Part shown: piece after piece, positions 1 to 64,000 of the stretch
How the letters are laid out: every line of letters begins with the position of its first letter
How positions within the stretch are numbered: the stretch's first letter is position 1
Source of the DNA: Leucobacter viscericola
GTDB lineage: Bacteria > Actinomycetota > Actinomycetes > Actinomycetales > Microbacteriaceae
DNA length: 64,000 nucleotides
Direction of reading: 5' to 3'
Assembly: GCF_011299575.1 (NCBI RefSeq)
Contig: NZ_CP049863.1
Span: forward strand, 2,108,001-2,172,000
Translations under genes and position numbers: made by a program
The notes under the pieces: generated by a model
Seen by the model: only the letters and a program-made list of their open reading frames with translations
The model's database searches: none
What the model was told of the DNA's origin: nothing

Positions 1-652
1 CAGGGCGATCCTGAGCAAAGGCCTCTTGGCCATACCCGTTTTCGGAGCGGTGGTCCGCGGCAAACTGTTCACCGTTGACGGGGAAGTTCGCGTATTGCTC
101 GCGGGCGAAGTGGCGGCGCATGAAGTCTTCACGGCTGGGTCCGCCATGCCCAAAGGCGTCGTGCCCGAACGCTTCGTGTCCGCGTGTGCCGCGTCCGCGG
201 TGCCCCCACGGGCCTTGGCCGCGAGCACCTTCTCGAGGATGCTTGCGTGGCAGCGGCGCGTCGGCGTCCCATCCAAGGGAAGCCGCGATCTTCTCGAGCG
301 AGCGCAGAGTGGTTGCCATTTCGTCAGGAGTCACTGCTTCGCTCACGCGAGCACGGATCCCCTCGGCGATTTCTCCCAAGCGCGCTTTCGCGTCTCGCCC
401 GGTGTCGGTGAGCGCCCACTCCCCCTCGGCCTTTGTAATCCAACCGCGCTCAGCCAGTCGACGCAGTTTGTGGGGGTGGAGATCCGACTTGGAGGCCTCG
501 GGCTGATCCAACAGGTTGAGCAGGCGCCAGTCGCGACGGCTCAGACCCTCGCTCTTAAACGCCGTGGCGAACTCAGCAGCCAGTAGGCGATCAACGGCTT
601 TCAGCCAGTATCCGAATGGACGATCGTTGTTGTTAGTTGTGTTCGAAGTCAT
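1..652 (-). CDS. MarR/PadR-like winged-helix regulator, 3' end outside window
   Basis: The reading frame starts with ATG at 652 (MTSNTTNNNDRPFGYWLKAV) and stays open to the window edge, so the C-terminus is missing. Residues about 15-110 look like a winged-helix DNA-binding domain (LLAAEFATAFKSEGLSRRDW, then LRRLAERGWITKAEGEWALT). The rest is a low-complexity tail rich in Gly, His, Arg and Phe (WGHRGRGTRGHEAFGHDAF). The gene is divergent from a second regulator with a similar glycine/proline-rich stretch; the 80 bp between them contain inverted repeats. Family membership comes from the helix-wing pattern. The ligand is unknown, and the His-rich tail could bind metal but this is speculative. 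Confidence 0.75.
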   Translation of the reverse strand, partial: MTSNTTNNNDRPFGYWLKAVDRLLAAEFATAFKSEGLSRRDWRLLNLLDQPEASKSDLHPHKLRRLAERGWITKAEGEWALTDTGRDAKARLGEIAEGIRARVSEAVTPDEMATTLRSLEKIAASLGWDADAPLPRKHPREGARGQGPWGHRGRGTRGHEAFGHDAFGHGGPSREDFMRRHFAREQYANFPVNGEQFAADHRSENGYGQEAFAQDRP

Positions 653-732
653 GCTGTCTGTCCTTTACTTGTAATGTTGCATGTACATGTAGTGTGACAT
701 GCACTTTAGTTCCATGTCAAGTAACATGTAAA
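653..732. promoter_or_regulatory. Divergent promoter/operator between two MarR-like genes
   Basis: This short AT-rich stretch holds nested inverted repeats: TTACTTG at 665-671 with CAAGTAA at 718-724, GCATG at 679-683 with CATGC at 698-702, and the palindrome TACATGTA at 684-691. MarR-type repressors usually bind such repeats and control themselves and their divergent neighbour. No clear Shine-Dalgarno sequence precedes either ATG. Confidence 0.55.
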
Positions 733-1281
733 ATGAATTCTGTGAACACCAACTCGCCCGATCCAGCCGATGCCATCGCCGAAGCTCTCTCGCGACTGCG
801 CGGGCGCCGGCCGGGACCCGGTGGTCCACGCGGACCGAGGGGCCCAATGGGTGCAATGTTTCAGCGAGATCCACGCGAGCGATTTCAGGATCACGAGCCC
901 CATCAACGCGGCGAACGCTGGTGGGCTGATCCCAGTGGTCGCGCGGGTGCCCCCGCGATCATTCGTATGCTCGAAGCACTCGCCATGTCACCCGACCCCC
1001 TCAGCGTGAGTGCACTCGGCGAAGCCATCGGCGTTGATCAGCCACGCGCATCACGCCTGGTGCAGCAGGGAGTGTCGCGCGGACTTCTTGTGCGCGAAGC
1101 GGATCCCGAAGACGCCCGCCGCACCCGAATCGCGCTCACCGAGCGCGGACAACACTTCACACGCGGTCTGCGCACGGATCGCCGCGAGGCGCTGCGTACG
1201 GCCCTCGGTGGATTTACCGAACAAGAACGCAGCGAGCTCGCCCGACTGCTCAATAAGCTCGCCGACAACTGGCACGGCTAG
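733..1281 (+). CDS. MarR-family transcriptional regulator
   Basis: 182 residues from ATG 733 (MNSVNTNSPDPADAIAEALS). The same frame is open further upstream to an ATG at 637, but that stretch runs through the operator and encodes a Cys/Thr-rich string typical of non-coding DNA, so the later start is preferred. Residues about 25-75 are Gly/Pro/Arg-rich (RGRRPGPGGPRGPRGPMGAM). The winged helix follows: SVSALGEAIGVDQPRASRLV is the recognition region and EADPEDARRTRIALTERG the wing, both classic MarR features. It probably represses itself and the divergent gene at 1-652. The low-complexity N-terminal insert is unusual for the family. Confidence 0.85.
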   Translation: MNSVNTNSPDPADAIAEALSRLRGRRPGPGGPRGPRGPMGAMFQRDPRERFQDHEPHQRGERWWADPSGRAGAPAIIRMLEALAMSPDPLSVSALGEAIGVDQPRASRLVQQGVSRGLLVREADPEDARRTRIALTERGQHFTRGLRTDRREALRTALGGFTEQERSELARLLNKLADNWHG

Positions 1282-1334
1282 CGTGACGGGGTTGCGTTGA
1301 TCCCGAACCGCATTGCCCCTCAGCCGAGAAAGAT

Positions 1335-2423
1335 TCAGCCCGCCCCCGCGCGGTAGCGGAGAATACGATCATCGCCGGAGCCAGGAGTGCCGCGCCCGTC
1401 GGTGTTGTTGGTGAGGATCCACAGTGAGCCATCCGGTGCCCACGCAACGTCCCTGAGGCGCCCGTATTCGCCCGTGAAGAGTTCAGTGCTCGAGGCTGGG
1501 TCGCTGAGCGGCACTTCTCGGAGCCGCTCGCCCCGCAGATTTGCGATGTAGATGCTGTCGTTCGAGATTGTGATTCCGCTCGGGCTCGCCTCCGACGGCA
1601 CCCACTGCTGCACGGGATCAATGAAGCCCTCCTGCCCCGCAATGCCCTCAACCTCCGGCCAGCCATAATTGCCACCCTTGACGATGATGTTGAGTTCGTC
1701 CCAGGTGTTCTGCCCGAACTCGCTCGCGTAAAGCACGCCCTCAGTGCTCCAGGCAAGGCCCTGGGGATTACGGTGACCGTAGCTGTACACGTAGGAGCCG
1801 TCGAATGGGTTGTCAGCCGGCACACCACCCTCGGGTGTCATTCTGAGGATCTTTCCGGCGAGAGACGTTCTGTCTTGTGCACGACTTGGTACTCCTGCGT
1901 CTCCAGCGGTCGCGTAGAGCATGCCGTCGGGCCCGAAGGCGATCCTGCCACCGTTGTGGTTACTCGCCGCCGGAATGGCCTCCAGAAGGCTCTCTGCGGG
2001 CCCTAGGCGGAGCTCGCCGGGTTCGCCGCTCAGTCTGTACCGCTCGATGCGGTTGCCGGCCTGTGCGGTGGAATAGGCATAGAGGAAGTTGTCGCGAGTC
2101 GCGATGCCCAACAGGCCTCCCTCACCCGCAGCAACAACACCCTTGATTGTCGCGACCTCCCTGGCCTTGCCGTTTGTGTCGAGTTCAAGAATGCGGGCGG
2201 TATCGCGCTCGCTCACGAGTGGTGTTTCACCGTGAAACACGATCGACCACGGAGCCTCGAGGTTCGCCGAAACGGTCTCGAGCTGACCCGGTTGCTCTTT
2301 GGAGGTTTGTTGTTCTCTGCTCTGGGAGGCCACCGTGCCCTCGCCCGACGCAGCACAGGCTGTCAGCGCCACAAGCGCTGCAGCGACGAGCGCGGTTGTG
2401 ATCCACGGGGTTGCCCTGGTCAT
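1335..2423 (-). CDS. PQQ-dependent aldose sugar dehydrogenase-like lipoprotein
   Basis: 362 residues from ATG 2423 (MTRATPWITTALVAAALVAL). The frame is open further upstream, but that part runs through a terminator and tRNA-Ala and is discarded. A signal peptide ends in a lipobox (LTAC), so the protein is probably a membrane-anchored lipoprotein. The body matches the soluble glucose/sorbosone dehydrogenase beta-propeller family: GEGGLLGIA, ASNHNGGRIAFGPDGMLYAT, GKILRMTPEGG, YGHRNPQGLAW and ASEFGQNTWDELN. The family oxidises aldose sugars with PQQ and calcium outside the membrane. No PQQ synthesis genes are in the window, so the cofactor may be scavenged or made elsewhere. Substrate is unknown. 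Confidence 0.88.
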   Translation of the reverse strand: MTRATPWITTALVAAALVALTACAASGEGTVASQSREQQTSKEQPGQLETVSANLEAPWSIVFHGETPLVSERDTARILELDTNGKAREVATIKGVVAAGEGGLLGIATRDNFLYAYSTAQAGNRIERYRLSGEPGELRLGPAESLLEAIPAASNHNGGRIAFGPDGMLYATAGDAGVPSRAQDRTSLAGKILRMTPEGGVPADNPFDGSYVYSYGHRNPQGLAWSTEGVLYASEFGQNTWDELNIIVKGGNYGWPEVEGIAGQEGFIDPVQQWVPSEASPSGITISNDSIYIANLRGERLREVPLSDPASSTELFTGEYGRLRDVAWAPDGSLWILTNNTDGRGTPGSGDDRILRYRAGAG

Positions 2424-2463
2424 GTCTCCACTGTAAGCGGGGCTGGTCGAGAGGCACACCCCC

Positions 2464-2498
2464 AAAAACAAAAAAGACCCCGACGCTGTCGAGGTCTT
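2464..2498 (-). terminator. Rho-independent terminator of tRNA-Ala
   Basis: On the minus strand a hairpin AAGACCTCGAC-loop-GTCGGGGTCTT is followed directly by a long T run (complement of the A-rich 2464-2475). It lies 14 nt after the tRNA-Ala 3' end. Confidence 0.85.
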
Positions 2499-2511
2499 GC
2501 AGAAGGACTTG

Positions 2512-2584
2512 TGGATCCTGGGAGAATCGAACTCCCGACATCCTGCTTGCAAAGCAGGCACTCTACCAACTGAGTTAAGGACCC
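2512..2584 (-). tRNA. tRNA-Ala (anticodon TGC)
   Basis: 73 nt forming a full cloverleaf. The acceptor arm GGGTCCT pairs with AGGATCC with one G-T wobble; the D arm has CTCAGTTGGTAGAG; the anticodon stem-loop CCTGCTTTGCAAGCAGG carries TGC; the T arm contains GTTCGATTC. The bases after the discriminator A are CAA, so CCA is not encoded and must be added by the cca product. Confidence 0.97.
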
Positions 2585-2647
2585 TTGCGAAACACGATCT
2601 TACTGTATTTCATCGAACTGGCCCTGACGGGCTGTCCAACCTGAATT

Positions 2648-2676
2648 ACTATACACACGACTCAGCGACGACGCAA
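2648..2676 (-). promoter_or_regulatory. Probable promoter of tRNA-Ala
   Basis: On the minus strand, a -35-like TTGCGT (2676-2671) and a -10 TATAGT (2653-2648) are exactly 17 bp apart. Transcription would begin about 50-60 nt before the tRNA. Confidence 0.5.
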
Positions 2677-2723
2677 AACGAGTCAGCGTGTCTTGTGGGA
2701 TCCGCTCGAAGGGAGCGATTGTG

Positions 2724-3146
2724 TCACGGAATCTCCCTGTAATAACGGCCGACGCCAATCTCAAAAAGCTCGCCGCCGAAAAGGATCTGTGCGACGACGA
2801 CTCCGATAACACTCGCAATCAATACGGCCGTGAGACCAAACAGTAGGCCCCATCTTCGCCATCCGAGCCAGCCAAGTCTGAGAAGAATCACAAGACCAAG
2901 CGCGTGCACGATCAGCAAAGGCACACCGCCCATGAGCTCCCCGGTGCCCTCCATGGTCGTATTGGCACTCAGGGCCTTTCCCTGATCGCTCTCGGCTTCC
3001 TGCTGCGCCATGCCGTAGTAAGTCCAGGCCACAGACATCACCAGAACACCAATAGATGCAAACACCCAAAACACGATGCGATCACGCGGGTTGATCTCTT
3101 CCATACTCGCGCGATAGCGAGATCGTTTGTTTGATGGTGTCGCCAA
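2724..3146 (-). CDS. Small membrane protein of unknown function
   Basis: 140 residues starting with TTG at 3146, chosen because GAGGGCGG lies just upstream on the minus strand; an in-frame ATG at 3104 has no ribosome binding site. Three hydrophobic segments are visible: IVFWVFASIGVLVMSVAW, GVPLLIVHALGLVILLRL and WGLLFGLTAVLIASVIGVVV. The N-terminus is basic, which favours a cytoplasmic N-terminus. No family was recognised. It stands alone between two tRNA genes, transcribed toward tRNA-Ala. Confidence 0.7.
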   Translation of the reverse strand: MATPSNKRSRYRASMEEINPRDRIVFWVFASIGVLVMSVAWTYYGMAQQEAESDQGKALSANTTMEGTGELMGGVPLLIVHALGLVILLRLGWLGWRRWGLLFGLTAVLIASVIGVVVAQILFGGELFEIGVGRYYREIP

Positions 3147-3238
3147 GATCCGCCCTCGTTCCTGCTCCGATTGGAATCACCGTGATCGGTGTCCGCACAG
3201 TATTGCAGACGCTGGATTCTGAATCCTCAGAGAAGCTA

Positions 3239-3277
3239 CGAAGGGCAGTCGATTTCTCGACTGCCCTTCGCGTTTTT
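3239..3277. terminator. Perfect hairpin after tRNA-Ile
   Basis: Fourteen-base arms CGAAGGGCAGTCGA and TCGACTGCCCTTCG enclose a TTTC loop. A T run follows only on the plus strand. On the minus strand it lies in the 3' trailer of tRNA-Ile, where it may act in termination or processing, but the T tract there is weak. Confidence 0.45.
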
Positions 3278-3279
3278 GG

Positions 3280-3353
3280 TGGGGCTACCAGGACTTGAAC
3301 CTGGGACCTCTTCATTATCAGTGAAGCGCTCTAACCACCTGAGCTATAGCCCC
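3280..3353 (-). tRNA. tRNA-Ile (anticodon GAT)
   Basis: 74 nt. GGGGCTA pairs with TAGCCCC; the anticodon stem-loop CTTCACTGATAATGAAG carries GAT; the T loop contains GTTCAAGTC. The bases following the discriminator (complement of 3279-3277) read CCA, so unlike the nearby tRNA-Ala this gene encodes its own CCA end. Confidence 0.97.
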
Positions 3354-3428
3354 TTGACCAAGCAACGACTCTACCGGAAACGGGCTGAAAATTAAAATCC
3401 TCAACCCGCCCCTGGCGAGCCGTCGTGC

Positions 3429-3836
3429 TTAGTTGCTCGTAAAGCCGAGCTGGAACCCGCCGAGCACACGCACGAGCAGGTTATACACGAGTGCGCCAAC
3501 CGCACCAAGAGCGGTGCCAACAATGGTGTTCAGGATCGCAACAACCACTGAGAATCCAAGCACCTGCTGGAAGCCGATCAGCTTCATGAGGCTGTTCTCT
3601 TCACCCACGATGTCCATGAAGACGGCGTCGACCGAGTTGAACACGCCCGTTGTCATCAGTACCGAGTAGATCAGGATGGTTGCGACGATGCTCACAATGG
3701 CCATACAGATCGAAACCAGGAACGAAAACTTGACCGCAGACCAAAAGTCAACGTAGACCAGCTTGAGCCGCACCTGCTTTGAGGGTGCTTTCTTGCGGGT
3801 CTTCTTTGCCAGCTTGTCGGCGACAGTGTTACTCAT
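3429..3836 (-). CDS. DUF3566 transmembrane protein
   Basis: 135 residues beginning [21 protein letters not shown] basic cytoplasmic tail precedes a domain with two strong transmembrane segments ([20 protein letters not shown] and [20 protein letters not shown]). Actinobacteria commonly carry a DUF3566 gene directly after gyrA. Here its start overlaps the gyrA stop by 8 bp, implying co-transcription and translational coupling. The function of the family is not known to me. Confidence 0.9.
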
Positions 3837-6372
3837 TCACGGTTTCCTTGTTCTCTGCAGGTTCGGCATCCTGGGTCTCGGACTCTTCATCATCGAGCCC
3901 ACGCTCCGAATTTCGCGCGATGCCAATAATACGGTCACCTTCTGGGAATCTTGCAAATACGACCCCCATCGTATTCCTGCCCTTTGCGGGAACCTCGGCC
4001 ACATCGGACCGAACAACCTTCCCGCTCGCAAGCACAGCAAGCACTTCGTCGGTCTCATCAACGATAATTCCGCCGATCAGATCACCGCGTGCCTCGTCGA
4101 GCTTCGCGACCTTAATTCCGTAGCCACCACGCTGCTGCACGCGGTACTCTTCCACCGCGGTTCGCTTGGCGTAGCCGCCCTCCGTGACAACAAATACGAA
4201 GCCACTCCCCTCGCTCAAGCGGGAGGCGGAGAGCAAGGTGTCACCCTCGCGGAAGTTCATACCGCGAACGCCACTCGTCGAGCGACCCATCGGGCGAAGT
4301 GCCTGATCAGATGCGGTAAAGCGCACTGACATGCCCTGCTTTGAAATCAGCAGCACATCGTCTTCCGACTCCGCGAGCAACGCCGAAACCAACTCGTCTT
4401 CGTCACGCAGCTTGATAGCGATGATGCCACCTGTGCGGTTCGTGTCGTAGTCGGTGAGCGCTGTCTTTTTGACGAGACCGTTGCGGGTAGCGAGCACCAG
4501 GTAGCCGGCATCACCGAAGTCACGCACATCGAGGATCTGCGTCACCATCTCATCAGGTGCGAGCGCCAGCAGGTTCGCGAGATGCTGGCCCTTTGCGTCG
4601 CGACCACCCTCGGGAATCTCGTACGTCTTTGCGCGGTACACACGACCGGTGTTTGTAAAGAAGAGCAGCCAGTGGTGCGTTGTCGTCACAAAGAAGTGCT
4701 CAACGATGTCATCTGCGCGCAGCTGAGCACCCTTGACACCCTTGCCACCACGATGCTGCGAACGGTAGTTGTCGATCCTGGTCCGCTTGACGTACCCGCC
4801 ACGCGTGACCGTAACGACCATCTCCTCTTCGGGGATCAGGTCTTCCATCGACATGTCACCGTCGTAGCCGTGCAGGATCGTTGTGCGGCGGTCGTCACCG
4901 AACTTTGCAACAATCTCATCGAGCTCTTCAACGATGATGCTGCGCTGCTCCGTCGGCGAGGCGAGGATGCCCTCGTATTCCTTGATCTGCGCCTCGAGCT
5001 TTGCCGCGAGGTCAAGAATCTTCTGGCGCTCCAGCGCCGCGAGGCGACGCAGCTGCATGCCGAGGATCGCATCAGCCTGGATCTGATCGACGTCAAGCAG
5101 GCTCATAAGCCCGCTGCGGGCGTCCTCAACGGTCGAAGAGCGGCGGATGAGGGCGATGACCTCATCAAGGGCGTCCAGGGCCTTCAGATAGCCGCGCTGG
5201 ATGTGAGCCTCGGCCTCGGCCTTCCTGAGGCGGTACTCGGTCCGGCGAACGATAACCTCGACCTGGTGCTTCACCCAGTAGGTGATGAAGCCGTCGATCG
5301 CGAGCGTACGCGGCACTCCGTCAACGATGGCGAGCATGTTGGCGCCAAAGTTGTCCTGAAGTTGAGTGTGCTTGTACAGGTTGTTCAGAACAACCTTGGC
5401 GATCGCGTCGCGCTTGAGCACAACAACCAGCCGCTGGCCGGTACGACCACTGGTTTCGTCGCGGATATCTGCGATGCCCTGAACCTTGCCATCCTTGACG
5501 AGCTCCGCAATCTTCATCGCGAGGTTGTCAGGGTTTACCTGGTACGGCAGTTCGGTGACGACGAGACAGGTGCGGTTCTGAATCTCTTCGATGTTGACCA
5601 CTGCACGCATCGTGACAGAGCCACGGCCGGTGGTGTACGCATCGCGAATGCCCTTGGTGCCGAGGATCTGAGCGCCCGTCGGAAAGTCGGGGCCTGAGAT
5701 GCGCTGCAGCAGCGCCTCAAGCAGCTCCTCGCGGCTGGCCTCGGGGTTCTCCAGGTGCCACTTCGCTCCGGCGGCAACCTCGCGGAGGTTGTGCGGCGGA
5801 ATGTTTGTGGCCATACCAACGGCGATACCCACCGAGCCGTTGACCAGCAGGTTCGGAAAGCGAGCGGTAACAACCGTCGGCTCCTTAGTGCGGCCATCGT
5901 AGTTGTCTTGGAAGTCGACCGTCTCTTCATCGATGTCGCGCACCATTTCCATGGCGAGCGGCGACATCTTTGTCTCGGTGTACCTGTGAGCTGCAGCACC
6001 GTCGTTGCCGGGGGAACCGAAGTTACCCTGCCCAAGCGCGAGGGGGTAGCGCAGCGACCATGGCTGCACAAGACGCACAAGAGAGTCGTATACAGCTGTG
6101 TCACCGTGCGGGTGGAACTGACCCATGACGTCACCGATAACACGGGTGCACTTCGAGAAGGCCTTATCGGGGCGGTAACCACCGTCGTACATGGTGTAAA
6201 TCACACGACGGTGAACAGGCTTTAGTCCGTCGCGCACGTCGGGCAGCGCACGCCCAACGATTACACTCATGGCGTAATCGAGGTAAGAACGCTGCATCTC
6301 GACCTGCAGGTCGCGCTGGTCGATCCTGCCGTGATTTGCTTCTGAGGACGGTTCTTCCTGATCGGAAGTCAT
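3829..6372 (-). CDS. gyrA: DNA gyrase subunit A
   Basis: 847 residues from ATG 6372 ([20 protein letters not shown]), 16 bp after the gyrB stop; earlier in-frame starts at 6420 and 6450 lie inside gyrB. GyrA is the breakage-reunion subunit that introduces negative supercoils ahead of forks. Visible marks: the winged-helix entry [20 protein letters not shown], the quinolone-region segment [14 protein letters not shown], the catalytic tyrosine in AAHRYTE, and in the C-terminal beta-pinwheel a GyrA-box variant QHRGGKG. The position equal to E. coli Ser83 is Thr and that equal to Asp87 is Asp; I would not infer resistance from this. The C-terminus is acidic. Confidence 0.98.
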
Positions 6373-6388
6373 TTCGGGAGTCTGATTC

Positions 6389-8410
<2,022 letters not shown>

Positions 8411-8627
8411 TCAGAGCGTGTTTTCACCCCGGATACTTCCGCACACCAGCCTATCAACAATCCCGCCCTAGAGGCTGTATTGTGACCCATCTAGGTAGGT
8501 ATTTCGATCGGGATCATCCCCCAACAGCTTGTGTCGCGCTCTTCCAGCTCCGTAATGCTCGAGAATTGCGAATTTGTAGCCTCGAATTCTTGCGCCCGAA
8601 CTTTTCGTCGGCGCCACAAACGTCAAA

Positions 8628-9119
8628 CTACCCGTAGGTGTCGCGTGGACCGCGGCCCTGAACCGTTCGAGGTCCGTGCCTCCAGCTGGGTGCCCCGGGC
8701 GCCATGAATCGCAGGTCGCGAATTTCGGCGTCTGGGTATTCCTTAAGCAGACGCGTCAGCATTTCTCCACGAAGGCGCCGCAGCTCGGTCGCCCACGTGG
8801 TCGAGTCACACTGCACCTGCAAAACGCCGTTGCTAATCCCAATGACCGTGGTGTGTTCAGCGGTGGATTCTCCGGCGAACTCAGCCCACTCTTCGATAAC
8901 TCGAGCCTGATCAAGCTCTGCACTCCAGCCCATATCGGTAGCCATGGTACTGAGCACATCGACGAGAGCCTTCGGATCCCGCCCAAAACCAAATGGGGTC
9001 CCCTCCCCCTCGGTCTCACCGGATCTCACCTTGCGCCGACGCACTGGCTTTCCGCGCCAGACAGATTTGGCGTGCAAATAGGCCGATGCCAAAAACTCCG
9101 ATCGGTTTGAGGCGGTCAC
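8628..9119 (-). CDS. dciA: DciA-family (DUF721) protein, putative helicase loader
   Basis: 163 residues, start GTG 9119, overlapping the recF stop in GTGA. The DUF721 core is at residues about 45-140, with VIEEWAEFAGESTAEHT and GVLQVQCDSTTWATELRRLR. In bacteria lacking DnaC/DnaI, DciA promotes loading of DnaB; that role is known from the family. The N-terminus is basic and probably flexible, and the C-terminus ends in an Arg/Pro/Gly-rich tail. Its place between recF and gyrB is standard for actinobacteria. Confidence 0.9.
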   Translation of the reverse strand: MTASNRSEFLASAYLHAKSVWRGKPVRRRKVRSGETEGEGTPFGFGRDPKALVDVLSTMATDMGWSAELDQARVIEEWAEFAGESTAEHTTVIGISNGVLQVQCDSTTWATELRRLRGEMLTRLLKEYPDAEIRDLRFMAPGAPSWRHGPRTVQGRGPRDTYG

Positions 9120-10294
9120 TGTGTTTCCTCTTCGACGATTGTTCCTGCCTTGATCCTTACGCGATGCCAGGGGACGTTATCGGGCACGTCATCTTCGACA
9201 GCAGCGGTCACAATGACCTGCTCATACCCCTGAACCGCCGTCATCAGACTCTGCCTTCTACGCAGATCAAGCTCCGCAAACACGTCATCCAGAATAATTA
9301 CGGGATCCCCCGCGGATGATTCTTCTCGCAGTATTGAGGCGAGGGCCATCTTCAGGGAAAGCGCAAAAGACCAGGATTCTCCGTGGCTCGCGTAGCCCTT
9401 CACCGGAAGTTGGTTGAGGGAAAGAACCAGGTCATCGCGGTGTGGACCCACCAGAGTAACGCCACGTTCGAGCTCCTTTGATCGAACAAGACGCAGGGCC
9501 TCATGAAACTCGGTGGCAAGTGTTTCACGTGAAACGCTGGCGAGCTGCTCTACATCGACTGTTTCACGTGAAACAGTCGAATCATCGACCCGCACTTGCG
9601 CCACAGATTCATTGAGAGAGAGTCGGGGTGCATGATCCTGATCAACAAGAGCCTGGTATCCCGAGCGCAATGGCTCACCAAGATCGCGGATCAATTCCCT
9701 TCGCGCAAGCATGATTTGGGTCCCGTACTCCACGAGCTGCTCATCCCAAATACCGAGGGTGGACTCGATTGCACTGGAACTCGAACCCCTACGCGCTGAT
9801 TTCAGCAGAGAAGTGCGCTGGCGAACCACTCTTTCATAGTCACCAAGGGCGCCAGCTGCCACTGGAAAACGCGCCACGAGCGCATCATCAAGGAAGCGAC
9901 GACGTCCTGATGGTTCTCCACGAACGATCGTAAGGTCTTCTGGAGCAAAAACTACCGCCGCAAACCACCGGGTTACCTCTCGTGCCCTCGCTGCGTTGCG
10001 GTTGATCTGAGCGCGATTCGGCCCCTCCCGGTTCAGCTGCATCTCGAGAACGACTTCTCTATTAACAGCTTCGATGCGCATTCGCATGATCGCAGCATCC
10101 GCACCCGAACGAATGAGAGGAGCATCGCTGCTCACACGGTGAGACCTCACCGTAGCAAAGTAGGCGATGGCCTCGACTAGGTTGGTCTTGCCCTGGCCGT
10201 TCCGGCCAAGCAGAAGATTTGGGCCGGACTTCAGTTCCAGCTCTGCCGCGCGGTAATTGCGAAAATCACTCAGTGATAGATGCGAGACTCGCAT
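9116..10294 (-). CDS. recF: DNA replication and repair protein RecF
   Basis: 392 residues, start MRVSHLSLSDFRNYRAAELE. RecF is an SMC-like ATPase that binds gapped DNA and helps load RecA. Walker A is GRNGQGKTNL, the ABC signature is SHGESWSFALSLKM, and Walker B is VIILDDVFAELD. The gene follows dnaN after only 8 bp and runs into dciA. A segment around 9520-9575 encodes the duplicated peptide VSRET twice, because two perfect parS sites lie there in the same reading frame. That segment looks like a lineage-specific insertion between conserved blocks. Confidence 0.97.
   Translation of the reverse strand: MRVSHLSLSDFRNYRAAELELKSGPNLLLGRNGQGKTNLVEAIAYFATVRSHRVSSDAPLIRSGADAAIMRMRIEAVNREVVLEMQLNREGPNRAQINRNAARAREVTRWFAAVVFAPEDLTIVRGEPSGRRRFLDDALVARFPVAAGALGDYERVVRQRTSLLKSARRGSSSSAIESTLGIWDEQLVEYGTQIMLARRELIRDLGEPLRSGYQALVDQDHAPRLSLNESVAQVRVDDSTVSRETVDVEQLASVSRETLATEFHEALRLVRSKELERGVTLVGPHRDDLVLSLNQLPVKGYASHGESWSFALSLKMALASILREESSAGDPVIILDDVFAELDLRRRQSLMTAVQGYEQVIVTAAVEDDVPDNVPWHRVRIKAGTIVEEETQ
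9522..9535. promoter_or_regulatory. parS site inside recF
   Basis: Perfect palindrome GTTTCACGTGAAAC, the consensus centromere sequence bound by ParB. It is read in recF as VSRET. ParB loads here and spreads to organise the origin region. Confidence 0.9.
9561..9574. promoter_or_regulatory. Second parS site inside recF
   Basis: Perfect GTTTCACGTGAAAC flanked by ACT and AGT, giving a longer palindrome ACTGTTTCACGTGAAACAGT. It is 39 bp from the first copy (start to start), so both encode VSRET in the same frame. Confidence 0.92.
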
Positions 10295-10302
10295 CGCGAT
10301 TC

Positions 10303-11445
10303 CTAGCGCAACAGCAAGTTAGGCTGCAGCAGATAACGGAAGCTCTCTTCATCGGCTTCCTCCTTGCTGCTTTGGCTGGTAATCAACACGGGTCCGGGCT
10401 TGCCAGGAGTATCCGTACGCGTGAATGCGATCCGCGCAAACTCGGAGTGTGTTGATCTTAGTCCATCGAGCAGGAACTGCGGCTTCAGGGACACAACCAT
10501 CTCTTCGCCGACGAGATGAACATCGACGGTTTCTACTGCCTGAGCGGCTTCTGTTCCCGCAGCCTCAAGCGTGACGGTTCCCTCGACAAAAGAGAATCGC
10601 AACGCTGCTTCCCTCTCGAGAACCAGACCCACACGCCCAACAGCCTCAACAAGCTCGGCCGTGTTCATGACTGCATAGTTGTCAATGTCCGTCGGGAACA
10701 GCCGACCAACGGGAGGATAATTTCCCTTGATGAGCAGCGACGTAACCGTCTTTGAGGCACCGGTAAACGCAATAAGCTCGCGCTCTCCATCCTTCACGAT
10801 GGAGACCTGAACCTGGCCGTCATTGGCGAACGTCTTGCCAACCTCGGTAACGATCTTTGAGGGTACCAGAGCGGTGAGCGTCTCTTGCGCCCCCTGGCTC
10901 TCCCAGTCGATGCTGCGAGTAGCCACACGATAACGGTCAGTTGCCGTCAGAGTCAGTGAGTTTTCACTCACCTCGAACTGGACGCCGGTGATAACGGGTG
11001 TTACATCGTCTTTGGATGCCGCAAGCGAAACCTGAGCAATGGCATCGGCAAACTCCTCGGCCGGAACCGAGCCTGAAACGGAGTCAACGCGAGGAACCTG
11101 TGGGTACTCCTCGGCCGGCATGGCGGGCAAACTAAACGTCGCGGATCCACAACGAACTTCGACTCGACTCTCGAGAAGTGAAACCTCAACGTCAGAGTGG
11201 GGCAAACGCGAAGCAATCTCGCTGAGCAAACGCCCGGATACCAGGGCGCGGCCGGGCTCGGAAACCTCAGCGGTAATCGTGGTTCGAGCCGAAACTTCAT
11301 AGTCGAAGGAGGAGATCGTCAGTTGATCGCCTTCGGCTTCGATAAGCGCGCCACTCAAGAGTGGTTGTGTTGGACGCTGCGGAAGAAGCTTCACCGCAAA
11401 CGAAACCGACTCGCTAAACACGTCACGATTGACGGTGAATCGCAT
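10303..11445 (-). CDS. dnaN: DNA polymerase III beta sliding clamp
   Basis: 380 residues from ATG 11445 (MRFTVNRDVFSESVSFAVKL), with AAAGGAAG just upstream; a longer frame to 11514 has no such signal. The protein forms the ring that tethers polymerase to DNA. Visible are three repeated clamp domains, with conserved segments such as QPLLSGALIEAEG, PVITGVQFEVSENSLTLTAT and QFLLDGLRSTHSEFARIAFT near the C-terminus. The gene runs away from oriC and shares a transcription unit with recF and probably dciA. Confidence 0.98.
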   Translation of the reverse strand: MRFTVNRDVFSESVSFAVKLLPQRPTQPLLSGALIEAEGDQLTISSFDYEVSARTTITAEVSEPGRALVSGRLLSEIASRLPHSDVEVSLLESRVEVRCGSATFSLPAMPAEEYPQVPRVDSVSGSVPAEEFADAIAQVSLAASKDDVTPVITGVQFEVSENSLTLTATDRYRVATRSIDWESQGAQETLTALVPSKIVTEVGKTFANDGQVQVSIVKDGERELIAFTGASKTVTSLLIKGNYPPVGRLFPTDIDNYAVMNTAELVEAVGRVGLVLEREAALRFSFVEGTVTLEAAGTEAAQAVETVDVHLVGEEMVVSLKPQFLLDGLRSTHSEFARIAFTRTDTPGKPGPVLITSQSSKEEADEESFRYLLQPNLLLR

Positions 11446-11828
11446 GTGGCTTCCTTTCGGGTGAAACATCGGGGACTGCCTCACAATCTTTGCATACTCG
11501 GAGGCTCGTAGCATCCGCAGTTCACAAAACTTGTCGATTCCAGACTTCGACCCGTCCGGAGTGCGTGATCGATTGCCCCTTTAAAGAGAAGAGAAGTGTT
11601 AACAGTGTTAACACTTGTGGATACTGTGGATAACTCGCTCGATCCCAATCGTTTCTAGAGAACTACAACAATGTGAGATGTGGGGGTGGAGTGGATGACC
11701 GGAGATCCGCTGGATCATGCCGATCCTCCGTGAAAGGTTGTCATCCACAAGGTGATCCATTTAGTCCACAGATTTGGGCGAGTTATCCCGAGTTATCCAC
11801 AGGAACCTGTGGGGTGTGGAAAACAAAG
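11446..11828. other. oriC: Replication origin oriC (dnaN-dnaA intergenic region)
   Basis: No gene in this AT-richer gap. DnaA boxes: perfect TTATCCACA at 11793-11801 and its complement TGTGGATAA at 11625-11633. Near-boxes lie at 11616-11624, 11741-11749 and 11762-11770. At 11596-11614 GTGTTAAC is repeated (GTGTTAACAGTGTTAACAC), a candidate unwinding or regulator-binding element. In actinobacteria the origin lies between dnaA and dnaN, so position and boxes agree. Confidence 0.85.
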
Positions 11829-13245
11829 CTACCGCGAACCCTGTTTGATGTGGGTCGTCAGCTCTGTGACCTGGTTATAAATTGAGCGGCGTTCCGCGAT
11901 GAGCTGAGTGATCTTTTTGTGCGCGTACATCACGGTTGTGTGATCCCTACCGCCAAACAGCTGCCCGATTTTCGGGAGCGAGAGGGGGTGAGTTCACGGC
12001 ACAGGTACATCGCAATCTGACGAGCAGTTGCGATCTGCTGTGCACGGGACGGGCCGTACAGTTCATCGATCGAAAGTTCGAAGTACTCGGCCGTGCGGTT
12101 GATGATATCGGTCGGCTGAACTTCGTTGTCTGCATCGAGTGTGATCAGATCCTTGAGCACCGTCTGCACGAGCGGCATGTCAATCGGTTGCTGATTCAGG
12201 CTCGCATAGGCGGTCACGCGTATGAGGGTGCCCTCGAGCTCGCGAATGTTTGACGAGAACTTGCTCGCAATAAATTCGAGGATGCTTGTGTCGATCTCGA
12301 GATTCTCGCGCTGCGCCTTTTTGCGCAGGATCGCGATCCTCGTTTCAAGGTCGGGAACCTGAATATCCGTCAGAAGGCCCCATTCGAAGCGAGAAAGCAT
12401 GCGCTCCTCGAAACCGCGCAGCTGCTTCGGCTGGACATCACTCGTGATGACCACCTGTTTGTTGTGATCGTGGAGTGTGTTGAAGGTGTGGAAGAAGGCT
12501 TCCTGTGTTTCGACCTTGTCCTCGAGAAACTGGATGTCGTCGACGAGCAAGATGTCGACACTGCGATACCGAGCGTGAAATGCCGCACCCTGGTTATTCG
12601 CAATCGAGTTGATGAAGTCGTTGGTGAAGTCTTCCGAGCTGACATAGCGAACACGAACATCGGGGAAGAGTTCTCGCGCGTAGTGTCCGATGGCGTGGAG
12701 CAGGTGAGTTTTGCCGAGCCCGGAATCACCGTAGATGAAGAGCGGGTTGTAAGCACGGGCCGGTGCCTCCGCAACCGCGACCGCTGCGGCGTGGGCGAAT
12801 CGGTTTGACTGGCCAATCACAAAACTGTCGAAACGGTACTTCTCGTTCAGGCGACTATCGAGCGGCTGTTCCTCCGCGCCATGACGCCGGCGAGGTTCGT
12901 CAACCGGACGAGGGGTATCGACCTTCATCCCGAAATCGGCAACATCTTCGTCGCGCGGCTCAGGATCGAGGCTCGGATGCGCTTCCTCATCAACGATGAC
13001 GATGAAGTTCTGGATCATCTCAGCTTCTGGAATCTGAGCGACGGCGGCCATGATGGCGGGGCGAAGTCGATTCTCGAGAAGCTTGAGCGTGAATTCAAGT
13101 TGAACGGCGAGGTACAGTGTTCCGGCCGCAAGGCCCTCGGCACCGCGAGTGCCAACTGCGCGCCGACTGCGGGGCCGACTGCGGGGTCACTCATGACCGC
13201 CTGGGTCACCCTGGCCCAAACTTCTTGAATTTCGTGCTCGGTCAC
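11829..13245 (-). CDS. dnaA: Chromosomal replication initiator DnaA (two apparent frameshifts)
   Basis: Start is GTG 13245 ([20 protein letters not shown]). The reading frame breaks near 13128-13131, where one base is missing in the run read as TTGCGG, and again near 11984-11988 in a C run. Restoring one base at each place gives a continuous 472-residue DnaA. Domain I is at the N-terminus; the AAA+ domain has Walker [17 protein letters not shown] and Walker [13 protein letters not shown]. Domain IV has [20 protein letters not shown], the DnaA-box-binding signature, which lies after the second break. As written the product would be truncated and could not bind origin DNA. The gene is essential, so assembly error is the likely cause. 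Confidence 0.9.
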
Positions 13246-13592
13246 GCTGATTCCCCGGTCGTCTGCAAAAATAGAAATTGAACGATGTTGTACCCAAGTT
13301 TATCCACAGGTCGGGCCAGAAAAAATCGCGTAATTATGTCAATTCCGTGCAGCCCAAGGCATCTGGGCCAACGCTAGCTACAGATTTGTCCACAGGCAAG
13401 CTTTGAGGCGAAATCGCACTATCAAATGACAATTTTCCGCCGCACTTTGACGTGATTCCCCTTTCCGCGTAGACTTACTACCTTGTATGGGCTGCAAGCC
13501 TGGTGTTTTTGTGCCAGCGCGTCGCCCCACATCCGACTTTCTCGTTGCCACAGAGCTGCGGGGAGCTGTTCCATAAGTCACGGAGTCTTTTC
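13246..13592. promoter_or_regulatory. dnaA-rpmH divergent control region with DnaA boxes
   Basis: This 347-bp gap contains a perfect DnaA box TTATCCACA at 13300-13308 and TTGTCCACA at 13386-13394. They probably serve DnaA autoregulation and may form part of a bipartite origin with the boxes on the other side of dnaA. The part nearest rpmH carries the rpmH promoter. Confidence 0.65.
13447..13475 (+). promoter_or_regulatory. Strong sigma70-type promoter of rpmH operon
   Basis: TTGACG (13447-13452) and TAGACT (13470-13475) are separated by exactly 17 bp. A leader of about 110 nt would precede rpmH. Confidence 0.65.
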
Positions 13593-13730
13593 ATGAGCAA
13601 GCGTACGTTCCAGCCCAACAACCGTCGTCGCGCAAAGGTGCACGGTTTCCGTGCCCGCATGCGCACCCGCGCGGGTCGCGCCATTGTCGCCGCACGTCGC
13701 GGCAAGGGCCGCTCGAAGCTCACAGCTTAA
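13593..13730 (+). CDS. rpmH: Ribosomal protein bL34
   Basis: 45 residues, [20 protein letters not shown] and onwards, ending KGRSKLTA; this is the full usual length and very basic as expected. ACGGAG precedes ATG 13593. It heads the rpmH-rnpA-yidD-yidC-khpB group, the standard order next to bacterial origins. Confidence 0.98.
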
Positions 13731-13749
13731 TTCCCGACCCGGGCCGATT

Positions 13750-14100
13750 ATGCCTGCTCGGCAACATCGAATCACCCGGGGTGACGACTATCGACGCATC
13801 GTGCGTTCTGGTCGCCGCGTGGGCGGTGCCTTAGGCATAACCCACGCGGTTTTTCGTACTCCAGAAGATCCAGCGCGCTTCGGCTTCATCGTTTCTAAAG
13901 CCGTTGGTAACGCGGTGACTCGAAACCTCGTTCGGCGTCGCCTCAAGTTAATCGCTCAGCGCCAGATCAACGATGGGCTTTCTGGTGTCGATATCGTCTT
14001 TCGGATGTTGCCCGCGAGTGCTTCAGCAACCTTCACTGAACTTGAGGGTGAAGCCAATCGTGCGCTGAGCAGGTTTCGCAGGGAGGCCGATGCTCAATGA
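13750..14100 (+). CDS. rnpA: Ribonuclease P protein component
   Basis: 116 residues from ATG 13750 (MPARQHRITRGDDYRRIVRS). RnpA binds the catalytic RNase P RNA and helps mature tRNA 5' ends. The signature helix RNLVRRRLKLI is present. The stop overlaps the yidD start in ATGA. The reading frame is open further upstream, but that part overlaps rpmH and is not used. Confidence 0.96.
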   Translation: MPARQHRITRGDDYRRIVRSGRRVGGALGITHAVFRTPEDPARFGFIVSKAVGNAVTRNLVRRRLKLIAQRQINDGLSGVDIVFRMLPASASATFTELEGEANRALSRFRREADAQ

Positions 14101-14405
14101 AATCGGCACTGCTTGAAATTTGGCTTCTCCCCCGCAATCTTGCGATTGCCTTCATGCACGCGTACCGTAGAGTCGTTTCTCCCCTCTACGGTGAAGTGTG
14201 CAGGTATTATCCATCCTGTTCCCGGTACGCTCTTGAGGCATACCAACAGCGCGGTTTTGTCGTCGGAGTGGTCTTGACCACCTGGCGGCTGCTGCGGTGT
14301 AACCCCTTTAGTTCGGGCGGCATCGACGATGTTAAGCCCGGGCTTCGACGCTACCTCGTGATTAGCTCACGCGGTTTTGTCCGTCCCACCCAGCGAAAGG
14401 CCTAA
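14097..14405 (+). CDS. yidD: Membrane protein insertion efficiency factor YidD
   Basis: 102 residues. The family core VCRYYPSCSRYALEAYQQRG and LLRCNPFSSGGIDDV with its conserved cysteines is complete. YidD is a small membrane-associated protein that aids YidC/Sec-dependent insertion. It is coupled to rnpA by a 4-bp overlap and followed at once by yidC. Confidence 0.95.
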   Translation: MKSALLEIWLLPRNLAIAFMHAYRRVVSPLYGEVCRYYPSCSRYALEAYQQRGFVVGVVLTTWRLLRCNPFSSGGIDDVKPGLRRYLVISSRGFVRPTQRKA

Positions 14406-14409
14406 ACCG

Positions 14410-15363
14410 GTGGATTTCTTCGAGACAATACTCTGGCCGCTGCGTTGGCTCGTTGAGCTCGTGCTTGCGGTCTGGCACCAGGTCTTTACCTGGTTCGGAA
14501 TGGATCCCGCCGGCGGACTTACCTGGCTGCTGTCCATCATCGGTCTGGTGGTTGTCGTGCGTTCGGCACTGATCCCGATCACCGTTCGCCAGATTCGCTC
14601 GCAGCGACGCATGATGGATCTTGCGCCCGAGATGAAAAAGGTGCAGGACAAGTACAAGGGTAAGAAGGATCAGTTCTCGCGTGAGGCCATGAGCCGCGAG
14701 ACTATGGCTCTGTACAAGAAGCACGGCACCAACCCGTTCTCCTCGTGCCTGCCGATCCTGATCCAGATGCCCATCTTCTTCTCGCTGTTCTACGTGCTGC
14801 GTCACGCCGCGGAGAACACCCCCGGCATTGGCTTCATGAACGAGAAGCTCACCGCGAGCTTCAACCAGGCGGACCTGTTTGGTGCGCCGCTCAAGATGAC
14901 CTTCACCCAGGGTTGGGAGCAGGGCAACTGGACCATCGTTGTCATGCTCGGCCTCATCATGATCCTCATGATTGCCTCGCAGTTCTTCACGCAGCTGCAG
15001 ATCATGTCGAAGAACGTATCCGACGAGACCAAGAACTCCCCGATGTACCGCCAGCAGCGCATCCTGCTTTACATCATCCCCTTCGCATTCCTGTTCTCGG
15101 GTGTGACCTTCCCCCTCGCCCTGAACATTTACTGGTTTACCTCGAACCTGTGGACCATGGGTCAGCAGTTCATCGTGATTCGTAACATGCCGACACCCGG
15201 CAGTGAGGCTTGGCGCGCGCGTCAGGCACGACTCCGCGCCAAGGGTAAGCTGACGGAAGAAGAGGCAGCTGTTGAAGACGCGCGCCAGGCGCGCGAGACT
15301 GGCCAGCAGGGCCAGCGTCAACAGCCAGTGAGCGCCAAGCGCGCAAAGAAGAAGGGCAAGTAA
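14410..15363 (+). CDS. yidC: Membrane protein insertase YidC (Oxa1 family)
   Basis: 317 residues from GTG 14410 (VDFFETILWPLRWLVELVLA), preceded by GAAAGG; a TTG at 14377 in frame is inside yidD. The insertase folds membrane proteins alone or with SecYEG. There are five hydrophobic segments: one near residue 15, then SIIGLVVVVRSALIPITV, LPILIQMPIFFSLFYVL, VVMLGLIMILMIASQFF and LYIIPFAFLFSGVTFPLALN. A charged cytoplasmic loop follows the second segment. The C-terminus is a Lys/Arg/Gln-rich tail that can bind ribosomes. Confidence 0.97.
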   Translation: MDFFETILWPLRWLVELVLAVWHQVFTWFGMDPAGGLTWLLSIIGLVVVVRSALIPITVRQIRSQRRMMDLAPEMKKVQDKYKGKKDQFSREAMSRETMALYKKHGTNPFSSCLPILIQMPIFFSLFYVLRHAAENTPGIGFMNEKLTASFNQADLFGAPLKMTFTQGWEQGNWTIVVMLGLIMILMIASQFFTQLQIMSKNVSDETKNSPMYRQQRILLYIIPFAFLFSGVTFPLALNIYWFTSNLWTMGQQFIVIRNMPTPGSEAWRARQARLRAKGKLTEEEAAVEDARQARETGQQGQRQQPVSAKRAKKKGK

Positions 15364-15365
15364 GC

Positions 15366-15869
15366 GTGACTACCGAGCAAACGGAGAGTGATCGTCCCAC
15401 TGAGGAACTCAGCCTTGCAGAGCTTGAGGCCGATGGTGATCTGGCGGCTGATTACATCGAGGGTCTTCTCGATATCGCGGATCTTGACGGTGACATCGAC
15501 ATCGATGTTGCAAACGGTCGCGCCTATGTCTCCGTCACCGGCGGTGACGAGAGCCTCGATCGCCTAGCCAGCTCAAGTGCCGTCCAGGCACTGCAAGATC
15601 TGACGCGTCTCGCCGTTCAGGCAAAGACGGGCCGTTTCTCACGTTTGATCGTGGATGTTGGCGGATCCCGCAGCGCTCGTGAACTCGAGCTCAAGAAAAT
15701 GGTCGACGCTGCAATCGCGCAGATTGCCGCCGGTCGTGAGCAGGTCGCACTCGAGCCGATGTCGTCATATGAGCGCAAGCTTGTGCACGACGAGGTTGCC
15801 GAGCGTGGTTACTTCTCCGAGTCCAAGGGTGAGGGGCGGGATCGCCGCCTCATCATCAAGCGTCCATAG
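15366..15869 (+). CDS. khpB: R3H/KH RNA-binding protein KhpB (Jag)
   Basis: 167 residues from GTG 15366, two bases after the yidC stop. An acidic N-terminus precedes a KH-like domain (residues about 30-105) and an R3H domain with the signature LEPMSSYERKLVHDEVAERG near the C-terminus. Members bind single-stranded RNA and, in Gram-positive bacteria, influence cell-wall growth with KhpA. The position after yidC is conserved. Confidence 0.92.
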   Translation: MTTEQTESDRPTEELSLAELEADGDLAADYIEGLLDIADLDGDIDIDVANGRAYVSVTGGDESLDRLASSSAVQALQDLTRLAVQAKTGRFSRLIVDVGGSRSARELELKKMVDAAIAQIAAGREQVALEPMSSYERKLVHDEVAERGYFSESKGEGRDRRLIIKRP

Positions 15870-15890
15870 GTCACCAACTGGTCAGGGCTG

Positions 15891-15904
15891 TTTCACGTGA
15901 AACG
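15891..15904. promoter_or_regulatory. parS site upstream of rsmG-parAB
   Basis: Perfect GTTTCACGTGAAAC in the 93-bp gap between khpB and rsmG, immediately before the operon that encodes ParA and ParB. ParB bound here may also influence transcription of its own operon. Confidence 0.92.
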
Positions 15905-15962
15905 AGCAGTCGGGATCGTGCGGGTTGACGTGTAGTTATTTGAGCCGCGGAATCGGAGAGCA

Positions 15963-16595
15963 ATGATCGAGACGGAACCTTCGGTAACCGCGGAGCTTGC
16001 CGGTGATCGTGTTGACGTACTGCGAGCGTTCACTGCGGATCTCGCTGCCCGCGGTGAAGAACTCGGGCTCATCGGGCCCCTCGAACTTCCGCGTCTGTGG
16101 ACTCGTCACATACTGAACAGCGCTGTGCTTGCGCCGCTCATTCGAAGCGGTGGACGCGTGGCCGACATCGGCACCGGTGGTGGGATGCCCGGGCTGGTGC
16201 TCGGGATCATTCGACCCGATGCAGAGTTTTTGCTGATTGAGCCTATGGAGCGCCGCTGCGCCTGGCTGAACGAACAAATCGAAGGACTTGAACTGACCAA
16301 CGTTGAGGTTCGCCGGGGCCGCGCCGAGGAGTTTCATGGTGCCTTCGAGGTGGACCAGGTCACAGCTCGTGCCGTAACCGCGCTGCGCAAACTCGTTCCG
16401 CTGACCGCTCCCCTGCTGCGCGACGGCGGAGAGATGTTGTTCTTGAAGGGGGCCGCGATCCACGACGAAATTGAGGCGGCCCAGAAAGTGCTCAAGAAGT
16501 ATCGCCTGCAAGATATTTCGGTCGAAGAGCTCGGTGAGGGTCAGCTGACCGAAACAACACGCGTATTTCGGGCTAGGCTTGGTACCCATGGCTGA
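15963..16595 (+). CDS. rsmG: 16S rRNA (guanine-N7) methyltransferase RsmG
   Basis: 210 residues, MIETEPSVTAELAGDRVDVL. RsmG methylates G527 of 16S rRNA with S-adenosylmethionine. The SAM-binding loop is ADIGTGGGMPGLVLGI; the supporting acidic segment is EFLLIEPMERRCAWL. The gene precedes and overlaps parA by 8 bp, as is common near origins. Loss of the enzyme is known to give low-level streptomycin resistance in other bacteria. Confidence 0.96.
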   Translation: MIETEPSVTAELAGDRVDVLRAFTADLAARGEELGLIGPLELPRLWTRHILNSAVLAPLIRSGGRVADIGTGGGMPGLVLGIIRPDAEFLLIEPMERRCAWLNEQIEGLELTNVEVRRGRAEEFHGAFEVDQVTARAVTALRKLVPLTAPLLRDGGEMLFLKGAAIHDEIEAAQKVLKKYRLQDISVEELGEGQLTETTRVFRARLGTHG

Positions 16596-17505
16596 AGTGG
16601 AGAATTCGCTCGTCGGCGACCACCTCGTCGACAAGATTCGGCGACGCCGCAGACTCGCGGAAACACGATCACCCCTGCCCGAGACAACGCGGGTCATTAC
16701 GGTCTCGAACCAAAAGGGTGGCGTGGGTAAAACGACCACCACCGTAAACCTCGCTTCGGCCCTCGCGCGCCGCGGTGCGAACGTTCTCGTGATTGACCTT
16801 GACCCGCAGGGCAACGCGTCGACCGCGCTCGGTGTGCAGCACCGACCCGAGGTGACCAGCATCTACGATGTGCTGCTCGGCGACAACAGTCTGCAGGATG
16901 CGCTTCAGGTCTCGACCGACAACGAGAACCTCCACTGCGTACCCTCAACGATCAACCTGGCCGGAGCCGAGATTGAACTCGTTTCGCTTGTTGCGCGTGA
17001 GCAGCGCCTGCGCACGGCCCTCGAAACTTTCCTGCGTGAGTCAGAGCGCACGTACCACTACGTGTTCATTGATTGCCCTCCCTCACTGGGGCTGCTGACG
17101 GTTAACGCGTTTGTTGCGGCAAACGAGGTGCTGATCCCGATCCAGTGTGAGTACTACGCGCTTGAGGGTCTGAGTCAGTTGCTTGGCAACATCCAGTTGA
17201 TCCAGAAGCATCTCAACCCTGGCCTGCAGGTCTCCACGATTCTGCTCACCATGTACGACGCGCGCACCAACCTCGCCCAAGAGGTTGCTGGCGAAGTGCG
17301 ATCTCACTTTCCAAACGAGGTGCTGAACGCCGTGGTTCCGCGATCCGTTCGAATTTCTGAGGCACCCAGCTACGGCCAGACGGTGCACGCGTATGACGGT
17401 GCTTCCATTGGTGCGCTGGCGTACTTGGAGGCGGCGGCCGAGATGGCCGATCGTGGCGCAAGTGGAAAAGAACAGGCAGACGCCGCGAACAACGAGAGGG
17501 CATAG
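16588..17505 (+). CDS. parA: Chromosome segregation ATPase ParA
   Basis: 305 residues from ATG 16588 (MAEVENSLVGDHLVDKIRRR); an upstream TTG lacks support. A basic N-terminal extension of about 40 residues precedes the ATPase core. The deviant Walker A KGGVGKTTTTVNLA, switch region LDPQGNASTALG and Walker B FIDCPPSLGLLTV are intact. ParA forms a DNA-bound gradient that moves ParB-parS complexes to the new pole. It sits two bases before parB. Confidence 0.97.
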   Translation: MAEVENSLVGDHLVDKIRRRRRLAETRSPLPETTRVITVSNQKGGVGKTTTTVNLASALARRGANVLVIDLDPQGNASTALGVQHRPEVTSIYDVLLGDNSLQDALQVSTDNENLHCVPSTINLAGAEIELVSLVAREQRLRTALETFLRESERTYHYVFIDCPPSLGLLTVNAFVAANEVLIPIQCEYYALEGLSQLLGNIQLIQKHLNPGLQVSTILLTMYDARTNLAQEVAGEVRSHFPNEVLNAVVPRSVRISEAPSYGQTVHAYDGASIGALAYLEAAAEMADRGASGKEQADAANNERA

Positions 17506-17507
17506 CG

Positions 17508-18509
17508 ATGGCGACCAAAAAACGAGGCGGACTCGGCCGTGGCATCGGCGCGCTGATCCCCCAAGCGCCATCAAACGGAGAAGAGCGTCCTGTGGATGTG
17601 TTCTTCCCCTCGAACGGTGCTGCTGCAAAGGTCGCAGCCGAGGCCGAGGAAATTTTGGACGCGGCTGAAGCCGCGGAGGCAGAGCTCCGTGAGGTTCCGG
17701 GTGCTCGACTTACCCGTCTCGACGTTGCTGACATCGTGCCCAACAGTGCGCAGCCGCGTACTGAGTTCGATGAAGAGGCTCTTGAAGAGCTGACCCACAG
17801 TGTGCGCGAGTTCGGTGTGTTCCAGCCGATCGTGGTGCGCGAGATTGACACTCCCGCCGCGGACGGCCCCCGCTATGAGCTGATCATGGGTGAGCGCCGT
17901 CTGCGCGCCTCGAAGCGGGCAGGCCTCGAAACGATCCCCGCGATCGTTCGCAGCACCGCCGACGAGCACATGCTGCGCGACGCACTGCTCGAGAACCTGC
18001 ACCGCGCGCAGCTCAACCCGCTCGAAGAAGCATCGGCCTACCAGCAGTTGCTCGCAGACTTCGGGATCACACAAGAGCAGCTCGCAACCCGAATCGGTCG
18101 CTCGCGCCCGCAGATTTCGAACACCATTCGCCTGCTGAAGCTGCCCGAGACGGTGCAGAGTCGGGTCGCCGCTGGAGTGCTGACTGCCGGACACGCGCGC
18201 GCGATCCTGTCGCTCGATGGTGACTCTGACTCAATGCAGCGCCTCGCCGACAAGATTGTCAACGAGGGACTCTCCGTTCGTGCCGCAGAGGCGGTCGCGG
18301 GTGAGACCCCCAAGCGCAAGCTGCCGAAGCCGCGAGCCGGTGGGGTGCAGTCGCAGCTCGGCGAGATCGCTGAGCGTCTGGGTGATCGCTTTGATACCCG
18401 CGTCGCAGTGAAGCTTGGGGCGAAAAAGGGTCAGATCATCATCGATTTCGCGACGATCGCAGACCTGAAGCGGATTCTCGCAGAGTTGGATGATCCGGGG
18501 TTTAGTTAG
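17508..18509 (+). CDS. parB: Chromosome partitioning protein ParB
   Basis: 333 residues. The N-terminal CTPase/ParB domain carries GERRLRASKRAGLETIPAIV and ENLHRAQLNPLEEASAYQQL; the helix-turn-helix that reads parS is ITQEQLATRIGRSRPQISNT; the C-terminal dimer domain is LGDRFDTRVAVKLGAKKGQI. A short basic ParA-stimulating N-terminus (MATKKRGGLGRGIGALIPQA) is present. It binds the three perfect parS sites nearby. Confidence 0.97.
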   Translation: MATKKRGGLGRGIGALIPQAPSNGEERPVDVFFPSNGAAAKVAAEAEEILDAAEAAEAELREVPGARLTRLDVADIVPNSAQPRTEFDEEALEELTHSVREFGVFQPIVVREIDTPAADGPRYELIMGERRLRASKRAGLETIPAIVRSTADEHMLRDALLENLHRAQLNPLEEASAYQQLLADFGITQEQLATRIGRSRPQISNTIRLLKLPETVQSRVAAGVLTAGHARAILSLDGDSDSMQRLADKIVNEGLSVRAAEAVAGETPKRKLPKPRAGGVQSQLGEIAERLGDRFDTRVAVKLGAKKGQIIIDFATIADLKRILAELDDPGFS

Positions 18510-18514
18510 GTTCC

Positions 18515-18627
18515 GGTGGATCGGCGAAGGCGATACGCCGTTCGCTTAAACGGGGTCCCCCGCCGTGTCGCTTCGCGCCACGCCAACCCCGATGCGCTCA
18601 TCGCCGCACCGCCTTCGCCGATCCACC
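18515..18627. repeat. Intergenic hairpin repeat, family A copy 1
   Basis: Perfect 18-nt arms GGTGGATCGGCGAAGGCG and CGCCTTCGCCGATCCACC enclose a core of about 77 nt just after the parB stop. The core contains CGCTTCGCG, CGCCAACCC and GATGCGC, which reappear in the same order on the opposite strand of copy 2 (19649-19757), although the outer arms differ completely. No coding potential. Confidence 0.75.
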
Positions 18628-18679
18628 TCGCCTGCTGAAATTGTGGAGCCTTTCGCCTGCGTGTGTTTGACTTGGCCTC

Positions 18680-19132
18680 ATGACTGAACAAGCACGAGTT
18701 GTTTCTGCCGAGCGCATTATCGCGGCCCAGCCCGAGGTTATCTTCGAGCTGATCGCTGATCCATCACAGCAGCCGCGTTGGGACGGCAATGACAACCTTG
18801 CCGAGGCGGCGCCCGGGCAGCGGGTGCACAAAACTGGCGACGTGTTTGTGATGCGGATCACCAAGGATCAATTGCGAGAGAACCACGTCGTCGAATTTGA
18901 TGAAGGTCGTCGCATCGCCTGGTTGCCCTCCCCCGTTGGGGAGACACCACCCGGCCACCTGTGGCGCTGGGAGCTTGAACCGAGGGGTGATGGCAGCACA
19001 ATCGTGCGTCACACCTACGACTGGACCGCACTCACTGACGAAAAGCGCATGGTACGTGCGCGAGCGACAACGGCAGATTCGTTGCGGGCGTCGATCGATC
19101 GCCTCGCGGCGCTCGCCGAGACTGCTGCTTAG
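18680..19132 (+). CDS. SRPBCC (START/polyketide cyclase-like) protein
   Basis: 150 residues, MTEQARVVSAERIIAAQPEV. The sequence follows the SRPBCC helix-grip pattern: AERIIAAQPEVIFELIADPS at the start, a central beta sheet, and a long C-terminal helix ADSLRASIDRLAALAETAA. Such proteins bind hydrophobic ligands or act as small cyclases or dehydrases. No partner gene reveals a substrate; it stands between repeat elements. Confidence 0.8.
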   Translation: MTEQARVVSAERIIAAQPEVIFELIADPSQQPRWDGNDNLAEAAPGQRVHKTGDVFVMRITKDQLRENHVVEFDEGRRIAWLPSPVGETPPGHLWRWELEPRGDGSTIVRHTYDWTALTDEKRMVRARATTADSLRASIDRLAALAETAA

Positions 19133-19133
19133 C

Positions 19134-19226
19134 GCCGAGCTTGCGCACCACCGCCGAGCCTGCGTCTCACCGTCGAGCCTGCAGTTCTGAACCACAGGTT
19201 CAGCAGTGAAATGCAGCCTCGGCGAG
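19134..19226. repeat. 19-nt tandem repeat with inverted end, family B copy 1
   Basis: Three successive 19-nt units start at 19134, 19153 and 19172, each beginning G(C/T)CGAGC(C/T)TGC. They are followed by a segment (AACCACAGGTTCAGC, GAAATGCAG) that also closes copy 2 at 29274-29415. It fills the gap between the SRPBCC gene and the convergent GNAT remnant. Confidence 0.7.
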
Positions 19227-19227
19227 G

Positions 19228-19575
19228 TTAGTTGTCGAACGCGGGCCAAGAGCGAGCGGCTCGGTCATCAGAGGCGAGGATCCCCGCTATCCAGCAGTCT
19301 TGGCGCGTGTCCGGGTGGGCGATTCCTAGCCGAAGGATGCCCTCGTAATGAAATCCGAGGGCTTGTGCTGCCCGAGCCGAAGCAACATTTCCAACTACAG
19401 CGCGCCACTCGATCCGCCCAAGCGCGGCCCCCGCTGGTGAAAAGCTCCAGTCGATCACGGCTCTCGCAGCCTCGGTGAGCAATCCCTGCTTGCGAGCTGT
19501 ACGGGCAAGCCAGAAGCCGAGCATTACGTTGCAGTCTAATGAAGCGGGGCTGCAGCCGCCCAGGTGACGGTCAAG
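19228..19575 (-). pseudogene. N-terminally truncated GNAT acetyltransferase (RimJ/RimL-like)
   Basis: The frame is open from a stop at 19578 to the stop at 19228. It encodes the C-terminal half of a GNAT fold: VMLGFWLARTARKQGLLTEA is the acetyl-CoA-binding region and NVASARAAQALGFHYEGILR the conserved following block. The first 60-70 residues expected in this family are absent, and upstream sequence shows no continuation before the family A repeat. The only ATG (19524) starts inside the cofactor site. I read it as a decayed gene. Confidence 0.65.
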
Positions 19576-19648
19576 TTATGGCCCAGATCATTCGTGAAGC
19601 ATCGCACCTTTTTACGAGTTAGTTCTACCGATCTTTCATAGAACGAAA

Positions 19649-19757
19649 GCGGTGGCTTGCACCTGGGGAAGCGGGCGCATCAGGGTTGGCGCGGCGTCGC
19701 GAAGCGGCGACGAGCCGGGGTTCCCTGCTAAGCCCGCGTCCGGGTGCAAGCCACCGC
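19649..19757. repeat. Intergenic hairpin repeat, family A copy 2
   Basis: Arms GCGGTGGCTTGCACC and GGTGCAAGCCACCGC (15 nt, perfect) surround a core that on the minus strand contains CTTAGCAGGGAACCCC, CGCTTCGCG, GCGCCAACCC and GATGCGC, matching copy 1. It is part of the 273-bp gap between the GNAT remnant and trxA; nothing else was seen in that gap. Confidence 0.75.
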
Positions 19758-19848
19758 GTGGCAACTTCGAAGGAGAATCGCTGAAAAATCGCCAACAAAA
19801 AACGGCGGGCGGCCACCGAAGTGACCGCCCGCCGCAGTGCGACTCAGA

Positions 19849-20172
19849 CTAGATAATCCCGTTGAGGTGCTCCACAATCATGGGCTTCGGCATTGCGCCG
19901 ATGATCTCGCGGATCTCCTCGCCGTTCTTGAACACCTTCATCGCGGGGATGGAGGTGATGCGGTACTGGGCCGCGAGATTCGGGTTCTCATCAACGTTCA
20001 ACTTCGCGATGATGATCTTGCCCTCGTTTTCGGCCGCGATCTGATCGAGAATCGGAGCGACGGCGCGGCACGGGCCACACCATTCAGCCCAGAAATCGAC
20101 CAGCACGGGAACTTCGCTCTTCAAAACTGCGGCGTCGAATGAGTTCTCGTCGACGATGATGGCTTCACTCAT
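19849..20172 (-). CDS. trxA: Thioredoxin
   Basis: 107 residues from ATG 20172 (MSEAIIVDENSFDAAVLKSE), with AAAGGA upstream; a longer frame adds six residues without a ribosome site. The active site is WCGPC (FWAEWCGPCRAVAPIL) and the cis-proline is in ITSIPAMKVF. It is the disulfide-reducing partner of the thioredoxin reductase encoded just upstream, 30 bp away on the same strand. Confidence 0.97.
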   Translation of the reverse strand: MSEAIIVDENSFDAAVLKSEVPVLVDFWAEWCGPCRAVAPILDQIAAENEGKIIIAKLNVDENPNLAAQYRITSIPAMKVFKNGEEIREIIGAMPKPMIVEHLNGII

Positions 20173-20202
20173 GATGATTCCTTTGCTCAAAAATGTTCTG
20201 GA

Positions 20203-21156
20203 CTAAACCGTGGCGGGAACAGCGTTTTGCTTCTGCTCAAGCGCCGCGATGTAGTGTTCGGCGTCGAGTGCGGCTGCGGTTCCTGAGCCGGCCGCGGTGA
20301 TGGCCTGCCGGTAGTGAGGGTCGATCACGTCGCCCGCCGCAAAGACTCCGGCGACCGACGTGCGTGAGCTGCGACCGTCAACGGCGATTGTTCCCTCGTC
20401 GGTCAGGTCGAGCTTGCCATGCACCAGGTGAGTGCGAGGATCGTTGCCGATCGCGATGAAGAGGCCCTCGATCGCAAGTTCACGCTCCGAGCCGTCAACG
20501 GTGCTCTGCAGAGTGAGCCCGGTCACCTCGGTTTCACCGTGAATCGCGCTGACACCCGAGTTCCAGATGAACTCGATCTTCGGGTTGTCGAAGGCACGCT
20601 GCTGCATGATCTTCGAGGCCTTCAGCTCGTCGCGGCGGTGGATGACGTACACCTTGTCAGCGAAGCGGGTCAGGAACGTTGCCTCTTCCATCGCTGAGTC
20701 TCCGCCGCCGACAACGGCGATGGTCTTCTCGCGGAAGAAGAACCCGTCGCAGGTCGCGCACCATGAGACGCCGTGGCCGGAGAGGCGCTCTTCATCTTCG
20801 AGGCCAAGCTTGCGGTAGGCGGATCCCGTTGCGTAGATGATGGCGTGGGCCTCATGGACCGTGCCGTCACTGGCGGTGACGCGCTTCACCTCGCCGGAAA
20901 CATCCAGCTCAGTGACGTCGTCGTAAACGACCTCGGTGCCAAATCGCTCTGCCTGCTCCTGCATCTTCTGCATGAGATCGGGCCCCTGGATACCCTCGGG
21001 GAAGCCAGGGAAGTTTTCGACGTCGGTCGTGTTCATCAGTTCGCCGCCGATACCGATGGCGCTTGCGAACATCAGAGGCTTAAGACCGGCGCGAGCCGCA
21101 TAGATAGCAGCGGTAAACCCTGCCGGGCCGGATCCAATAATGATGATCTGGTTCAT
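20203..21156 (-). CDS. trxB: Thioredoxin-disulfide reductase
   Basis: 317 residues from ATG 21156 (MNQIIIIGSGPAGFTAAIYA), preceded by AAGGAG. The FAD-binding motif is GSGPAGFTAAIYAARAGL, the redox-active pair is in CATCDGFFF, NADPH binding is at VVGGGDSAMEE, and the second FAD motif is GVFAAGDVID. It recycles thioredoxin with NADPH in the cytoplasm and forms an operon with trxA. Confidence 0.97.
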   Translation of the reverse strand: MNQIIIIGSGPAGFTAAIYAARAGLKPLMFASAIGIGGELMNTTDVENFPGFPEGIQGPDLMQKMQEQAERFGTEVVYDDVTELDVSGEVKRVTASDGTVHEAHAIIYATGSAYRKLGLEDEERLSGHGVSWCATCDGFFFREKTIAVVGGGDSAMEEATFLTRFADKVYVIHRRDELKASKIMQQRAFDNPKIEFIWNSGVSAIHGETEVTGLTLQSTVDGSERELAIEGLFIAIGNDPRTHLVHGKLDLTDEGTIAVDGRSSRTSVAGVFAAGDVIDPHYRQAITAAGSGTAAALDAEHYIAALEQKQNAVPATV

Positions 21157-21230
21157 AAGACTCCTTGCGCGGGGCGGTGTGATTGCGGTGCGTAACCGCT
21201 CAGTGGTGTACAACCCATCCTAGGTGCGCG

Positions 21231-23471
21231 CTATTCCCGCGGCGCTGTGACTTTGGTCGTTGCTTGGCGTCTGCGAACACTGCGCCAGATGCCAAAGCCG
21301 AGGAGCAGTGCCGCGAGTACACCGAGCGTCCAGAGTGCGATCGTTTCGACCACGCTGCTGATCGAAATGGAGAGTGTGGTGGTGTGGACCGTCAGATCAC
21401 CGGAGTTATCGGTGACATTCACAACCAGCCCGGACTCTCCCGAAGACACGCGACTGCGGACGGGCACCAAGACGCGGCTCGTTCCCTCGGCGGCCACGGC
21501 CACCTCTGAAAAGTGCGATTCCGTCACGGAAAGTGCCGCTGAGGCGGGAACCACGTCGACCGATACTGTCGCGTCAAAGGGCAATGAGTTTCTCAGCTGC
21601 ACTGGGACCCGGGTCGAGGTGCCGACGAGCTGGGTATTTTGTGTGTTGATCGTGCGCACACCCTGCATCAGCTCGGCGTCGCGCTTTCGATAGTTCCGAG
21701 CGACCTTCTCAAAGTCGGCGTCTTTGTCGGCGTAACGAGTGGCGAAGAGATCGAGCAGACGAGTTCGCTGGTAGCCGGTGAGGTACTCAGGGTTAACGAG
21801 GATCGCCGAGAACTCGTCAACTGACGGCTCTCTGTTCACGGCGGCTCGCAGTAGCTCTTGGCGATCCTCGGGGGTGCCGGCTGCCTTGAGAGACGCCGTC
21901 CCCTTTGCCTGTGCTGTTTGTGGTGTTGCGGTGACCCAGGCGAGGGCTGCCAACTCTTTGATCAGTGAGGTGGGATCGTCTGCCTCTGCCACTGCCCCGC
22001 GATCGAGGCCGAGCACGAGGCCCTGAGAGTCGGTCTGCGCAGCGAGAGCGAGTTGGGCTGCCGCGCTTGCCACGCCGGCCGAGCGCTCGGTTTCGGTGCG
22101 CGCCGTGAGCGCGTCGCGAGCGGCCGTCGCCAAGCCCGCATCTGTGACGAGAGCGGAGGTGTTGCCGAGGCTAGCCTGGGGGCCGCCCTTCAGCGTGACG
22201 TTACCCGAGTCGAGCACGACGGTCGAGATATCACTTGCTTCCAGTAGAGCAAGGGTGCTCGAGTCTGCTTCACCCTCGGCGGGCCAGGCCATTGATGTGC
22301 CCTCTGGCCACGCCATCAGTTGCTTGAGCGTTGGTGCCGATCCTGAACCGCCCGTCGCATTTCCATCTGTTGCCTCGCCGTTGTTGTTGGCGCCGTCGGT
22401 TGGACTTGGTGTGGCATCAGTTGTGGGCGCTTTTTCCCTCTGGTCGACCGGGACCTCCGGGTCAGCCGAACCTGAAAAGGTGCCAAATCGAGTGACAAAG
22501 TCGAGGCTTGTCGGTTCGAGGAGTTCCTTCAGGCCAACGGCCGATTGCGCAGCCGGGTCGGCGTCAGCGAACTGCAGGAGGAACGTGGTGAGCGACGTGG
22601 ATTCGAGGCGCTTGAGAAAGTCGCGCGCCGCTTTGGGGCTCTCGTCACCGTAGGCACGAATTCCGGCGATAATGCGAGGATCAATGGCCAGTGTCGCCTG
22701 CTCGGATATTGCTACCGTGAGCAGCTCGTCGAGCTTCGGCACGACCTCACCGAGCTGATCTGGGTTCGGCATGGTGTGAATGTTTGAGGGCAGCACCAGA
22801 GGCACGATAAAGCTGAGCTTCACGGAGGATCCGCCGCTCCCCCGCCAAACGACAGGAGTGTCACCCGAGATATCGGCCGCGGTCTCGTCTGCCGCGTCCG
22901 GTGTCGTTGGACTCGGAACCGTCGGAGCCACGGTTGTTGGTTTCGGAGCATTGGGGTCAGTTTCGGGCGTAAAGACAGCGCGAACCCGATAGACACCCGG
23001 CGCCGAGCTCGCACCGAGGAGCAGATCTGCCCGAGGCACCGAAACCGTCACCGCGCGTTCGCTCTTGCCATCGATCTGGTTCAGCTTGCTGGTCTTGAGC
23101 ACAACCCCGGGCTCACGAAAGGTGTCGCTGAGCTCTTTTGTCGACTCGACTCGTTCGGTATCGAGTGAGAGTGTCAGGGTTCCGGCTGGAAGGGCATCCT
23201 CACCCGGGTTGCGAACGAGCACACTGAAGTCGTAGTTCGTCGCTAGCTCGTCGAGCAGGGGTGCGGGTGGTGACACAACCAGTTCGGGCAGCGTTTTCGC
23301 CCCTTTTGTTTCAGTCGACGTGGTTTCTGACACAACGGGTCCGTTCGCCTCCGCTGCAGACACGCCACTCGCAACAAGCAACACGGAAAGAGACGCCGCT
23401 GCGACAGCACGCCAGGCATCGCGAGTGCGGATCGGCCCACGCGAAACTCGGGGGCGGGTCAAAAGAGGCAT
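21231..23471 (-). CDS. DUF6049-family secreted/membrane protein
   Basis: 746 residues. The protein starts MPLLTRPRVSRGPIRTRDAW, has a signal-like segment (AVAAASLSVLLVASGVSAAE), a long extracellular part, and a C-terminal transmembrane helix (VVETIALWTLGVLAALLLGF) with a basic tail. A low-complexity Thr/Asn/Gly-rich linker lies near residues 360-385. Actinobacteria have such proteins beside cca and usually next to the lipid II flippase gene murJ. Here trxB follows after 74 bp and murJ is absent. Function unknown; a cell-envelope role is inferred from topology and context. Confidence 0.8.
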   Translation of the reverse strand: MPLLTRPRVSRGPIRTRDAWRAVAAASLSVLLVASGVSAAEANGPVVSETTSTETKGAKTLPELVVSPPAPLLDELATNYDFSVLVRNPGEDALPAGTLTLSLDTERVESTKELSDTFREPGVVLKTSKLNQIDGKSERAVTVSVPRADLLLGASSAPGVYRVRAVFTPETDPNAPKPTTVAPTVPSPTTPDAADETAADISGDTPVVWRGSGGSSVKLSFIVPLVLPSNIHTMPNPDQLGEVVPKLDELLTVAISEQATLAIDPRIIAGIRAYGDESPKAARDFLKRLESTSLTTFLLQFADADPAAQSAVGLKELLEPTSLDFVTRFGTFSGSADPEVPVDQREKAPTTDATPSPTDGANNNGEATDGNATGGSGSAPTLKQLMAWPEGTSMAWPAEGEADSSTLALLEASDISTVVLDSGNVTLKGGPQASLGNTSALVTDAGLATAARDALTARTETERSAGVASAAAQLALAAQTDSQGLVLGLDRGAVAEADDPTSLIKELAALAWVTATPQTAQAKGTASLKAAGTPEDRQELLRAAVNREPSVDEFSAILVNPEYLTGYQRTRLLDLFATRYADKDADFEKVARNYRKRDAELMQGVRTINTQNTQLVGTSTRVPVQLRNSLPFDATVSVDVVPASAALSVTESHFSEVAVAAEGTSRVLVPVRSRVSSGESGLVVNVTDNSGDLTVHTTTLSISISSVVETIALWTLGVLAALLLGFGIWRSVRRRQATTKVTAPRE

Positions 23472-23523
23472 GGCGACAGTCTATGGAGTGCCTCTGACAT
23501 GAAGGTTTGAGTACGCTTGAGAG

Positions 23524-24960
23524 ATGCTTTCTCTCGCCGAATCGATGGACGCACTCCGCACCATTGCCAGTTCCAAGGCTGTCGCTACGCTCGCTGCGGC
23601 GTTTAGCGAGCAGGGGCACGAGTTTGCGCTCGTCGGCGGGCCTGTTCGAGACGCGCTGCTCGGCAGGGCGGTCACGGACCTCGACTTCACGACCTCGGCG
23701 CGACCCGACGAAACGGCGGCGATCCTCAAGGGAATCACCAAAAATGTGTGGGACGTCGGCCGCGACTTCGGCACGATTGCAGCGAAGGTTCACGGCGAAA
23801 CTGTCGAGATCACCACCTATCGCGCAGAAATCTATCGCGACGACTCGCGGAAACCCGAGGTCAGTTACGGCGACACAATTGAGGGTGATCTGGTGCGTCG
23901 TGATTTCACGATCAACGCGCTCGCGCTCATGCTCCCCGAGCTCAAACTTGTTGATGTGTCAGGTGGAGTTGAGGATCTGCTGGCCGGGACGATCCGCACG
24001 CCCGGATCCCCCGCCACCTCGTTCACCGATGACCCGCTGCGCATGATGCGCGCGGCGCGCTTTGCCGTGCAGCTTGGTTTTGAGGTGGCACCCGACACGC
24101 AGGGCGCCATGGTCGAGTTTGCCGAGCGGCTCGACATCATTTCGGCCGAGCGGATCCGCGACGAGTTCGTGAAGCTGCTCAGTACCGACGACCCCGTGCC
24201 CGGCATCCGGTTGCTCGTTGACACCGGGCTCGCCGACCGCTTTTTGCCCGAGCTCACCGAACTGCTCACCACACAAGACGACCACGGTCGCCACAAAGAC
24301 GTGTACGAGCACAGCCTGACCGTGCTGCGCCAGGCGATCGAGATGGAGCTTGTGCGCCGCGATCCCGAAACGACGGAGGCCGACATCGTGCTGCGGCTTG
24401 CCGCGCTGCTGCACGACATTGGCAAACCCGCGACCAGGCGCTTCGAGGCCGGCGGCGTGACCTTCCACCACCACGACGTCGTGGGAGCCAAGCTCGCGAA
24501 GAAACGGCTGCGCGAACTGCGCTTCGACAACGACGCGGTCAAGCGGGTCGCGCGGCTCATTGAGTTGCACCTGCGGTTTTTCGGATACAGCGACCAGCAG
24601 TGGAGCGACTCGGCCGTGCGCCGCTACGTGCGCGACGCGGGTGGCGAGCTCGAGCAGCTGCACATCTTGACGCGCGCTGACGTGACCACGCGCAACAAGC
24701 GCAAGGCTGAGCGCCTTGAGCATGCCTACGACGACATCGAGCAGAGGATCGCGGAGCTTTCTGAAGCCGAAGAACTCGCGGCAGTGCGGCCAGAGCTCGA
24801 CGGTGCACAGATTATGGAACTGCTGCAGATTCCGCCGGGGCCACTGGTCGGCCGCGCCTACAAGTACCTGCTTGAGGTGCGTCTTGATGAGGGTCCGATT
24901 GGCGAGGAGGCCGCCGAAGAGCGGCTGCGTGCCTGGTTTGCAGAGCAGGGAGACAACTAA
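23524..24960 (+). CDS. cca: CCA tRNA nucleotidyltransferase
   Basis: 478 residues, MLSLAESMDALRTIASSKAV. The nucleotidyltransferase head has GGPVRDALLG and DLDFTT; RRDFTINAL is the second conserved block; an HD domain follows with LLHDIGKPATR. It adds or repairs the CCA end of tRNAs, needed for example by the tRNA-Ala in this window, which lacks an encoded CCA. Its stop overlaps the next start in TAATG. Confidence 0.95.
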   Translation: MLSLAESMDALRTIASSKAVATLAAAFSEQGHEFALVGGPVRDALLGRAVTDLDFTTSARPDETAAILKGITKNVWDVGRDFGTIAAKVHGETVEITTYRAEIYRDDSRKPEVSYGDTIEGDLVRRDFTINALALMLPELKLVDVSGGVEDLLAGTIRTPGSPATSFTDDPLRMMRAARFAVQLGFEVAPDTQGAMVEFAERLDIISAERIRDEFVKLLSTDDPVPGIRLLVDTGLADRFLPELTELLTTQDDHGRHKDVYEHSLTVLRQAIEMELVRRDPETTEADIVLRLAALLHDIGKPATRRFEAGGVTFHHHDVVGAKLAKKRLRELRFDNDAVKRVARLIELHLRFFGYSDQQWSDSAVRRYVRDAGGELEQLHILTRADVTTRNKRKAERLEHAYDDIEQRIAELSEAEELAAVRPELDGAQIMELLQIPPGPLVGRAYKYLLEVRLDEGPIGEEAAEERLRAWFAEQGDN

Positions 24961-25760
24961 TGGCGCAGGATCCTCGAGCCTGGTTTCACGGTGTGCCGCG
25001 CGTGATGTTTGTGCACGCGCACCCCGACGACGAGACGATTACAACCGGAGGCACGCTCGCGGGCCTCACTGAGGCGGGCCAGGAGCCGCTGCTGGTCACG
25101 CTCACGCGTGGTGAGCAGGGTGAGGTGACCCCTGGGCCATTCGCGCAGCTACAGGGCACTGACGGTCTTGCGCCGCACCGCCAGGCTGAGCTCGCCGCGG
25201 CGCTCGCCATGCTCGGTGTGGAGCGCCACGTGTTTTTGGGGGTGCCCCCGGCGCGCGCCGATGAGCTCCCACCAACGATCTACGAGGACTCGGGCATGGA
25301 GTGGGGCGCGGACGGCCGCGCAACCGCCTCCCCCAGTGCGCGCCCCGATGCGCTGACTCAGGTGCCAGCGATTGAGGCGTTGAACGACCTCTTAGCTGCC
25401 GCGTACACCGCAGGAGCAGGCGCGATCGTCAGCTACGCCGACGACGGGGGCTATGGCCACCCAGACCACGTTCTCGCGCACCGCCTGGGGCGTGCTGTCG
25501 CGCAGGGGCTCGGGATCCCCTTCTGGGCAATTGTTTCTGAAGAGGCTGCGGCCGATCCTGAACCAACAGATGCTGGCGACGAGGATCGCGAGCGCCACGA
25601 CATTTCCCCGTGGTTTGATCGCAAGGTCGCTGCGCTGCGCTCGCACGGCACTCAGCTCACTGTTGATGGCGAAGACATCGTGCACGTCGGTGGCCAGCGC
25701 CAGCCCATCGACCGCGTGGAGTCGTTCCAGCTGTTGCAGCCCGTAATACCCACCACCTAG
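24960..25760 (+). CDS. mshB: PIG-L family deacetylase, probable MshB of mycothiol synthesis
   Basis: 266 residues. Zinc ligands are in FVHAHPDDE near the N-terminus and GHPDH near residue 165. Further MshB-like features are LTRGEQGEV and YEDSGMEW. MshB removes acetyl from GlcNAc-inositol in mycothiol synthesis in the cytoplasm. PIG-L relatives also include mycothiol-conjugate amidase, so the exact substrate is inferred. It is translationally coupled to cca; no other msh genes are in the window. Confidence 0.8.
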   Translation: MAQDPRAWFHGVPRVMFVHAHPDDETITTGGTLAGLTEAGQEPLLVTLTRGEQGEVTPGPFAQLQGTDGLAPHRQAELAAALAMLGVERHVFLGVPPARADELPPTIYEDSGMEWGADGRATASPSARPDALTQVPAIEALNDLLAAAYTAGAGAIVSYADDGGYGHPDHVLAHRLGRAVAQGLGIPFWAIVSEEAAADPEPTDAGDEDRERHDISPWFDRKVAALRSHGTQLTVDGEDIVHVGGQRQPIDRVESFQLLQPVIPTT

Positions 25761-25762
25761 CT

Positions 25763-25842
25763 TGTCAGCCGGTGCTGGCGCGTCAGCCGGATGGAAACGG
25801 GCGATCCTGACCGGCCTTTGTGCCGGTACCGGCTGACACGCC
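25763..25842. repeat. Intergenic hairpin repeat, family C copy 1
   Basis: TGTCAGCCGGTG begins the element and CCGGCTGACACGCC ends it, forming a hairpin, with a second GTCAGCCGG inside. The segment GCGATCCTGNCCGG is shared with copy 2 at 62878-62939. It lies between mshB and tetR and covers the last 60 bases of the tetR reading frame. Confidence 0.75.
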
Positions 25843-26451
25843 GGACAGAGTGACGGCGGAGGCCGTGATCAGAACGAGCTGTCGCGCGACCTGTCGTTCA
25901 GCGATCTTGAGGGTGTCGGGCTCGCTGGAGTGCCGGTCGTAGAGCAGTGAACCGTCTAACACGAGCGCGACGAGATCGGCGTCTTTCGCATTTGCGAAGC
26001 CGCACTTTTCGAGTACCTCGGTGAGCACGGCGAGCAGCTTGGGGCGTGACTTGCCCATGACGGCGCCGAGTTCGGGGTCGTGGAGGGCGTCAATCATGGG
26101 GTACAGGCGAGCGCGAACGACGTCGGGCCCGACGTGTGGGGCGTACCAGGTCTGAATGAGGAGTTTGGCTGTTTCGGCCGGGGTTCTCGGCGCTGGTGCG
26201 AGGGAGTCGGCCATTTGCTGGGCTGACTGGAGTCGCATCGCCTCTGCAGCCTCCACCGCAAATGCGTAGAGCTGCTTTTTGGTTGGAAAAAAGTAGTTGG
26301 CCGAACCAAGGGGCACGTGTGCGGCCTCGGCTACCTTGCGATGGGTAATTGAATCGGGGCCCTGCTCAATGAGCAGGCTGGCGGCAGCGGCAACCATTTT
26401 TTCGCGGCCGACCGAGGCACTCCCCCGCAACTCATCGAACGTTTTTTCCAT
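25783..26451 (-). CDS. TetR-family transcriptional regulator
   Basis: 222 residues from ATG 26451. The N-terminal helix-turn-helix reads ASLLIEQGPDSITHRKVAEA then LGSANYFFPTKKQLYAFA, typical of the family. The remainder is the ligand-binding helical domain. It is divergent from the DUF981 membrane gene, with two palindromic operators between. The final residues (GTKAGQDRPFPSG) are encoded within a family C repeat, so the C-terminus was probably altered by insertion. Ligand unknown. Confidence 0.9.
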   Translation of the reverse strand: MEKTFDELRGSASVGREKMVAAAASLLIEQGPDSITHRKVAEAAHVPLGSANYFFPTKKQLYAFAVEAAEAMRLQSAQQMADSLAPAPRTPAETAKLLIQTWYAPHVGPDVVRARLYPMIDALHDPELGAVMGKSRPKLLAVLTEVLEKCGFANAKDADLVALVLDGSLLYDRHSSEPDTLKIAERQVARQLVLITASAVTLSGVSAGTGTKAGQDRPFPSG

Positions 26452-26480
26452 GGCACCAGTCTAGGTAGCGAAACTTCAAT

Positions 26481-26523
26481 GTATACAAGCGTATAGTCGA
26501 GGTTGGGTATACGAGCGTATACA
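26481..26523. promoter_or_regulatory. Paired operators of the TetR regulator
   Basis: GTATACAAGCGTATAG (26481-26496) and the perfect palindrome GTATACGAGCGTATAC (26508-26523, arms GTATACG/CGTATAC) are 27 bp apart start to start. Their position in the divergent gap suggests control of both tetR and the DUF981 gene. Confidence 0.75.
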
Positions 26524-26575
26524 CATGTGCGATCTGCCCTGCCAACGCCGGCGCGGCAGCTGAAAGGAACACACC

Positions 26576-27301
26576 ATGTTGCATCTTGAAGCGGGCGGTC
26601 TGGTCATCGACTGGACCCAAATGACGACTTACAACACCATCATGGCGCTGGCCGCGGGTGCCGGCCTCATTACGCTGGTCTACTTTGGGCGTGCGCTCGC
26701 CACCCAAAAAGACATTCACCTTGAGTCGTGGTCGCTGGCCTTTGCCGCCCCCGGTCTCATCCTGTTCATTACTGGCATGCACATGACACTCACGTGGCCA
26801 TTCGCAAAGTACTTTCCGTTCGACAACATCATTTTTGGCGAGCCCAGTTTCGGGTTTGGTGTGATCCTTCTCATTGCGGCCTTCTATCTCTGGAAGCGGA
26901 GTCGCACGATCACGGAGAGCGGAGATCCTGCCGCCTATCTCGCCAAGGTCAGCCGCCCCCTCTCGCTGCTCGTGTTCGGCCTGGGTCTGTGCCTCATTGC
27001 CATCGCGTTTGCGGGCATTATTTTCCAGCTCTTCGCCGCGCCGCCCGAGGAGCCGATTTCCGGCGCCTTCGCTGAGTACCCAATGATTGAGGCCACATTC
27101 ATGTCGGGGCTGTTTGCGCTTGTAGGCGTGGGCGCGCTGCTATTTCCGTTTGCCAGTCGGGGATTTAAGACCGGGGCAGCGTTCACAAAGACGCAGTGGG
27201 TGATGGCGATCGTGTGGGGACTTTCCGGCCTCGGGTTCTTCCTCTTCGGTGCACTGAACTTCTTCACCCACATCGGACTCATCGTCAACACGATGGGCTA
27301 G
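26576..27301 (+). CDS. DUF981-family membrane protein
   Basis: 241 residues, ATG 26576 preceded by GAAAGGAA. Seven hydrophobic helices can be drawn, including NTIMALAAGAGLITLVYFG, FGVILLIAAFYLWKR, LLVFGLGLCLIAIAFAG and WVMAIVWGLSGLGFFLFG. The charged residues lie in short loops. DUF981 proteins are integral membrane proteins without an assigned activity. It is probably repressed by the divergent TetR protein. Confidence 0.8.
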   Translation: MLHLEAGGLVIDWTQMTTYNTIMALAAGAGLITLVYFGRALATQKDIHLESWSLAFAAPGLILFITGMHMTLTWPFAKYFPFDNIIFGEPSFGFGVILLIAAFYLWKRSRTITESGDPAAYLAKVSRPLSLLVFGLGLCLIAIAFAGIIFQLFAAPPEEPISGAFAEYPMIEATFMSGLFALVGVGALLFPFASRGFKTGAAFTKTQWVMAIVWGLSGLGFFLFGALNFFTHIGLIVNTMG

Positions 27302-27408
27302 GGCGCTCGTTACGGAACACAAGGAGCAGCCTCAGCGACGAGATGCTAGTATGGACAGGTTGTCTGCATAGCGCGCGATCTGCGTAGCGTGTGGGCACGA
27401 TGCAAAAA

Positions 27409-27464
27409 CACCCTCCTGCCACAGAAATCCTGTGGCCGTGAAGTCCGAAGGAGGTGGGTCAGTA
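27409..27464 (+). promoter_or_regulatory. Probable S6:S18 autoregulatory leader of rpsF operon
   Basis: CCTCCT (27412-27417) pairs with AGGAGG (27449-27454), which is the Shine-Dalgarno of rpsF. Inside, CCACAG and CTGTGG (27419-27435) form a hairpin followed directly by CCG. In other bacteria the S6:S18 complex binds a CCG bulge beside such a hairpin and represses the operon. A -10-like TAGTAT lies further upstream at about 27348. Confidence 0.6.
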
Positions 27465-27827
27465 ATGCATCCGTATGAACTCATGGTGATCCTCGATCCC
27501 GGTATCGACGAGCGCACCGTCGCTCCCAGCATCGAGAAGTTTCTCGGTGTTATCACCAAAGCTGGTGGCGAAATCAAGAGCACCGATATCTGGGGCAAGC
27601 GCCGTCTTGCTTACGAGATCAACAAGCAGACCGAAGGCATCTACGTTGTAGTGAACTTCGACGCTTCGCACGAAGCAACGGTTGAGCTCGATCGTCAGCT
27701 GGGCCTGTCTGAAGCAGTGCTGCGCACCAAGGTGCTCCGCGCTGACGAGCTGATCGCACAGCGTGCAGCTCAGTCCAAGCGTGACCAGGCCAAGGCAGCT
27801 CGCGCTGCTGCGAAGCAGAGCGCTTAG
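27465..27827 (+). CDS. rpsF: Ribosomal protein bS6
   Basis: 120 residues from ATG 27465 ([20 protein letters not shown]), with AAGGAGGT upstream; the longer frame from 27432 reads through the leader hairpin and is discarded. The S6 fold pattern is clear ([20 protein letters not shown]). The C-terminus is Ala/Lys-rich. S6 partners S18, encoded two genes on, and may repress the operon through the leader. Confidence 0.97.
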
Positions 27828-27830
27828 CTC

Positions 27831-28373
27831 ATGGCCGGCGAGCCGCTGATCACTGTTGTCGGTAACCTTGTTGCCGACCCCGAGCCTCGCGTGTCGCAGG
27901 CCGGTAAGTCGTGGGTGACGTTCCGTATCGCCTCGACTCCGCGCGTGCGTGATCGCCAGTCCGGTGACTGGTCGGATGGCGAGGCGTTGTGGCTGGGTTG
28001 CCGCGCATACGGTGAGTATGCCGACAACATTGCCGCGTCGCTCACCAAGGGCACTCGCGTCATCGTGCAGGGTCGTCTCACCCAGCGCAGCTACACCGAT
28101 AACCAGGGGCAGCAGCGCACCTCTCTCGACCTTGAGGTCGAAGAGATTGGGCCGTCGCTCCGCTTCGCCACAACACAGGTCACTCGTGGCCAGTCGCGTG
28201 GTCAGGTTGGTGGCTTCGGTGGGGCCGGTGGCGCACAGCCTGCCGGTCAGAGCAGCTGGGGTCAGCCCGCAGCTCCCGCCGCAGCTCCGCAGGATAGCCC
28301 GTGGGCCAACTCAGGCCAGGGCGATGCCGGCGGCAACTTCGGTGGCGGCTTCGACGACGAGCAACCCTTCTAA
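27831..28373 (+). CDS. ssb: Single-stranded DNA-binding protein
   Basis: 180 residues. The OB-fold spans about 110 residues ([20 protein letters not shown] ... [20 protein letters not shown]). A Gly/Gln/Ala-rich linker follows and the tip is acidic, ending DDEQPF, as needed to recruit partner proteins. Sits three bases after rpsF. Confidence 0.96.
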
Positions 28374-28426
28374 ATAACTTCATGTTCCCGGCACCGCCGG
28401 GACGCATTACGAAAAGAGTCCAGAAA

Positions 28427-28687
28427 ATGGCAGGCAAGTCCAGCGGCGCAGCCCGCAAGCCGGGCCGCGGCAAGAACGCAAAGGTTGTCGCACCCGCTAA
28501 GAAGCAGACCGTCGGCGTCATCGATTACAAAGATGTCGCAACTCTGCGCAAGTTCATCTCTGAGCGTGGAAAGATCCGCGCCCGCCGTATCACCGGTGTG
28601 TCCGTCCAGGAGCAGCGTCTGATCGCGAAGGCCGTTAAGAACGCCCGCGAGATGGCACTCCTCCCCTACGCCGGCTCTGGCCGCTGA
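28427..28687 (+). CDS. rpsR: Ribosomal protein bS18
   Basis: 86 residues from ATG 28427 ([20 protein letters not shown]). The body [19 protein letters not shown] then [20 protein letters not shown] is standard S18. No cysteine zinc ligands occur in the N-terminal extension, so this is the zinc-independent form. Confidence 0.96.
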
Positions 28688-28700
28688 GGAGTAGAGAAAC

Positions 28701-29150
28701 ATGGCTAAGGTAATTCTTACTCACGAGGTCCAGGGCCTCGGATCCGCCGGCGACGTTGTTGACGTCAAGACCGGTTACGCACGCAACTACCTCGTGCCCC
28801 AGGGCTTCGGTATTCACTGGACCCGCGGTGGCGAGGCTCAGGTAGCACAGCTCCGTGCTGCACGCGATGCTCGCGCGCTCGCTTCGGTCGAGGACGCTCA
28901 GGCGCTCAAGGCAAAGCTGCAGGAGAACAAGATCCGCATGCAGGTGAAGACCGGCACTGGTGGACGTCTCTTCGGTTCGGTGAAGCCCGCTGCTGTTGCT
29001 GCGGCTGTTTCCGCTGCCGGTCTCGGTGAGATCGACAAGCGCAAGGTCACCCTCCCGACGATCAAGACGACCGGCGAGTACAAGGCAACCCTGCACCTGC
29101 ACGACGGTGTTGACGCGGTTGTAACGCTTCAGGTTATTTCGCAGCGCTAG
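28701..29150 (+). CDS. rplI: Ribosomal protein bL9
   Basis: 149 residues, [20 protein letters not shown]. The N-terminal domain has [20 protein letters not shown]; the long central helix (about 45-75) is charged; the C-terminal RNA-binding domain begins near [17 protein letters not shown]. Last gene of the rpsF operon. Confidence 0.97.
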
Positions 29151-29167
29151 TCGCGGCTTAATCTGCC

Positions 29168-29211
29168 CAAACGGGGGCGACGATTCCATTGAGGATCGCG
29201 CCCCCGTTTTG
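29168..29211 (+). terminator. Terminator of the rpsF-rplI operon
   Basis: AAACGGGGGCG and CGCCCCCGTTTT form a strong GC-rich stem 17 nt after the rplI stop; inner GAT/ATC pairs extend it. The T run is short. Confidence 0.8.
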
Positions 29212-29273
29212 CTGTCTGTTGGTGTTTGGGTGGCGGGTCGGCTGGTTTCGGTGGCGCCCGGCTACCGATTACG

Positions 29274-29415
29274 TTTCAGTGCCGAGCTTGCGGTTCGCGG
29301 CCGAGCCTGCACTTCGCGGCCGAGCCTGCACTTCGCGGCCGAGCCTGCACTTCGCGGCCGAGCCTGCGGTTCGCCGCCGAGCCGGCTGTTGCTAACCGCA
29401 GGCTCGGCGCTGAGA
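29274..29415. repeat. 19-nt tandem repeat in a large hairpin, family B copy 2
   Basis: Units of GCCGAGCCTGCACTTCGCG (19 nt) start at 29281, 29300, 29319, 29338 and 29357, with a partial sixth at 29376. The outer parts are complementary: CAGTGCCGAGCTTGCGGTT on the left and AACCGCAGGCTCGGCGCTG on the right, so the array sits inside a stem. It occupies part of the 714-bp gap between rplI and dnaB; the remainder holds the rplI terminator and DnaA-box-like sites. Confidence 0.8.
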
Positions 29416-29555
29416 TGCAGGTTGGGCGGAAATGCCGTCGGCACGAATCCAAATTCTCGACCAAAACGACCCTCGTGGTCGATCAAAAGTAGTGTGAACA
29501 CGAGGTAAATGAGAGGGCGACTAAGCCCCACTCATAGACAATAAAAAGCGAGAAG

Positions 29556-29749
29556 TTCTCCACATGTTGGCGTGTCGCTGAAGCCTCAAGGTCAACCTGA
29601 GACTTGAATAACTTTCATTTTGTGGAAACTCTAAAACCCTGATCAGCGATTAATAAATAGCCATAAGTTTACCGTTCTCCACAGGTTGTCCCCAGGCCTG
29701 TGCAGAACATCCGGCTCAAAGCAGTGAGTTACACACATAGTTATCCACA
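29556..29749. promoter_or_regulatory. DnaA-box cluster upstream of dnaB
   Basis: TTCTCCACA at 29556-29564 and 29675-29683 and the perfect box TTATCCACA at 29741-29749 lie 120-310 bp before the dnaB start. The stretch is AT-richer than the surroundings. DnaA may regulate dnaB here, or these may titrate DnaA. Confidence 0.55.
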
Positions 29750-29864
29750 AGCTAAAAAGTCATCGTTTTGCATTGCCCCACGGTGCCCATACCGTGAATG
29801 TCTGGGGTCTGGTATCTACTGGACGTGACCTTAGATCCAGCGTCCATTGAAGAGGAGTGACCGC

Positions 29865-31241
29865 GTGTCAATTGCACACTTGGGAATCCCGGATCCCTTC
29901 GTTGAAGATCAACACCGAGGGCATGAGCGGATGCCCCCTTACGACCTGCTTGCTGAGCAGAGCGCGCTCGGTGGCATGCTGCTTTCCAAGGACGCGGTCG
30001 CCGACGTCACCGGTCTGGTGAAGGGCGTTGACTTCTACGTGCCAAAGCACGAGGTCATCTACGAGGCCGTTCTCGCGCTGTACTCCCGCGGCGAGCCGAC
30101 CGACGTCATTACGGTCACCGACGAGCTCACCAAAACCGGCGAATTGCAGCGTGCCGGGGGAGCCGAGTACCTGCACTCGGTCACCAGCATCGTGCCAACG
30201 GCCGCAAACGCCAGCTTCTACGCCGAGATCGTTGCGGAGAAAGCGCTGCTTCGCCGTCTCGTCGAGGCGGGCACCCGCATCGTGCAGATGGGCTACGCGG
30301 GCGAGGGCGAGGCGATCGACCTTGTCAACGTGGCACAGTCAGAGATCTACGGTGTTACCGGTGAGGCGCAGGGCGAAGACTACGTTCCCCTTCACCTTGC
30401 CGTCGATGCGGCGCTCGAAGAGATCAACAAGGCGAACAGCTCCGAGGGCGGCATGCTCGGCGTGCCAACCGGCTTCAGCGAGCTTGACGCCATGACCAAC
30501 GGTTTTGCGGGTGGCCAGATGATCATCATCGCGGCCCGACCCGCAATGGGTAAGTCGACGCTCGCGATGGACGTTGCCCGCAACGCCTCGGTGCACGCCA
30601 ACGCGCCGACCGTCTTCTTCTCGCTCGAAATGGGGCGCGCCGAGATCGCGATGCGCTTGCTCGCGGCTGAGGCGAGCATCCCGATGCAGACCCTGCGTAA
30701 GGGCTCGCTCGACAACCGTGACTTTCAGAAGCTTGCTGCAACACAGGCCCGTGTCGCAGAGGCGCCGCTCTTCATTGATGACAGCCCGAACCTCACACTC
30801 GTTGAGATCCGCGCCAAGTGCCGACGCCTCAAGCAGCAGCACGGCCTCAGAATGGTCGTCATTGACTACCTGCAGCTGCTTTCCAGCGGTAAGAAGTCAG
30901 AGAGTCGTCAGCAAGAGGTCTCCGAGTTCTCGCGTGCGCTGAAGCTGCTCTCGAAAGAGCTCGATGTGCCGGTGATCGCGCTCTCGCAGCTGAACCGTGC
31001 CTCAGAGCAGCGCGCCGACAAGATGCCAGCGATCAGCGACCTTCGTGAATCGGGCTCGCTGGAGCAGGACGCCGATATGGTGATTCTGCTGCATCGTGAG
31101 GCTGTGGGGGATCGGGATAGCCCGCGCGCGGGTGAAGCCGACTTCATTCTGGCCAAGCAGCGTAACGGACCAACCGGCACGGTTACCGTGGCCTTCCAGG
31201 GTCATTACTCGCGCTTCCGCGATATGCCACAAGGGGTTTGA
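29865..31241 (+). CDS. dnaB: Replicative DNA helicase DnaB
   Basis: 458 residues from GTG 29865, with AGAGGAG upstream. DnaB unwinds the fork. N-terminal domain: DLLAEQSALGGMLLSKDAVA. RecA-type core: Walker A ARPAMGKSTLAMDVARN, Walker B VVIDYLQLLSS, and SDLRESGSLEQDADMVILLH near the end. No intein interrupts it, although DnaB inteins occur in some actinobacteria. The loader candidate DciA is encoded near recF. Confidence 0.97.
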   Translation: MSIAHLGIPDPFVEDQHRGHERMPPYDLLAEQSALGGMLLSKDAVADVTGLVKGVDFYVPKHEVIYEAVLALYSRGEPTDVITVTDELTKTGELQRAGGAEYLHSVTSIVPTAANASFYAEIVAEKALLRRLVEAGTRIVQMGYAGEGEAIDLVNVAQSEIYGVTGEAQGEDYVPLHLAVDAALEEINKANSSEGGMLGVPTGFSELDAMTNGFAGGQMIIIAARPAMGKSTLAMDVARNASVHANAPTVFFSLEMGRAEIAMRLLAAEASIPMQTLRKGSLDNRDFQKLAATQARVAEAPLFIDDSPNLTLVEIRAKCRRLKQQHGLRMVVIDYLQLLSSGKKSESRQQEVSEFSRALKLLSKELDVPVIALSQLNRASEQRADKMPAISDLRESGSLEQDADMVILLHREAVGDRDSPRAGEADFILAKQRNGPTGTVTVAFQGHYSRFRDMPQGV

Positions 31242-31372
31242 GCTTGTGGCGCATCCCGCAAGCCGAGATGTGCTGGCCCCAAGTTCGGGAGCCGGCACAG
31301 GGCATGGCGCCCTCACGGGCTAAGCCACAGCGCGGCAAGGTAGAGTAGTTGCAGTCTGAGGGAAGGGAAGCC

Positions 31373-31957
31373 ATGGCAGCAGAGACATCAACTGTCACTC
31401 CTTCGCAGACCCCACTTCCCCCGCGCTCCGTTCGCCTCGTGCGGGTGGGCGTTCTGGCGGTCGTTGGCATTGTCATCGCGTTCTCCGCGACACTGCACGA
31501 GCAACTCGGCTTTGACGTGCTGGTTGCTGCTGTCGCAGTGGGCGCCGTTGGTATCGCGCACGTCATCGAGTGGGTTTCGATTCGCGCCACCGCAGGCAAC
31601 ACGGTTCCTCTGCTGCTTGGCGTCATTGGCCTCGCTGCTGCCATTGGGCTTGCGTTCGTTTCGACCACGATCGGCTTCGCCATCGTCATTGCCGCTTGGG
31701 CCCTCGCGAGTGCGCTGCTCGAGTTCATCGGGGCGGCAACTCGCCCCGGCACTCGCCAAGACGCGACGCTGCTCGGCGCACTCGGTGTGCTGCTCGCCAT
31801 GCTTGTTCTGTTTGTTCGAGAAGACCAGGTCGCGATCCTCGGCTTCCTCGGCACCTACGCAATTGTCGCCGCGGTCTTCCTCGGCATTTCAGCCTTTGAC
31901 AACGGCCGCGCGGCCGCAAAGCGCACTCACAACTCAGCTTCGGCCACCCAGGCCTAA
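31373..31957 (+). CDS. HdeD/DUF308-like six-helix membrane protein
   Basis: 194 residues from ATG 31373, with GGAAGGGAAG upstream. Six hydrophobic segments in three pairs are visible, for example VGVLAVVGIVIAFSATLHE, TVPLLLGVIGLAAAIGLAF and VAILGFLGTYAIVAAVFLG. The pattern matches the DUF308 family. HdeD itself is linked to acid resistance in enteric bacteria, but actinobacterial members have no clear role. Confidence 0.7.
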   Translation: MAAETSTVTPSQTPLPPRSVRLVRVGVLAVVGIVIAFSATLHEQLGFDVLVAAVAVGAVGIAHVIEWVSIRATAGNTVPLLLGVIGLAAAIGLAFVSTTIGFAIVIAAWALASALLEFIGAATRPGTRQDATLLGALGVLLAMLVLFVREDQVAILGFLGTYAIVAAVFLGISAFDNGRAAAKRTHNSASATQA

Positions 31958-31989
31958 CCCCACCCACTGCAGTACGTAGAAAGCACACG

Positions 31990-32280
31990 ATGACCCAGAC
32001 GCCCGAGCCCGCATCCCAGAACCCTGTGACCCCGTCACGCCGGGATCGCCTGCGACCGCTTGAACTCGTCGGCTTCGCTGGCGTGCTTGCCGTGTTCGCC
32101 GGTCTCATCGTGCTCATGGCTACGCGCGACATTTTGCTCGCCGCTATTAGCCTCGGTATTGCGTTTATCGCATCCGTCATCATGGTTGCACTGGTCGGCC
32201 TCGGCAAGAAGCCAAGCCAGGAAGACATTGTGGCACGCGGGGATCTGCAGCACCCCGAAGATGACAAAAACTGGCACTAG
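31990..32280 (+). CDS. Small two-helix membrane protein
   Basis: 96 residues, MTQTPEPASQNPVTPSRRDR. Two hydrophobic helices (LVGFAGVLAVFAGLIVLMA and ILLAAISLGIAFIASVIMVA) are flanked by a basic N-terminal and an acidic C-terminal tail. It follows the DUF308 gene by 32 bp and probably shares its transcript. No family recognised. The stop codon lies in a 15-bp direct repeat shared with the convergent gene. Confidence 0.7.
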   Translation: MTQTPEPASQNPVTPSRRDRLRPLELVGFAGVLAVFAGLIVLMATRDILLAAISLGIAFIASVIMVALVGLGKKPSQEDIVARGDLQHPEDDKNWH

Positions 32281-32313
32281 CGGGGGAGCCCTCAGCCAGC
32301 ACTAGCGGGGGAG
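32274..32313. repeat. 15-bp direct repeat covering two convergent stop codons
   Basis: GCACTAGCGGGGGAG occurs at 32274-32288 and 32299-32313. The first copy contains the stop of the plus-strand gene, the second the stop of the minus-strand gene. Only 21 bp separate the two reading frames. Confidence 0.8.
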
Positions 32314-32802
32314 TCGCCTCGCCCAGGCCCTGGCATCGCGACTTGAGAGTGCGAGCAGCACCAGAATGTCGAGCGCCAAGGTCAGCAGTGTTGTGCGAAC
32401 GGTGATCTCTTCGCCGTTCACAAAGTAATCGATCGCCGAGACCGTGATGCTCAGTGTGGTCCACACCATCACGAGCACACGTGCCGTGTTACTGCCGCGC
32501 CACACCCAGCGCGCAAGTAGCACCAAGAAGATGGTCCAGACTGCACCAAATCCAAGCAAGATGATGAGCAGAATTCGAGCCGTAGCTGGCTCTTGAGCGA
32601 GTTCCGTGTCGGAGATGACCCCGGGCCACTCGCGCACAAACCCGATCCACCACAGCACGGCTGCCACGGCGCGCAGCAACACGATGACGGTGCCACCAAC
32701 AATGGGTCCGGGCCTAGGCGCGTCGTTGGGCAGTCGGGCCTCCTGCCGAAACAGTTCTGCCGCTGGCTCGATGGCCGACCGTTTTGCGTGCCGATCAGTC
32801 AT
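32302..32802 (-). CDS. Four-helix membrane protein of unknown function
   Basis: 166 residues. A charged N-terminus of about 35 residues is followed by four hydrophobic segments: VIVLLRAVAAVLWWIGFV, ILLIILLGFGAVWTIFLVLL, TARVLVMVWTTLSITVSAI and TLLTLALDILVLLALSS. Its start overlaps the end of the LssY-C gene by 8 bp, so the two are coupled and may act together. No family recognised. Confidence 0.75.
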   Translation of the reverse strand: MTDRHAKRSAIEPAAELFRQEARLPNDAPRPGPIVGGTVIVLLRAVAAVLWWIGFVREWPGVISDTELAQEPATARILLIILLGFGAVWTIFLVLLARWVWRGSNTARVLVMVWTTLSITVSAIDYFVNGEEITVRTTLLTLALDILVLLALSSRDARAWARRLPR

Positions 32803-33640
32803 GGCTCACCTCCGTCACTCGATTGACGTCGAGAACGGGCAGGTTGCCGTCGGTGCGGATGGAGTCGCCGCCCCCGTTGCGTGAGTGGTAGCCGGTGGAA
32901 AAGTTCTCGAGGGTCTGCACGGTCACGTCGGTATTACCCGCGAGTACGGTCGCCACGACGTGATCTCGCTCAACATCGGTGTTCGCGTCAATCTTGTGGG
33001 TCACCTGCAGCGTAAAGAGCGACAGCCCAACGGCGCGGTCGAAGGTGCCTGCGGCAAGCCAGTCAACCCGCGTGCCGCCGGGCAGCAGCCATCCCTCGGG
33101 TGTGCGCCAGAACCGCACGTGGTGGCGCTTCGCCGGGTTGCCCGCCACCTCCTGCTGGTACGCAAAATCGTGAACGCGCCCGAACAAAAACAGCGGACTG
33201 ACGGGTGCCTCATCGTAGCTGCGCCTGTTGAGGGTCGCCGTGATGATCCGCCACGAAGATTGCAGGGTGATGGGATCCGCGCGGATCCACCCCGCTCGCT
33301 CCATGGCCGCGTGCAGCTGCGCGTCGTCGCCCAGCACTGCGAGGTTGATCGGGTCGCCGAGCAGGCCGTCACTCGTGCGGGCACGCCCGATGAAGTACTC
33401 GGGCACGTAGATGGCGGTGAGGATCCGGTGCAACCGGGGGAGTACCAGGTACGCGAGCATCACCCAGAAGGCGATGAAGAACAGGATCCCGAACCAGCCG
33501 AACTGGAAACTCTCGGTGAAGATGAGCCAGGCGAGCCACACGGCCGCGACACCCGCGAACACAAAGAAGAACTGGTCGAAGACCGCGGTCACCGAAAGGC
33601 GCCTGCGCGGTGGCGACTGGTCGTCAACGTTGCTCCCCAT
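32795..33640 (-). CDS. LssY C-terminal domain membrane protein
   Basis: 281 residues from ATG 33640 (MGSNVDDQSPPRRRLSVTAV); TTG and GTG codons upstream are alternatives and no start has a clear ribosome site. Two membrane segments lie at residues about 20-75. The large soluble part matches the LssY-C pattern: INLAVLGDDAQLHAAMERAG, ADPITLQSSWRIITATLNRR, FLFGRVHDFAYQQE and KRHHVRFWRTPEGWLLPGG. The domain often occurs with PAP2 phosphatases; here it stands alone with membrane helices. Role unknown. Confidence 0.85.
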   Translation of the reverse strand: MGSNVDDQSPPRRRLSVTAVFDQFFFVFAGVAAVWLAWLIFTESFQFGWFGILFFIAFWVMLAYLVLPRLHRILTAIYVPEYFIGRARTSDGLLGDPINLAVLGDDAQLHAAMERAGWIRADPITLQSSWRIITATLNRRSYDEAPVSPLFLFGRVHDFAYQQEVAGNPAKRHHVRFWRTPEGWLLPGGTRVDWLAAGTFDRAVGLSLFTLQVTHKIDANTDVERDHVVATVLAGNTDVTVQTLENFSTGYHSRNGGGDSIRTDGNLPVLDVNRVTEVSHD

Positions 33641-33699
33641 GTTCACATCGTAAATCAAAGCGGGGGCCGCGTGGGTGATCGAGGAGGCTCAGCCCCCAT

Positions 33700-33756
33700 C
33701 CGGTGTAGCCATATTGCTAGTTCAGCACCGCCCAACTAGCAATATGGCTACACCGG
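33700..33756. repeat. Perfect hairpin with 23-nt arms
   Basis: The left arm (33700-33722, starting CCGGTGTAGCCATATTGC) and right arm (33734-33756) are fully complementary around an 11-nt loop. It lies between two same-strand genes, about 60 bp upstream of the LssY-C start, so it is not at that gene's terminator. Compare the hairpin at 61310-61359. Confidence 0.85.
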
Positions 33757-33830
33757 AAGGGGGGGCGGGCAAGCAGGGGGCAGCGGGGCCAGGAGGGAGG
33801 GGCAGGGCTGGCAGAGCGTGGAAGTGTGGA

Positions 33831-33875
33831 CACACAAGAGGGGGCGAGCACCTGCGTGCCCGCCCCCTTTTGTTT
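33831..33875 (-). terminator. Terminator of the LPXTG protein gene
   Basis: GGGGGCG-A-GCAC and GTGC-C-CGCCCCC form a GC-rich stem 14 bp beyond the minus-strand stop. A TTTTGTTT run follows on the plus strand, so it may act in both directions. Confidence 0.75.
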
Positions 33876-33888
33876 GCCCGCTAGTGAA

Positions 33889-36800
33889 CTAGCCTATCTC
33901 GCCCCGCTGCATCCGGCGGCGGCGGTACGTCAGCACCACCAGCGAACCGAGCAGGGTGAGAACCGCGACCCCTCCGGCGAAGGCCATGTTGGCCTCAGCG
34001 CCGGTGCGAGGCAGGTTGCCTCCCGGTGGGTTCGTTCCCGGAGGTGGCGTCGGCGGATCGTTCTGCGGAGGCTGAGCCGCGCAGTTCGGTGTTGCCGGCG
34101 GGTAGACGAGCACTGCTGCCGAGGATGGGTTGATCCTGATCTCCATCACGGCCTCGCCGCGCAGGTTGTAGAACGGGGCATTCGGATCGAGGATCCAGGT
34201 GCCGTCAGGCAGCTCCGTCCAGCCCGGCCACGCGATCGGGTTGCCAGCGGCGTCAACCTTGGCTCCCGGCCAGAGGATCTGGCCCGTGATCGGCGTTCCG
34301 TTTGTCCAACCTACCGGCGCCTCGATCGGGTCGACCTGCGAGGCACCGTCTGCAAGCAGCGCGGCGGTATCGCTTGCGTCAATCGAGGGATCGCGCTTGT
34401 CGTACGCGTCCTTTGTCCACCAGATCAGCGAGATCGTTGGCACGGTCTGCAGATTGGTTGGAGTGACCGAGTACGACGCGATCGGTGTGTCCTTCACACA
34501 GACGGCCGACGCGTCCACGGCGATCGTCTTCACCGGTGTGGTGTCCGATGCGCAGTTGTCGGCCATGTCGGAGTCCGTTTCACCCTCGGAAACACACGCG
34601 GTGTTGACGATCGGTGCGTACGGGTCCGACTCGTTTGCACGAGGCAGATTGCCAACACTCACTTCGAAGGCGAACTCAGCGGTTGCTTCTGGATCGAACG
34701 GACCCTCGAACGTCGCGGTGAAGACACCGTCGACAATCTCTGCGGTCCAGCCGTCCGGAGCCTCCAGCGTGCCGTCAACGTAGGTGAGGCCAGTTGGCAG
34801 TGTGTCTGTCACGACAACCGCGCTCGCCGCATCCTTACCCTTGTTGGTGACCACGAGGTTGTAATCGATCTTGTCGCCCTTGCCGGAGTCGACTGCAACC
34901 TCTGGGATCGGATCGTGTGACTTCTCGATCATGAGGTTCACGTCGCGAACCCGCTCGGTCGTGTCGCAATCATCACCCTCGGCGAGGATTCTGACACTGT
35001 CCGGTTGGATGATCTCCGGGATCGGGCACTCACCACCGGGGCCGGGAGTCACGACGTTCAGGATCGACTGCCCGAAGGCATCTGCCTTCACTGTGACTTT
35101 GTAGCTCACGGTGACCTCTGGATCGCCGACCTGCATGGTGGGAAGGTTCCACCTGAGGGTCTTTGCGACTGCGTCGTAGGTGAGCGCCGGATCCAGCGGT
35201 TCGACCAGCGTGGCCTCGTCGAGCACGTCACCCAGGGCGTCGAGCGCGATGCCACCCGCCACAACCGCTTGGCCGGTATTGCGCGCGTGCAGTGTGTAGG
35301 TGATGGTGCTTCCCGGATCCACAACACTGCCGTCAGCCGGGTCGCTCGTCTTGAAGAGCTGCCACTTTGGCGTGTAGTGCGTGGTCTCACAATCGCCGAC
35401 GCACGTTGATCCCTCCGGGGGAGTGACCACGTTGTGCAGGGTCGCGCCCCACGCGTCGTCGTTCACCTTCACCGTGTAGGTGACGGTGGCCGTGTTGGTG
35501 AGCGTGTCCATCTTCCACTCGAGGTTGGTGCCGTTGAGTGTTGCGGTGCCGACCGAGGCACTCGGCGTGCCCTGGAGCGTGGCGTCATCCAGCACGTCCG
35601 ACAGGTCGTCGGTGATGGTGATGTCGTCAGGATCCACTCCCGCTGTGTGCTTCGCGGTCACCGTGTAGGTGATCGTTCCGCCGGGAAGTACCGTGGATCC
35701 GCTTGCCGGGCTGCTCGACTTTTCAACCGTCCAGGCCGAGTCGGTCGCGGTGTTGGTGATCTGGCAGGTCACGTTGTCACCCTCGGCGAGGGTGATGGTG
35801 CTTCCTGTCAGCTGACCGCCGTCACAGGTCCAGGATCCCGCGGTGTAACCCGTTGGGGCCCCTGCTTCTGAGAGGGTGTAGGCGCCAACCTGAAGGGGCA
35901 CGTTAGTGATACTCGGATCACCAGTCTTGCCGCTTGTCGGTGTCGGTCCCTGAGCGGTGAGCGTCCAGTCCCTCGGAACCGCGTCGCCGTCAGTGTCGCC
36001 GTTGTCGACGTTCTTGATGAGCGTCAGCTTGGGTGAGACCGCGGTGTTGGTGATCGTGCAGACCACGTTGCCACCGTTGAGAACCGTGACCACGCCATTA
36101 TTCACGGCGCCGCCGTCACAGACCCAGTCGCCGGCGTCGAAGCCCGCGGGACCACTCTCAGAGAGCGTGTAGTCACCAGCGAAGACGCTGACCGACTTTA
36201 CGCCGCCGTCGGCCGTCACGCCCGTGCCGTTTCCGGTTACGGGATCCTGACCGGCAATGCTGTTTGGCGTTGCCGTCAGTGTCCAGTCAGCCGGAGCCTT
36301 CGTGCTGCCGGAGTCATTGTCATCAACGTCCTTGATCAGCGTGAGGGTGGCGGGTGAATCGGCGTTGACAAATGTACACACAACGTTGTCGCCGAGCCCG
36401 AGTGTGACCTTGGGATCGTCAACGCTGGTACCGGTGCTAGTGCCGCGGTTCTCGCAGGACAGGTCGGTCAGCTTGTAGCCGAGCGGATCGATGTTGATCT
36501 CACTCAGGTCGTACGTGCCGACCGGTACTGGCACCTCGGAAACGTCAGGGGTTCCTTGGAACCCGCCGAGCACTGTGGTGGCTCCGCGTACCGCTGAGAG
36601 GTGGAAGTCTCCCGCAACTCGCTTGCCGCCGTGTGAATTGACAACCTGCTTCTGCAGGGTCACCAGCGGCTTTTCGGCCGTGTTGGTGATGGTGCAGGTC
36701 GCGTTCTGACCTGGCGTCAGCGTCACCGAACTCTCATCCGAGGTTTCGGCGCCCGTGCAGCTCCAGTCTGAAGCGGTGTAGCCGGCCGGGCCGTCTGCCT

Positions 36801-39800
36801 CGCTGAGATCGTAGACACCCGAGGTGACCTGCTGGTTGGTAACAGCTGGGCTGTTGCCAGCGCCGGTCACCGTGTCGGGGCCGTCCGCGGTCAGCGTCCA
36901 AGCTGCGGGCTCGGTCGTTGCGCCGGTCGTTCCGTTGTCGACAACCTTGACCAGGCTGAGTGTGGCTTTCTGGTCGTCGTTGACGAACACACACGTCACG
37001 GTGTCGAGTGCGTTCACTGCGACCGAGGTGGTGTCCACGTAGGTGCCGCCTGGGCCGGTGTCGCACTTGAGCGAGCTGAGCGAGTATCCCGCGAGGTTTG
37101 ACTCGCTGAGGTTGTAGGTGGTGCCTGGGCGAACCGAGATGGTTTCGCCGTCAACATTGCCCTCAACCGTCTGAGCCACGAGTCCGGCCGGGAATGTTCC
37201 GGTCGGGGTTGCGGTCAGATCCCAGTCAGCCGGCACCCTCTTGCCACCGTCATCATTCACAACCTGCTTGATCAGGTGGAGCGATGCTGTGCGGTTCACC
37301 GCGGTGCAGCGCACCTTGAAACCAAGCGGAACAATAACCGCGCCGTTGATGCCGTCCGCGAAGCCGGGAACAACCTGGCCCTGCGAGTTGATCTGCACAC
37401 AGCTCCAGCTGCCGGTAGACGGCGGCTGTGGATTACCGCCCGTGATGATGCTCTGGGTGTAGAGCGGGCTGCCACCCGACTCAGCGAGCGGGTAGGAGGT
37501 GTTGGGTGTGACCAGAGCGGTTGCGCCCGGTGATCCCGAAGCACCATTTGGTCCTGGCAGCGCCCCACCTGGTGCGACCGCATCGAGCGTCCAGCTTGTG
37601 GGATCGGCGTTGCCACCCTGCACCTGCTTGACCAGCGTCAACTCTGAATTACAGGTCACCGTATTCGTGATCATGTACTCGTTTGTTGCCGCGATCGTCG
37701 CGTTGTAGGGCAGTGCCAGCGAGACCGTTGTGCCGTTCTGTTTTGTGACCTTCGAGTCTGTCAGCGTACACAGATCGCGACCGGTGAACGTCGTGGTCTC
37801 TGAGATCGCCACGTTACTTCCGACGACAAGACCGGTACGCGGGGATCCCCACGCCTGGTTTGTGCCAGCCAGCTTCAGCTGAGCATCGATGCCGATCGGC
37901 TGGTTGCCATCGGCGTAGGTGACGCCGTTGACGACCCAGGTCTTGTCGACCACGAGGCTCGCGAGAGGCTGCGGCGCCCGGTTGTACACACGACAGCTGA
38001 TGGCGGCCGTCGCGGGAGCGTCAACGCTAAAGGCGTTCGGATCGACCCCATCGTTTGTGACGGTCACTCCTGCCCCGGTCGCGATGTTGGTACACACCGC
38101 CCGTTTACCGCTCTGTGTAACGAGGGTGTAGCCGGGCTGCTGCGACTCAGCAAGTTTCACTGTGCCAGTGGTGGTACCACCCGAGTAGCTCAGCGGGAAG
38201 TTGACCGCGCCGGTGCCGTCGGTTGCGCCGCTCTGCGATACCGGAGTGACACCCGGTGTTGTGGTGGTTGCGGTGAAGTTCCAGCCGGCCTCCGGTGTTG
38301 CGCCGGTGATGTTCTCACCGGTGTTGCCCGATGGTACGACCTGCTTGACGACCGAGACGGATCCCGCACAGTTGCCGAGGGCGAGCTGTCGGAGCGTGGC
38401 TCCGGCTGTCGCGTAGTCATCAGTTTGGTAGTAGTCACTGTTTACAGTGGGACCCGAGATGGCACGTAGGTTGTCGGGCGAGCCGCCGACACCGTCGCCG
38501 ACGCCGAAGGCGATGACCTTGGTTCCCTGCGCCTTCAGGGCGTTAGCCGAGAAGATACCGTTCTCCACTTCGCGGAAACGAGTGCGGTCACCGGGACCCT
38601 CTGCGCCCGCGTACACCGTCGGGTTACCGTCGGTGATGACGATCGCAACGTCGTACATGGTCGGGCTACCCACGGCCTGGAAGATGCCGCGGTCCCAGTT
38701 GGTGGTGCCGCCGGCCGTGTAAGTGTCGATACGGTTCTTCACCGTCGTGGCACCCGCCGAGGTTGAAACCGCCGTTGTGGTGAGGTTAGCGCCCGTCGGA
38801 GCAGGTGCGACGTTTGCGAAGGTGTACAGCGCGACCTCACTCGGTGTGCCGGTGAGAGCGTCGACGAACCCCTTTGCTGCGGTGCGCAGCTGAGATACGT
38901 ACGGCGAAACCGAACCCGAGAGGTCCATGATCAGCGCAACGCTCAAACCACACTGCTGCGGGAACGCTGGGTTGTTGCGCGAGTTCTGCCAGATACCACC
39001 CGATGCCGAGTTGTTCGTTGATCCCGAAGCGATCATGAAGTCAACGGTCGAGGTGTAGGTGGTGCCACCACGAAGCTGGTCACCAGTGCGGAACTGGTAG
39101 GCCGAGCTAGTGGGGCTTGATCCCGTAGCGAGCGTGCTGTTCATGAAGTAGCCGCTGGGCGCGCCCGACTGCTTGATCCAGAACCGCAGGTCGCGGTTTG
39201 CGCCGGCAGGAACGCCGGGTGCGGGATTCTGGGTGTTCGGGACGGTGAAGCTGCAGTCACCGTCGGCATCAGAAACACAGGTTGCCCAGGAATCGGTGCG
39301 CGGAGTGGCATCGGGTCCGCCTGAGCCACCGTTATACAGACGAAGCGTCACACCAGCGAGTGGTGCAATGCTGGTGAGTGTGCTGCGGTCGCCGCCCACC
39401 TTCACGGTGATGACCGAGGTGTTTGGAGTTGCAGCTGGAACCGAGAGTGGCGTAATGACTGCGTCGTTCGTCGCCTTCGCGGTAAGTTTGCTGGTCTTCG
39501 GCTGATCCTTTGGCTCTGGCTCCGGCTCTGGAGTTGGCTCAGGCGTTGGGTCTGGAGTTGGTTCAGCGTTTGGATCCGTGCCCGGGTCGGTGGGAGTCAC
39601 GGGATCTGTAGGTGCGGGCGTCTCCACCTTTGGAGTATCTGCAGGGTCTGCTGCGGGTGTCGTCTCCGCGGGCGTCGTTGCCTCAGGAGGTGTGGTCTGA
39701 TCTTGCGCGGTCTTCGCTGCCGCGGTGTTGCTGTCAACAGGGACTGTTGTCATGCTCTCGTCGACGGCCTGCGCGGCGAGCACTCCACCCATATCGGTGA

Positions 39801-39957
39801 ACGTCAGCCCAAATGCAAGTGCCGGAGTAAGAATAAGAGCCGCAATAGTTTTAGGACTACAGAGTCTCCTTGATTCACCCCCCGGGGGGCTCTTGCGTCT
39901 GCCAGACGATGATGTTCGGCGTTGCCACCGCGGATTTGTGTCCTCTGAAAAACGCAT
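33889..39957 (-). CDS. Giant LPXTG-anchored surface protein (VWA, prealbumin-like and DUF11 repeats)
   Basis: 2022 residues from ATG 39957, with AGGGGAGGGG upstream. A long basic N-terminus precedes a signal core (TIAALILTPALAFGLTF). A Pro/Thr/Glu stalk follows (PTPDPTPEPTPEPEPEPKD). A von Willebrand A domain starts near residue 335 with the MIDAS motif DLSGS. About eight prealbumin-like domains follow; five have the pattern WTLTA...YxLSE...C(T)ITN. Then three DUF11-like domains (for example ITYTVTAKHTAGVDPDDITI). The end has LPRTG, a hydrophobic helix and RRRRMQR, the sortase signal. This looks like an adhesin or pilin-like shaft protein with probable isopeptide bonds. No sortase gene is in the window. 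The gene stands alone. Confidence 0.93.
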   Translation of the reverse strand: MRFSEDTNPRWQRRTSSSGRRKSPPGGESRRLCSPKTIAALILTPALAFGLTFTDMGGVLAAQAVDESMTTVPVDSNTAAAKTAQDQTTPPEATTPAETTPAADPADTPKVETPAPTDPVTPTDPGTDPNAEPTPDPTPEPTPEPEPEPKDQPKTSKLTAKATNDAVITPLSVPAATPNTSVITVKVGGDRSTLTSIAPLAGVTLRLYNGGSGGPDATPRTDSWATCVSDADGDCSFTVPNTQNPAPGVPAGANRDLRFWIKQSGAPSGYFMNSTLATGSSPTSSAYQFRTGDQLRGGTTYTSTVDFMIASGSTNNSASGGIWQNSRNNPAFPQQCGLSVALIMDLSGSVSPYVSQLRTAAKGFVDALTGTPSEVALYTFANVAPAPTGANLTTTAVSTSAGATTVKNRIDTYTAGGTTNWDRGIFQAVGSPTMYDVAIVITDGNPTVYAGAEGPGDRTRFREVENGIFSANALKAQGTKVIAFGVGDGVGGSPDNLRAISGPTVNSDYYQTDDYATAGATLRQLALGNCAGSVSVVKQVVPSGNTGENITGATPEAGWNFTATTTTPGVTPVSQSGATDGTGAVNFPLSYSGGTTTGTVKLAESQQPGYTLVTQSGKRAVCTNIATGAGVTVTNDGVDPNAFSVDAPATAAISCRVYNRAPQPLASLVVDKTWVVNGVTYADGNQPIGIDAQLKLAGTNQAWGSPRTGLVVGSNVAISETTTFTGRDLCTLTDSKVTKQNGTTVSLALPYNATIAATNEYMITNTVTCNSELTLVKQVQGGNADPTSWTLDAVAPGGALPGPNGASGSPGATALVTPNTSYPLAESGGSPLYTQSIITGGNPQPPSTGSWSCVQINSQGQVVPGFADGINGAVIVPLGFKVRCTAVNRTASLHLIKQVVNDDGGKRVPADWDLTATPTGTFPAGLVAQTVEGNVDGETISVRPGTTYNLSESNLAGYSLSSLKCDTGPGGTYVDTTSVAVNALDTVTCVFVNDDQKATLSLVKVVDNGTTGATTEPAAWTLTADGPDTVTGAGNSPAVTNQQVTSGVYDLSEADGPAGYTASDWSCTGAETSDESSVTLTPGQNATCTITNTAEKPLVTLQKQVVNSHGGKRVAGDFHLSAVRGATTVLGGFQGTPDVSEVPVPVGTYDLSEINIDPLGYKLTDLSCENRGTSTGTSVDDPKVTLGLGDNVVCTFVNADSPATLTLIKDVDDNDSGSTKAPADWTLTATPNSIAGQDPVTGNGTGVTADGGVKSVSVFAGDYTLSESGPAGFDAGDWVCDGGAVNNGVVTVLNGGNVVCTITNTAVSPKLTLIKNVDNGDTDGDAVPRDWTLTAQGPTPTSGKTGDPSITNVPLQVGAYTLSEAGAPTGYTAGSWTCDGGQLTGSTITLAEGDNVTCQITNTATDSAWTVEKSSSPASGSTVLPGGTITYTVTAKHTAGVDPDDITITDDLSDVLDDATLQGTPSASVGTATLNGTNLEWKMDTLTNTATVTYTVKVNDDAWGATLHNVVTPPEGSTCVGDCETTHYTPKWQLFKTSDPADGSVVDPGSTITYTLHARNTGQAVVAGGIALDALGDVLDEATLVEPLDPALTYDAVAKTLRWNLPTMQVGDPEVTVSYKVTVKADAFGQSILNVVTPGPGGECPIPEIIQPDSVRILAEGDDCDTTERVRDVNLMIEKSHDPIPEVAVDSGKGDKIDYNLVVTNKGKDAASAVVVTDTLPTGLTYVDGTLEAPDGWTAEIVDGVFTATFEGPFDPEATAEFAFEVSVGNLPRANESDPYAPIVNTACVSEGETDSDMADNCASDTTPVKTIAVDASAVCVKDTPIASYSVTPTNLQTVPTISLIWWTKDAYDKRDPSIDASDTAALLADGASQVDPIEAPVGWTNGTPITGQILWPGAKVDAAGNPIAWPGWTELPDGTWILDPNAPFYNLRGEAVMEIRINPSSAAVLVYPPATPNCAAQPPQNDPPTPPPGTNPPGGNLPRTGAEANMAFAGGVAVLTLLGSLVVLTYRRRRMQRGEIG

Positions 39958-40344
39958 GTTGCGCCCCTCCCCTATTTACATCCCCCAATGGCACCACGCA
40001 AGTGGTGCCGTGGGGTAAGCGTAAATCCTGGAGGTGATTTTGCGTAAGGCCCTAAAACCCCTTGAATAAGTCAACTCTCTTGGTGTATATGCAATAAGTC
40101 GAAATATGGCGTTTTTACGCGACGATCGTGGCACTTATCTTGCGTTTTGAAAGGTTTTGCATAATTTCAAGGGGGTTACCCCATGAAATATTTACCAAAA
40201 AGTAATCTAACTATTGGATTTTCTACGCTCGTCTACGGGCTGCGGAGGTGATTCCTAAAGGTTTGCCAATGTTTATCCACACTCGTAGTCGAAAAGTGCG
40301 GCCCACGGCACTCTCAACCCCATGCGATGGATTGGCTGGCGAGC
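39958..40344. other. AT-rich intergenic region, no gene seen
   Basis: 387 bp between the surface protein start and the next gene end, clearly more AT-rich than the core genome. It must hold the promoter of the surface protein gene, but I could not pick one with confidence. No tRNA, terminator with a T run or conserved small ORF was recognised. Confidence 0.5.
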
Positions 40345-40755
40345 TCAGACGCGGTGCCAGGCTCCGTCACGGTGTTCAAATCGCACGTCGAACTCCGAAT
40401 TGACCTCAGAGCCTATGTAGCTGAGCGTGATCTCTCGGTCGTTATTCATAACGATTGTTGAGAGGTCGAACATGAAGTTCTTGGCCTCGTGAACGCTTAC
40501 CCTCGATGCTTCTTCTAGTTCGGCCTGAATAACGTCATCAAATGCGGTCAGCTGTGCAATCACCGAAGCTGCGGTGTCAAGTGACGGAGCTTCAGAACTG
40601 CCGGGTTCGTGGGGAAACCAGACTTCGATATCCAGCTCGCCAACCTGGATTTCTATCCAGCATTCTCCATCGGGGCTGACGTTGACCGGCGCGGATCGCA
40701 ACGCGACTGCAGCTGCCGCTGCATCGTAGCGGCCGCGAATCCACCTGGGTTCCAT
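40345..40755 (-). CDS. Hypothetical acidic protein
   Basis: 136 residues from ATG 40755 (MEPRWIRGRYDAAAAAVALR). No signal peptide or membrane helix. The middle is acidic with alternating beta-like segments (CWIEIQVGELDIEVWFPHEP, REITLSYIGSEVNSEFDVRF), a pattern often seen in small immunity-type proteins, though I cannot assign a family. It lies in an AT-richer accessory stretch with two other unrecognised leftward genes. Confidence 0.6.
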   Translation of the reverse strand: MEPRWIRGRYDAAAAAVALRSAPVNVSPDGECWIEIQVGELDIEVWFPHEPGSSEAPSLDTAASVIAQLTAFDDVIQAELEEASRVSVHEAKNFMFDLSTIVMNNDREITLSYIGSEVNSEFDVRFEHRDGAWHRV

Positions 40756-40877
40756 GCCTCGAGTATCTCGCGCACGGCTGGGGGTCGTCCGTTACTTGAG
40801 CGACAGGGGTGTGGCACTGGATTTCCACCATGACTTAGGAAACGAACGTTAACGCCACAATTCCTTAATCTTTTCAC

Positions 40878-41417
40878 TCATTTTCTTGGTTGTTGTTCCA
40901 ATCCTTGTATGGCCCTCGAAGCCCATTGCGCGATGAATGGCTCTGGGTCGTTGATTGATGTCACCCGACGTTCCTGCAACAAAGTTTCTCCACCCCGAGA
41001 AACCACCACGATCACGGTTTCATCATCCAGCGCTGTCGCTGCAACCGTGTCTGAGTCCACAGCCCAGAGCCTCATGTCTGAATCACCCTGAGAGCCTTCT
41101 AAAACGATCGCCCCCTGAACCGGCATCCAGGAATCACGGTCACCAAGATGAAGTCGCCAAAGCAGGTTATCTATTTCTTCTGCAGGGGCAGTAGCCACGA
41201 TGACATCAGCAGAGCCCAAAAGCGGGCTCTTGCTTGAGCTCCAATACCCAACCCAAGCATGGTGCTGCTCTCCATTGAGAGGAAACTCTACGTACACCCC
41301 CGGACCCAACCCGCTCAATGAATAGGAGACAATAGGCTGTGCACGCATTTGATCTGCGATTTCAAGGAAGTACTGCTTGGTGACGGGTATATCCGTCACA
41401 TTCATTCCAGCTTTCAC
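40878..41417 (-). CDS. Hypothetical protein
   Basis: 179 residues from GTG 41417, with GGAGAAAAA just upstream; ATG 41405 is a weaker alternative. Soluble and acidic, without signal or membrane segments. Segments include GVYVEFPLNGEQHHAWVGYW and TALDDETVIVVVSRGGETLL. Its start overlaps the stop of the upstream 81-residue ORF in GTGA, which suggests they are one transcript. No family recognised. Confidence 0.65.
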   Translation of the reverse strand: MKAGMNVTDIPVTKQYFLEIADQMRAQPIVSYSLSGLGPGVYVEFPLNGEQHHAWVGYWSSSKSPLLGSADVIVATAPAEEIDNLLWRLHLGDRDSWMPVQGAIVLEGSQGDSDMRLWAVDSDTVAATALDDETVIVVVSRGGETLLQERRVTSINDPEPFIAQWASRAIQGLEQQPRK

Positions 41418-41659
41418 TTTTTCTCCTTCGAAATAAGTTCAAACCAACCCTTAGCGCCAAGAGTGCCGGGGGTGAAGGTGGGGGCTTCAAGCGCGACGCT
41501 ACTCTCGCGCCACTCCACCACCCAACCGACTCCCAAAAAACGACACCGACATTCCAAGCGGGAAAAATCCTTGGCGTTTTCTGCACTCACTCGCCGCGCC
41601 TCAACGGATTTGCGGTCCGCAATTTCGTTATTTGTACTGAGTCCAAAAAACGTGTACAT
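41414..41659 (-). CDS. Possible small protein upstream of and coupled to the 179-residue gene
   Basis: 81 residues from ATG 41659 (MYTFFGLSTNNEIADRKSVE). Basic and soluble, with no recognised domain. No Shine-Dalgarno precedes the start, but the stop overlaps the next start (GTGA) and the ribosome site of the next gene lies within it, as in coupled pairs. Could be spurious. It fills most of the otherwise empty 298-bp gap 41418-41715. Confidence 0.35.
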   Translation of the reverse strand: MYTFFGLSTNNEIADRKSVEARRVSAENAKDFSRLECRCRFLGVGWVVEWRESSVALEAPTFTPGTLGAKGWFELISKEKK

Positions 41660-41715
41660 TAAATTCGCGATCTTACTTCAAAATCGCTTTTCGAAATCGC
41701 TAGGAACGATATCTA

Positions 41716-42060
41716 TTGAAGAAAACGCTCACGAGTACCGCACTTGCCGTCGCCCTCGTTATTGGGGGAGCCGTCTGCGTGGCGAGTCCGGCACAAGCAG
41801 CAATTACGCTGTGTGCGGGGTATAACTACTCAGGTTGTAAAGCCTTCTCGGACAACGGGTCTAAGAATCTGAAGCCAGCGGGGTGGGAAGACGTCACGAG
41901 TTCATTGAAGGTGAGCGCCCCAGCGGTGTACACCGACGTGTACCGAGACCGGAATCATAAGGGCCCGAAACTGAGGTTTAGGGTCGGATCACCCGACCTC
42001 CGTGGTTGGTGGATGACAAAAACCAGGAACTGGGACAAAGAGATCAGCAGCATGAAGTAG
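41716..42060 (+). CDS. Small secreted beta/gamma-crystallin-like protein (peptidase inhibitor I36-like)
   Basis: 114 residues from TTG 41716 (AGGAAC upstream). A clear Sec signal peptide, MKKTLTSTALAVALVIGGAV to SPAQA, leaves a mature part of about 85 residues with two cysteines. The mature part has one crystallin-type fold: YNYSGCKAFSDNG early, then VYRDRNHKGPKLRFRVGSP and DKEISSMK at the end, echoing the family close NDxISSL. Related secreted proteins include metalloproteinase inhibitors and yeast-killer-like toxins; the function here is unknown. It lies upstream of a lipoprotein and an exporter. Confidence 0.75.
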   Translation: MKKTLTSTALAVALVIGGAVCVASPAQAAITLCAGYNYSGCKAFSDNGSKNLKPAGWEDVTSSLKVSAPAVYTDVYRDRNHKGPKLRFRVGSPDLRGWWMTKTRNWDKEISSMK

Positions 42061-42218
42061 TTCTTGCTCTTCTTGGGATCCGCTCCGGCATCTATGGCTA
42101 CGGGTTGAACTCTAATCGAGTGTGCAATCAGGCGCTTTGATACCGGAGCGGTCCTTTCCGCTCTCACCGCGACCACCGAACGAGTCGGGGCGCACGATTT
42201 GAGGAACATCACTCAAAC

Positions 42219-43121
42219 ATGAACTTGAAACAAAAGACAAGTAAGACCGCGAAAGCGAAGGTGCCGGCAGCGATTGGCACTGCAATTGGATTCGTTGTAT
42301 TGCTCAATGGCTGCAGTACAAGCGTCGAAGACACCTCGCCTGGGGATGGCCCTCGGGTGGAAGACAGCGTTTCGATTGAGGCGTACTCCAATGTCACCGC
42401 AGAGCTCGACTTCGAGCGCGGGACGGCGTCCCTTCCACTCGATCCCTATCTAGTCAATGGCGACGACGAATTCTTCGCAAAGGCCACCCATGCAGACTTT
42501 GCATATGTCGAGCGCTGCGTTGCCAAACATGGATTCACCTACCTCTCAAACATTGACTGGAGCGCTGTCGAGAAGCCCGAGAATCAACTCTTTGGCGAAT
42601 GGAGTGTGCCGCTAGCCCAGCAGTATGGCTTGGAGGCACCCTCCAACAGTGGCATCCCGAAAGTAATGCCAAGCCAGGCTGAGCCCGCAATTGAAGAAGC
42701 GGCTTCTGCGTGCATGGATGAGGCGAAAGCTCGCGCGCAGAACACGGCTGAATTTCTCGAGAGTCCCCATGTCGACAGCGACATCGAAGTCATGTCTTAC
42801 GACTTGACCCTTGCGCACCCCGAGGCAAAAGCCGCTATCAACAAGCGATCGGAATGCGTGAAGAAGAAGGGGATCGTTCTCGAAGACGATGGCTATCTCG
42901 CGGAGAGCTATTACGAGCAGGATCCAGCAGCGCAGATCAAGGCTGCGACGGTGTTTGCTGAGTGCCAGGTGAGCAGTGGTGCAGTGCAGAAACTCTTCGA
43001 CCTGTATGCGCGTTACCAGGCTGCGTATATCGATAAGCAAGAGGCGCAGCTCGGAGAACTGCTGAAGCAGAAGCAAACTCATGAGGCCGAGCTGGATCGG
43101 ATGATTGAGGGCGGAAGCTAG
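42219..43121 (+). CDS. Exporter-associated lipoprotein
   Basis: 300 residues. Signal peptide with lipobox (VVLLNGC) predicts a lipoprotein. Four Cys occur in the mature part, in contexts ERCVAKHGF, ASACMDEAK, SECVKKKGI and AECQVSSG, probably forming disulfides. The C-terminus is a long helical segment (YARYQAAYIDKQEAQLGELL). It is followed after 6 bp by a peptidoglycan-binding adaptor and the MacB-like exporter, so it is likely a third component of that system. No named family recognised. Confidence 0.75.
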   Translation: MNLKQKTSKTAKAKVPAAIGTAIGFVVLLNGCSTSVEDTSPGDGPRVEDSVSIEAYSNVTAELDFERGTASLPLDPYLVNGDDEFFAKATHADFAYVERCVAKHGFTYLSNIDWSAVEKPENQLFGEWSVPLAQQYGLEAPSNSGIPKVMPSQAEPAIEEAASACMDEAKARAQNTAEFLESPHVDSDIEVMSYDLTLAHPEAKAAINKRSECVKKKGIVLEDDGYLAESYYEQDPAAQIKAATVFAECQVSSGAVQKLFDLYARYQAAYIDKQEAQLGELLKQKQTHEAELDRMIEGGS

Positions 43122-43127
43122 CAGGTT

Positions 43128-44459
43128 ATGGTCGATGGAGGAGTAAAGCTCCGACGGATTCGCCAGCCGGCTCGGCTCGTATCGTTTCTCGCGGTAGTTG
43201 GGGTTTGCATTGCCGCCGCATTCTGGGGTGGCACTCTTGTGCATTCACCGCAGCGAGACGCGCTCGAAACGGCAGAACGTAGCGTGCCGGTGTTTGCGAA
43301 AATCGAGAAGAGAGTCGTTGCTGAGCAACTGCGTGCACCGCTCACATTTGTCGCCGGAACGACCTATAAAGCGTTTGTGCTTGAGGCGTCAAAACAGGCG
43401 GAAAGCGTCGCTGCGGCGGCGCCCGCTGCGGCGAATGCGTCGGTCGACAACACTGGGGCCGCGGCCGAGGCGGAGGCCGGGCAAGATAGGCCCTCTCTGC
43501 CAAAACCGTATGTTCCCGATATTGACGCCGCCGTTGTGAGCGCGGTTCTGCGGAGCCCGGGCAGTGTGGTGAGCACTGGGCAGGTTATTGGCGAAGTGTC
43601 GAACCGACCCGTTATTGCGATTCCCGGTGAGGTGCCGCTCTTTCGCAATCTGGTTGTGGGCACCCGCGGAGAGGATGTTGCTGGGCTGCAGCGAATGCTG
43701 ATCGGGCTCGGGTACTACGGTGTTGACGACTCGGGCGAGATGGGATCAGGCACACTCAACGCCATGGCGCGTTTGTACCAGGAACAGGGTTATCAACTCC
43801 CCTTTGTTGGCGATGGGGTGCGCGGAGTGAATTGGCGAGAGCTGCTTCGTCTACCGAAGCCGACAATGACCGTTGTCTCCGTCGCGCAGGTCGGTGAAAA
43901 ACTGAACGGCGACACACCTTTCATGGCCTTTGAAGACAAACCAGCCGTGTTAAAAACGGAGTTAACCGTGCCCGAGGCCGAGGCGCTTGCCCCCGGTGTC
44001 GCGGTTGGTGTGCAGATCGACTCGGCTCAGCCGCTACGGGCCGCAGTGCACTCCCGCGGAGACGCCGTGACGAACAAGGAATCCGGAAAGGTGACTCGAG
44101 AAGTCGTTCTGCCGTTACCCGAGGGAGTGACGTCCGACAGCCTTAAGGGGGCCACGGCGCTGCTTGTGAGCCTCGACACCGCGGCCGAGAGCCTCGCAGT
44201 GCCGCTCACGGCGCTTCGACAAGACCGGGGTAAAACCTACGTTCTGGTGCCGACGTCTGAGAACAAGGCGGCTAGCGCGGAGAAGGCGGACAAACGCTCA
44301 GCAGCTGGTGGCTCCGAGCAGGTCACTGCTGAGAGCGAGCGAGGGTTTCTACGAATCTCTGTGACGCCGACAAAACAGGCTGCGGGCTGGGTGAGCCTCA
44401 AGACAGACGAACTTGAGGTTGGTGCAGAGGTGCTGGTCTCCAAGTTGGCTTCTCAATGA
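43128..44459 (+). CDS. Peptidoglycan-binding membrane-fusion-like adaptor
   Basis: 443 residues. One N-terminal membrane anchor (LVSFLAVVGVCIAAAFWGG) and an extracellular body. Residues about 180-235 form a peptidoglycan-binding domain (GTRGEDVAGLQRMLIGLGYY then SGTLNAMARLYQEQGYQLP). The remainder resembles HlyD-type adaptors: LRSPGSVVSTGQVIGEVSNR looks like a lipoyl/barrel edge and LAVPLTALRQDRGKTYVLVP the membrane-proximal part. Actinobacteria often pair such proteins with MacB-like ATPases. The stop overlaps the exporter start in ATGA. Confidence 0.85.
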   Translation: MVDGGVKLRRIRQPARLVSFLAVVGVCIAAAFWGGTLVHSPQRDALETAERSVPVFAKIEKRVVAEQLRAPLTFVAGTTYKAFVLEASKQAESVAAAAPAAANASVDNTGAAAEAEAGQDRPSLPKPYVPDIDAAVVSAVLRSPGSVVSTGQVIGEVSNRPVIAIPGEVPLFRNLVVGTRGEDVAGLQRMLIGLGYYGVDDSGEMGSGTLNAMARLYQEQGYQLPFVGDGVRGVNWRELLRLPKPTMTVVSVAQVGEKLNGDTPFMAFEDKPAVLKTELTVPEAEALAPGVAVGVQIDSAQPLRAAVHSRGDAVTNKESGKVTREVVLPLPEGVTSDSLKGATALLVSLDTAAESLAVPLTALRQDRGKTYVLVPTSENKAASAEKADKRSAAGGSEQVTAESERGFLRISVTPTKQAAGWVSLKTDELEVGAEVLVSKLASQ

Positions 44460-46509
44460 GTCATGCAGAACGGAGTACACCGCCCGGTGATATTGTTCTT
44501 CGCCTGGATCATGTCGCACGCCGCTTTGGTACAGGGGCTTCGCTAACTCATGCGCTTCGCGCAGTGACCCTCACGGTTCGCGAGGGGGAGTTCGTTGCAA
44601 TTGTTGGCCCGTCGGGTGCGGGTAAGTCGACGCTTCTCAACATTCTCGGTCTGCTCGATCTAGCAACTTCAGGATCCTATGTGTTGAACGGGCGCAACGT
44701 TGATGAGATGACCGAGCGGGAACGCAACGAAGCCAGGTCGCGAGATATCGGCTTCGTGTTCCAGGCTTCGCATATGCTGCTGCACAGCACCACGGCGGAA
44801 AATGCGGCACTTGGCTTGGCGATTCAGGGCGCCACGATTTCGGATCGTGTGACACGGGTGCAGAGTGCACTCGAGCGCGTGAACATGCTTGAGCGTCGCA
44901 ACGAACTGGCAAAAAACCTATCGGGAGGTGAACGACAGCGGGTTGCGATCTCGCGGGCGATCGCAACGGAGCCGCGCTTGCTGCTTGCTGACGAACCGAC
45001 GGGAGCGCTTGATACCGAGAACTCAAAGAACATCATTGCGTATCTGCAGGAACTGAACCGTGCGGGTATGACGGTCGTCGTTATCACACACGACCCCCTG
45101 GTGGCAGAGGCGGCCGGACACCAGATTCATCTGGTTGACGGGGTTCTTGACGACGGAAGCGGAACTCCCGCCGAACCCGGCGCGGAATTCGTCGCAGGGC
45201 CCGCGAAAAGTTCTCGGTCTGCGATGCAGCGGGTTCGGAGTCTCGCGAGTTGGATCCGAGGTTTGCAGGTGGACGCGGTGTTTCGAAGGAAGCTGCTCGA
45301 TGAGATGGGGGAGGCTATCTCTGGGCACGTGGGTCGGCCAGCGAGAAGCCTGCTGTTACTCTTCGCATTTCTTCTTGGTTCCGGTGGTCTCGTTGCGGCG
45401 CTTGGGATAAGCCAGAGTGCTGCGCATCAGGTTGCTGATCGTCTTACGAAAGCAAGCCTTGACGAGGTCGTGGTGCACCCGGACCGCCTCATTCCGCTGA
45501 GTAGCTCGGAATACGACGAAACAGATCCTTCCGGGGTCGCAGCTCTATTGAAGGCGCTCGAGGGTGTACAAGAGGTTGGCTTGCGCGCGCCAGTTGTCAA
45601 AGGGGCAGCGCGGGTGTCCACTCTTCAGCCGGGCACCATTCCCAAGGAAGTATCGTTCGAGGGCAGCGTTGTTGTTGCGGATGCCAGCCTGCTGCGCCTG
45701 CTGAACTGCGCCGTCGCGCCCGATGGGGCAGAGGGGCTCCTCAGCAATACGTGGGAGGGTGCGGTTGCCGTGGTGGGCGCGGAAGCCGCCGAGTCTTTGG
45801 GGATGCGCACTCCAGCTGATCCAAATGGCACATCTAATGTGAGCGAAGCCATCGAGTCACTCTGGGTAAATAATCGCGAAATCGATGTTGTGGGTGTTAT
45901 CCAGAACCCCGGAAGAGACTCGCGACTTTCGAATGCCGTTGTGTTGTCACGCACCGCGGGAGAAGGCCTTGAGACGAGTGAGCGCTCACTGGTGGTGCGA
46001 ACAGAGGCAGGTTTTCCCGCCCCATCGCGGAGGCAGCGCCGCTTGCGATTGATCCGGCTAGGCCCGCAACGACCAAGATTTCTACCGTGGCAGACCTGCG
46101 AAATCTCAGCATCGGAGTATCCACGGACCTCGGAGCCCTCGTATCGGTGATGTCGTTGGTGTTGCTTGTTCTCGCGTCGTTGAGTTCAGCAACCGCGATG
46201 TACCTTTCAGTGCAGTCGCGTGCTGCGGAGATCGCACTTCGAAGAGCGATCGGGGCGAGTCGCATGGTCACCTGGCGAATGTTCACGTTTGAGGGCTTGA
46301 CCATCGGTGTTGCCGGGGGAATAGCCGGCTGTGCCGTAGGTGTGGCGGGCGTCTTACTCGTGTGTGCGCTGCACGGCTGGACCCCCGTGTTGGAGGCAGG
46401 AATTCTGGGGGTGGGTTTGGCCGCCGGGGCATTGTCGGGTGTCGTCTCATCGATTTATCCGGCCCTAGTGGCCGCAAATGCGTCGCCAGCGGAGGCGATT
46501 CGGGGGTAG
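44456..46509 (+). CDS. MacB-like ABC exporter, ATPase-permease fusion (apparent frameshift)
   Basis: Two reading frames join into one 684-residue protein if one base is restored near 46019-46023 (in the run CCCGCCCCATC). The first part holds the ATPase: Walker A GPSGAGKSTLLN, signature LSGGERQRVAISRA, Walker B LLLADEPTGALD. Then a membrane helix (SLLLLFAFLLGSGGLVAALG) and a periplasmic MacB-type domain. After the break, three helices of the FtsX-like permease (VMSLVLLVLASLSSATAMYL and onward) end in SPAEAIRG, as in intact MacB. The break removes most of the permease as written. With the adaptor and lipoprotein it makes an export system. Confidence 0.85.
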
Positions 46510-46579
46510 TGCCCACCGATCTAGTCGCCGCCGGGAGGCCGCCGCGGGGGAGAGTAGTTCAACGGAAACACTCACTTTC

Positions 46580-46631
46580 TTGAATCATCGGATGAATGTA
46601 AGTATATGCTTACTTTGATCGGATGATTCAA
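46580..46631. promoter_or_regulatory. 52-bp concentric palindromic operator over the importer promoter
   Basis: TTGAATCATC (46580-46589) and GATGATTCAA (46622-46631) are the outer arms; GTAAGTATATGCTTAC (46598-46613) is the inner palindrome, with the same centre (46605.5). 22 of 26 half-positions pair. TTGAAT (46580-46585) and TATATG (46603-46608) with a 17-bp spacer form a promoter inside it. It also contains TCATCGGATGA at 46584-46594 and TGATCGGATGA at 46616-46626. Confidence 0.8.
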
Positions 46632-46643
46632 GAAGGAGTTAAT

Positions 46644-47663
46644 GTGAGCTGGCCAACGAGCCCAAAAACCGCAGTTACCCGCAAGGCCTCGATTGTGCTG
46701 GCGCTGGGAGCTGCCCTGTTGCTCTCAGCGTGCAGCGGTGATTCCCCAGCCGAGGCAGAATCCAGTGATGGCTCGGGATCCACAGCCACGGTGACCATCA
46801 CCGACAATCACGGCGAGGTCGAGGTGCCGGTGAACCCGAAGACCGTTGTCGCTCTCGACAACACCGTCTTTGAAACCCTCAGCGAGTGGGACATCAAGCT
46901 GGCCGCGGCCCCCAAGGGTGTGATGGGTTCAGCGTGGCCCGGTTACACCGACGACACGAAGGTCGCCGACGTTGGCAACCACCGCGAACCCAATCTCGAG
47001 ACGATCGTTGCGGCGCAGCCCGACCTCATCATTGGTGGGTACCGCTTTGGCGATTACTACGACGAAATCAAAAAGCAGAACCCGCAGGCCGCCGTCATCG
47101 AGATCGCACCGCGTCCAGATAAGGATGCCTTCACCGAGCTCGAACGGCAGACCGAGATCCTCGGCCAGATCTTCGACCGTGAAGACGAGGCGAAGGCGCT
47201 GAATGACAAACTCGACTCGGCCATTGCGGGCGCAAAGGCCGCCTACAACGGCACGGACTCGGTCATGACTGTCAACACCTCAGCCGGCAAAATCGGCTAC
47301 ATTGCGCCCGAGGTTGGCCGGTCTCTCGGACCGGTCTTCCCCGCGCTGGGCTGGAAGCCCGCCCTTGAGGTCGACGGCGCAACCGACAACCACCAGGGCG
47401 ACGACATTACGGTAGAGGCGATCGCTGACTCCAACCCGGATTGGATCGTTGCGCTTGATCGTGACGCGGCCTTTGCCGCGGCTGACCGGGAGGCAGGATC
47501 GGCTCCCGCGACCGAGCTCATCACGAAGTCGGAAGCGCTGAAGAATGTGCCCGCGGTGCGTGAGGGACACATCGTGGTGCTTGATCCGAACTTCTACCTG
47601 GAAGAGGGGATCCAGTCGTACACCGATCTCTTCAACCAGCTAGAGAAGGCGTTCGCCGCCTAG
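46644..47663 (+). CDS. Ferric-siderophore (or haem) ABC importer, substrate-binding lipoprotein
   Basis: 339 residues from GTG 46644, with AAGAAGGAG directly upstream; the ATG at 46623 has no ribosome site and lies in the operator. Signal and lipobox (LLLSAC). The body is a class III (FepB/FhuD/YclQ-like) binding protein: DNHGEVEVPVNPKTVVALDN, LETIVAAQPDLIIGGYRFGD and ITVEAIADSNPDWIVALDRD. It captures the iron complex outside and delivers it to the permeases encoded next. The substrate cannot be told from sequence. Confidence 0.92.
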   Translation: MSWPTSPKTAVTRKASIVLALGAALLLSACSGDSPAEAESSDGSGSTATVTITDNHGEVEVPVNPKTVVALDNTVFETLSEWDIKLAAAPKGVMGSAWPGYTDDTKVADVGNHREPNLETIVAAQPDLIIGGYRFGDYYDEIKKQNPQAAVIEIAPRPDKDAFTELERQTEILGQIFDREDEAKALNDKLDSAIAGAKAAYNGTDSVMTVNTSAGKIGYIAPEVGRSLGPVFPALGWKPALEVDGATDNHQGDDITVEAIADSNPDWIVALDRDAAFAAADREAGSAPATELITKSEALKNVPAVREGHIVVLDPNFYLEEGIQSYTDLFNQLEKAFAA

Positions 47664-47671
47664 TTCACCCG

Positions 47672-48646
47672 ATGCTCCAGACCACCATCGAACCCCCACG
47701 TCAGAAGCGCCGCTGGCGGGCGCTCGCGACCGCGATCCTTGTTGTCTGCGGATTGCTCGTTGCCTCGCTCGCCATCGGTGTGTATGACATCACGGCCGAC
47801 GACTTCGGCGCCGAACTGGTGTGGATCACGCGGGTGCCGCGAACGCTCGCGCTCGTGCTCGCGGGTGCCGCGATCGCCACGAGCGGGCTCGTCATGCAGA
47901 TGCTCACGCAGAACCGCTTTGTCGACGCAACGACCTCGGGTACGACAGAGTGGGCGGCGCTTGGGTTGCTGCTGAGTGCCCTGTTGCTGCCGGATCTTGG
48001 GCTCGTGGGCAAGATGGTGGTCGCGAGTTGCTTTGCCTTCGCCGGGGCGATGCTGTTCATGCTGATCCTGAGCCGCGTGGTGATTCGCTCGACGCTGGTG
48101 GTGCCGCTCATCGGGATCATGCTGGGGGCGGTCGTGAGCGCCGCGACCACGTTTCTTGCCGCGCAGTTCAGCCTGCTGCAGATGCTCGGCACCTGGTTTA
48201 TGGGCAGCTTCACGCAGGTGGTTCGCGGCCGCTATGAGGTGCTGTGGGTGGTCGCGGTCGTGACGATCCTGGTGTTTGTGCTGGCGGATCGCATTACCGT
48301 GGCGGGCCTCGGTAAAGACGTGGCGACGAGTATCGGTGTGAACTACCAAACGATCCTCGTGAGTGGCACGGCGCTCGTGGCGGTTGCCGCGGGCGTCACG
48401 GTTGTGGTGGTCGGGTTCTTGCCGCTGCTCGGGCTGGTCGTGCCGAATATCGTGTCGATGGTTCGTGGTGACAATGTGCGCGCCAACCTGCCGTGGGTGG
48501 CGCTCGGTGGCATTGCGCTGGTCACACTGTGCGACATCATCGGGCGCCTGATCATTCGGCCGTTTGAGGTGCCGGTGTCGATGGTGCTTGGACTTGTCGG
48601 CGCAGTCGTGTTTATTGCTCTGCTGTTTCGGCAGCAGCGGGCCTAA
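47672..48646 (+). CDS. FecCD-type permease subunit 1
   Basis: 324 residues; starts 8 bp after the binding protein. Many hydrophobic helices (about nine) with FecCD marks: TRVPRTLALVLAGAAIATSG near the N-terminus, TSGTTEWAALGLL, LGTWFMGSF, and in the coupling region DVATSIGVNY and FLPLLGLVVPNIVSM. It pairs with the second permease. Confidence 0.93.
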   Translation: MLQTTIEPPRQKRRWRALATAILVVCGLLVASLAIGVYDITADDFGAELVWITRVPRTLALVLAGAAIATSGLVMQMLTQNRFVDATTSGTTEWAALGLLLSALLLPDLGLVGKMVVASCFAFAGAMLFMLILSRVVIRSTLVVPLIGIMLGAVVSAATTFLAAQFSLLQMLGTWFMGSFTQVVRGRYEVLWVVAVVTILVFVLADRITVAGLGKDVATSIGVNYQTILVSGTALVAVAAGVTVVVVGFLPLLGLVVPNIVSMVRGDNVRANLPWVALGGIALVTLCDIIGRLIIRPFEVPVSMVLGLVGAVVFIALLFRQQRA

Positions 48647-48670
48647 CTCGGTGAGAAGAGAGTGGGAGAT

Positions 48671-49699
48671 ATGACCAGCACGCTTGCGGCTCCGGATGTC
48701 GCTGCGACGGGTGTTGAAGGTGCCCCGGGGCATTCTCGTTGGCACCGGCTGTGGCCGATCCTCGCGGCGCTGACGCTTGCCGTCGTGTTTGCGATCGCGA
48801 TCCTGAGTTACGACAATCCCGCGCCGCTTGGCAGCGCTGGTTACTGGATCATCGTGCAATCGCGACTGACCGCCCTCGCCACGATCGTGTTTGTTGCGGC
48901 GAGCCAGGCGCTCGCCACCGTGCTGTTTCACACGGCGACGAATAACCGGATTCTGACGCCCTCGATTCTCGGTTTTGATGCGCTGTACGTGCTGACCCAA
49001 ACCGCGCTCGTGTTTGTGTTTGGCACGGCGGCATCGAGCCTCGAGGGAATACCGAAGATTCTCGCGCAGAGTGCACTCATGGTGCTCTTTGCGACGGCGC
49101 TGTACGGCTGGTTGTTTTCGGGCAAGCGGCAGAACCTGCACCTGCTCTTGCTGGTGGGGGTGGTGCTCGGAATCGGGTTTGGGTCCGTCTCGACACTCAT
49201 GCAGCGGCTGCTCACCCCGAGTGAGTTCGACGTGCTGAGCGCGCGGCTGTTCGGCAGCATCGGGAAGGGCAACCCCGAGTACCTGCCGTTTGCGGCCGGA
49301 ATTGTTGGCGCGATCCTGCTGTTTGTGTGGCTGCGGCGGCGCACCTACGACGTTGTTGCGCTCGGCCGAGATGTCGCGATTGGGCTCGGCGTGAATTACC
49401 AGCGCGAGGTGCGCACGATCCTGATCCTCGTTGCCGTGCTGGTTTCGGTCGCGGTGACGATGGTGGGGCCGATGACCTTCTTTGGGTTTCTGGTGGCGAC
49501 GCTCACCTACCAGTTTGCGCGGGGTGACTCGCACGCTGAGACGATCCCGCTCGCCATCACGATCGGACTCGCGACGCTGTTGGGTGCGACGTTTGTGCTG
49601 AAGCACGTGTTTGCAGCGGCGGGACTTGTCACGGTGATTATTGAGTTTGCAGGCGGGGTTTTGTTTCTTGTTGTGTTGCTGCGAAAGGGGATGAGGTGA
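48671..49699 (+). CDS. FecCD-type permease subunit 2
   Basis: 342 residues from ATG 48671; a GTG at 48662 is possible. About nine hydrophobic helices. FecCD marks are QSRLTALATIVFVAASQALA, TPSILGFDALYVL, DVAIGLGVNYQREV and MVGPMTFFGFLVATLTYQF. Two permeases plus one ATPase and one binding protein match the YclNOPQ type of importer. Its stop overlaps the ATPase start in GTGA. Confidence 0.92.
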   Translation: MTSTLAAPDVAATGVEGAPGHSRWHRLWPILAALTLAVVFAIAILSYDNPAPLGSAGYWIIVQSRLTALATIVFVAASQALATVLFHTATNNRILTPSILGFDALYVLTQTALVFVFGTAASSLEGIPKILAQSALMVLFATALYGWLFSGKRQNLHLLLLVGVVLGIGFGSVSTLMQRLLTPSEFDVLSARLFGSIGKGNPEYLPFAAGIVGAILLFVWLRRRTYDVVALGRDVAIGLGVNYQREVRTILILVAVLVSVAVTMVGPMTFFGFLVATLTYQFARGDSHAETIPLAITIGLATLLGATFVLKHVFAAAGLVTVIIEFAGGVLFLVVLLRKGMR

Positions 49700-50505
49700 G
49701 TTTGGCTGTCGTTGATGCTGCCGTTGCTGCCGTTGCTGGCGGGGGTATTGAGGTCGCCGGTGTTGCGAAGCACTACGCCGGGCGCCAGGTTCTCGGGCCG
49801 ATTGACTTGAGTCTTGAGCGCGGCGGGGTGACCGCCCTGATCGGGCCCAACGGGGCAGGCAAGTCGACTCTGCTCACGATCATCGGGCGGCTGCTGGAGC
49901 CGGATAGCGGCAGGATCACCGTCGGTGGTCTCGATGTGCGCGTGACCAAGTCGCGGGAACTCGCAACGGTGGTGTCGATCCTGAAGCAAGAGAACCACTT
50001 CACCGCGCGACTGACAGTGCAGCAGCTGGTCACGTTTGGTCGGTTTCCGCACTCTGCCGGGCGGATCACGGAGGCTGACCGGCGCGCGATCCACGCGGCC
50101 ATCGCCTTTCTCGATCTGGCCGGCATGGAGGATCGTTTTATCGACGAGCTCTCGGGTGGGCAGCGGCAGCGCGCGTTTGTGGCGATGGTGCTGGCGCAAG
50201 ACACCGAGTATGTGCTGCTCGACGAGCCGCTCACCGGGCTCGACATGCGGCACGCGGTCGGCATGATGGCGCAGGTGCGAGCAGCGGCCGACGCACTCGG
50301 CAAGACGATTGTGCTGGTGGTGCACGACGTGAACTTTGCGGCTGCGTATGCGGATCGGATCGTGGCGCTCGCCGACGGGCGTGTTGTGGCCTCGGGCACG
50401 CCTGACGAGATTGTGGTGCCGGAGGTGCTCGAGCGAATCTTCGAGACGCCGGTTGACGTGATCCGCCACGGCGATCACCCGGTCGCGGTGTACTACCGGC
50501 CTTGA
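49696..50505 (+). CDS. Iron-siderophore ABC importer ATPase
   Basis: 269 residues from GTG 49696. Walker A is GPNGAGKSTLL, signature LSGGQRQRAFVAMV, Walker B YVLLDEPLTGLD, and H-loop VVHDVNFAAAYADRI. Typical FepC length. Last gene of the four-gene importer; hemA lies convergent 49 bp beyond. Confidence 0.95.
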   Translation: MSLAVVDAAVAAVAGGGIEVAGVAKHYAGRQVLGPIDLSLERGGVTALIGPNGAGKSTLLTIIGRLLEPDSGRITVGGLDVRVTKSRELATVVSILKQENHFTARLTVQQLVTFGRFPHSAGRITEADRRAIHAAIAFLDLAGMEDRFIDELSGGQRQRAFVAMVLAQDTEYVLLDEPLTGLDMRHAVGMMAQVRAAADALGKTIVLVVHDVNFAAAYADRIVALADGRVVASGTPDEIVVPEVLERIFETPVDVIRHGDHPVAVYYRP

Positions 50506-50554
50506 GGGACAGTCCCTCGACGCATGCAGCCCCTCAGCACACCGGGCCTGCGAG

Positions 50555-51982
50555 CTAGCCGCGCACGTCGAAGAGCAGGTCGACCGCGGCGTGGGCCGCG
50601 GGCGCGTTGCCTGCGCGGCCTGCCTCGCGGATGCGCACCGAGGGGCGGTGTAGCAGGCGGCCAGCGAAGTGGCGCAGCGCGGCCTCGATGGCGGCACGCT
50701 CCTTGGCGGCTTCACCGACGTGTTCGTTGCTTGCGGCGGCTGTGGTGCCGTCAGGATCACCGGGCGCCTCTGCTGAGCCACCCCCACCGGGTGCGAGACG
50801 CTGCAGCTCGTCGTCGAGCAGCTCGTACACGTGGCTGCGCAGCGCGACGAGCGCCGGCATCGCGTCGTTCTCGGCGCGCATTGCAGAGAACTCCTCGACC
50901 GCGTCGCGCACAATTCCGCGTGCCTCGGACTCGGCGCTCAGCTCGGCGAGAGGGGCGTGTTTTGCGATCAGGTCGAGGTCGAGCAGCTCGATGCCAGACA
51001 CCAGCTCGGCTGCTTGCTCAACATTGCGGGGCACGCCGAGGTCGATGATGAGGCGTGGCCGGGCAGCACTGAGCAGAACGGTGCGCCCCGGTTTTGCAGT
51101 CGTCGTGCGGCCGCGCTTCGGGCCAGTGGAACTCGGGCCAGCGGAATTCGGGCCAGGCACCAGCCCCGCCACGGTCTCGCAGAAGGGCCGCCGCGCGGGG
51201 CGCTGCGTGCGCGAGAGCAGTTCCGCCTGCAAGATCGGCTCTTGGGCGAGGCTCGTTGTGACGATCAGGTCGGCCTCGGCGAGAGCCTCCTCGAGCTCGT
51301 GCGCCGCGATGGCCGAGATGCCGTGCGACGCCGCGAAGCCCTCGGCTCGCCCCGAGGGGGAGTAGACCGACACCCGGGTGGCACCGCGTGCGCGAAGCGC
51401 AGCAAGGCTTGCACCGGCGTACATGCCCGTGCCAACCAGTACGACCCGCGTGGTGGCCCAGTCACCGATGCGACTCTGCGCCATGGCGAGCGCGAGCCGA
51501 ACCAGCGAACGCCCGGCAGTCTGCACCCCGGTACGGTGCTTGATCTGACGAGAGGTTCGTGCCGCAAACTGAAACAGTCGCTCGAGCTCGCTCGATGTGC
51601 TGCCCTGATCCCGAGCCTGCTCGAGGGCACGACGCACCTGACCGGCAATCTCGCCCTCACCAACAACCACCGATTCGAGGCCACCGGCAACCGAGAACAG
51701 GTGCTCAACCGCGTCGAGGTCCGAGCGGAGCACCAGGCGATCTCGCAGGCGCCGCTCCTCGATGCCGGTAACTCCCGATATGCGACTGATGCTCCGATTG
51801 ACCGCGTCGGGCGAGTCGACGTCGAGATACGCTTCAAAACGGTTGCAGGTTGCGAGCACAACGGAGCCGTCTGTGAGCGTTGGATCTGTGAGGGCCTCAA
51901 CCACGGGCGCGGTGTGGCGTTCGATGGTCCCTAAAAAGTCGAGGTCGACGTTGCGGTGCTCAAGAGAGAGGCAAACTAACAC
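50555..51982 (-). CDS. hemA: Glutamyl-tRNA reductase
   Basis: 475 residues from GTG 51982 (VLVCLSLEHRNVDLDFLGTI), where homology to the family begins; the open frame to 52042 adds twenty residues without family likeness. The catalytic cysteine is in TCNRFEAYLD; VGEGEIAGQVRRALEQA and the NADPH motif VGTGMYAGASLAALRARGA are intact. It makes glutamate-1-semialdehyde, which HemL converts to ALA. An Ala/Gly/Ser-rich insert lies near residues 290-320. It is divergent from hemE with a palindrome between. Confidence 0.95.
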   Translation of the reverse strand: MLVCLSLEHRNVDLDFLGTIERHTAPVVEALTDPTLTDGSVVLATCNRFEAYLDVDSPDAVNRSISRISGVTGIEERRLRDRLVLRSDLDAVEHLFSVAGGLESVVVGEGEIAGQVRRALEQARDQGSTSSELERLFQFAARTSRQIKHRTGVQTAGRSLVRLALAMAQSRIGDWATTRVVLVGTGMYAGASLAALRARGATRVSVYSPSGRAEGFAASHGISAIAAHELEEALAEADLIVTTSLAQEPILQAELLSRTQRPARRPFCETVAGLVPGPNSAGPSSTGPKRGRTTTAKPGRTVLLSAARPRLIIDLGVPRNVEQAAELVSGIELLDLDLIAKHAPLAELSAESEARGIVRDAVEEFSAMRAENDAMPALVALRSHVYELLDDELQRLAPGGGGSAEAPGDPDGTTAAASNEHVGEAAKERAAIEAALRHFAGRLLHRPSVRIREAGRAGNAPAAHAAVDLLFDVRG

Positions 51983-52089
51983 GTCGCGCGGCCAGCTTTC
52001 GTCGAATCGTAACGGGTGCGGAGGGTCGAGAAAACGGCCCAATTCTGCCGTTCGCAGCGGGCAAGATACACCCGGTTCCTGCGAACTAC

Positions 52090-52127
52090 TTCATCAGATG
52101 AACATGCTAGCATCAACATCTGATGAA
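52090..52127. promoter_or_regulatory. 38-bp concentric palindrome in the hemA-hemE divergent promoter
   Basis: TTCATCAGATG (52090-52100) and CATCTGATGAA (52117-52127) flank ATGCTAGCAT (52104-52113), all sharing one centre. TAGCAT in the core can serve as a -10 for both directions. The right arm covers the hemE ATG at 52123. The motif TCATCNGATGA recurs in the iron importer operator. Confidence 0.75.
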
Positions 52128-53235
52128 TACGTTACCCATCACGCACCCCCTCAGCGGCGGTCTCACGGCGGCGGCCCCGCTGGTTCAAGCACTCCGCGGC
52201 ACCCGCCCGAGTCGGCTTCCCGTGTGGTTCATGCGCCAGGCCGGCAGGTCGCTGCCCGAGTATCGCGAGTTGCGTGCGCAAACCTCGATGCTCGATGCCT
52301 GCCTCGATCCCGCACAGGCCGCCGAGATCACCCTGCAGCCGGTGCGTCGCCACGGAGTTGACGCCGCGATCTTCTTCAGCGACATCGTCATTCCGCTCAA
52401 AATGGCGGGTGTTGAGGTCGACATTGTGGCGGGACGCGGCCCCGTGTTTGCGCGGCCCGTGCGCACTGCAGCCGACGTTGAGCGGCTGCGGGCCGAGCAC
52501 CCCGTCGAGCGCCTGCGCGAGGCGATGTCGCCCATCCGCGAGGCGGTGCAGCTGGTAACGGCAGAGCTCGGCGGCACCCCGCTTATCGGATTTGCGGGCG
52601 CCCCCTTCACCCTCGCCGCCTATCTTGTTGAGGGCGGACCCTCTCGCGACCACCTTCGCGCACGCACGCTCATGCGCGCCGATCCCGCTGCCTGGAACGC
52701 CCTGCTCACCTGGACCGCCGAGCTCAGCGGTGTGTTTCTTGAGGAGCAGGTGCTGGCGGGGGCGAGTGCCGCACAGCTCTTTGACTCCTGGGCGGGCTCG
52801 CTCGGCACGCACGACTACGCCCAGCACGTCGCACCGTCTTCGGCGCACACACTCGCGCGGGTGCAGCAGTTGCGCTGGGTTGATCCCGCGTCGGGTGACG
52901 CGACGCAGCACCAGATCCCCACGATTCACTTTGCGGTGGGGGCGGATCACCTGCTCGAAGAGTTCGCCACACTTCACACGAGTGCGCTCGGCATCGACTG
53001 GCGTATTCCCCTGGATCACGCGAGCGCAAGGCTCGGCCATCGAGTGCCACTCCAGGGCAACCTCGATCCCGCGCTGCTGTTCGCGCCGCCGGCCGCGATC
53101 GAGGCCCACCTCAACGAGGTGATCGAGCAGGGGCGAAGCGCACCGGCTCACGTGCTTAACCTCGGCCACGGGGTGCCTCCAGAAACGGATCCAGAGGTGC
53201 TGACCCGCATCGTACGACTGGCCCATGGCGAGTGA
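52123..53235 (+). CDS. hemE: Uroporphyrinogen decarboxylase
   Basis: 370 residues, MNTLPITHPLSGGLTAAAPL. Signature PVWFMRQAGRSLPEYRELR and the later block FAGAPFTLAAYLVEGG are intact. It decarboxylates uroporphyrinogen III to coproporphyrinogen III. No Shine-Dalgarno precedes the ATG and a -10-like TAGCAT ends 10 bp before it, so the mRNA may be leaderless. Its end overlaps hemY by 11 bp. Confidence 0.96.
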   Translation: MNTLPITHPLSGGLTAAAPLVQALRGTRPSRLPVWFMRQAGRSLPEYRELRAQTSMLDACLDPAQAAEITLQPVRRHGVDAAIFFSDIVIPLKMAGVEVDIVAGRGPVFARPVRTAADVERLRAEHPVERLREAMSPIREAVQLVTAELGGTPLIGFAGAPFTLAAYLVEGGPSRDHLRARTLMRADPAAWNALLTWTAELSGVFLEEQVLAGASAAQLFDSWAGSLGTHDYAQHVAPSSAHTLARVQQLRWVDPASGDATQHQIPTIHFAVGADHLLEEFATLHTSALGIDWRIPLDHASARLGHRVPLQGNLDPALLFAPPAAIEAHLNEVIEQGRSAPAHVLNLGHGVPPETDPEVLTRIVRLAHGE

Positions 53236-54883
53236 CGTGGTCCAGTCTGTTGCCGCGGCGGAGGCTGCTCGCTCACGGGGAGGATTCCCGCGGGTAGCGG
53301 TGATTGGCGGAGGTATCGCCGGGCTCGTTGCCGCCTGGGAACTCGCCCGCAGCGGCGCCGAGGTGCAACTTTTTGAGCGGGCTGACCGCTTGGGGGGTCG
53401 CGTGTGTGCTGGGCAACTCGGTGGGGTTCACTTCGACCTTGGCCCCGAATCGTACGCGACGCGCGGCGGCGAGGTTGAGCGGCTGTTGGCTGACCTGGGG
53501 CTCGCGGGCAGGATCACCGCCACCTCCGGGGGTCGAAGCTGGGTGGTGAGTAAAGGCCGCGCGGCGCCGCTCCCACCGGCGGGAGCGATTGGAATTCCAG
53601 CAAGGCCGTGGGGCGCTGAGGCCCGACGTGTCATTGGTGTGCAGGGAGCCCTGCGCTGCACGATCGAGCCGTGGTTGCCGCGGAGTATCGGCAAGCGCGA
53701 GTCGTCACTCGGCGGTGTCGTGCGCGCGCGGCTTGGGCGCCGAACGCTTGATCGTCTAGTCGCGCCGGTGGTGCGGGGCATTTACTCCGCGAATCCCAGT
53801 GCGCTACCGATCTCTGCCGTGCCCGGATTGGCTCAGACCTACGTCGAACGCGGCTCCTTGCGCGCGGCGGCCCAAAAGCAGCGCGGCAGTGCGCGAGCCT
53901 CGGGGGCCGCTGTGGCTGGGGTGCGTGGTGGTGTGCACAGTGTCGTTGCCTACCTGGAGCAGGAGCTTGAGCGCCTTGGTGCGCGGATCTACCGGGAGAC
54001 CGAGGTCGCGGCTGTGCGGGCGCCCAAGGGGGCTTTGTTCGAACCCGATGGCGATTCGGTGGATGCCGCGCCGCACCAGTTCACCCGAGGGTTTGAGGTG
54101 GTGGTCGACGGCGGGCGGGTGCACGCGGTTGACGCGGTGCTGGTGACGGTGCCGGGGATCCTGCCGGTGATTACCTCGGACCGCGGTCACGCTGCGGAAC
54201 CTTCGAAGCGGGCGGCAAGTTCATCTGATGAATTCGTCATGTCTGATGAAGTCTCGAACGCGGAAGCGCGCAAGGGCGAGCGCGTGGGCGGGACCACTGC
54301 TGGGCCCGCTGACTCGTCCACCTGGGTCGAGGTCATTGCGATCCTCGTTGAAGATGAGCGCCTTAACGCGGCACCCCGCGGCACGGGCGCGCTCGTGGCG
54401 GAAGACGCGCGGCACGCGACCCCTCCTATCGCGGCGAAGGCGCTCACCCACGCCAATATCAAGTGGGCCTGGCTGGCCGAGCAGTTGCCAATGAACACCC
54501 ACCTGCTGCGGCTCTCGTACGGCGAACACGGTGCCGATGCGGTGACCCTGCAGATGCCCGACCCGGCAGTCGAGCGCTTGGCCCTCGCCGATGCGGGCGC
54601 GATCCTGGGCATCGACCTACCCGAAGCGGCGCTCAAGGGCATGGCGAGGCAGACCCACGAGATCCCTCGTGCTGGTTCGCGTCCGTCCGCGACTCCGCAG
54701 CGGGCCGCCGACGAGCCGATCGGTGCAGCCGAGCAAGGTCTTGGTCCGTCCCTGCCTCGGGGCATCTTCGCAACGGGTGAGTGGGTTGCCGGCACCGGCT
54801 TTGCTGCGGTCATTCCCTCCGCTCGCGCCTCAGCACGGGCGCTGCTCGCGACGGTGGCACCAGCGCAACCGAGCCACCCCTGA
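53225..54883 (+). CDS. hemY: Coproporphyrinogen III oxidase (HemY/CgoX, FAD)
   Basis: 552 residues, about 80 longer than usual. FAD motif VIGGGIAGLVAAWELARSG, FDLGPESYATRGGEV, and C-terminal IFATGEWVAGTGFAAVIPSA are present. With HemQ and HemH next to it, it should oxidise coproporphyrinogen III to coproporphyrin III as in Gram-positive bacteria. Two extra segments, near residues 320-365 and 485-515, are Ser/Ala/Glu-rich and look like insertions. The first contains a TTCATCTGATGAA palindrome in the DNA. Confidence 0.92.
   Translation: MASDVVQSVAAAEAARSRGGFPRVAVIGGGIAGLVAAWELARSGAEVQLFERADRLGGRVCAGQLGGVHFDLGPESYATRGGEVERLLADLGLAGRITATSGGRSWVVSKGRAAPLPPAGAIGIPARPWGAEARRVIGVQGALRCTIEPWLPRSIGKRESSLGGVVRARLGRRTLDRLVAPVVRGIYSANPSALPISAVPGLAQTYVERGSLRAAAQKQRGSARASGAAVAGVRGGVHSVVAYLEQELERLGARIYRETEVAAVRAPKGALFEPDGDSVDAAPHQFTRGFEVVVDGGRVHAVDAVLVTVPGILPVITSDRGHAAEPSKRAASSSDEFVMSDEVSNAEARKGERVGGTTAGPADSSTWVEVIAILVEDERLNAAPRGTGALVAEDARHATPPIAAKALTHANIKWAWLAEQLPMNTHLLRLSYGEHGADAVTLQMPDPAVERLALADAGAILGIDLPEAALKGMARQTHEIPRAGSRPSATPQRAADEPIGAAEQGLGPSLPRGIFATGEWVAGTGFAAVIPSARASARALLATVAPAQPSHP
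54220..54250. promoter_or_regulatory. Intragenic copy of the TCATCNGATGA motif in hemY
   Basis: TTCATCTGATGAA (54220-54232, a 13-bp palindrome) is followed by GTCTGATGAA ending at 54250. It lies in an insertion of HemY. It may be a regulator-binding site within the operon or coincidence. Confidence 0.35.
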
Positions 54884-54922
54884 ACCACACGTCCACACGC
54901 CAGCCACACGAAGGAGTCACAC

Positions 54923-55642
54923 ATGAGCACCGGTCACACGAGTGAGCCGAGCACTGAGACAGCCACCCCGCAGGGGTATGCGCTCTGGGCGATTTACCGG
55001 CGGGATCCGCACCGCACTGCGAACGCCAATGCAGGATTTGATCCCGCAGCCGAGACCGCCGAACTTCAGCGGGCCCAGGCCGAGGTTGAGGCGAACGGCG
55101 TCACGGTGCGCGGCTGGTACGACGTGTCGGGGTTGCGCGCCGACGCCGACCTGATGGTGTGGCTGCACGGACCAACCGCCGAGGGCCTGCAGGCCGAACT
55201 GCGCCGCCTGCGCCGAACCGCGGCGCTCGAGCGACTGCTTCCCACCTGGCAGGCGCTCGGTGTACACCGCGACGCGGAGTTCAACCGCGCGCACGTGCCT
55301 GGATTCTTGCGTGGAGAGCGCGCCCGCGAGTGGCTGTGCCTCTACCCCTTCGTGCGCAGCACCGAGTGGTACCTGCTGCCGACCGAGGAGCGCAGCGCGA
55401 TGCTCGCCCACCACGGCCGGGTTGGTGCGGCGCACCGCGGCGTGGTTGCGAACACCGTGTCGGCGTTCGCTCTCGGCGACTACGAGTGGCTGCTGCCGAT
55501 GGAGTCCGACGAGCTCACCGAGCTGGTCGACATGATGCGGGATCTGCGCGCGACCGAAGCGCGTCGACACATGCGCGAGGAGACGCCGTTCTACACGGGC
55601 CGCCGTATTGAGGCGGCAGAGATTCTGGAGGTCGTACGATGA
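54923..55642 (+). CDS. hemQ: Coproheme decarboxylase HemQ (ChdC)
   Basis: 239 residues, AAGGAG before the ATG. The chlorite-dismutase-like fold carries LCLYPFVRSTEWYLLPTEER, with the catalytic Tyr in YPFVRS and the following HGRVGAAHRGVVANTVSAFA containing the probable haem-ligand His. It converts coproheme to protohaem with peroxide, the last step of the coproporphyrin pathway. The stop overlaps hemH in ATGA. Confidence 0.95.
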   Translation: MSTGHTSEPSTETATPQGYALWAIYRRDPHRTANANAGFDPAAETAELQRAQAEVEANGVTVRGWYDVSGLRADADLMVWLHGPTAEGLQAELRRLRRTAALERLLPTWQALGVHRDAEFNRAHVPGFLRGERAREWLCLYPFVRSTEWYLLPTEERSAMLAHHGRVGAAHRGVVANTVSAFALGDYEWLLPMESDELTELVDMMRDLRATEARRHMREETPFYTGRRIEAAEILEVVR

Positions 55643-56838
55643 GCACACGCGAGGCAGACTACGGGGTTGCCACCGCCCAGGTAACCGTTCCCCACGCGAG
55701 TGAGGCTGCGCGATCCGGACCCGAACACGTTGAGACCCCCACAGCCTACGACGCGATTTTGCTTGCTGGCTTCGGCGGGCCCGAGGGCCAAGACGACGTG
55801 ATCCCGTTTCTGCGAAACGTGACGCGCGGCCGCGGCATCCCCGATGAGCGCCTTGAAGAGGTCGCGCACCACTATCGTCACTTCGGCGGCGTGAGCCCCA
55901 TCAATGATCAGAACCGCGAGCTGAAGGCTGCCCTCGAGGTTGAACTCGCCTCGCGCGGCATCGATCTGCCGGTGCTCTGGGGCAACAGGAACTGGGACCC
56001 GTACATCACCGACGTGCTGAAGGATGCCCACGAGCAAGGCCACAAGCGCGTCATCGCGATCGCGACGAGCGCCTACTCGTCGTTCTCGTCGTGCAGGCAG
56101 TACCGCGAAAACTTTGCCGAGTCGCTTGAGAATGCCGACCTTGTCGGCAGTATGACGATCGATAAGGTGCGCCCGTTTTTCGATCACCCCGGGTTCGTTG
56201 AGCCGTTTATCGAGGGTGTTCGGGCGGGGATCCAGCAGCTGCGCGAGCAACTGCCCGACCTTGATGTTGCGCGCGAGGTGCGGATCCTCTTCGCCACCCA
56301 CTCCATCCCGACAGCGGATGCTGAGCGCTCGGGCGCCCGCGACCGTGATTACGGCCCCGGTGGCGCGTACGCCGCTCAGCACCTCGCGGTCAGTGAGGTC
56401 GTCGCGCACGCGGCGGGCGAGGGAGCCGCGTGGGATCTGGTGTACCAATCGCGCAGTGGCCCGCCGTCGCAGCCGTGGCTCGATCCCGACATCAACGACG
56501 CCATCGCGCTGCTGCCAGCCGAGGGTGTGCGGGCGGTGGTGATCGTGCCGATCGGATTTGTGAGCGACCACATGGAGGTGCTGTGGGATCTCGACACCGA
56601 GGCCCTCGAGACCTGCCGCGAGCACGGGCTCGCCGCCGTGCGCGTGCCGACCCCGGGCAAGCACCAAGCCTACGTGCGTGGTCTTGTTGACCTGGTGCTT
56701 GAGCGCCGTGACGGCACTCCCGCGAGTGAGCGGCCAGCCATGACGAAGCTCGGGCCGTGGTTCGATGTGTGCCGACCCGGGTGCTGCGAGAACGTGCGGG
56801 CCGGGTTCAAGCCGGCGGCTGCGGGGATCGCGCCGTGA
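55639..56838 (+). CDS. hemH: Coproporphyrin ferrochelatase
   Basis: 399 residues. Motifs: ILLAGFGGPEGQDDVIPFL, HFGGVSPINDQNRELKAAL, TSAYSSFSSCRQY, ATHSIPT and SRSGPPSQPWLDPDIND. It inserts iron into coproporphyrin III. The C-terminus is cysteine-rich (CRPGCC), and many actinobacterial ferrochelatases use such cysteines for a [2Fe-2S] cluster. Stop overlaps the hemC start in GTGA. Confidence 0.95.
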   Translation: MSTREADYGVATAQVTVPHASEAARSGPEHVETPTAYDAILLAGFGGPEGQDDVIPFLRNVTRGRGIPDERLEEVAHHYRHFGGVSPINDQNRELKAALEVELASRGIDLPVLWGNRNWDPYITDVLKDAHEQGHKRVIAIATSAYSSFSSCRQYRENFAESLENADLVGSMTIDKVRPFFDHPGFVEPFIEGVRAGIQQLREQLPDLDVAREVRILFATHSIPTADAERSGARDRDYGPGGAYAAQHLAVSEVVAHAAGEGAAWDLVYQSRSGPPSQPWLDPDINDAIALLPAEGVRAVVIVPIGFVSDHMEVLWDLDTEALETCREHGLAAVRVPTPGKHQAYVRGLVDLVLERRDGTPASERPAMTKLGPWFDVCRPGCCENVRAGFKPAAAGIAP

Positions 56839-57899
56839 CCGGGCGTGTGTTCGCGCCGGGGGAGCATCCCGACTCCAGGCTTGGTGTGCGCGGAGACACT
56901 TACCTGTCTCCGCAGCGCGGTTTGATTCGTATTGGTACCCGCCGCAGTCGCCTCGCGATCGCCCAGACGACGCAGGTCGCGAAAAAGGTTGCACGTGAAA
57001 CGGGCGCCGATGTGGCCCTCGTAACGGTGACCACAAAGGGTGATGTGTCGCGGGCCCCGCTCGCGCAGCTCGGCGGTACGGGTGTGTTTGTGAGCGCGTT
57101 GCGTGACGCGCTGCTCGACAACCGATGTGACCTCGCAGTGCACTCGTTTAAGGATCTGCCGACCGGGCCCTGCGAGGGCATCGTGGTTGGCGCGGTGCCC
57201 GAGCGCGCCGATCCGCGCGATGCACTCTGCGCGCGCGACGGGCTAAGCCTGCGTGAGCTGCCCGCGGGGGCTCGTGTTGGCACCGGCTCGCCCAGGCGGG
57301 CGGCGCAGGTGCTGGCGGTGCGTCCCGACCTGCAGGTCGAAGACATTCGCGGCAACATCGACACGCGGCTCAGCTTTGTTGGTGACTCGCTCGACGCGGT
57401 TGTGCTCGCGGCGGCCGGGCTTGATCGTGCTGACAGCTCAGACGTGATCACCGAGCGCTTCGACCTGGCGCGGGTACCAACCGCCCCCGCGCAGGGTGCA
57501 CTCGCGGTTGAGGTGCGAGGCGTGGGTGCGAGGCCCGGGATCTCAGACCTCACCGAGCCGCTCGTTGCGGCGGCACTACGCGCCCTCGAGCATCCGGCGT
57601 CGCGCCTCACGGCGCTGGCCGAACGGTCAGTGCTCACAACACTCGAGGCGGGGTGCGCGGCGCCGATCGGCGCAACGGCGCACATCGCGGGTGGCACGCT
57701 GCAGCTTCGTGCGATCGTGTACCGCACTGACGGCACCGAGCACTTGGAGGTCGTGCAGTCGACGGCCCTCGGGAACGGCACGGCAGGGGAGGCGCTTGCG
57801 CTGCAGCTGGGTCGTGATGTCGCCGGTGAACTGCTGAGTCGGGGCGCGGCCGAGCTGACCGATCTCGGGGCGGTGCTCGCGCGTCAGGGCAACAGGTAG
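56835..57899 (+). CDS. hemC: Hydroxymethylbilane synthase
   Basis: 354 residues from GTG 56835, overlapping the hemH stop; the longer frame lies in hemH. The core begins IRIGTRRSRLAIAQTTQVA. HSFKDLPTGP, GTGSPRRAAQVLAVRPDLQ and the dipyrromethane cysteine in LEAGCAAPIGA are present. It joins four porphobilinogens. The N-terminus is about 35 residues longer than usual, so a later start is possible. Confidence 0.94.
   Translation: MTGRVFAPGEHPDSRLGVRGDTYLSPQRGLIRIGTRRSRLAIAQTTQVAKKVARETGADVALVTVTTKGDVSRAPLAQLGGTGVFVSALRDALLDNRCDLAVHSFKDLPTGPCEGIVVGAVPERADPRDALCARDGLSLRELPAGARVGTGSPRRAAQVLAVRPDLQVEDIRGNIDTRLSFVGDSLDAVVLAAAGLDRADSSDVITERFDLARVPTAPAQGALAVEVRGVGARPGISDLTEPLVAAALRALEHPASRLTALAERSVLTTLEAGCAAPIGATAHIAGGTLQLRAIVYRTDGTEHLEVVQSTALGNGTAGEALALQLGRDVAGELLSRGAAELTDLGAVLARQGNR
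56988..57001. promoter_or_regulatory. Degenerate parS-like site in hemC
   Basis: GTTGCACGTGAAAC differs from the parS core at one base. It is about 45 kb from oriC, beyond the main parS group, and may be chance. Confidence 0.2.
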
Positions 57900-57908
57900 C
57901 GCCGATTG

Positions 57909-58787
57909 ATGACTGAGACGGCAGAGCGGTTGCTCGCGGACGCATCGCTTCGTGGCGCACGGGTGTTGATCCTGCGCGGTGGACCCTGGGGTGATCGCGT
58001 CGCGGCCCAGGTGCGTGATCGCGGCGGTGAGCCAATTGTCTACCCGCTGATTGAGATTGAGCCCGTCGATACTCCCGAGTTGCGCGCGGCGGTCGAGCGC
58101 TGGAGGCGAGGCGCCTATGACTGGGTTGTGCTGACCAGCGCGAATGCGGTCAACGCGGCACTGGCTGTAGCTGATGGCGCGTTCGAATCGATTGCTGATG
58201 CTGGAGGTGCCGCTACGCCTGGCTCAGGATCGGGCTCGGGAGCGGGATCGCGATCCCGCATCGCCGCGGTCGGGCCGGGTACAGCCACCGCAGCACGGGC
58301 TGCCGGGCTTGGTGTTGACCTCATGCCCGAGCACGACTTCTCGACCGACGGCCTGATTGCGGCGCTCGACGCCGAACTGAGCAGCGGGCCTAGCTTTGAA
58401 CAGCAGCGAATCCTCCTGCCGCTATCGAACCTGAGCGATGACCGCCTGCAGACTTGGCTCGCCACCGCCGGGCACCTCGTTGACCGTGTCACCGCTTACG
58501 AGACCGTCCAGATTGAACAGGATGTGCGATCCCGAGCCGCATGCGCCACCGCTCTCGCAGACAGCGACCTCATACTCGTGACCAGTGGGTCGGCCGCCCG
58601 CGCGCTCGCCGCAAATCTCAGCGCGGTTGACGCTGCTGTGCCACCCACCATCGCGGCCATTGGCGAACCGACCGCAACCGCTCTTCGTGACGTCGGGCTC
58701 GCGCCGCAGATTGTCGCGGGCACCCAAACGATCGACGGGCTGCTCGACGCGATTGTCGCTCAAGTGAACGAACCGAACCACCAATAG
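57909..58787 (+). CDS. hemD: Uroporphyrinogen-III synthase
   Basis: 292 residues from ATG 57909. HemD proteins are poorly conserved, but the fold pattern is visible: [20 protein letters not shown] with a PLIEIEPVD strand, [35 protein letters not shown] and [17 protein letters not shown]. It closes hydroxymethylbilane to uroporphyrinogen III. A Gly/Ser-rich linker ([11 protein letters not shown]) lies near residue 110. Confidence 0.9.
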
Positions 58788-58789
58788 AA

Positions 58790-59791
58790 ATGACAGTGAT
58801 GCACACTCCCGCTCCCTCTAACTCTCGTTCGCACCGACCCCGGCGCCTTCGCAGTTCGCCTGCCATGCGCCGTCTGGTGGCCGAGACCAGACTGCACCCG
58901 GCAAATCTTGTGCTGCCGGTGTTTGTCCGTGAGGGTATCGACGAACCACGTCCGATCACCTCCATGCCCGGGGTGATGCAGCACACGCTCGAGTCCGTGA
59001 GACCGCTCGCCGCCGAGGCCGCCGAGGCCGGGCTGGGAGGCATCATGCTGTTTGGGGTGCCGGCCGAGCGCGATCCACTGGGGAGTGCCGCGGCCGATCC
59101 CAATGGCATTCTGAACCTCGCTATTCGCGCGGTTGCCGACGAGGTCGGCGGCGAACTTGTGGTGCAGAGTGACCTGTGCCTTGACGAGTTCACCTCGCAC
59201 GGACACTGCGGTCTGCTCGACGATGCGGGCCGAGTCGACAACGACGCGACGCTGGAGAGCTACGCGCGCATGGCGGTTGCGCAGGCGGAAGCAGGGGCAG
59301 AACTGCTCGGCCTCTCGGGCATGATGGACGGCCAGGTTGCAGTCGTGCGCGAGGCGCTCGACGCGGCGGGGCACATCGACACCGCGATCTTGGCGTACGC
59401 GGCAAAGTACGCGTCAGCGTTCTACGGGCCGTTTCGTGAGGCGGTCGACTCGCAGCTGCAGGGCGACCGACGCAGCTACCAGCAGGATCCCGCCAACCGT
59501 CGCGAGGGCCTGCGCGAGGCGCTGTTGGACCTCGACGAGGGCGCAGACATCGTCATGGTGAAGCCCGCGATGAGCTACCTCGACGTGCTCTCTGACGTCG
59601 CTCGGGTGAGCACGGTTCCCGTCTGGGCGTATCAGGTGTCGGGTGAGGCCGCGATGATCGAGGCGGCCGCGCAGAACGGCTGGATCGACCGCGAGGGTGC
59701 GATCCGGGAGTCGCTCGTGAGCATTGCCCGCGCCGGGGCCGACACGGTTCTGAGCTACTTCGCGCTTGAGGCTGCGGCTTGGTGGCGGTGA
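58790..59791 (+). CDS. hemB: Delta-aminolevulinic acid dehydratase
   Basis: 333 residues. Schiff-base lysines are in [12 protein letters not shown] and [14 protein letters not shown]. The metal site reads [14 protein letters not shown]: two of the three zinc cysteines are kept and one is Asp, as in other actinobacteria. Condenses two ALA to porphobilinogen. The start could also be ATG 58799; no clear ribosome site was seen. Confidence 0.96.
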
Positions 59792-59871
59792 CTGATGGGA
59801 TCGCTCGCCGCGACTGACCCTCACACCTCGATCTGAACCACTTCAACCCCCAACCACTTGGAGTCACACCC

Positions 59872-61185
59872 ATGACACACCTCACCAACGCAGAACTTGA
59901 GACCCGCGCAGGCCGCGTCATCCCTGGCGGAGTCAACTCCCCGGTGCGCGCCTTCGCCTCTGTCGGTGGCACGCCGCGCTACTTCGCTTCAGGCCGCGGA
60001 CCCTACGTCACCGACGTCGAGGGCCGCGAGTATGTCGACCTCGTTGGGGCCTGGGGGCCCGCCCTGCTGGGGCACGCCTTGCCCGAGGTGGTGTCTGCGG
60101 TGCAGGAGGCTGTTGGCCGTGGGCTCGGCTTCGGCGCGTCGGCTCCGGCAGAGGTCGAACTGGCCGAGTTGCTCGTGGCGAAGCTGCCCGATGTCGACAA
60201 GGTGCGCCTTGTTTCGACCGGAACCGAAGCCACGATGACGGCCATTCGGATCGCTCGCGGTGCGACCGACAGGCCGCTCATCATCAAGTTTGCCGGTCAC
60301 TACCACGGTCACTCGGACGGCCTGTTGGCGGCTGCGGGATCGGGGCTCGCGACGCTTGCCCTACCCGGATCAGCCGGGGTGACCGCCGAGACGGCGGCCC
60401 AGACCATCGTGCTGCCATACAACGACGTGCTCGCGCTTGAGCAGGCCTTCGCCGAACACGGTTCGCAGATCGCCGCGGTGATCACGGAGGCGGCGGCGGC
60501 GAACATGGGTGTTGTCGCGCCGCTGCCCGGATTCACCGCGAGCATGCTCGAGATTGCGCACCGCCACGGCGCGCTCGTGATCACTGACGAGGTGCTCACC
60601 GGGTTCCGTGCCGGGCCGACCGGGTACTGGGGATTGGAGCGGGATCAGGTGCCCGCCGAGCAGCGGCCCGATCTCTTCACTTTCGGCAAGGTTGTTGGTG
60701 GCGGGTTGCCGCTCGCGGCGGTCGCCGGTCGGGCTGAGCTGATGGACCTGCTCGCTCCCACCGGCCCCGTGTATCAGGGCGGCACACTCTCCGGTAACCC
60801 GGTCGCGGCTACTGCCGGGTTGGCGACGTTGCGCGCGGCCGATGACGCGGCGTATTCACGCCTGGGCGCGGCCTCCGATGCGCTCGCCGCAGAGGTGTCG
60901 GCGGCGCTCTCTGCTGTTGGTGTTGCGCACCGGGTGCAGCGCGCGGGCACACTCTTCAGTGTGCTGTTTGGTGACTTTCCCGAGGCGCCACGCGGCTATG
61001 TCGAAGTACAGCGCCAGAACACTGCGCAGTACGGCGCGTTTTTCCACGCGATGCTCGATGCTGGGGTGTCACTGCCGCCGAGTGCCTACGAGACGTGGTT
61101 TGTGTCGGCCGCGCACGATGCAGCCGCGCTCGATCGGGTGGTGCAGGCGCTCCCTGAGGCCGCGCGCCGCGCTGCGACGGTCTGA
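59872..61185 (+). CDS. hemL: Glutamate-1-semialdehyde 2,1-aminomutase
   Basis: 437 residues, with TTGGAG before the ATG. PLP lysine in [17 protein letters not shown]; other motifs are [31 protein letters not shown] and [10 protein letters not shown]. It forms ALA from the HemA product. Last gene of the hem cluster, so every step from glutamyl-tRNA to protohaem is encoded here. Confidence 0.97.
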
Positions 61186-61192
61186 GAGTCGC

Positions 61193-61243
61193 GCGCCCGG
61201 TGATCCTGTGCGCCCGGTGATCCCGTGCGCTCGGTGATCCTGA
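61193..61243. repeat. Three 17-nt tandem repeats after hemL
   Basis: GCGCCCGGTGATCCTGT is repeated three times with single-base changes (third copy begins GCGCTCGG). Non-coding. Confidence 0.7.
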
Positions 61244-61309
61244 CCGCAGAGCCCTGACCCAGGCACCGCCCGCGATCCTGCGCTGGCCCCTGACCCCTGA
61301 CCCCGTGCG

Positions 61310-61359
61310 GTGAACGCATCTCAACATTATGAGATTCCATAATGTTGAGATGCGTTCAC
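61310..61359. terminator. Perfect 21-nt-arm hairpin between convergent hemL and purB
   Basis: The left arm (61310-61330, starting GTGAACGCATCTCAACAT) and right arm (61339-61359) are exact complements around an 8-nt loop. It ends 13 bp before the purB stop. Its convergent position suggests two-way termination, but no T run follows on either side. Confidence 0.6.
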
Positions 61360-61372
61360 GCGAGGGCGTTCG

Positions 61373-62758
61373 CTACCGCTTCAGGTAGTCGAGCAGGCGC
61401 ACCGCGTCGCCGATGTAGGTCGCGGGCGTGAGCTCGAGCAGACGCTGCTTCGCCTCATCGCCGATTTCGAGAGCCTGCACAAACTCGATCAGGTCCTGCT
61501 GACCGATGCGGCGACCGCGGGTCAGCTCCTTGAGTGCCGCGTAGGGATCGCTGATGGTCGAGCGGCCCGAGGCCACCTCGGCGCGGATGACGGTCTGGAT
61601 CGCCTCGCCCAGCACTTCCCAGTTCGCGTCGAGATCGGCAGCAAGTGCCTCGGGGGCCGCGTCGATCTGGCCGAGCCCCTTCAAGATGTTGTCGAGCGCG
61701 AGCACCGAGTGGCCAAAGGCGACGCCGATGTTGCGCTGCGCTGAGGAGTCGGTGAGGTCGCGCTGCCAGCGGCTCGTCACGAGTGTCGCCGCGAGCGAGT
61801 CGAGCAGCGCGTTCGACAGCTCGAGGTTTGCCTCGGCGTTTTCGAAGCGGATCGGGTTGACCTTGTGCGGCATCGTTGAGGATCCGGTAGCCCCCGCAAC
61901 CGGGATCTGGCGGAAGTACCCGATCGAGATGTAGCTCCAGATGTCGGTCGCGAGGTTGTGCAGGATCCGGTTCGCGTGCGCGATCCTCGTGTACAGCTCT
62001 GCCTGCCAGTCGTGAGACTCGATCTGCGTGGTCAGCGGGTTCCAGTCGAGGCCGAGGCCCTCGACGAACTCCTGCGAGACCTGCATCCAGTCGGTGTTGG
62101 GGTCGGCCGCGAGGTGCGCCGCAAACGTGCCGGTCGCGCCCGAGAACTTGCCGAGGTACTCGACGTCGTCGATCTGGTTGAGCTGGCGCTCGAGGCGGTA
62201 CACAAAGACCGCGAGCTCTTTGCCGAGGGTTGTCGGGGTTGCGGGCTGGCCGTGTGTGCGGCTCATCATCGGCAACTCGCGGTACTGCTCGGCCTGGCGC
62301 GCGATCTCCGCGATGACCTTCTCGAAGCGCGGGCGCCACACGTCGGCGACGGCCTGCTTCACGGTGAGCGCGTACGACAGGTTGTTGATGTCTTCGCTCG
62401 TGCAGCAAACGTGAGTCAGCTCGGCGATCGTGTCGAGCCCCTGCGCGCTCAGCTGATCCCGAACCAAGTACTCGACGGCCTTCACGTCGTGCTGTGTGGT
62501 CGCCTCGATCTCGGCGAGCTTGTCGATCTCGGCCTGGCCGAAGTTCGCGGCCCACTCACGCAGTGTCGCGACCTGCTCGGTGCTGAGGGGCGATCCACCC
62601 AGCAGTGAGTGCGAGGTGAGGTAAATCAGCCACTCGACCTCGACGTGCACGCGTGCCTTGTTGAGCCCCGCCTCAGAGAGCGTGTTGCCGAGGTCAGCGA
62701 CCGCCGCGCGGTAGCGTCCGTCGAGCGGGCTGATGGGCTGCGGGGGCATGGGCGTCAT
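61373..62758 (-). CDS. purB: Adenylosuccinate lyase
   Basis: 461 residues from ATG 62758 (MTPMPPQPISPLDGRYRAAV), with GGAG upstream; the longer frame to 62878 overlaps a repeat. Signature for the fumarase/aspartase superfamily is GSSTMPHKVNPI; the catalytic regions THVCCTSEDINNLSYAL and MSRTHGQPATPTTLGKELAV are intact. Acts twice in purine synthesis. The length and motifs match the E. coli type. Confidence 0.97.
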   Translation of the reverse strand: MTPMPPQPISPLDGRYRAAVADLGNTLSEAGLNKARVHVEVEWLIYLTSHSLLGGSPLSTEQVATLREWAANFGQAEIDKLAEIEATTQHDVKAVEYLVRDQLSAQGLDTIAELTHVCCTSEDINNLSYALTVKQAVADVWRPRFEKVIAEIARQAEQYRELPMMSRTHGQPATPTTLGKELAVFVYRLERQLNQIDDVEYLGKFSGATGTFAAHLAADPNTDWMQVSQEFVEGLGLDWNPLTTQIESHDWQAELYTRIAHANRILHNLATDIWSYISIGYFRQIPVAGATGSSTMPHKVNPIRFENAEANLELSNALLDSLAATLVTSRWQRDLTDSSAQRNIGVAFGHSVLALDNILKGLGQIDAAPEALAADLDANWEVLGEAIQTVIRAEVASGRSTISDPYAALKELTRGRRIGQQDLIEFVQALEIGDEAKQRLLELTPATYIGDAVRLLDYLKR

Positions 62759-62877
62759 TGGGTCTCCGTGCTGGTAGGGGGCTCGGCGTGCGAGCTTTGT
62801 GCATAGGCCGGGTCTATTCTCCCATGCCTCTCGGATGCCTCTCCCATCCCTCTCGCGTGAGGCCTTGTGCAGCCACA

Positions 62878-62939
62878 TGTCAGCCGGTGTTCACATGTCA
62901 GCCGGTGCAGAACCCGCGATCCTGTCCGGCTGACATGCC
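62878..62939. repeat. Intergenic hairpin repeat, family C copy 2
   Basis: TGTCAGCCGGTG appears twice (ACATGTCAGCCGGTG each time) and CCGGCTGACATGCC closes the hairpin; GCGATCCTGTCCGG matches copy 1 at 25763-25842. It lies between purB and the small membrane gene. Confidence 0.75.
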
Positions 62940-62962
62940 ACTACCGGTTGACGTGCGGCGGC

Positions 62963-63127
62963 CTAGTGAATGGCCGCAGCAACGAGCATTCCCACGGAGC
63001 CCATCGGCCCAAAGATGCCCTTCGCGTCGACGAAGCTCAGAAAAATGAACAGTGCGCTGAGTACCGCGAGGATCAGTCCGGCCCACACAAACGCTGAGAC
63101 GGGTTCGAGCTCTTGCGTATCTTCCAT
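62963..63127 (-). CDS. 54-residue membrane protein
   Basis: ATG 63127, with GAGGTGAG upstream, to stop 62963. The peptide MEDTQELEPVSAFVWAGLIL continues into two hydrophobic helices (AGLILAVLSALFIFLSFVD and GPMGSVGMLVAAAIH). Its ATG overlaps the stop of the phosphatase gene (TGATG), so it is translated from the same mRNA. No family recognised; conservation elsewhere would confirm it. Confidence 0.6.
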   Translation of the reverse strand: MEDTQELEPVSAFVWAGLILAVLSALFIFLSFVDAKGIFGPMGSVGMLVAAAIH

Positions 63128-63609
63128 CAGTTCTCACCTCTCAGACGCTCAAGCAGCACTCGGCAGCTGCGCTCAACCTGCTCAAGCACCCGGTCGAACG
63201 CGTCGTCGTCAGACCAGTACGGGTCGAATACGTCGGGATCGTCGGGTTGTTCGGGATCGAACTCGGTCAGCAACACAACACGATCGGGATCCGCGCCGCG
63301 CTCCAGCATGAGCTCTTTGTGCCCGCGATCGAGCGCAACGAGCAGCTCATTGCCGGCGATGTCCGCGTCGCTGAGCTGCGCGGCCCGGTGTTGTTCACCG
63401 TCGTAACCGCGCCTCGCGAGTGCGGTCAAGGTTCGCGGATCGGCCTGGTTGCCAACATGCCAGTCGCCCATGCCGCGCGAGGTAATAACGAAGCGATCGC
63501 CGATCCCCGCCTCTTCAACCATGCGCCGAAACACGACCTCTCCCATAGGGGAGCGGCAGATATTGCCGGTGCAGACGAAGCTGAGGTGGAGTGGCGATGG
63601 AGTGGTCAT
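63127..63609 (-). CDS. Low-molecular-weight protein-tyrosine-phosphatase
   Basis: 160 residues from ATG 63609 (MTTPSPLHLSFVCTGNICRS), with GGAGAG just upstream; the longer frame overlaps the next gene. The P-loop is VCTGNICRSP and the general-acid aspartate is in DPDVFDPYW near residue 125. It hydrolyses phosphotyrosine in the cytoplasm. A role in polysaccharide or signalling control is common in the family but is not shown here. Confidence 0.92.
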   Translation of the reverse strand: MTTPSPLHLSFVCTGNICRSPMGEVVFRRMVEEAGIGDRFVITSRGMGDWHVGNQADPRTLTALARRGYDGEQHRAAQLSDADIAGNELLVALDRGHKELMLERGADPDRVVLLTEFDPEQPDDPDVFDPYWSDDDAFDRVLEQVERSCRVLLERLRGEN

Positions 63610-63628
63610 CTCTCCAGTCTGCCTGAGA

Positions 63629-64000
63629 TTAGTGATCCCGGTCGTGCTTGCGGTTTGTGCCGAGCAGGCCGTTGAGAATTCCGGACAGAATCGACAGCAC
63701 CAGCGCCGCGAGCACGCCCCACCAGAAGTTATCGATGCGAAGTCCGAAGCCAGCGAGGTCCGACAGCCAAGCGACGATCGCAAACATAATGCCGTTGATG
63801 ATCAGGCCGAAGAGCCCGAGCGTCAGAATGTAGAGCGGGATCGACACGAACCTCACCAGTTTGCCGAGCGTGCCATTGACGAGGCCAAACACGAGAGCCA
63901 CGAGCACCAGCGTGATGAGGTACCCGTCATTGCCTTCCCCGAACGGCTCGACCCACACGCCGTGGTTACCGCTGCCACCGACGATGAGCGTGGTGAGCCA
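63629..64000 (-). CDS. Phage holin family protein (PF04020-like), 5' end outside window
   Basis: The frame is open to the window edge (WLTTLIVGGSGNHGVWVEPF at the visible start), so the N-terminus is missing; a GTG at 63958 would make a 109-residue product but is probably internal. Three hydrophobic helices: TLVLVALVFGLVNGTLG, IPLYILTLGLFGLIINGIMF and WWGVLAALVLSILSGILNG. Such four-helix proteins are widespread chromosomal membrane proteins; no phage genes are nearby. Confidence 0.85.
   Translation of the reverse strand, partial: WLTTLIVGGSGNHGVWVEPFGEGNDGYLITLVLVALVFGLVNGTLGKLVRFVSIPLYILTLGLFGLIINGIMFAIVAWLSDLAGFGLRIDNFWWGVLAALVLSILSGILNGLLGTNRKHDRDH

Follow-up and report, generated by a model that had tools for sequence, protein, structure and literature searches.

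A candidate GntR/FadR operator linked to iron and haem genes in Leucobacter

A 64 kb stretch of the Leucobacter viscericola genome (the window) carries the same palindromic motif at the promoter of an iron importer and at the divergent promoter of hemA and hemE, which raises the question of whether the two share an operator and which protein would bind it. The importer consists of a siderophore-type ABC substrate-binding protein (46623..47663, + strand; Peripla_BP_2, with SstD as best NCBIfam relative, under its cut-off), a FecCD permease (47672..48646, +) and an ABC_tran ATPase (49696..50505, +), both assigned by domain match, and a second permease (48662..49699, +) assigned from position and length. 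The open frame of hemA (glutamyl-tRNA reductase) spans 50555..52042 on the minus strand; its true start is probably near 51982, because homology begins at residue 26. The genes hemE (uroporphyrinogen decarboxylase, by domain match; 52123..53235, +) and hemY (53225-54883) lie on its other side.

All motif copies of the original prediction were found at their positions. In the importer promoter, TCATCGGATGA (46585..46595) and TGATCGGATGA (46616..46626, one mismatch) flank the inner palindrome GTAAGTATATGCTTAC (46598..46613), identified by dyad scoring and centred at 46605.5. The first copy and the inner palindrome are kept in G012 (locus L087), where the second copy is degenerate (TGATCCCATGT). 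In the hemA-hemE promoter, TCATCAGATGA (52091..52101) and ACATCTGATGA (52116..52126), the second of which overlaps the ATG start codon of hemE at 52123, flank ATGCTAGCAT (52104..52113; dyad centre 52108.5). The position of TCATCAGATGA is identical in G017 and G012, and a site with at most two mismatches was present upstream of hemE in 24 of 30 genus loci compared. The symmetry of both promoters is genuine, with 25/29 dyad pairs at the importer and 20/29 at hemA-hemE; among the dyads scored across the window these ranked second and joint sixth, respectively. The arrangement of two copies around an inner palindrome holds for both promoters but does not extend to the genus: of the 83 sites examined there, only 3 had a second copy (at most one mismatch) within 60 bp, and pairing was rejected as a defining feature of the motif.

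The proposal that the inner palindromes hold the -10 element was not confirmed, since a consensus scan revealed no sigma-70 promoter at the dyad centre in either region and inspection by eye gave only hexamers with four of six matches. TAGCAT, present in both directions at ATGCTAGCAT, is a possible but unproven -10 element. By eye, TTGAAT-17-TATATG overlaps GTAAGTATATGCTTAC and could be a weak promoter. The copy pair described for hemY was reduced to one exact copy (TCATCTGATGA, 54221..54231) with a partner that, by eye, is only a half site (..TCTGATGAAG). A role of this copy as operator is unsupported, as it is intragenic and an exact copy at that position is absent from all 29 other genus hemE loci compared; it is probably not an operator and looks incidental. 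One exact copy was also located inside hemY in G012. In total the window contains five copies with at most one mismatch against 1.9 expected, a number equalled in 4 of 100 shuffles; this is near chance for 64 kb alone, and copy number in the window was dropped as evidence for the motif.

The search of the whole genome and of related Microbacteriaceae revealed a non-random distribution. Eight exact sites were identified in the L. viscericola genome against about 1.5 expected from the site rate in family genomes without the regulator described below (P 1.8e-4). In the genus Leucobacter, 285 exact sites were found in 54 genomes (172 Mb), or 1.66/Mb, which is fourfold the background of 0.41/Mb in 274 family genomes with neither this regulator nor a 41-49% homologue. 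The family background was adopted as control because the reversed pattern, with 0.015/Mb against 0.41/Mb for the true pattern, both in genomes without the regulator, was judged too lenient. The base flanking the motif is A/T in 92% of genus sites and in 36% of controls. Sites precede acn by 120-124 bp in 9 of 13 cases (74, 151, 151 and 184 bp in the remaining four) and ctaE by 130-132 bp in 6/6.

Neighbouring genes were analysed for 83 of the 285 genus sites, and 55 of these are directly upstream of iron- or haem-linked genes, namely those for aconitase, siderophore-interacting protein, HtaA, siderophore-binding protein, cytochrome oxidase, sdhC, FTR1, DyP and hemE. The siderophore-interacting protein is the commonest neighbour (17/55), while TCA and respiratory genes (acn, sdhC, cytochrome oxidase III) account for 22/55; in g6 (Canibacter) haem oxygenase was found beside sites. 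The counts from the first batch and from g6 are partly circular, since queries were drawn from them. In the second batch, which was the source of no query, 18 of 32 sites were near iron or haem genes compared to none of 25 control sites from genomes without the regulator (Fisher 1.5e-6; L120, whose site is at the end of a contig, and L110, from a genome with a homologue, were excluded from the controls). No recognised iron or haem neighbour was present at 28 of the 83 sites. Thirty of the 83 fall within an open frame according to a crude ORF caller, including the L. viscericola acn site, which falls within the last part of the DUF3159 gene upstream of acn. Of the eight L. viscericola sites two precede genes for surface-type proteins and one is that inside hemY. 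DtxR-like boxes were present within 120 bp of 17/83 sites versus 14/1540, as separate elements; the motif itself does not match the TTAGGTWAGSCTWACCTAA-type DtxR/IdeR box and is unrelated to it. The motif is linked to iron and haem genes beyond chance, and the genus excess and the neighbouring genes strongly support, by comparative genomics, the shared non-DtxR iron/haem operator that had been predicted.

The search for a binder was confined to the GntR family. The best candidate, hereafter regulator A, is the product of a FadR-FCD protein gene at G000:C1:1855858-1856643, 251 kb outside the window. Its N-terminus matches the GntR winged helix (PF00392, 61.6 bits, cut-off 27) and its C-terminus the FCD domain (PF07729, 61.4 bits, cut-off 24.3), while none of the NCBIfam models listed reached its cut-off. 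By these domains, and not by its operator, it is assigned to the FadR subfamily (FCD group) of the GntR superfamily. A is present in 53 of 54 genus genomes. In the exception, G048, which nevertheless contains five sites, the only homologue is broken across two overlapping frames. G046 (a 76% complete genome) encodes A and has zero sites, and G099 (g47) encodes A and has three sites versus three reversed-control matches. The site rate was 1.63/Mb in 13 genomes with an A orthologue (at least 67%), 0.90 in 12 with a 41-49% homologue and 0.41 in 274 with neither (p 4e-8 and 4e-4, respectively, against the last group), absence in the family being called from at most eight candidates scored per genome.

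The recognition helix of A is VGRSTVREAVRSLA. The sequence VGRSTVREA occurs only in A among 19 GntR matches in its own genome, and only in the A orthologue among six in G036, a genome with four exact sites. Homologues with the same recognition helix in three other genera (G324, G093 and G070) have two, three and two tandem exact sites just upstream, and their genes are divergent from ferrochelatase. Among 80 named FadR loci an exact site was located at the gene start in 13 (0.28 expected) and a site with at most one mismatch in 30 (1.1 expected); VG[RK]ST[VI]REA is present in 79 of the 80, and VGRST[VI]REA in all 13 with an exact site. No site within two mismatches was found upstream of A in L. 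viscericola, and no autoregulation was found there. A has no iron-gene neighbour where this was examined; in G024 its gene diverges from that of a phosphatidylethanolamine-binding-protein homologue. On these comparisons WTCATCNGATGAW is very probably the operator of regulator A, which would control an iron/haem economy regulon in Leucobacter and g6 (Canibacter).

As a sequence the operator is not new. The operator of LutR, a GntR protein of Bacillus subtilis, is TCATC-N1-GATGA (PMC11734750), identical to the Leucobacter motif; the comparison with LutR covers operator and protein family. The targets of LutR are the lactate-use genes lutABC and lutP, whereas the Leucobacter sites are at iron and haem genes. 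The usual TKGT/ACMA boxes of the FadR subfamily are unlike TCATC/GATGA, with NanR and BioR among the exceptions given in PMC4494728. Of the predicted new regulator site, the apparent novelty lies in an iron and haem regulon under a GntR/FadR protein; no GntR iron/haem regulator was found in the openly accessible literature searched, which is not proof of absence.

Solved relatives of A by sequence are 2di3, 3fms/3sxy and 7c7e. A fold comparison also recovered 2di3 and 3fms/3sxy, although at low query-normalised TM-scores of about 0.35-0.42. LldR (CGL2915), TM0439, CitO and DgoR have metal-containing FCD domains whose three histidines align with those of A. In A these are H153, H198 and H220, invariant in 19 aligned homologues and aligned with the 2di3 histidines, and they are putative metal-site residues; FCD metal ligands are described in PMC4746285 and PMC7674646. 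In CitO and DgoR the metal assists in the binding of an organic acid. A differs by an additional CxxCP loop that precedes the first of the three histidines. CxxCP, whose Cys-Pro might bind haem as in haem regulatory motif proteins, is present in 24/24 A rows (22 genes) and in 0/24 other rows, and the loop was modelled with low confidence.

The signal could be a carbon acid such as lactate or citrate, as for LutR and CitO, with the iron genes following from the iron needs of respiration and the TCA cycle. This is compatible with A as the binder and would agree with the operator shared with an L-lactate repressor, with the binding of citrate through metal by the FCD regulator CitO (PMC4746285) and with the 22 TCA and respiratory neighbours. 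It is considered rather improbable, as the commonest neighbour, together with HtaA, FTR1, the importers, hemA/hemE, the g6 haem oxygenase and the ferrochelatase of the homologues, has no role in carbon use, and there is an excess of DtxR-like boxes near the sites. Lactate-use genes were absent among the Pfam-scanned neighbours, in a scan that was not aimed at lut genes.

Still less probable is that the operator is correct and its binder is another protein, either a second FadR-type GntR (L144/L142 type, paralogue B) or a member of another family with the same palindrome. A copy with one mismatch, TCATCAGATGT, precedes the start of L144 by 72 bp. Paralogue B has homologues in 42 of the 54 genus genomes and could have targets in common with A; in L214, L256, L257 and L271 B adjoins a second ferrochelatase. 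Pairs of ACATCNGATGT lie between B and this ferrochelatase in L257 and L271, the only two with such pairs among ten B-type promoters read, none of which has an exact site. L. viscericola, however, has its eight sites and no B homologue at E 1e-40, and the L144/L142 helix is VSRxSVREG, whereas VGRSTVREA is limited to A among the GntR matches of the two genomes. L144 and L151 were rejected as global regulator on their differing helices (VSRASVREG and SVVPVREAIRRLE), although L151 has a well-conserved orthologue (78%) in G036. A chance palindrome, favoured by composition and bound by no regulator, to which the near-chance count in the window and the excess of true over reversed pattern in regulator-free genomes would point, is refuted by the iron/haem neighbours of genus sites against none in controls, and the fourfold genus excess, the A/T flank and the positions repeated between species make it extremely improbable.

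Among known iron and haem regulators, HrrA/HrrSA and DtxR of Corynebacterium are comparable in how their regulons are built, with haem synthesis, respiration and an overlap with DtxR (PMC12327846, PMC7337898). The HrrA motif CMAMCDAAAGKTKGA (PMC12327846) is by eye unlike TCATCNGATGA, and the DtxR motif TAGGTTAGSCTAACCTAA differs from it too; both regulators belong to different protein families, and both were rejected as binders because their motifs differ. The haem-responsive Irr of alphaproteobacteria works similarly on paper: it acts on iron-regulated genes, some members have a haem regulatory motif, and Bradyrhizobium acnA is among the genes with a putative Irr site (PMC3413700). Irr is a Fur superfamily protein acting at the ICE box, and GntR/FCD regulator A has no family relation to it.

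If A is the regulator, a dimer would bind the palindrome via its recognition helix. Its targets would comprise acquisition (siderophore-interacting protein, siderophore importers, HtaA and FTR1), haem metabolism (hemA/hemE in the window, haem oxygenase in g6, and ferrochelatase in the case of related regulators elsewhere) and the iron consumers aconitase, succinate dehydrogenase and cytochrome oxidase. In the window, A flanking the promoters and covering the hemE start would be expected to repress the importer and hemA/hemE. At the htaA and FTR1 promoters the A site is upstream of the DtxR-like box, where A could activate. The signal may reach the FCD domain as iron or haem, via the three histidines and the CxxCP loop, or as a metal-bound acid such as citrate. 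A bolder and more tentative proposal, which we regard as possible rather than probable, is that A is a direct Fe2+ or haem sensor in which the FCD histidines and/or CxxCP switch DNA binding. It would then be an actinobacterial counterpart of Irr, acting in parallel to DtxR through one 13-bp operator on uptake, haem synthesis and the main iron consumers. Its origin would lie in an ancestral haem-feedback unit, represented by the divergent pairs of regulator and ferrochelatase genes with their tandem operators, from which the global regulator of Leucobacter and Canibacter arose.

A concrete operator, gene, regulon and set of putative sensor residues are now available for testing. Accounts of iron and haem control in bacteria usually centre on Fur, DtxR, Rrf2-type regulators, Irr and a few two-component systems, and the FadR/GntR family has so far been tied to small organic acids and sugars. 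If the proposal is true, GntR/FadR would be added as a protein class among global iron/haem regulators, and a scaffold for sensing metabolites, in which the FCD domain often carries a metal already, would have come to serve as a sensor of iron or haem. It would also explain how Leucobacter jointly adjusts aconitase, succinate dehydrogenase, cytochrome oxidase, haem synthesis and siderophore use.

Across the 54 Leucobacter genomes, 285 exact sites of the TCATC-N1-GATGA type were identified, with at least one site in 53 genomes, compared to 12 for the reversed control. The 3.70-Mb genome of L. viscericola contained eight exact sites, versus 1.5 expected from the rate in family genomes lacking the regulator described below (P 1.8e-4), and 59 sites versus 17 for the reversed pattern when one mismatch was allowed. 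This excess over background, at both levels, bears out a non-random genome-wide distribution, for which the original prediction had proposed a search. The flanking base was A or T in 92% of the genus sites and in 36% of control sites, giving the extended operator form WTCATCNGATGAW. The exact sites of L. viscericola were located upstream of acn, two htaA genes, the importer, hemA/hemE and two genes for surface-type proteins, and one lies inside hemY. The large genes preceded by exact sites at L010:6658 and L012:6754, with beta-lactamase-fold/DUF5979 and DUF11/DUF7507 domains, probably encode surface proteins, which may take part in capturing haem or siderophores.

Within the window, all five predicted motif copies were present where they had been placed, a copy number close to chance. 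The symmetric arrangement proposed for the two promoters was recovered as strong dyads, of 25/29 pairs (centre 46605.5) at the importer, a siderophore-type ABC system (Peripla_BP_2, FecCD, ATPase), and of 20/29 pairs (centre 52108.5) at the divergent hemA-hemE promoter, where the second motif copy overlaps the hemE start codon; the placement of a -10 element inside the inner palindrome, however, remains a guess, since a consensus scan revealed no consensus sigma-70 promoter in either region. The inner palindrome of the importer promoter (46598-46613, GTAAGTATATGCTTAC) may be a second operator; a DtxR box at this position was ruled out by spacing. It is retained in G012 (L087) and partly retained in G013 (L383, AGGTAAGTATATGCG) and G005 (L079, GATAAGCATAGGCTTATT). 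By eye, a MacB-like ABC transporter gene at 44456-46509 looks broken, a 564-amino-acid frame ending at 46150 and a 140-residue frame with a permease-like end beginning at 46087 in a different frame.

Target genes were sought at 83 exact sites of the genus (every one of the 80 in genomes G000-G012 and three of the seven in G013); a gene resembling a query was counted when the site fell in the 330 bp before its inferred start or the first 60 bp after it. Iron/haem-type genes were found at 55 sites: siderophore-interacting protein (17), aconitase (13), HtaA, siderophore-binding protein and cytochrome oxidase III (6 each), sdhC (3), hemE (2), FTR1 and DyP peroxidase (1 each). Because the queries were drawn from the first 51 sites (37 matches), as well as from the window, Canibacter (g6) and the homologue loci, the second batch, which supplied none, gives the independent figure of 18/32. 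The control, 25 exact sites in 24 family genomes that lack the regulator and have no homologue at E 1e-30, gave 0/25 (Fisher 1.5e-6 versus 18/32); these sites were not a random draw, and L110 and L120 were omitted. By a crude ORF caller, 53/83 genus sites versus 10/25 controls were not deep inside an open frame. Ten of 12 Canibacter sites adjoin such genes (haem oxygenase at three, FTR1 and sdhC at two each, and aconitase, cytochrome oxidase and a weak HtaA-like match at one each). The count is partly circular, its queries for haem oxygenase, FTR1 and sdhC having been taken from these very loci; one of the FTR1 intergenic regions is apparently present twice.

A DtxR-like box (up to 5 mismatches of 19) occurred within 120 bp of 17/83 sites versus 14/1540 random positions in the same loci. 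At both htaA genes of L. viscericola and at FTR1 of G004 the box lies between operator and gene; judging from this order, an operator upstream of a DtxR-repressed promoter would suit an activator.

Passages of PMC11734750 give the operator of Bacillus subtilis LutR as TCATC-N1-GATGA (probe TCATCTGATGA), the same as the Leucobacter motif, which suggests a binder of the GntR class. L. viscericola has 19 GntR domain matches (17 over the cut-off), among which only the protein encoded at G000:C1:1855858-1856643, some 251 kb ahead of the window and here named A, carries the recognition helix VGRSTVREA; in G036 this helix was likewise restricted to the A orthologue among six matches. A, a GntR/FadR-subfamily protein with an FCD domain, was 80-86% identical to proteins of G013, G014, G023 and G036 and was found in 53/54 genus genomes. 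In the remaining genome, G048, a homologue is divided between two overlapping frames, and no hemE match was found at E 1e-60. Among 299 family genomes, with at most eight candidates scored in each, orthologues of at least 67% were confined to 13 genomes of three genera (g1, g6 and g47), and 12 further genomes had homologues of 41-49%. Site density was 1.63 per Mb with an orthologue, 0.90 with a homologue and 0.41 with neither; in the single g47 genome, however, control matches equalled the sites in number. A copy of TCATCAGATGT (L144:1373-1383) lies 72 bp before the start of another GntR/FCD regulator of L. viscericola.

In G070, G093 and G324, of three genera, the A homologue shares VGRSTVREA and has two, three and two exact sites, respectively, just upstream, 21-23 bp apart. 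The divergent gene encodes ferrochelatase in G093 and G324 (Pfam), and the neighbour in G070 matches ferrochelatase at 82% (tblastn, L268). The upstream regions of the remaining homologues in the 41-49% set contained no exact site; one of these, at L210, adjoins an enterochelin esterase gene. In the best 80 of at least 582 relatives from a scan of contigs with this regulator family, VG[RK]ST[VI]REA was present at 79 loci. Between -260 and +30 of the regulator match an exact site occurred at 13 loci (0.28 expected) and, when one mismatch was tolerated, a site at 30 (1.1 expected). All 13 carry VGRST[VI]REA; two are G070 and G093 again, and the others include Paenibacillus, Cohnella, Bacteroidota and Actinomycetospora. 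Exact TCATCNGATGA sites were observed 56-77 bp before the match (positions 3924-3945) at FadR regulators of Bacteroidota and Actinomycetospora (L286, L292, L297, L299, L302, L281 and L293), so the operator class extends far beyond Leucobacter. Given the many taxa spanned by the 13 loci, the helix-motif link is general, and the iron/haem link particular to the subfamily of A.

A hemE match was obtained in 48/54 genus genomes. In the 300 bp upstream of hemE, 8 of 30 genus loci carry a site differing from the motif at no more than one position, and 24 carry one differing at no more than two, counts made without a shuffled control. Four genomes (G007, G020, G021, G030) carry the pair TCACATCAGATGTGT and TCACGTCTGATGAAY, 24 bp apart versus 25 bp in the window. 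Since such sites recur across the genus in variant forms, the hemE operator seems to be old, with its exact form changing. At L319 (G017) a further motif pair, one exact and one with a mismatch, lies 11 and 29 bp past the end of the hemE match. Paralogue B, an additional regulator of the FadR/FCD type (43-53% to A), adjoins a second ferrochelatase gene at L257 and L271 of Leucobacter. The ACATC variant recurs between the two genes at these loci, two of the ten B-type promoters read, as ACATCNGATGT palindromes spaced 14 bp from each other, some 150-170 bp ahead of position 4001.

The FCD histidines 153, 198 and 220 of A were invariant across 19 aligned homologues, and CxxCP was present in 24/24 A rows (22 genes; residue 131 of A) and 0/24 other rows. 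Cys-Pro is the core of the haem regulatory motif. The AlphaFold model of A (pLDDT 79.9, pTM 0.63, residues 132-145 undefined) matched GntR/FCD structures with strong E-values and low TM-scores (best 0.43). Passages of PMC4746285 and PMC7674646 describe metal binding by the equivalent FCD residues of LldR and TM0439, and PMC3413700 mentions haem regulatory motifs in some Irr proteins. Direct iron or haem sensing by A is proposed.

Judged from sequence, the motif is a real, conserved iron/haem operator, and its regulator is likely a FadR-type GntR protein. The protein family and its recognition sequence are known; the biological role would be new.
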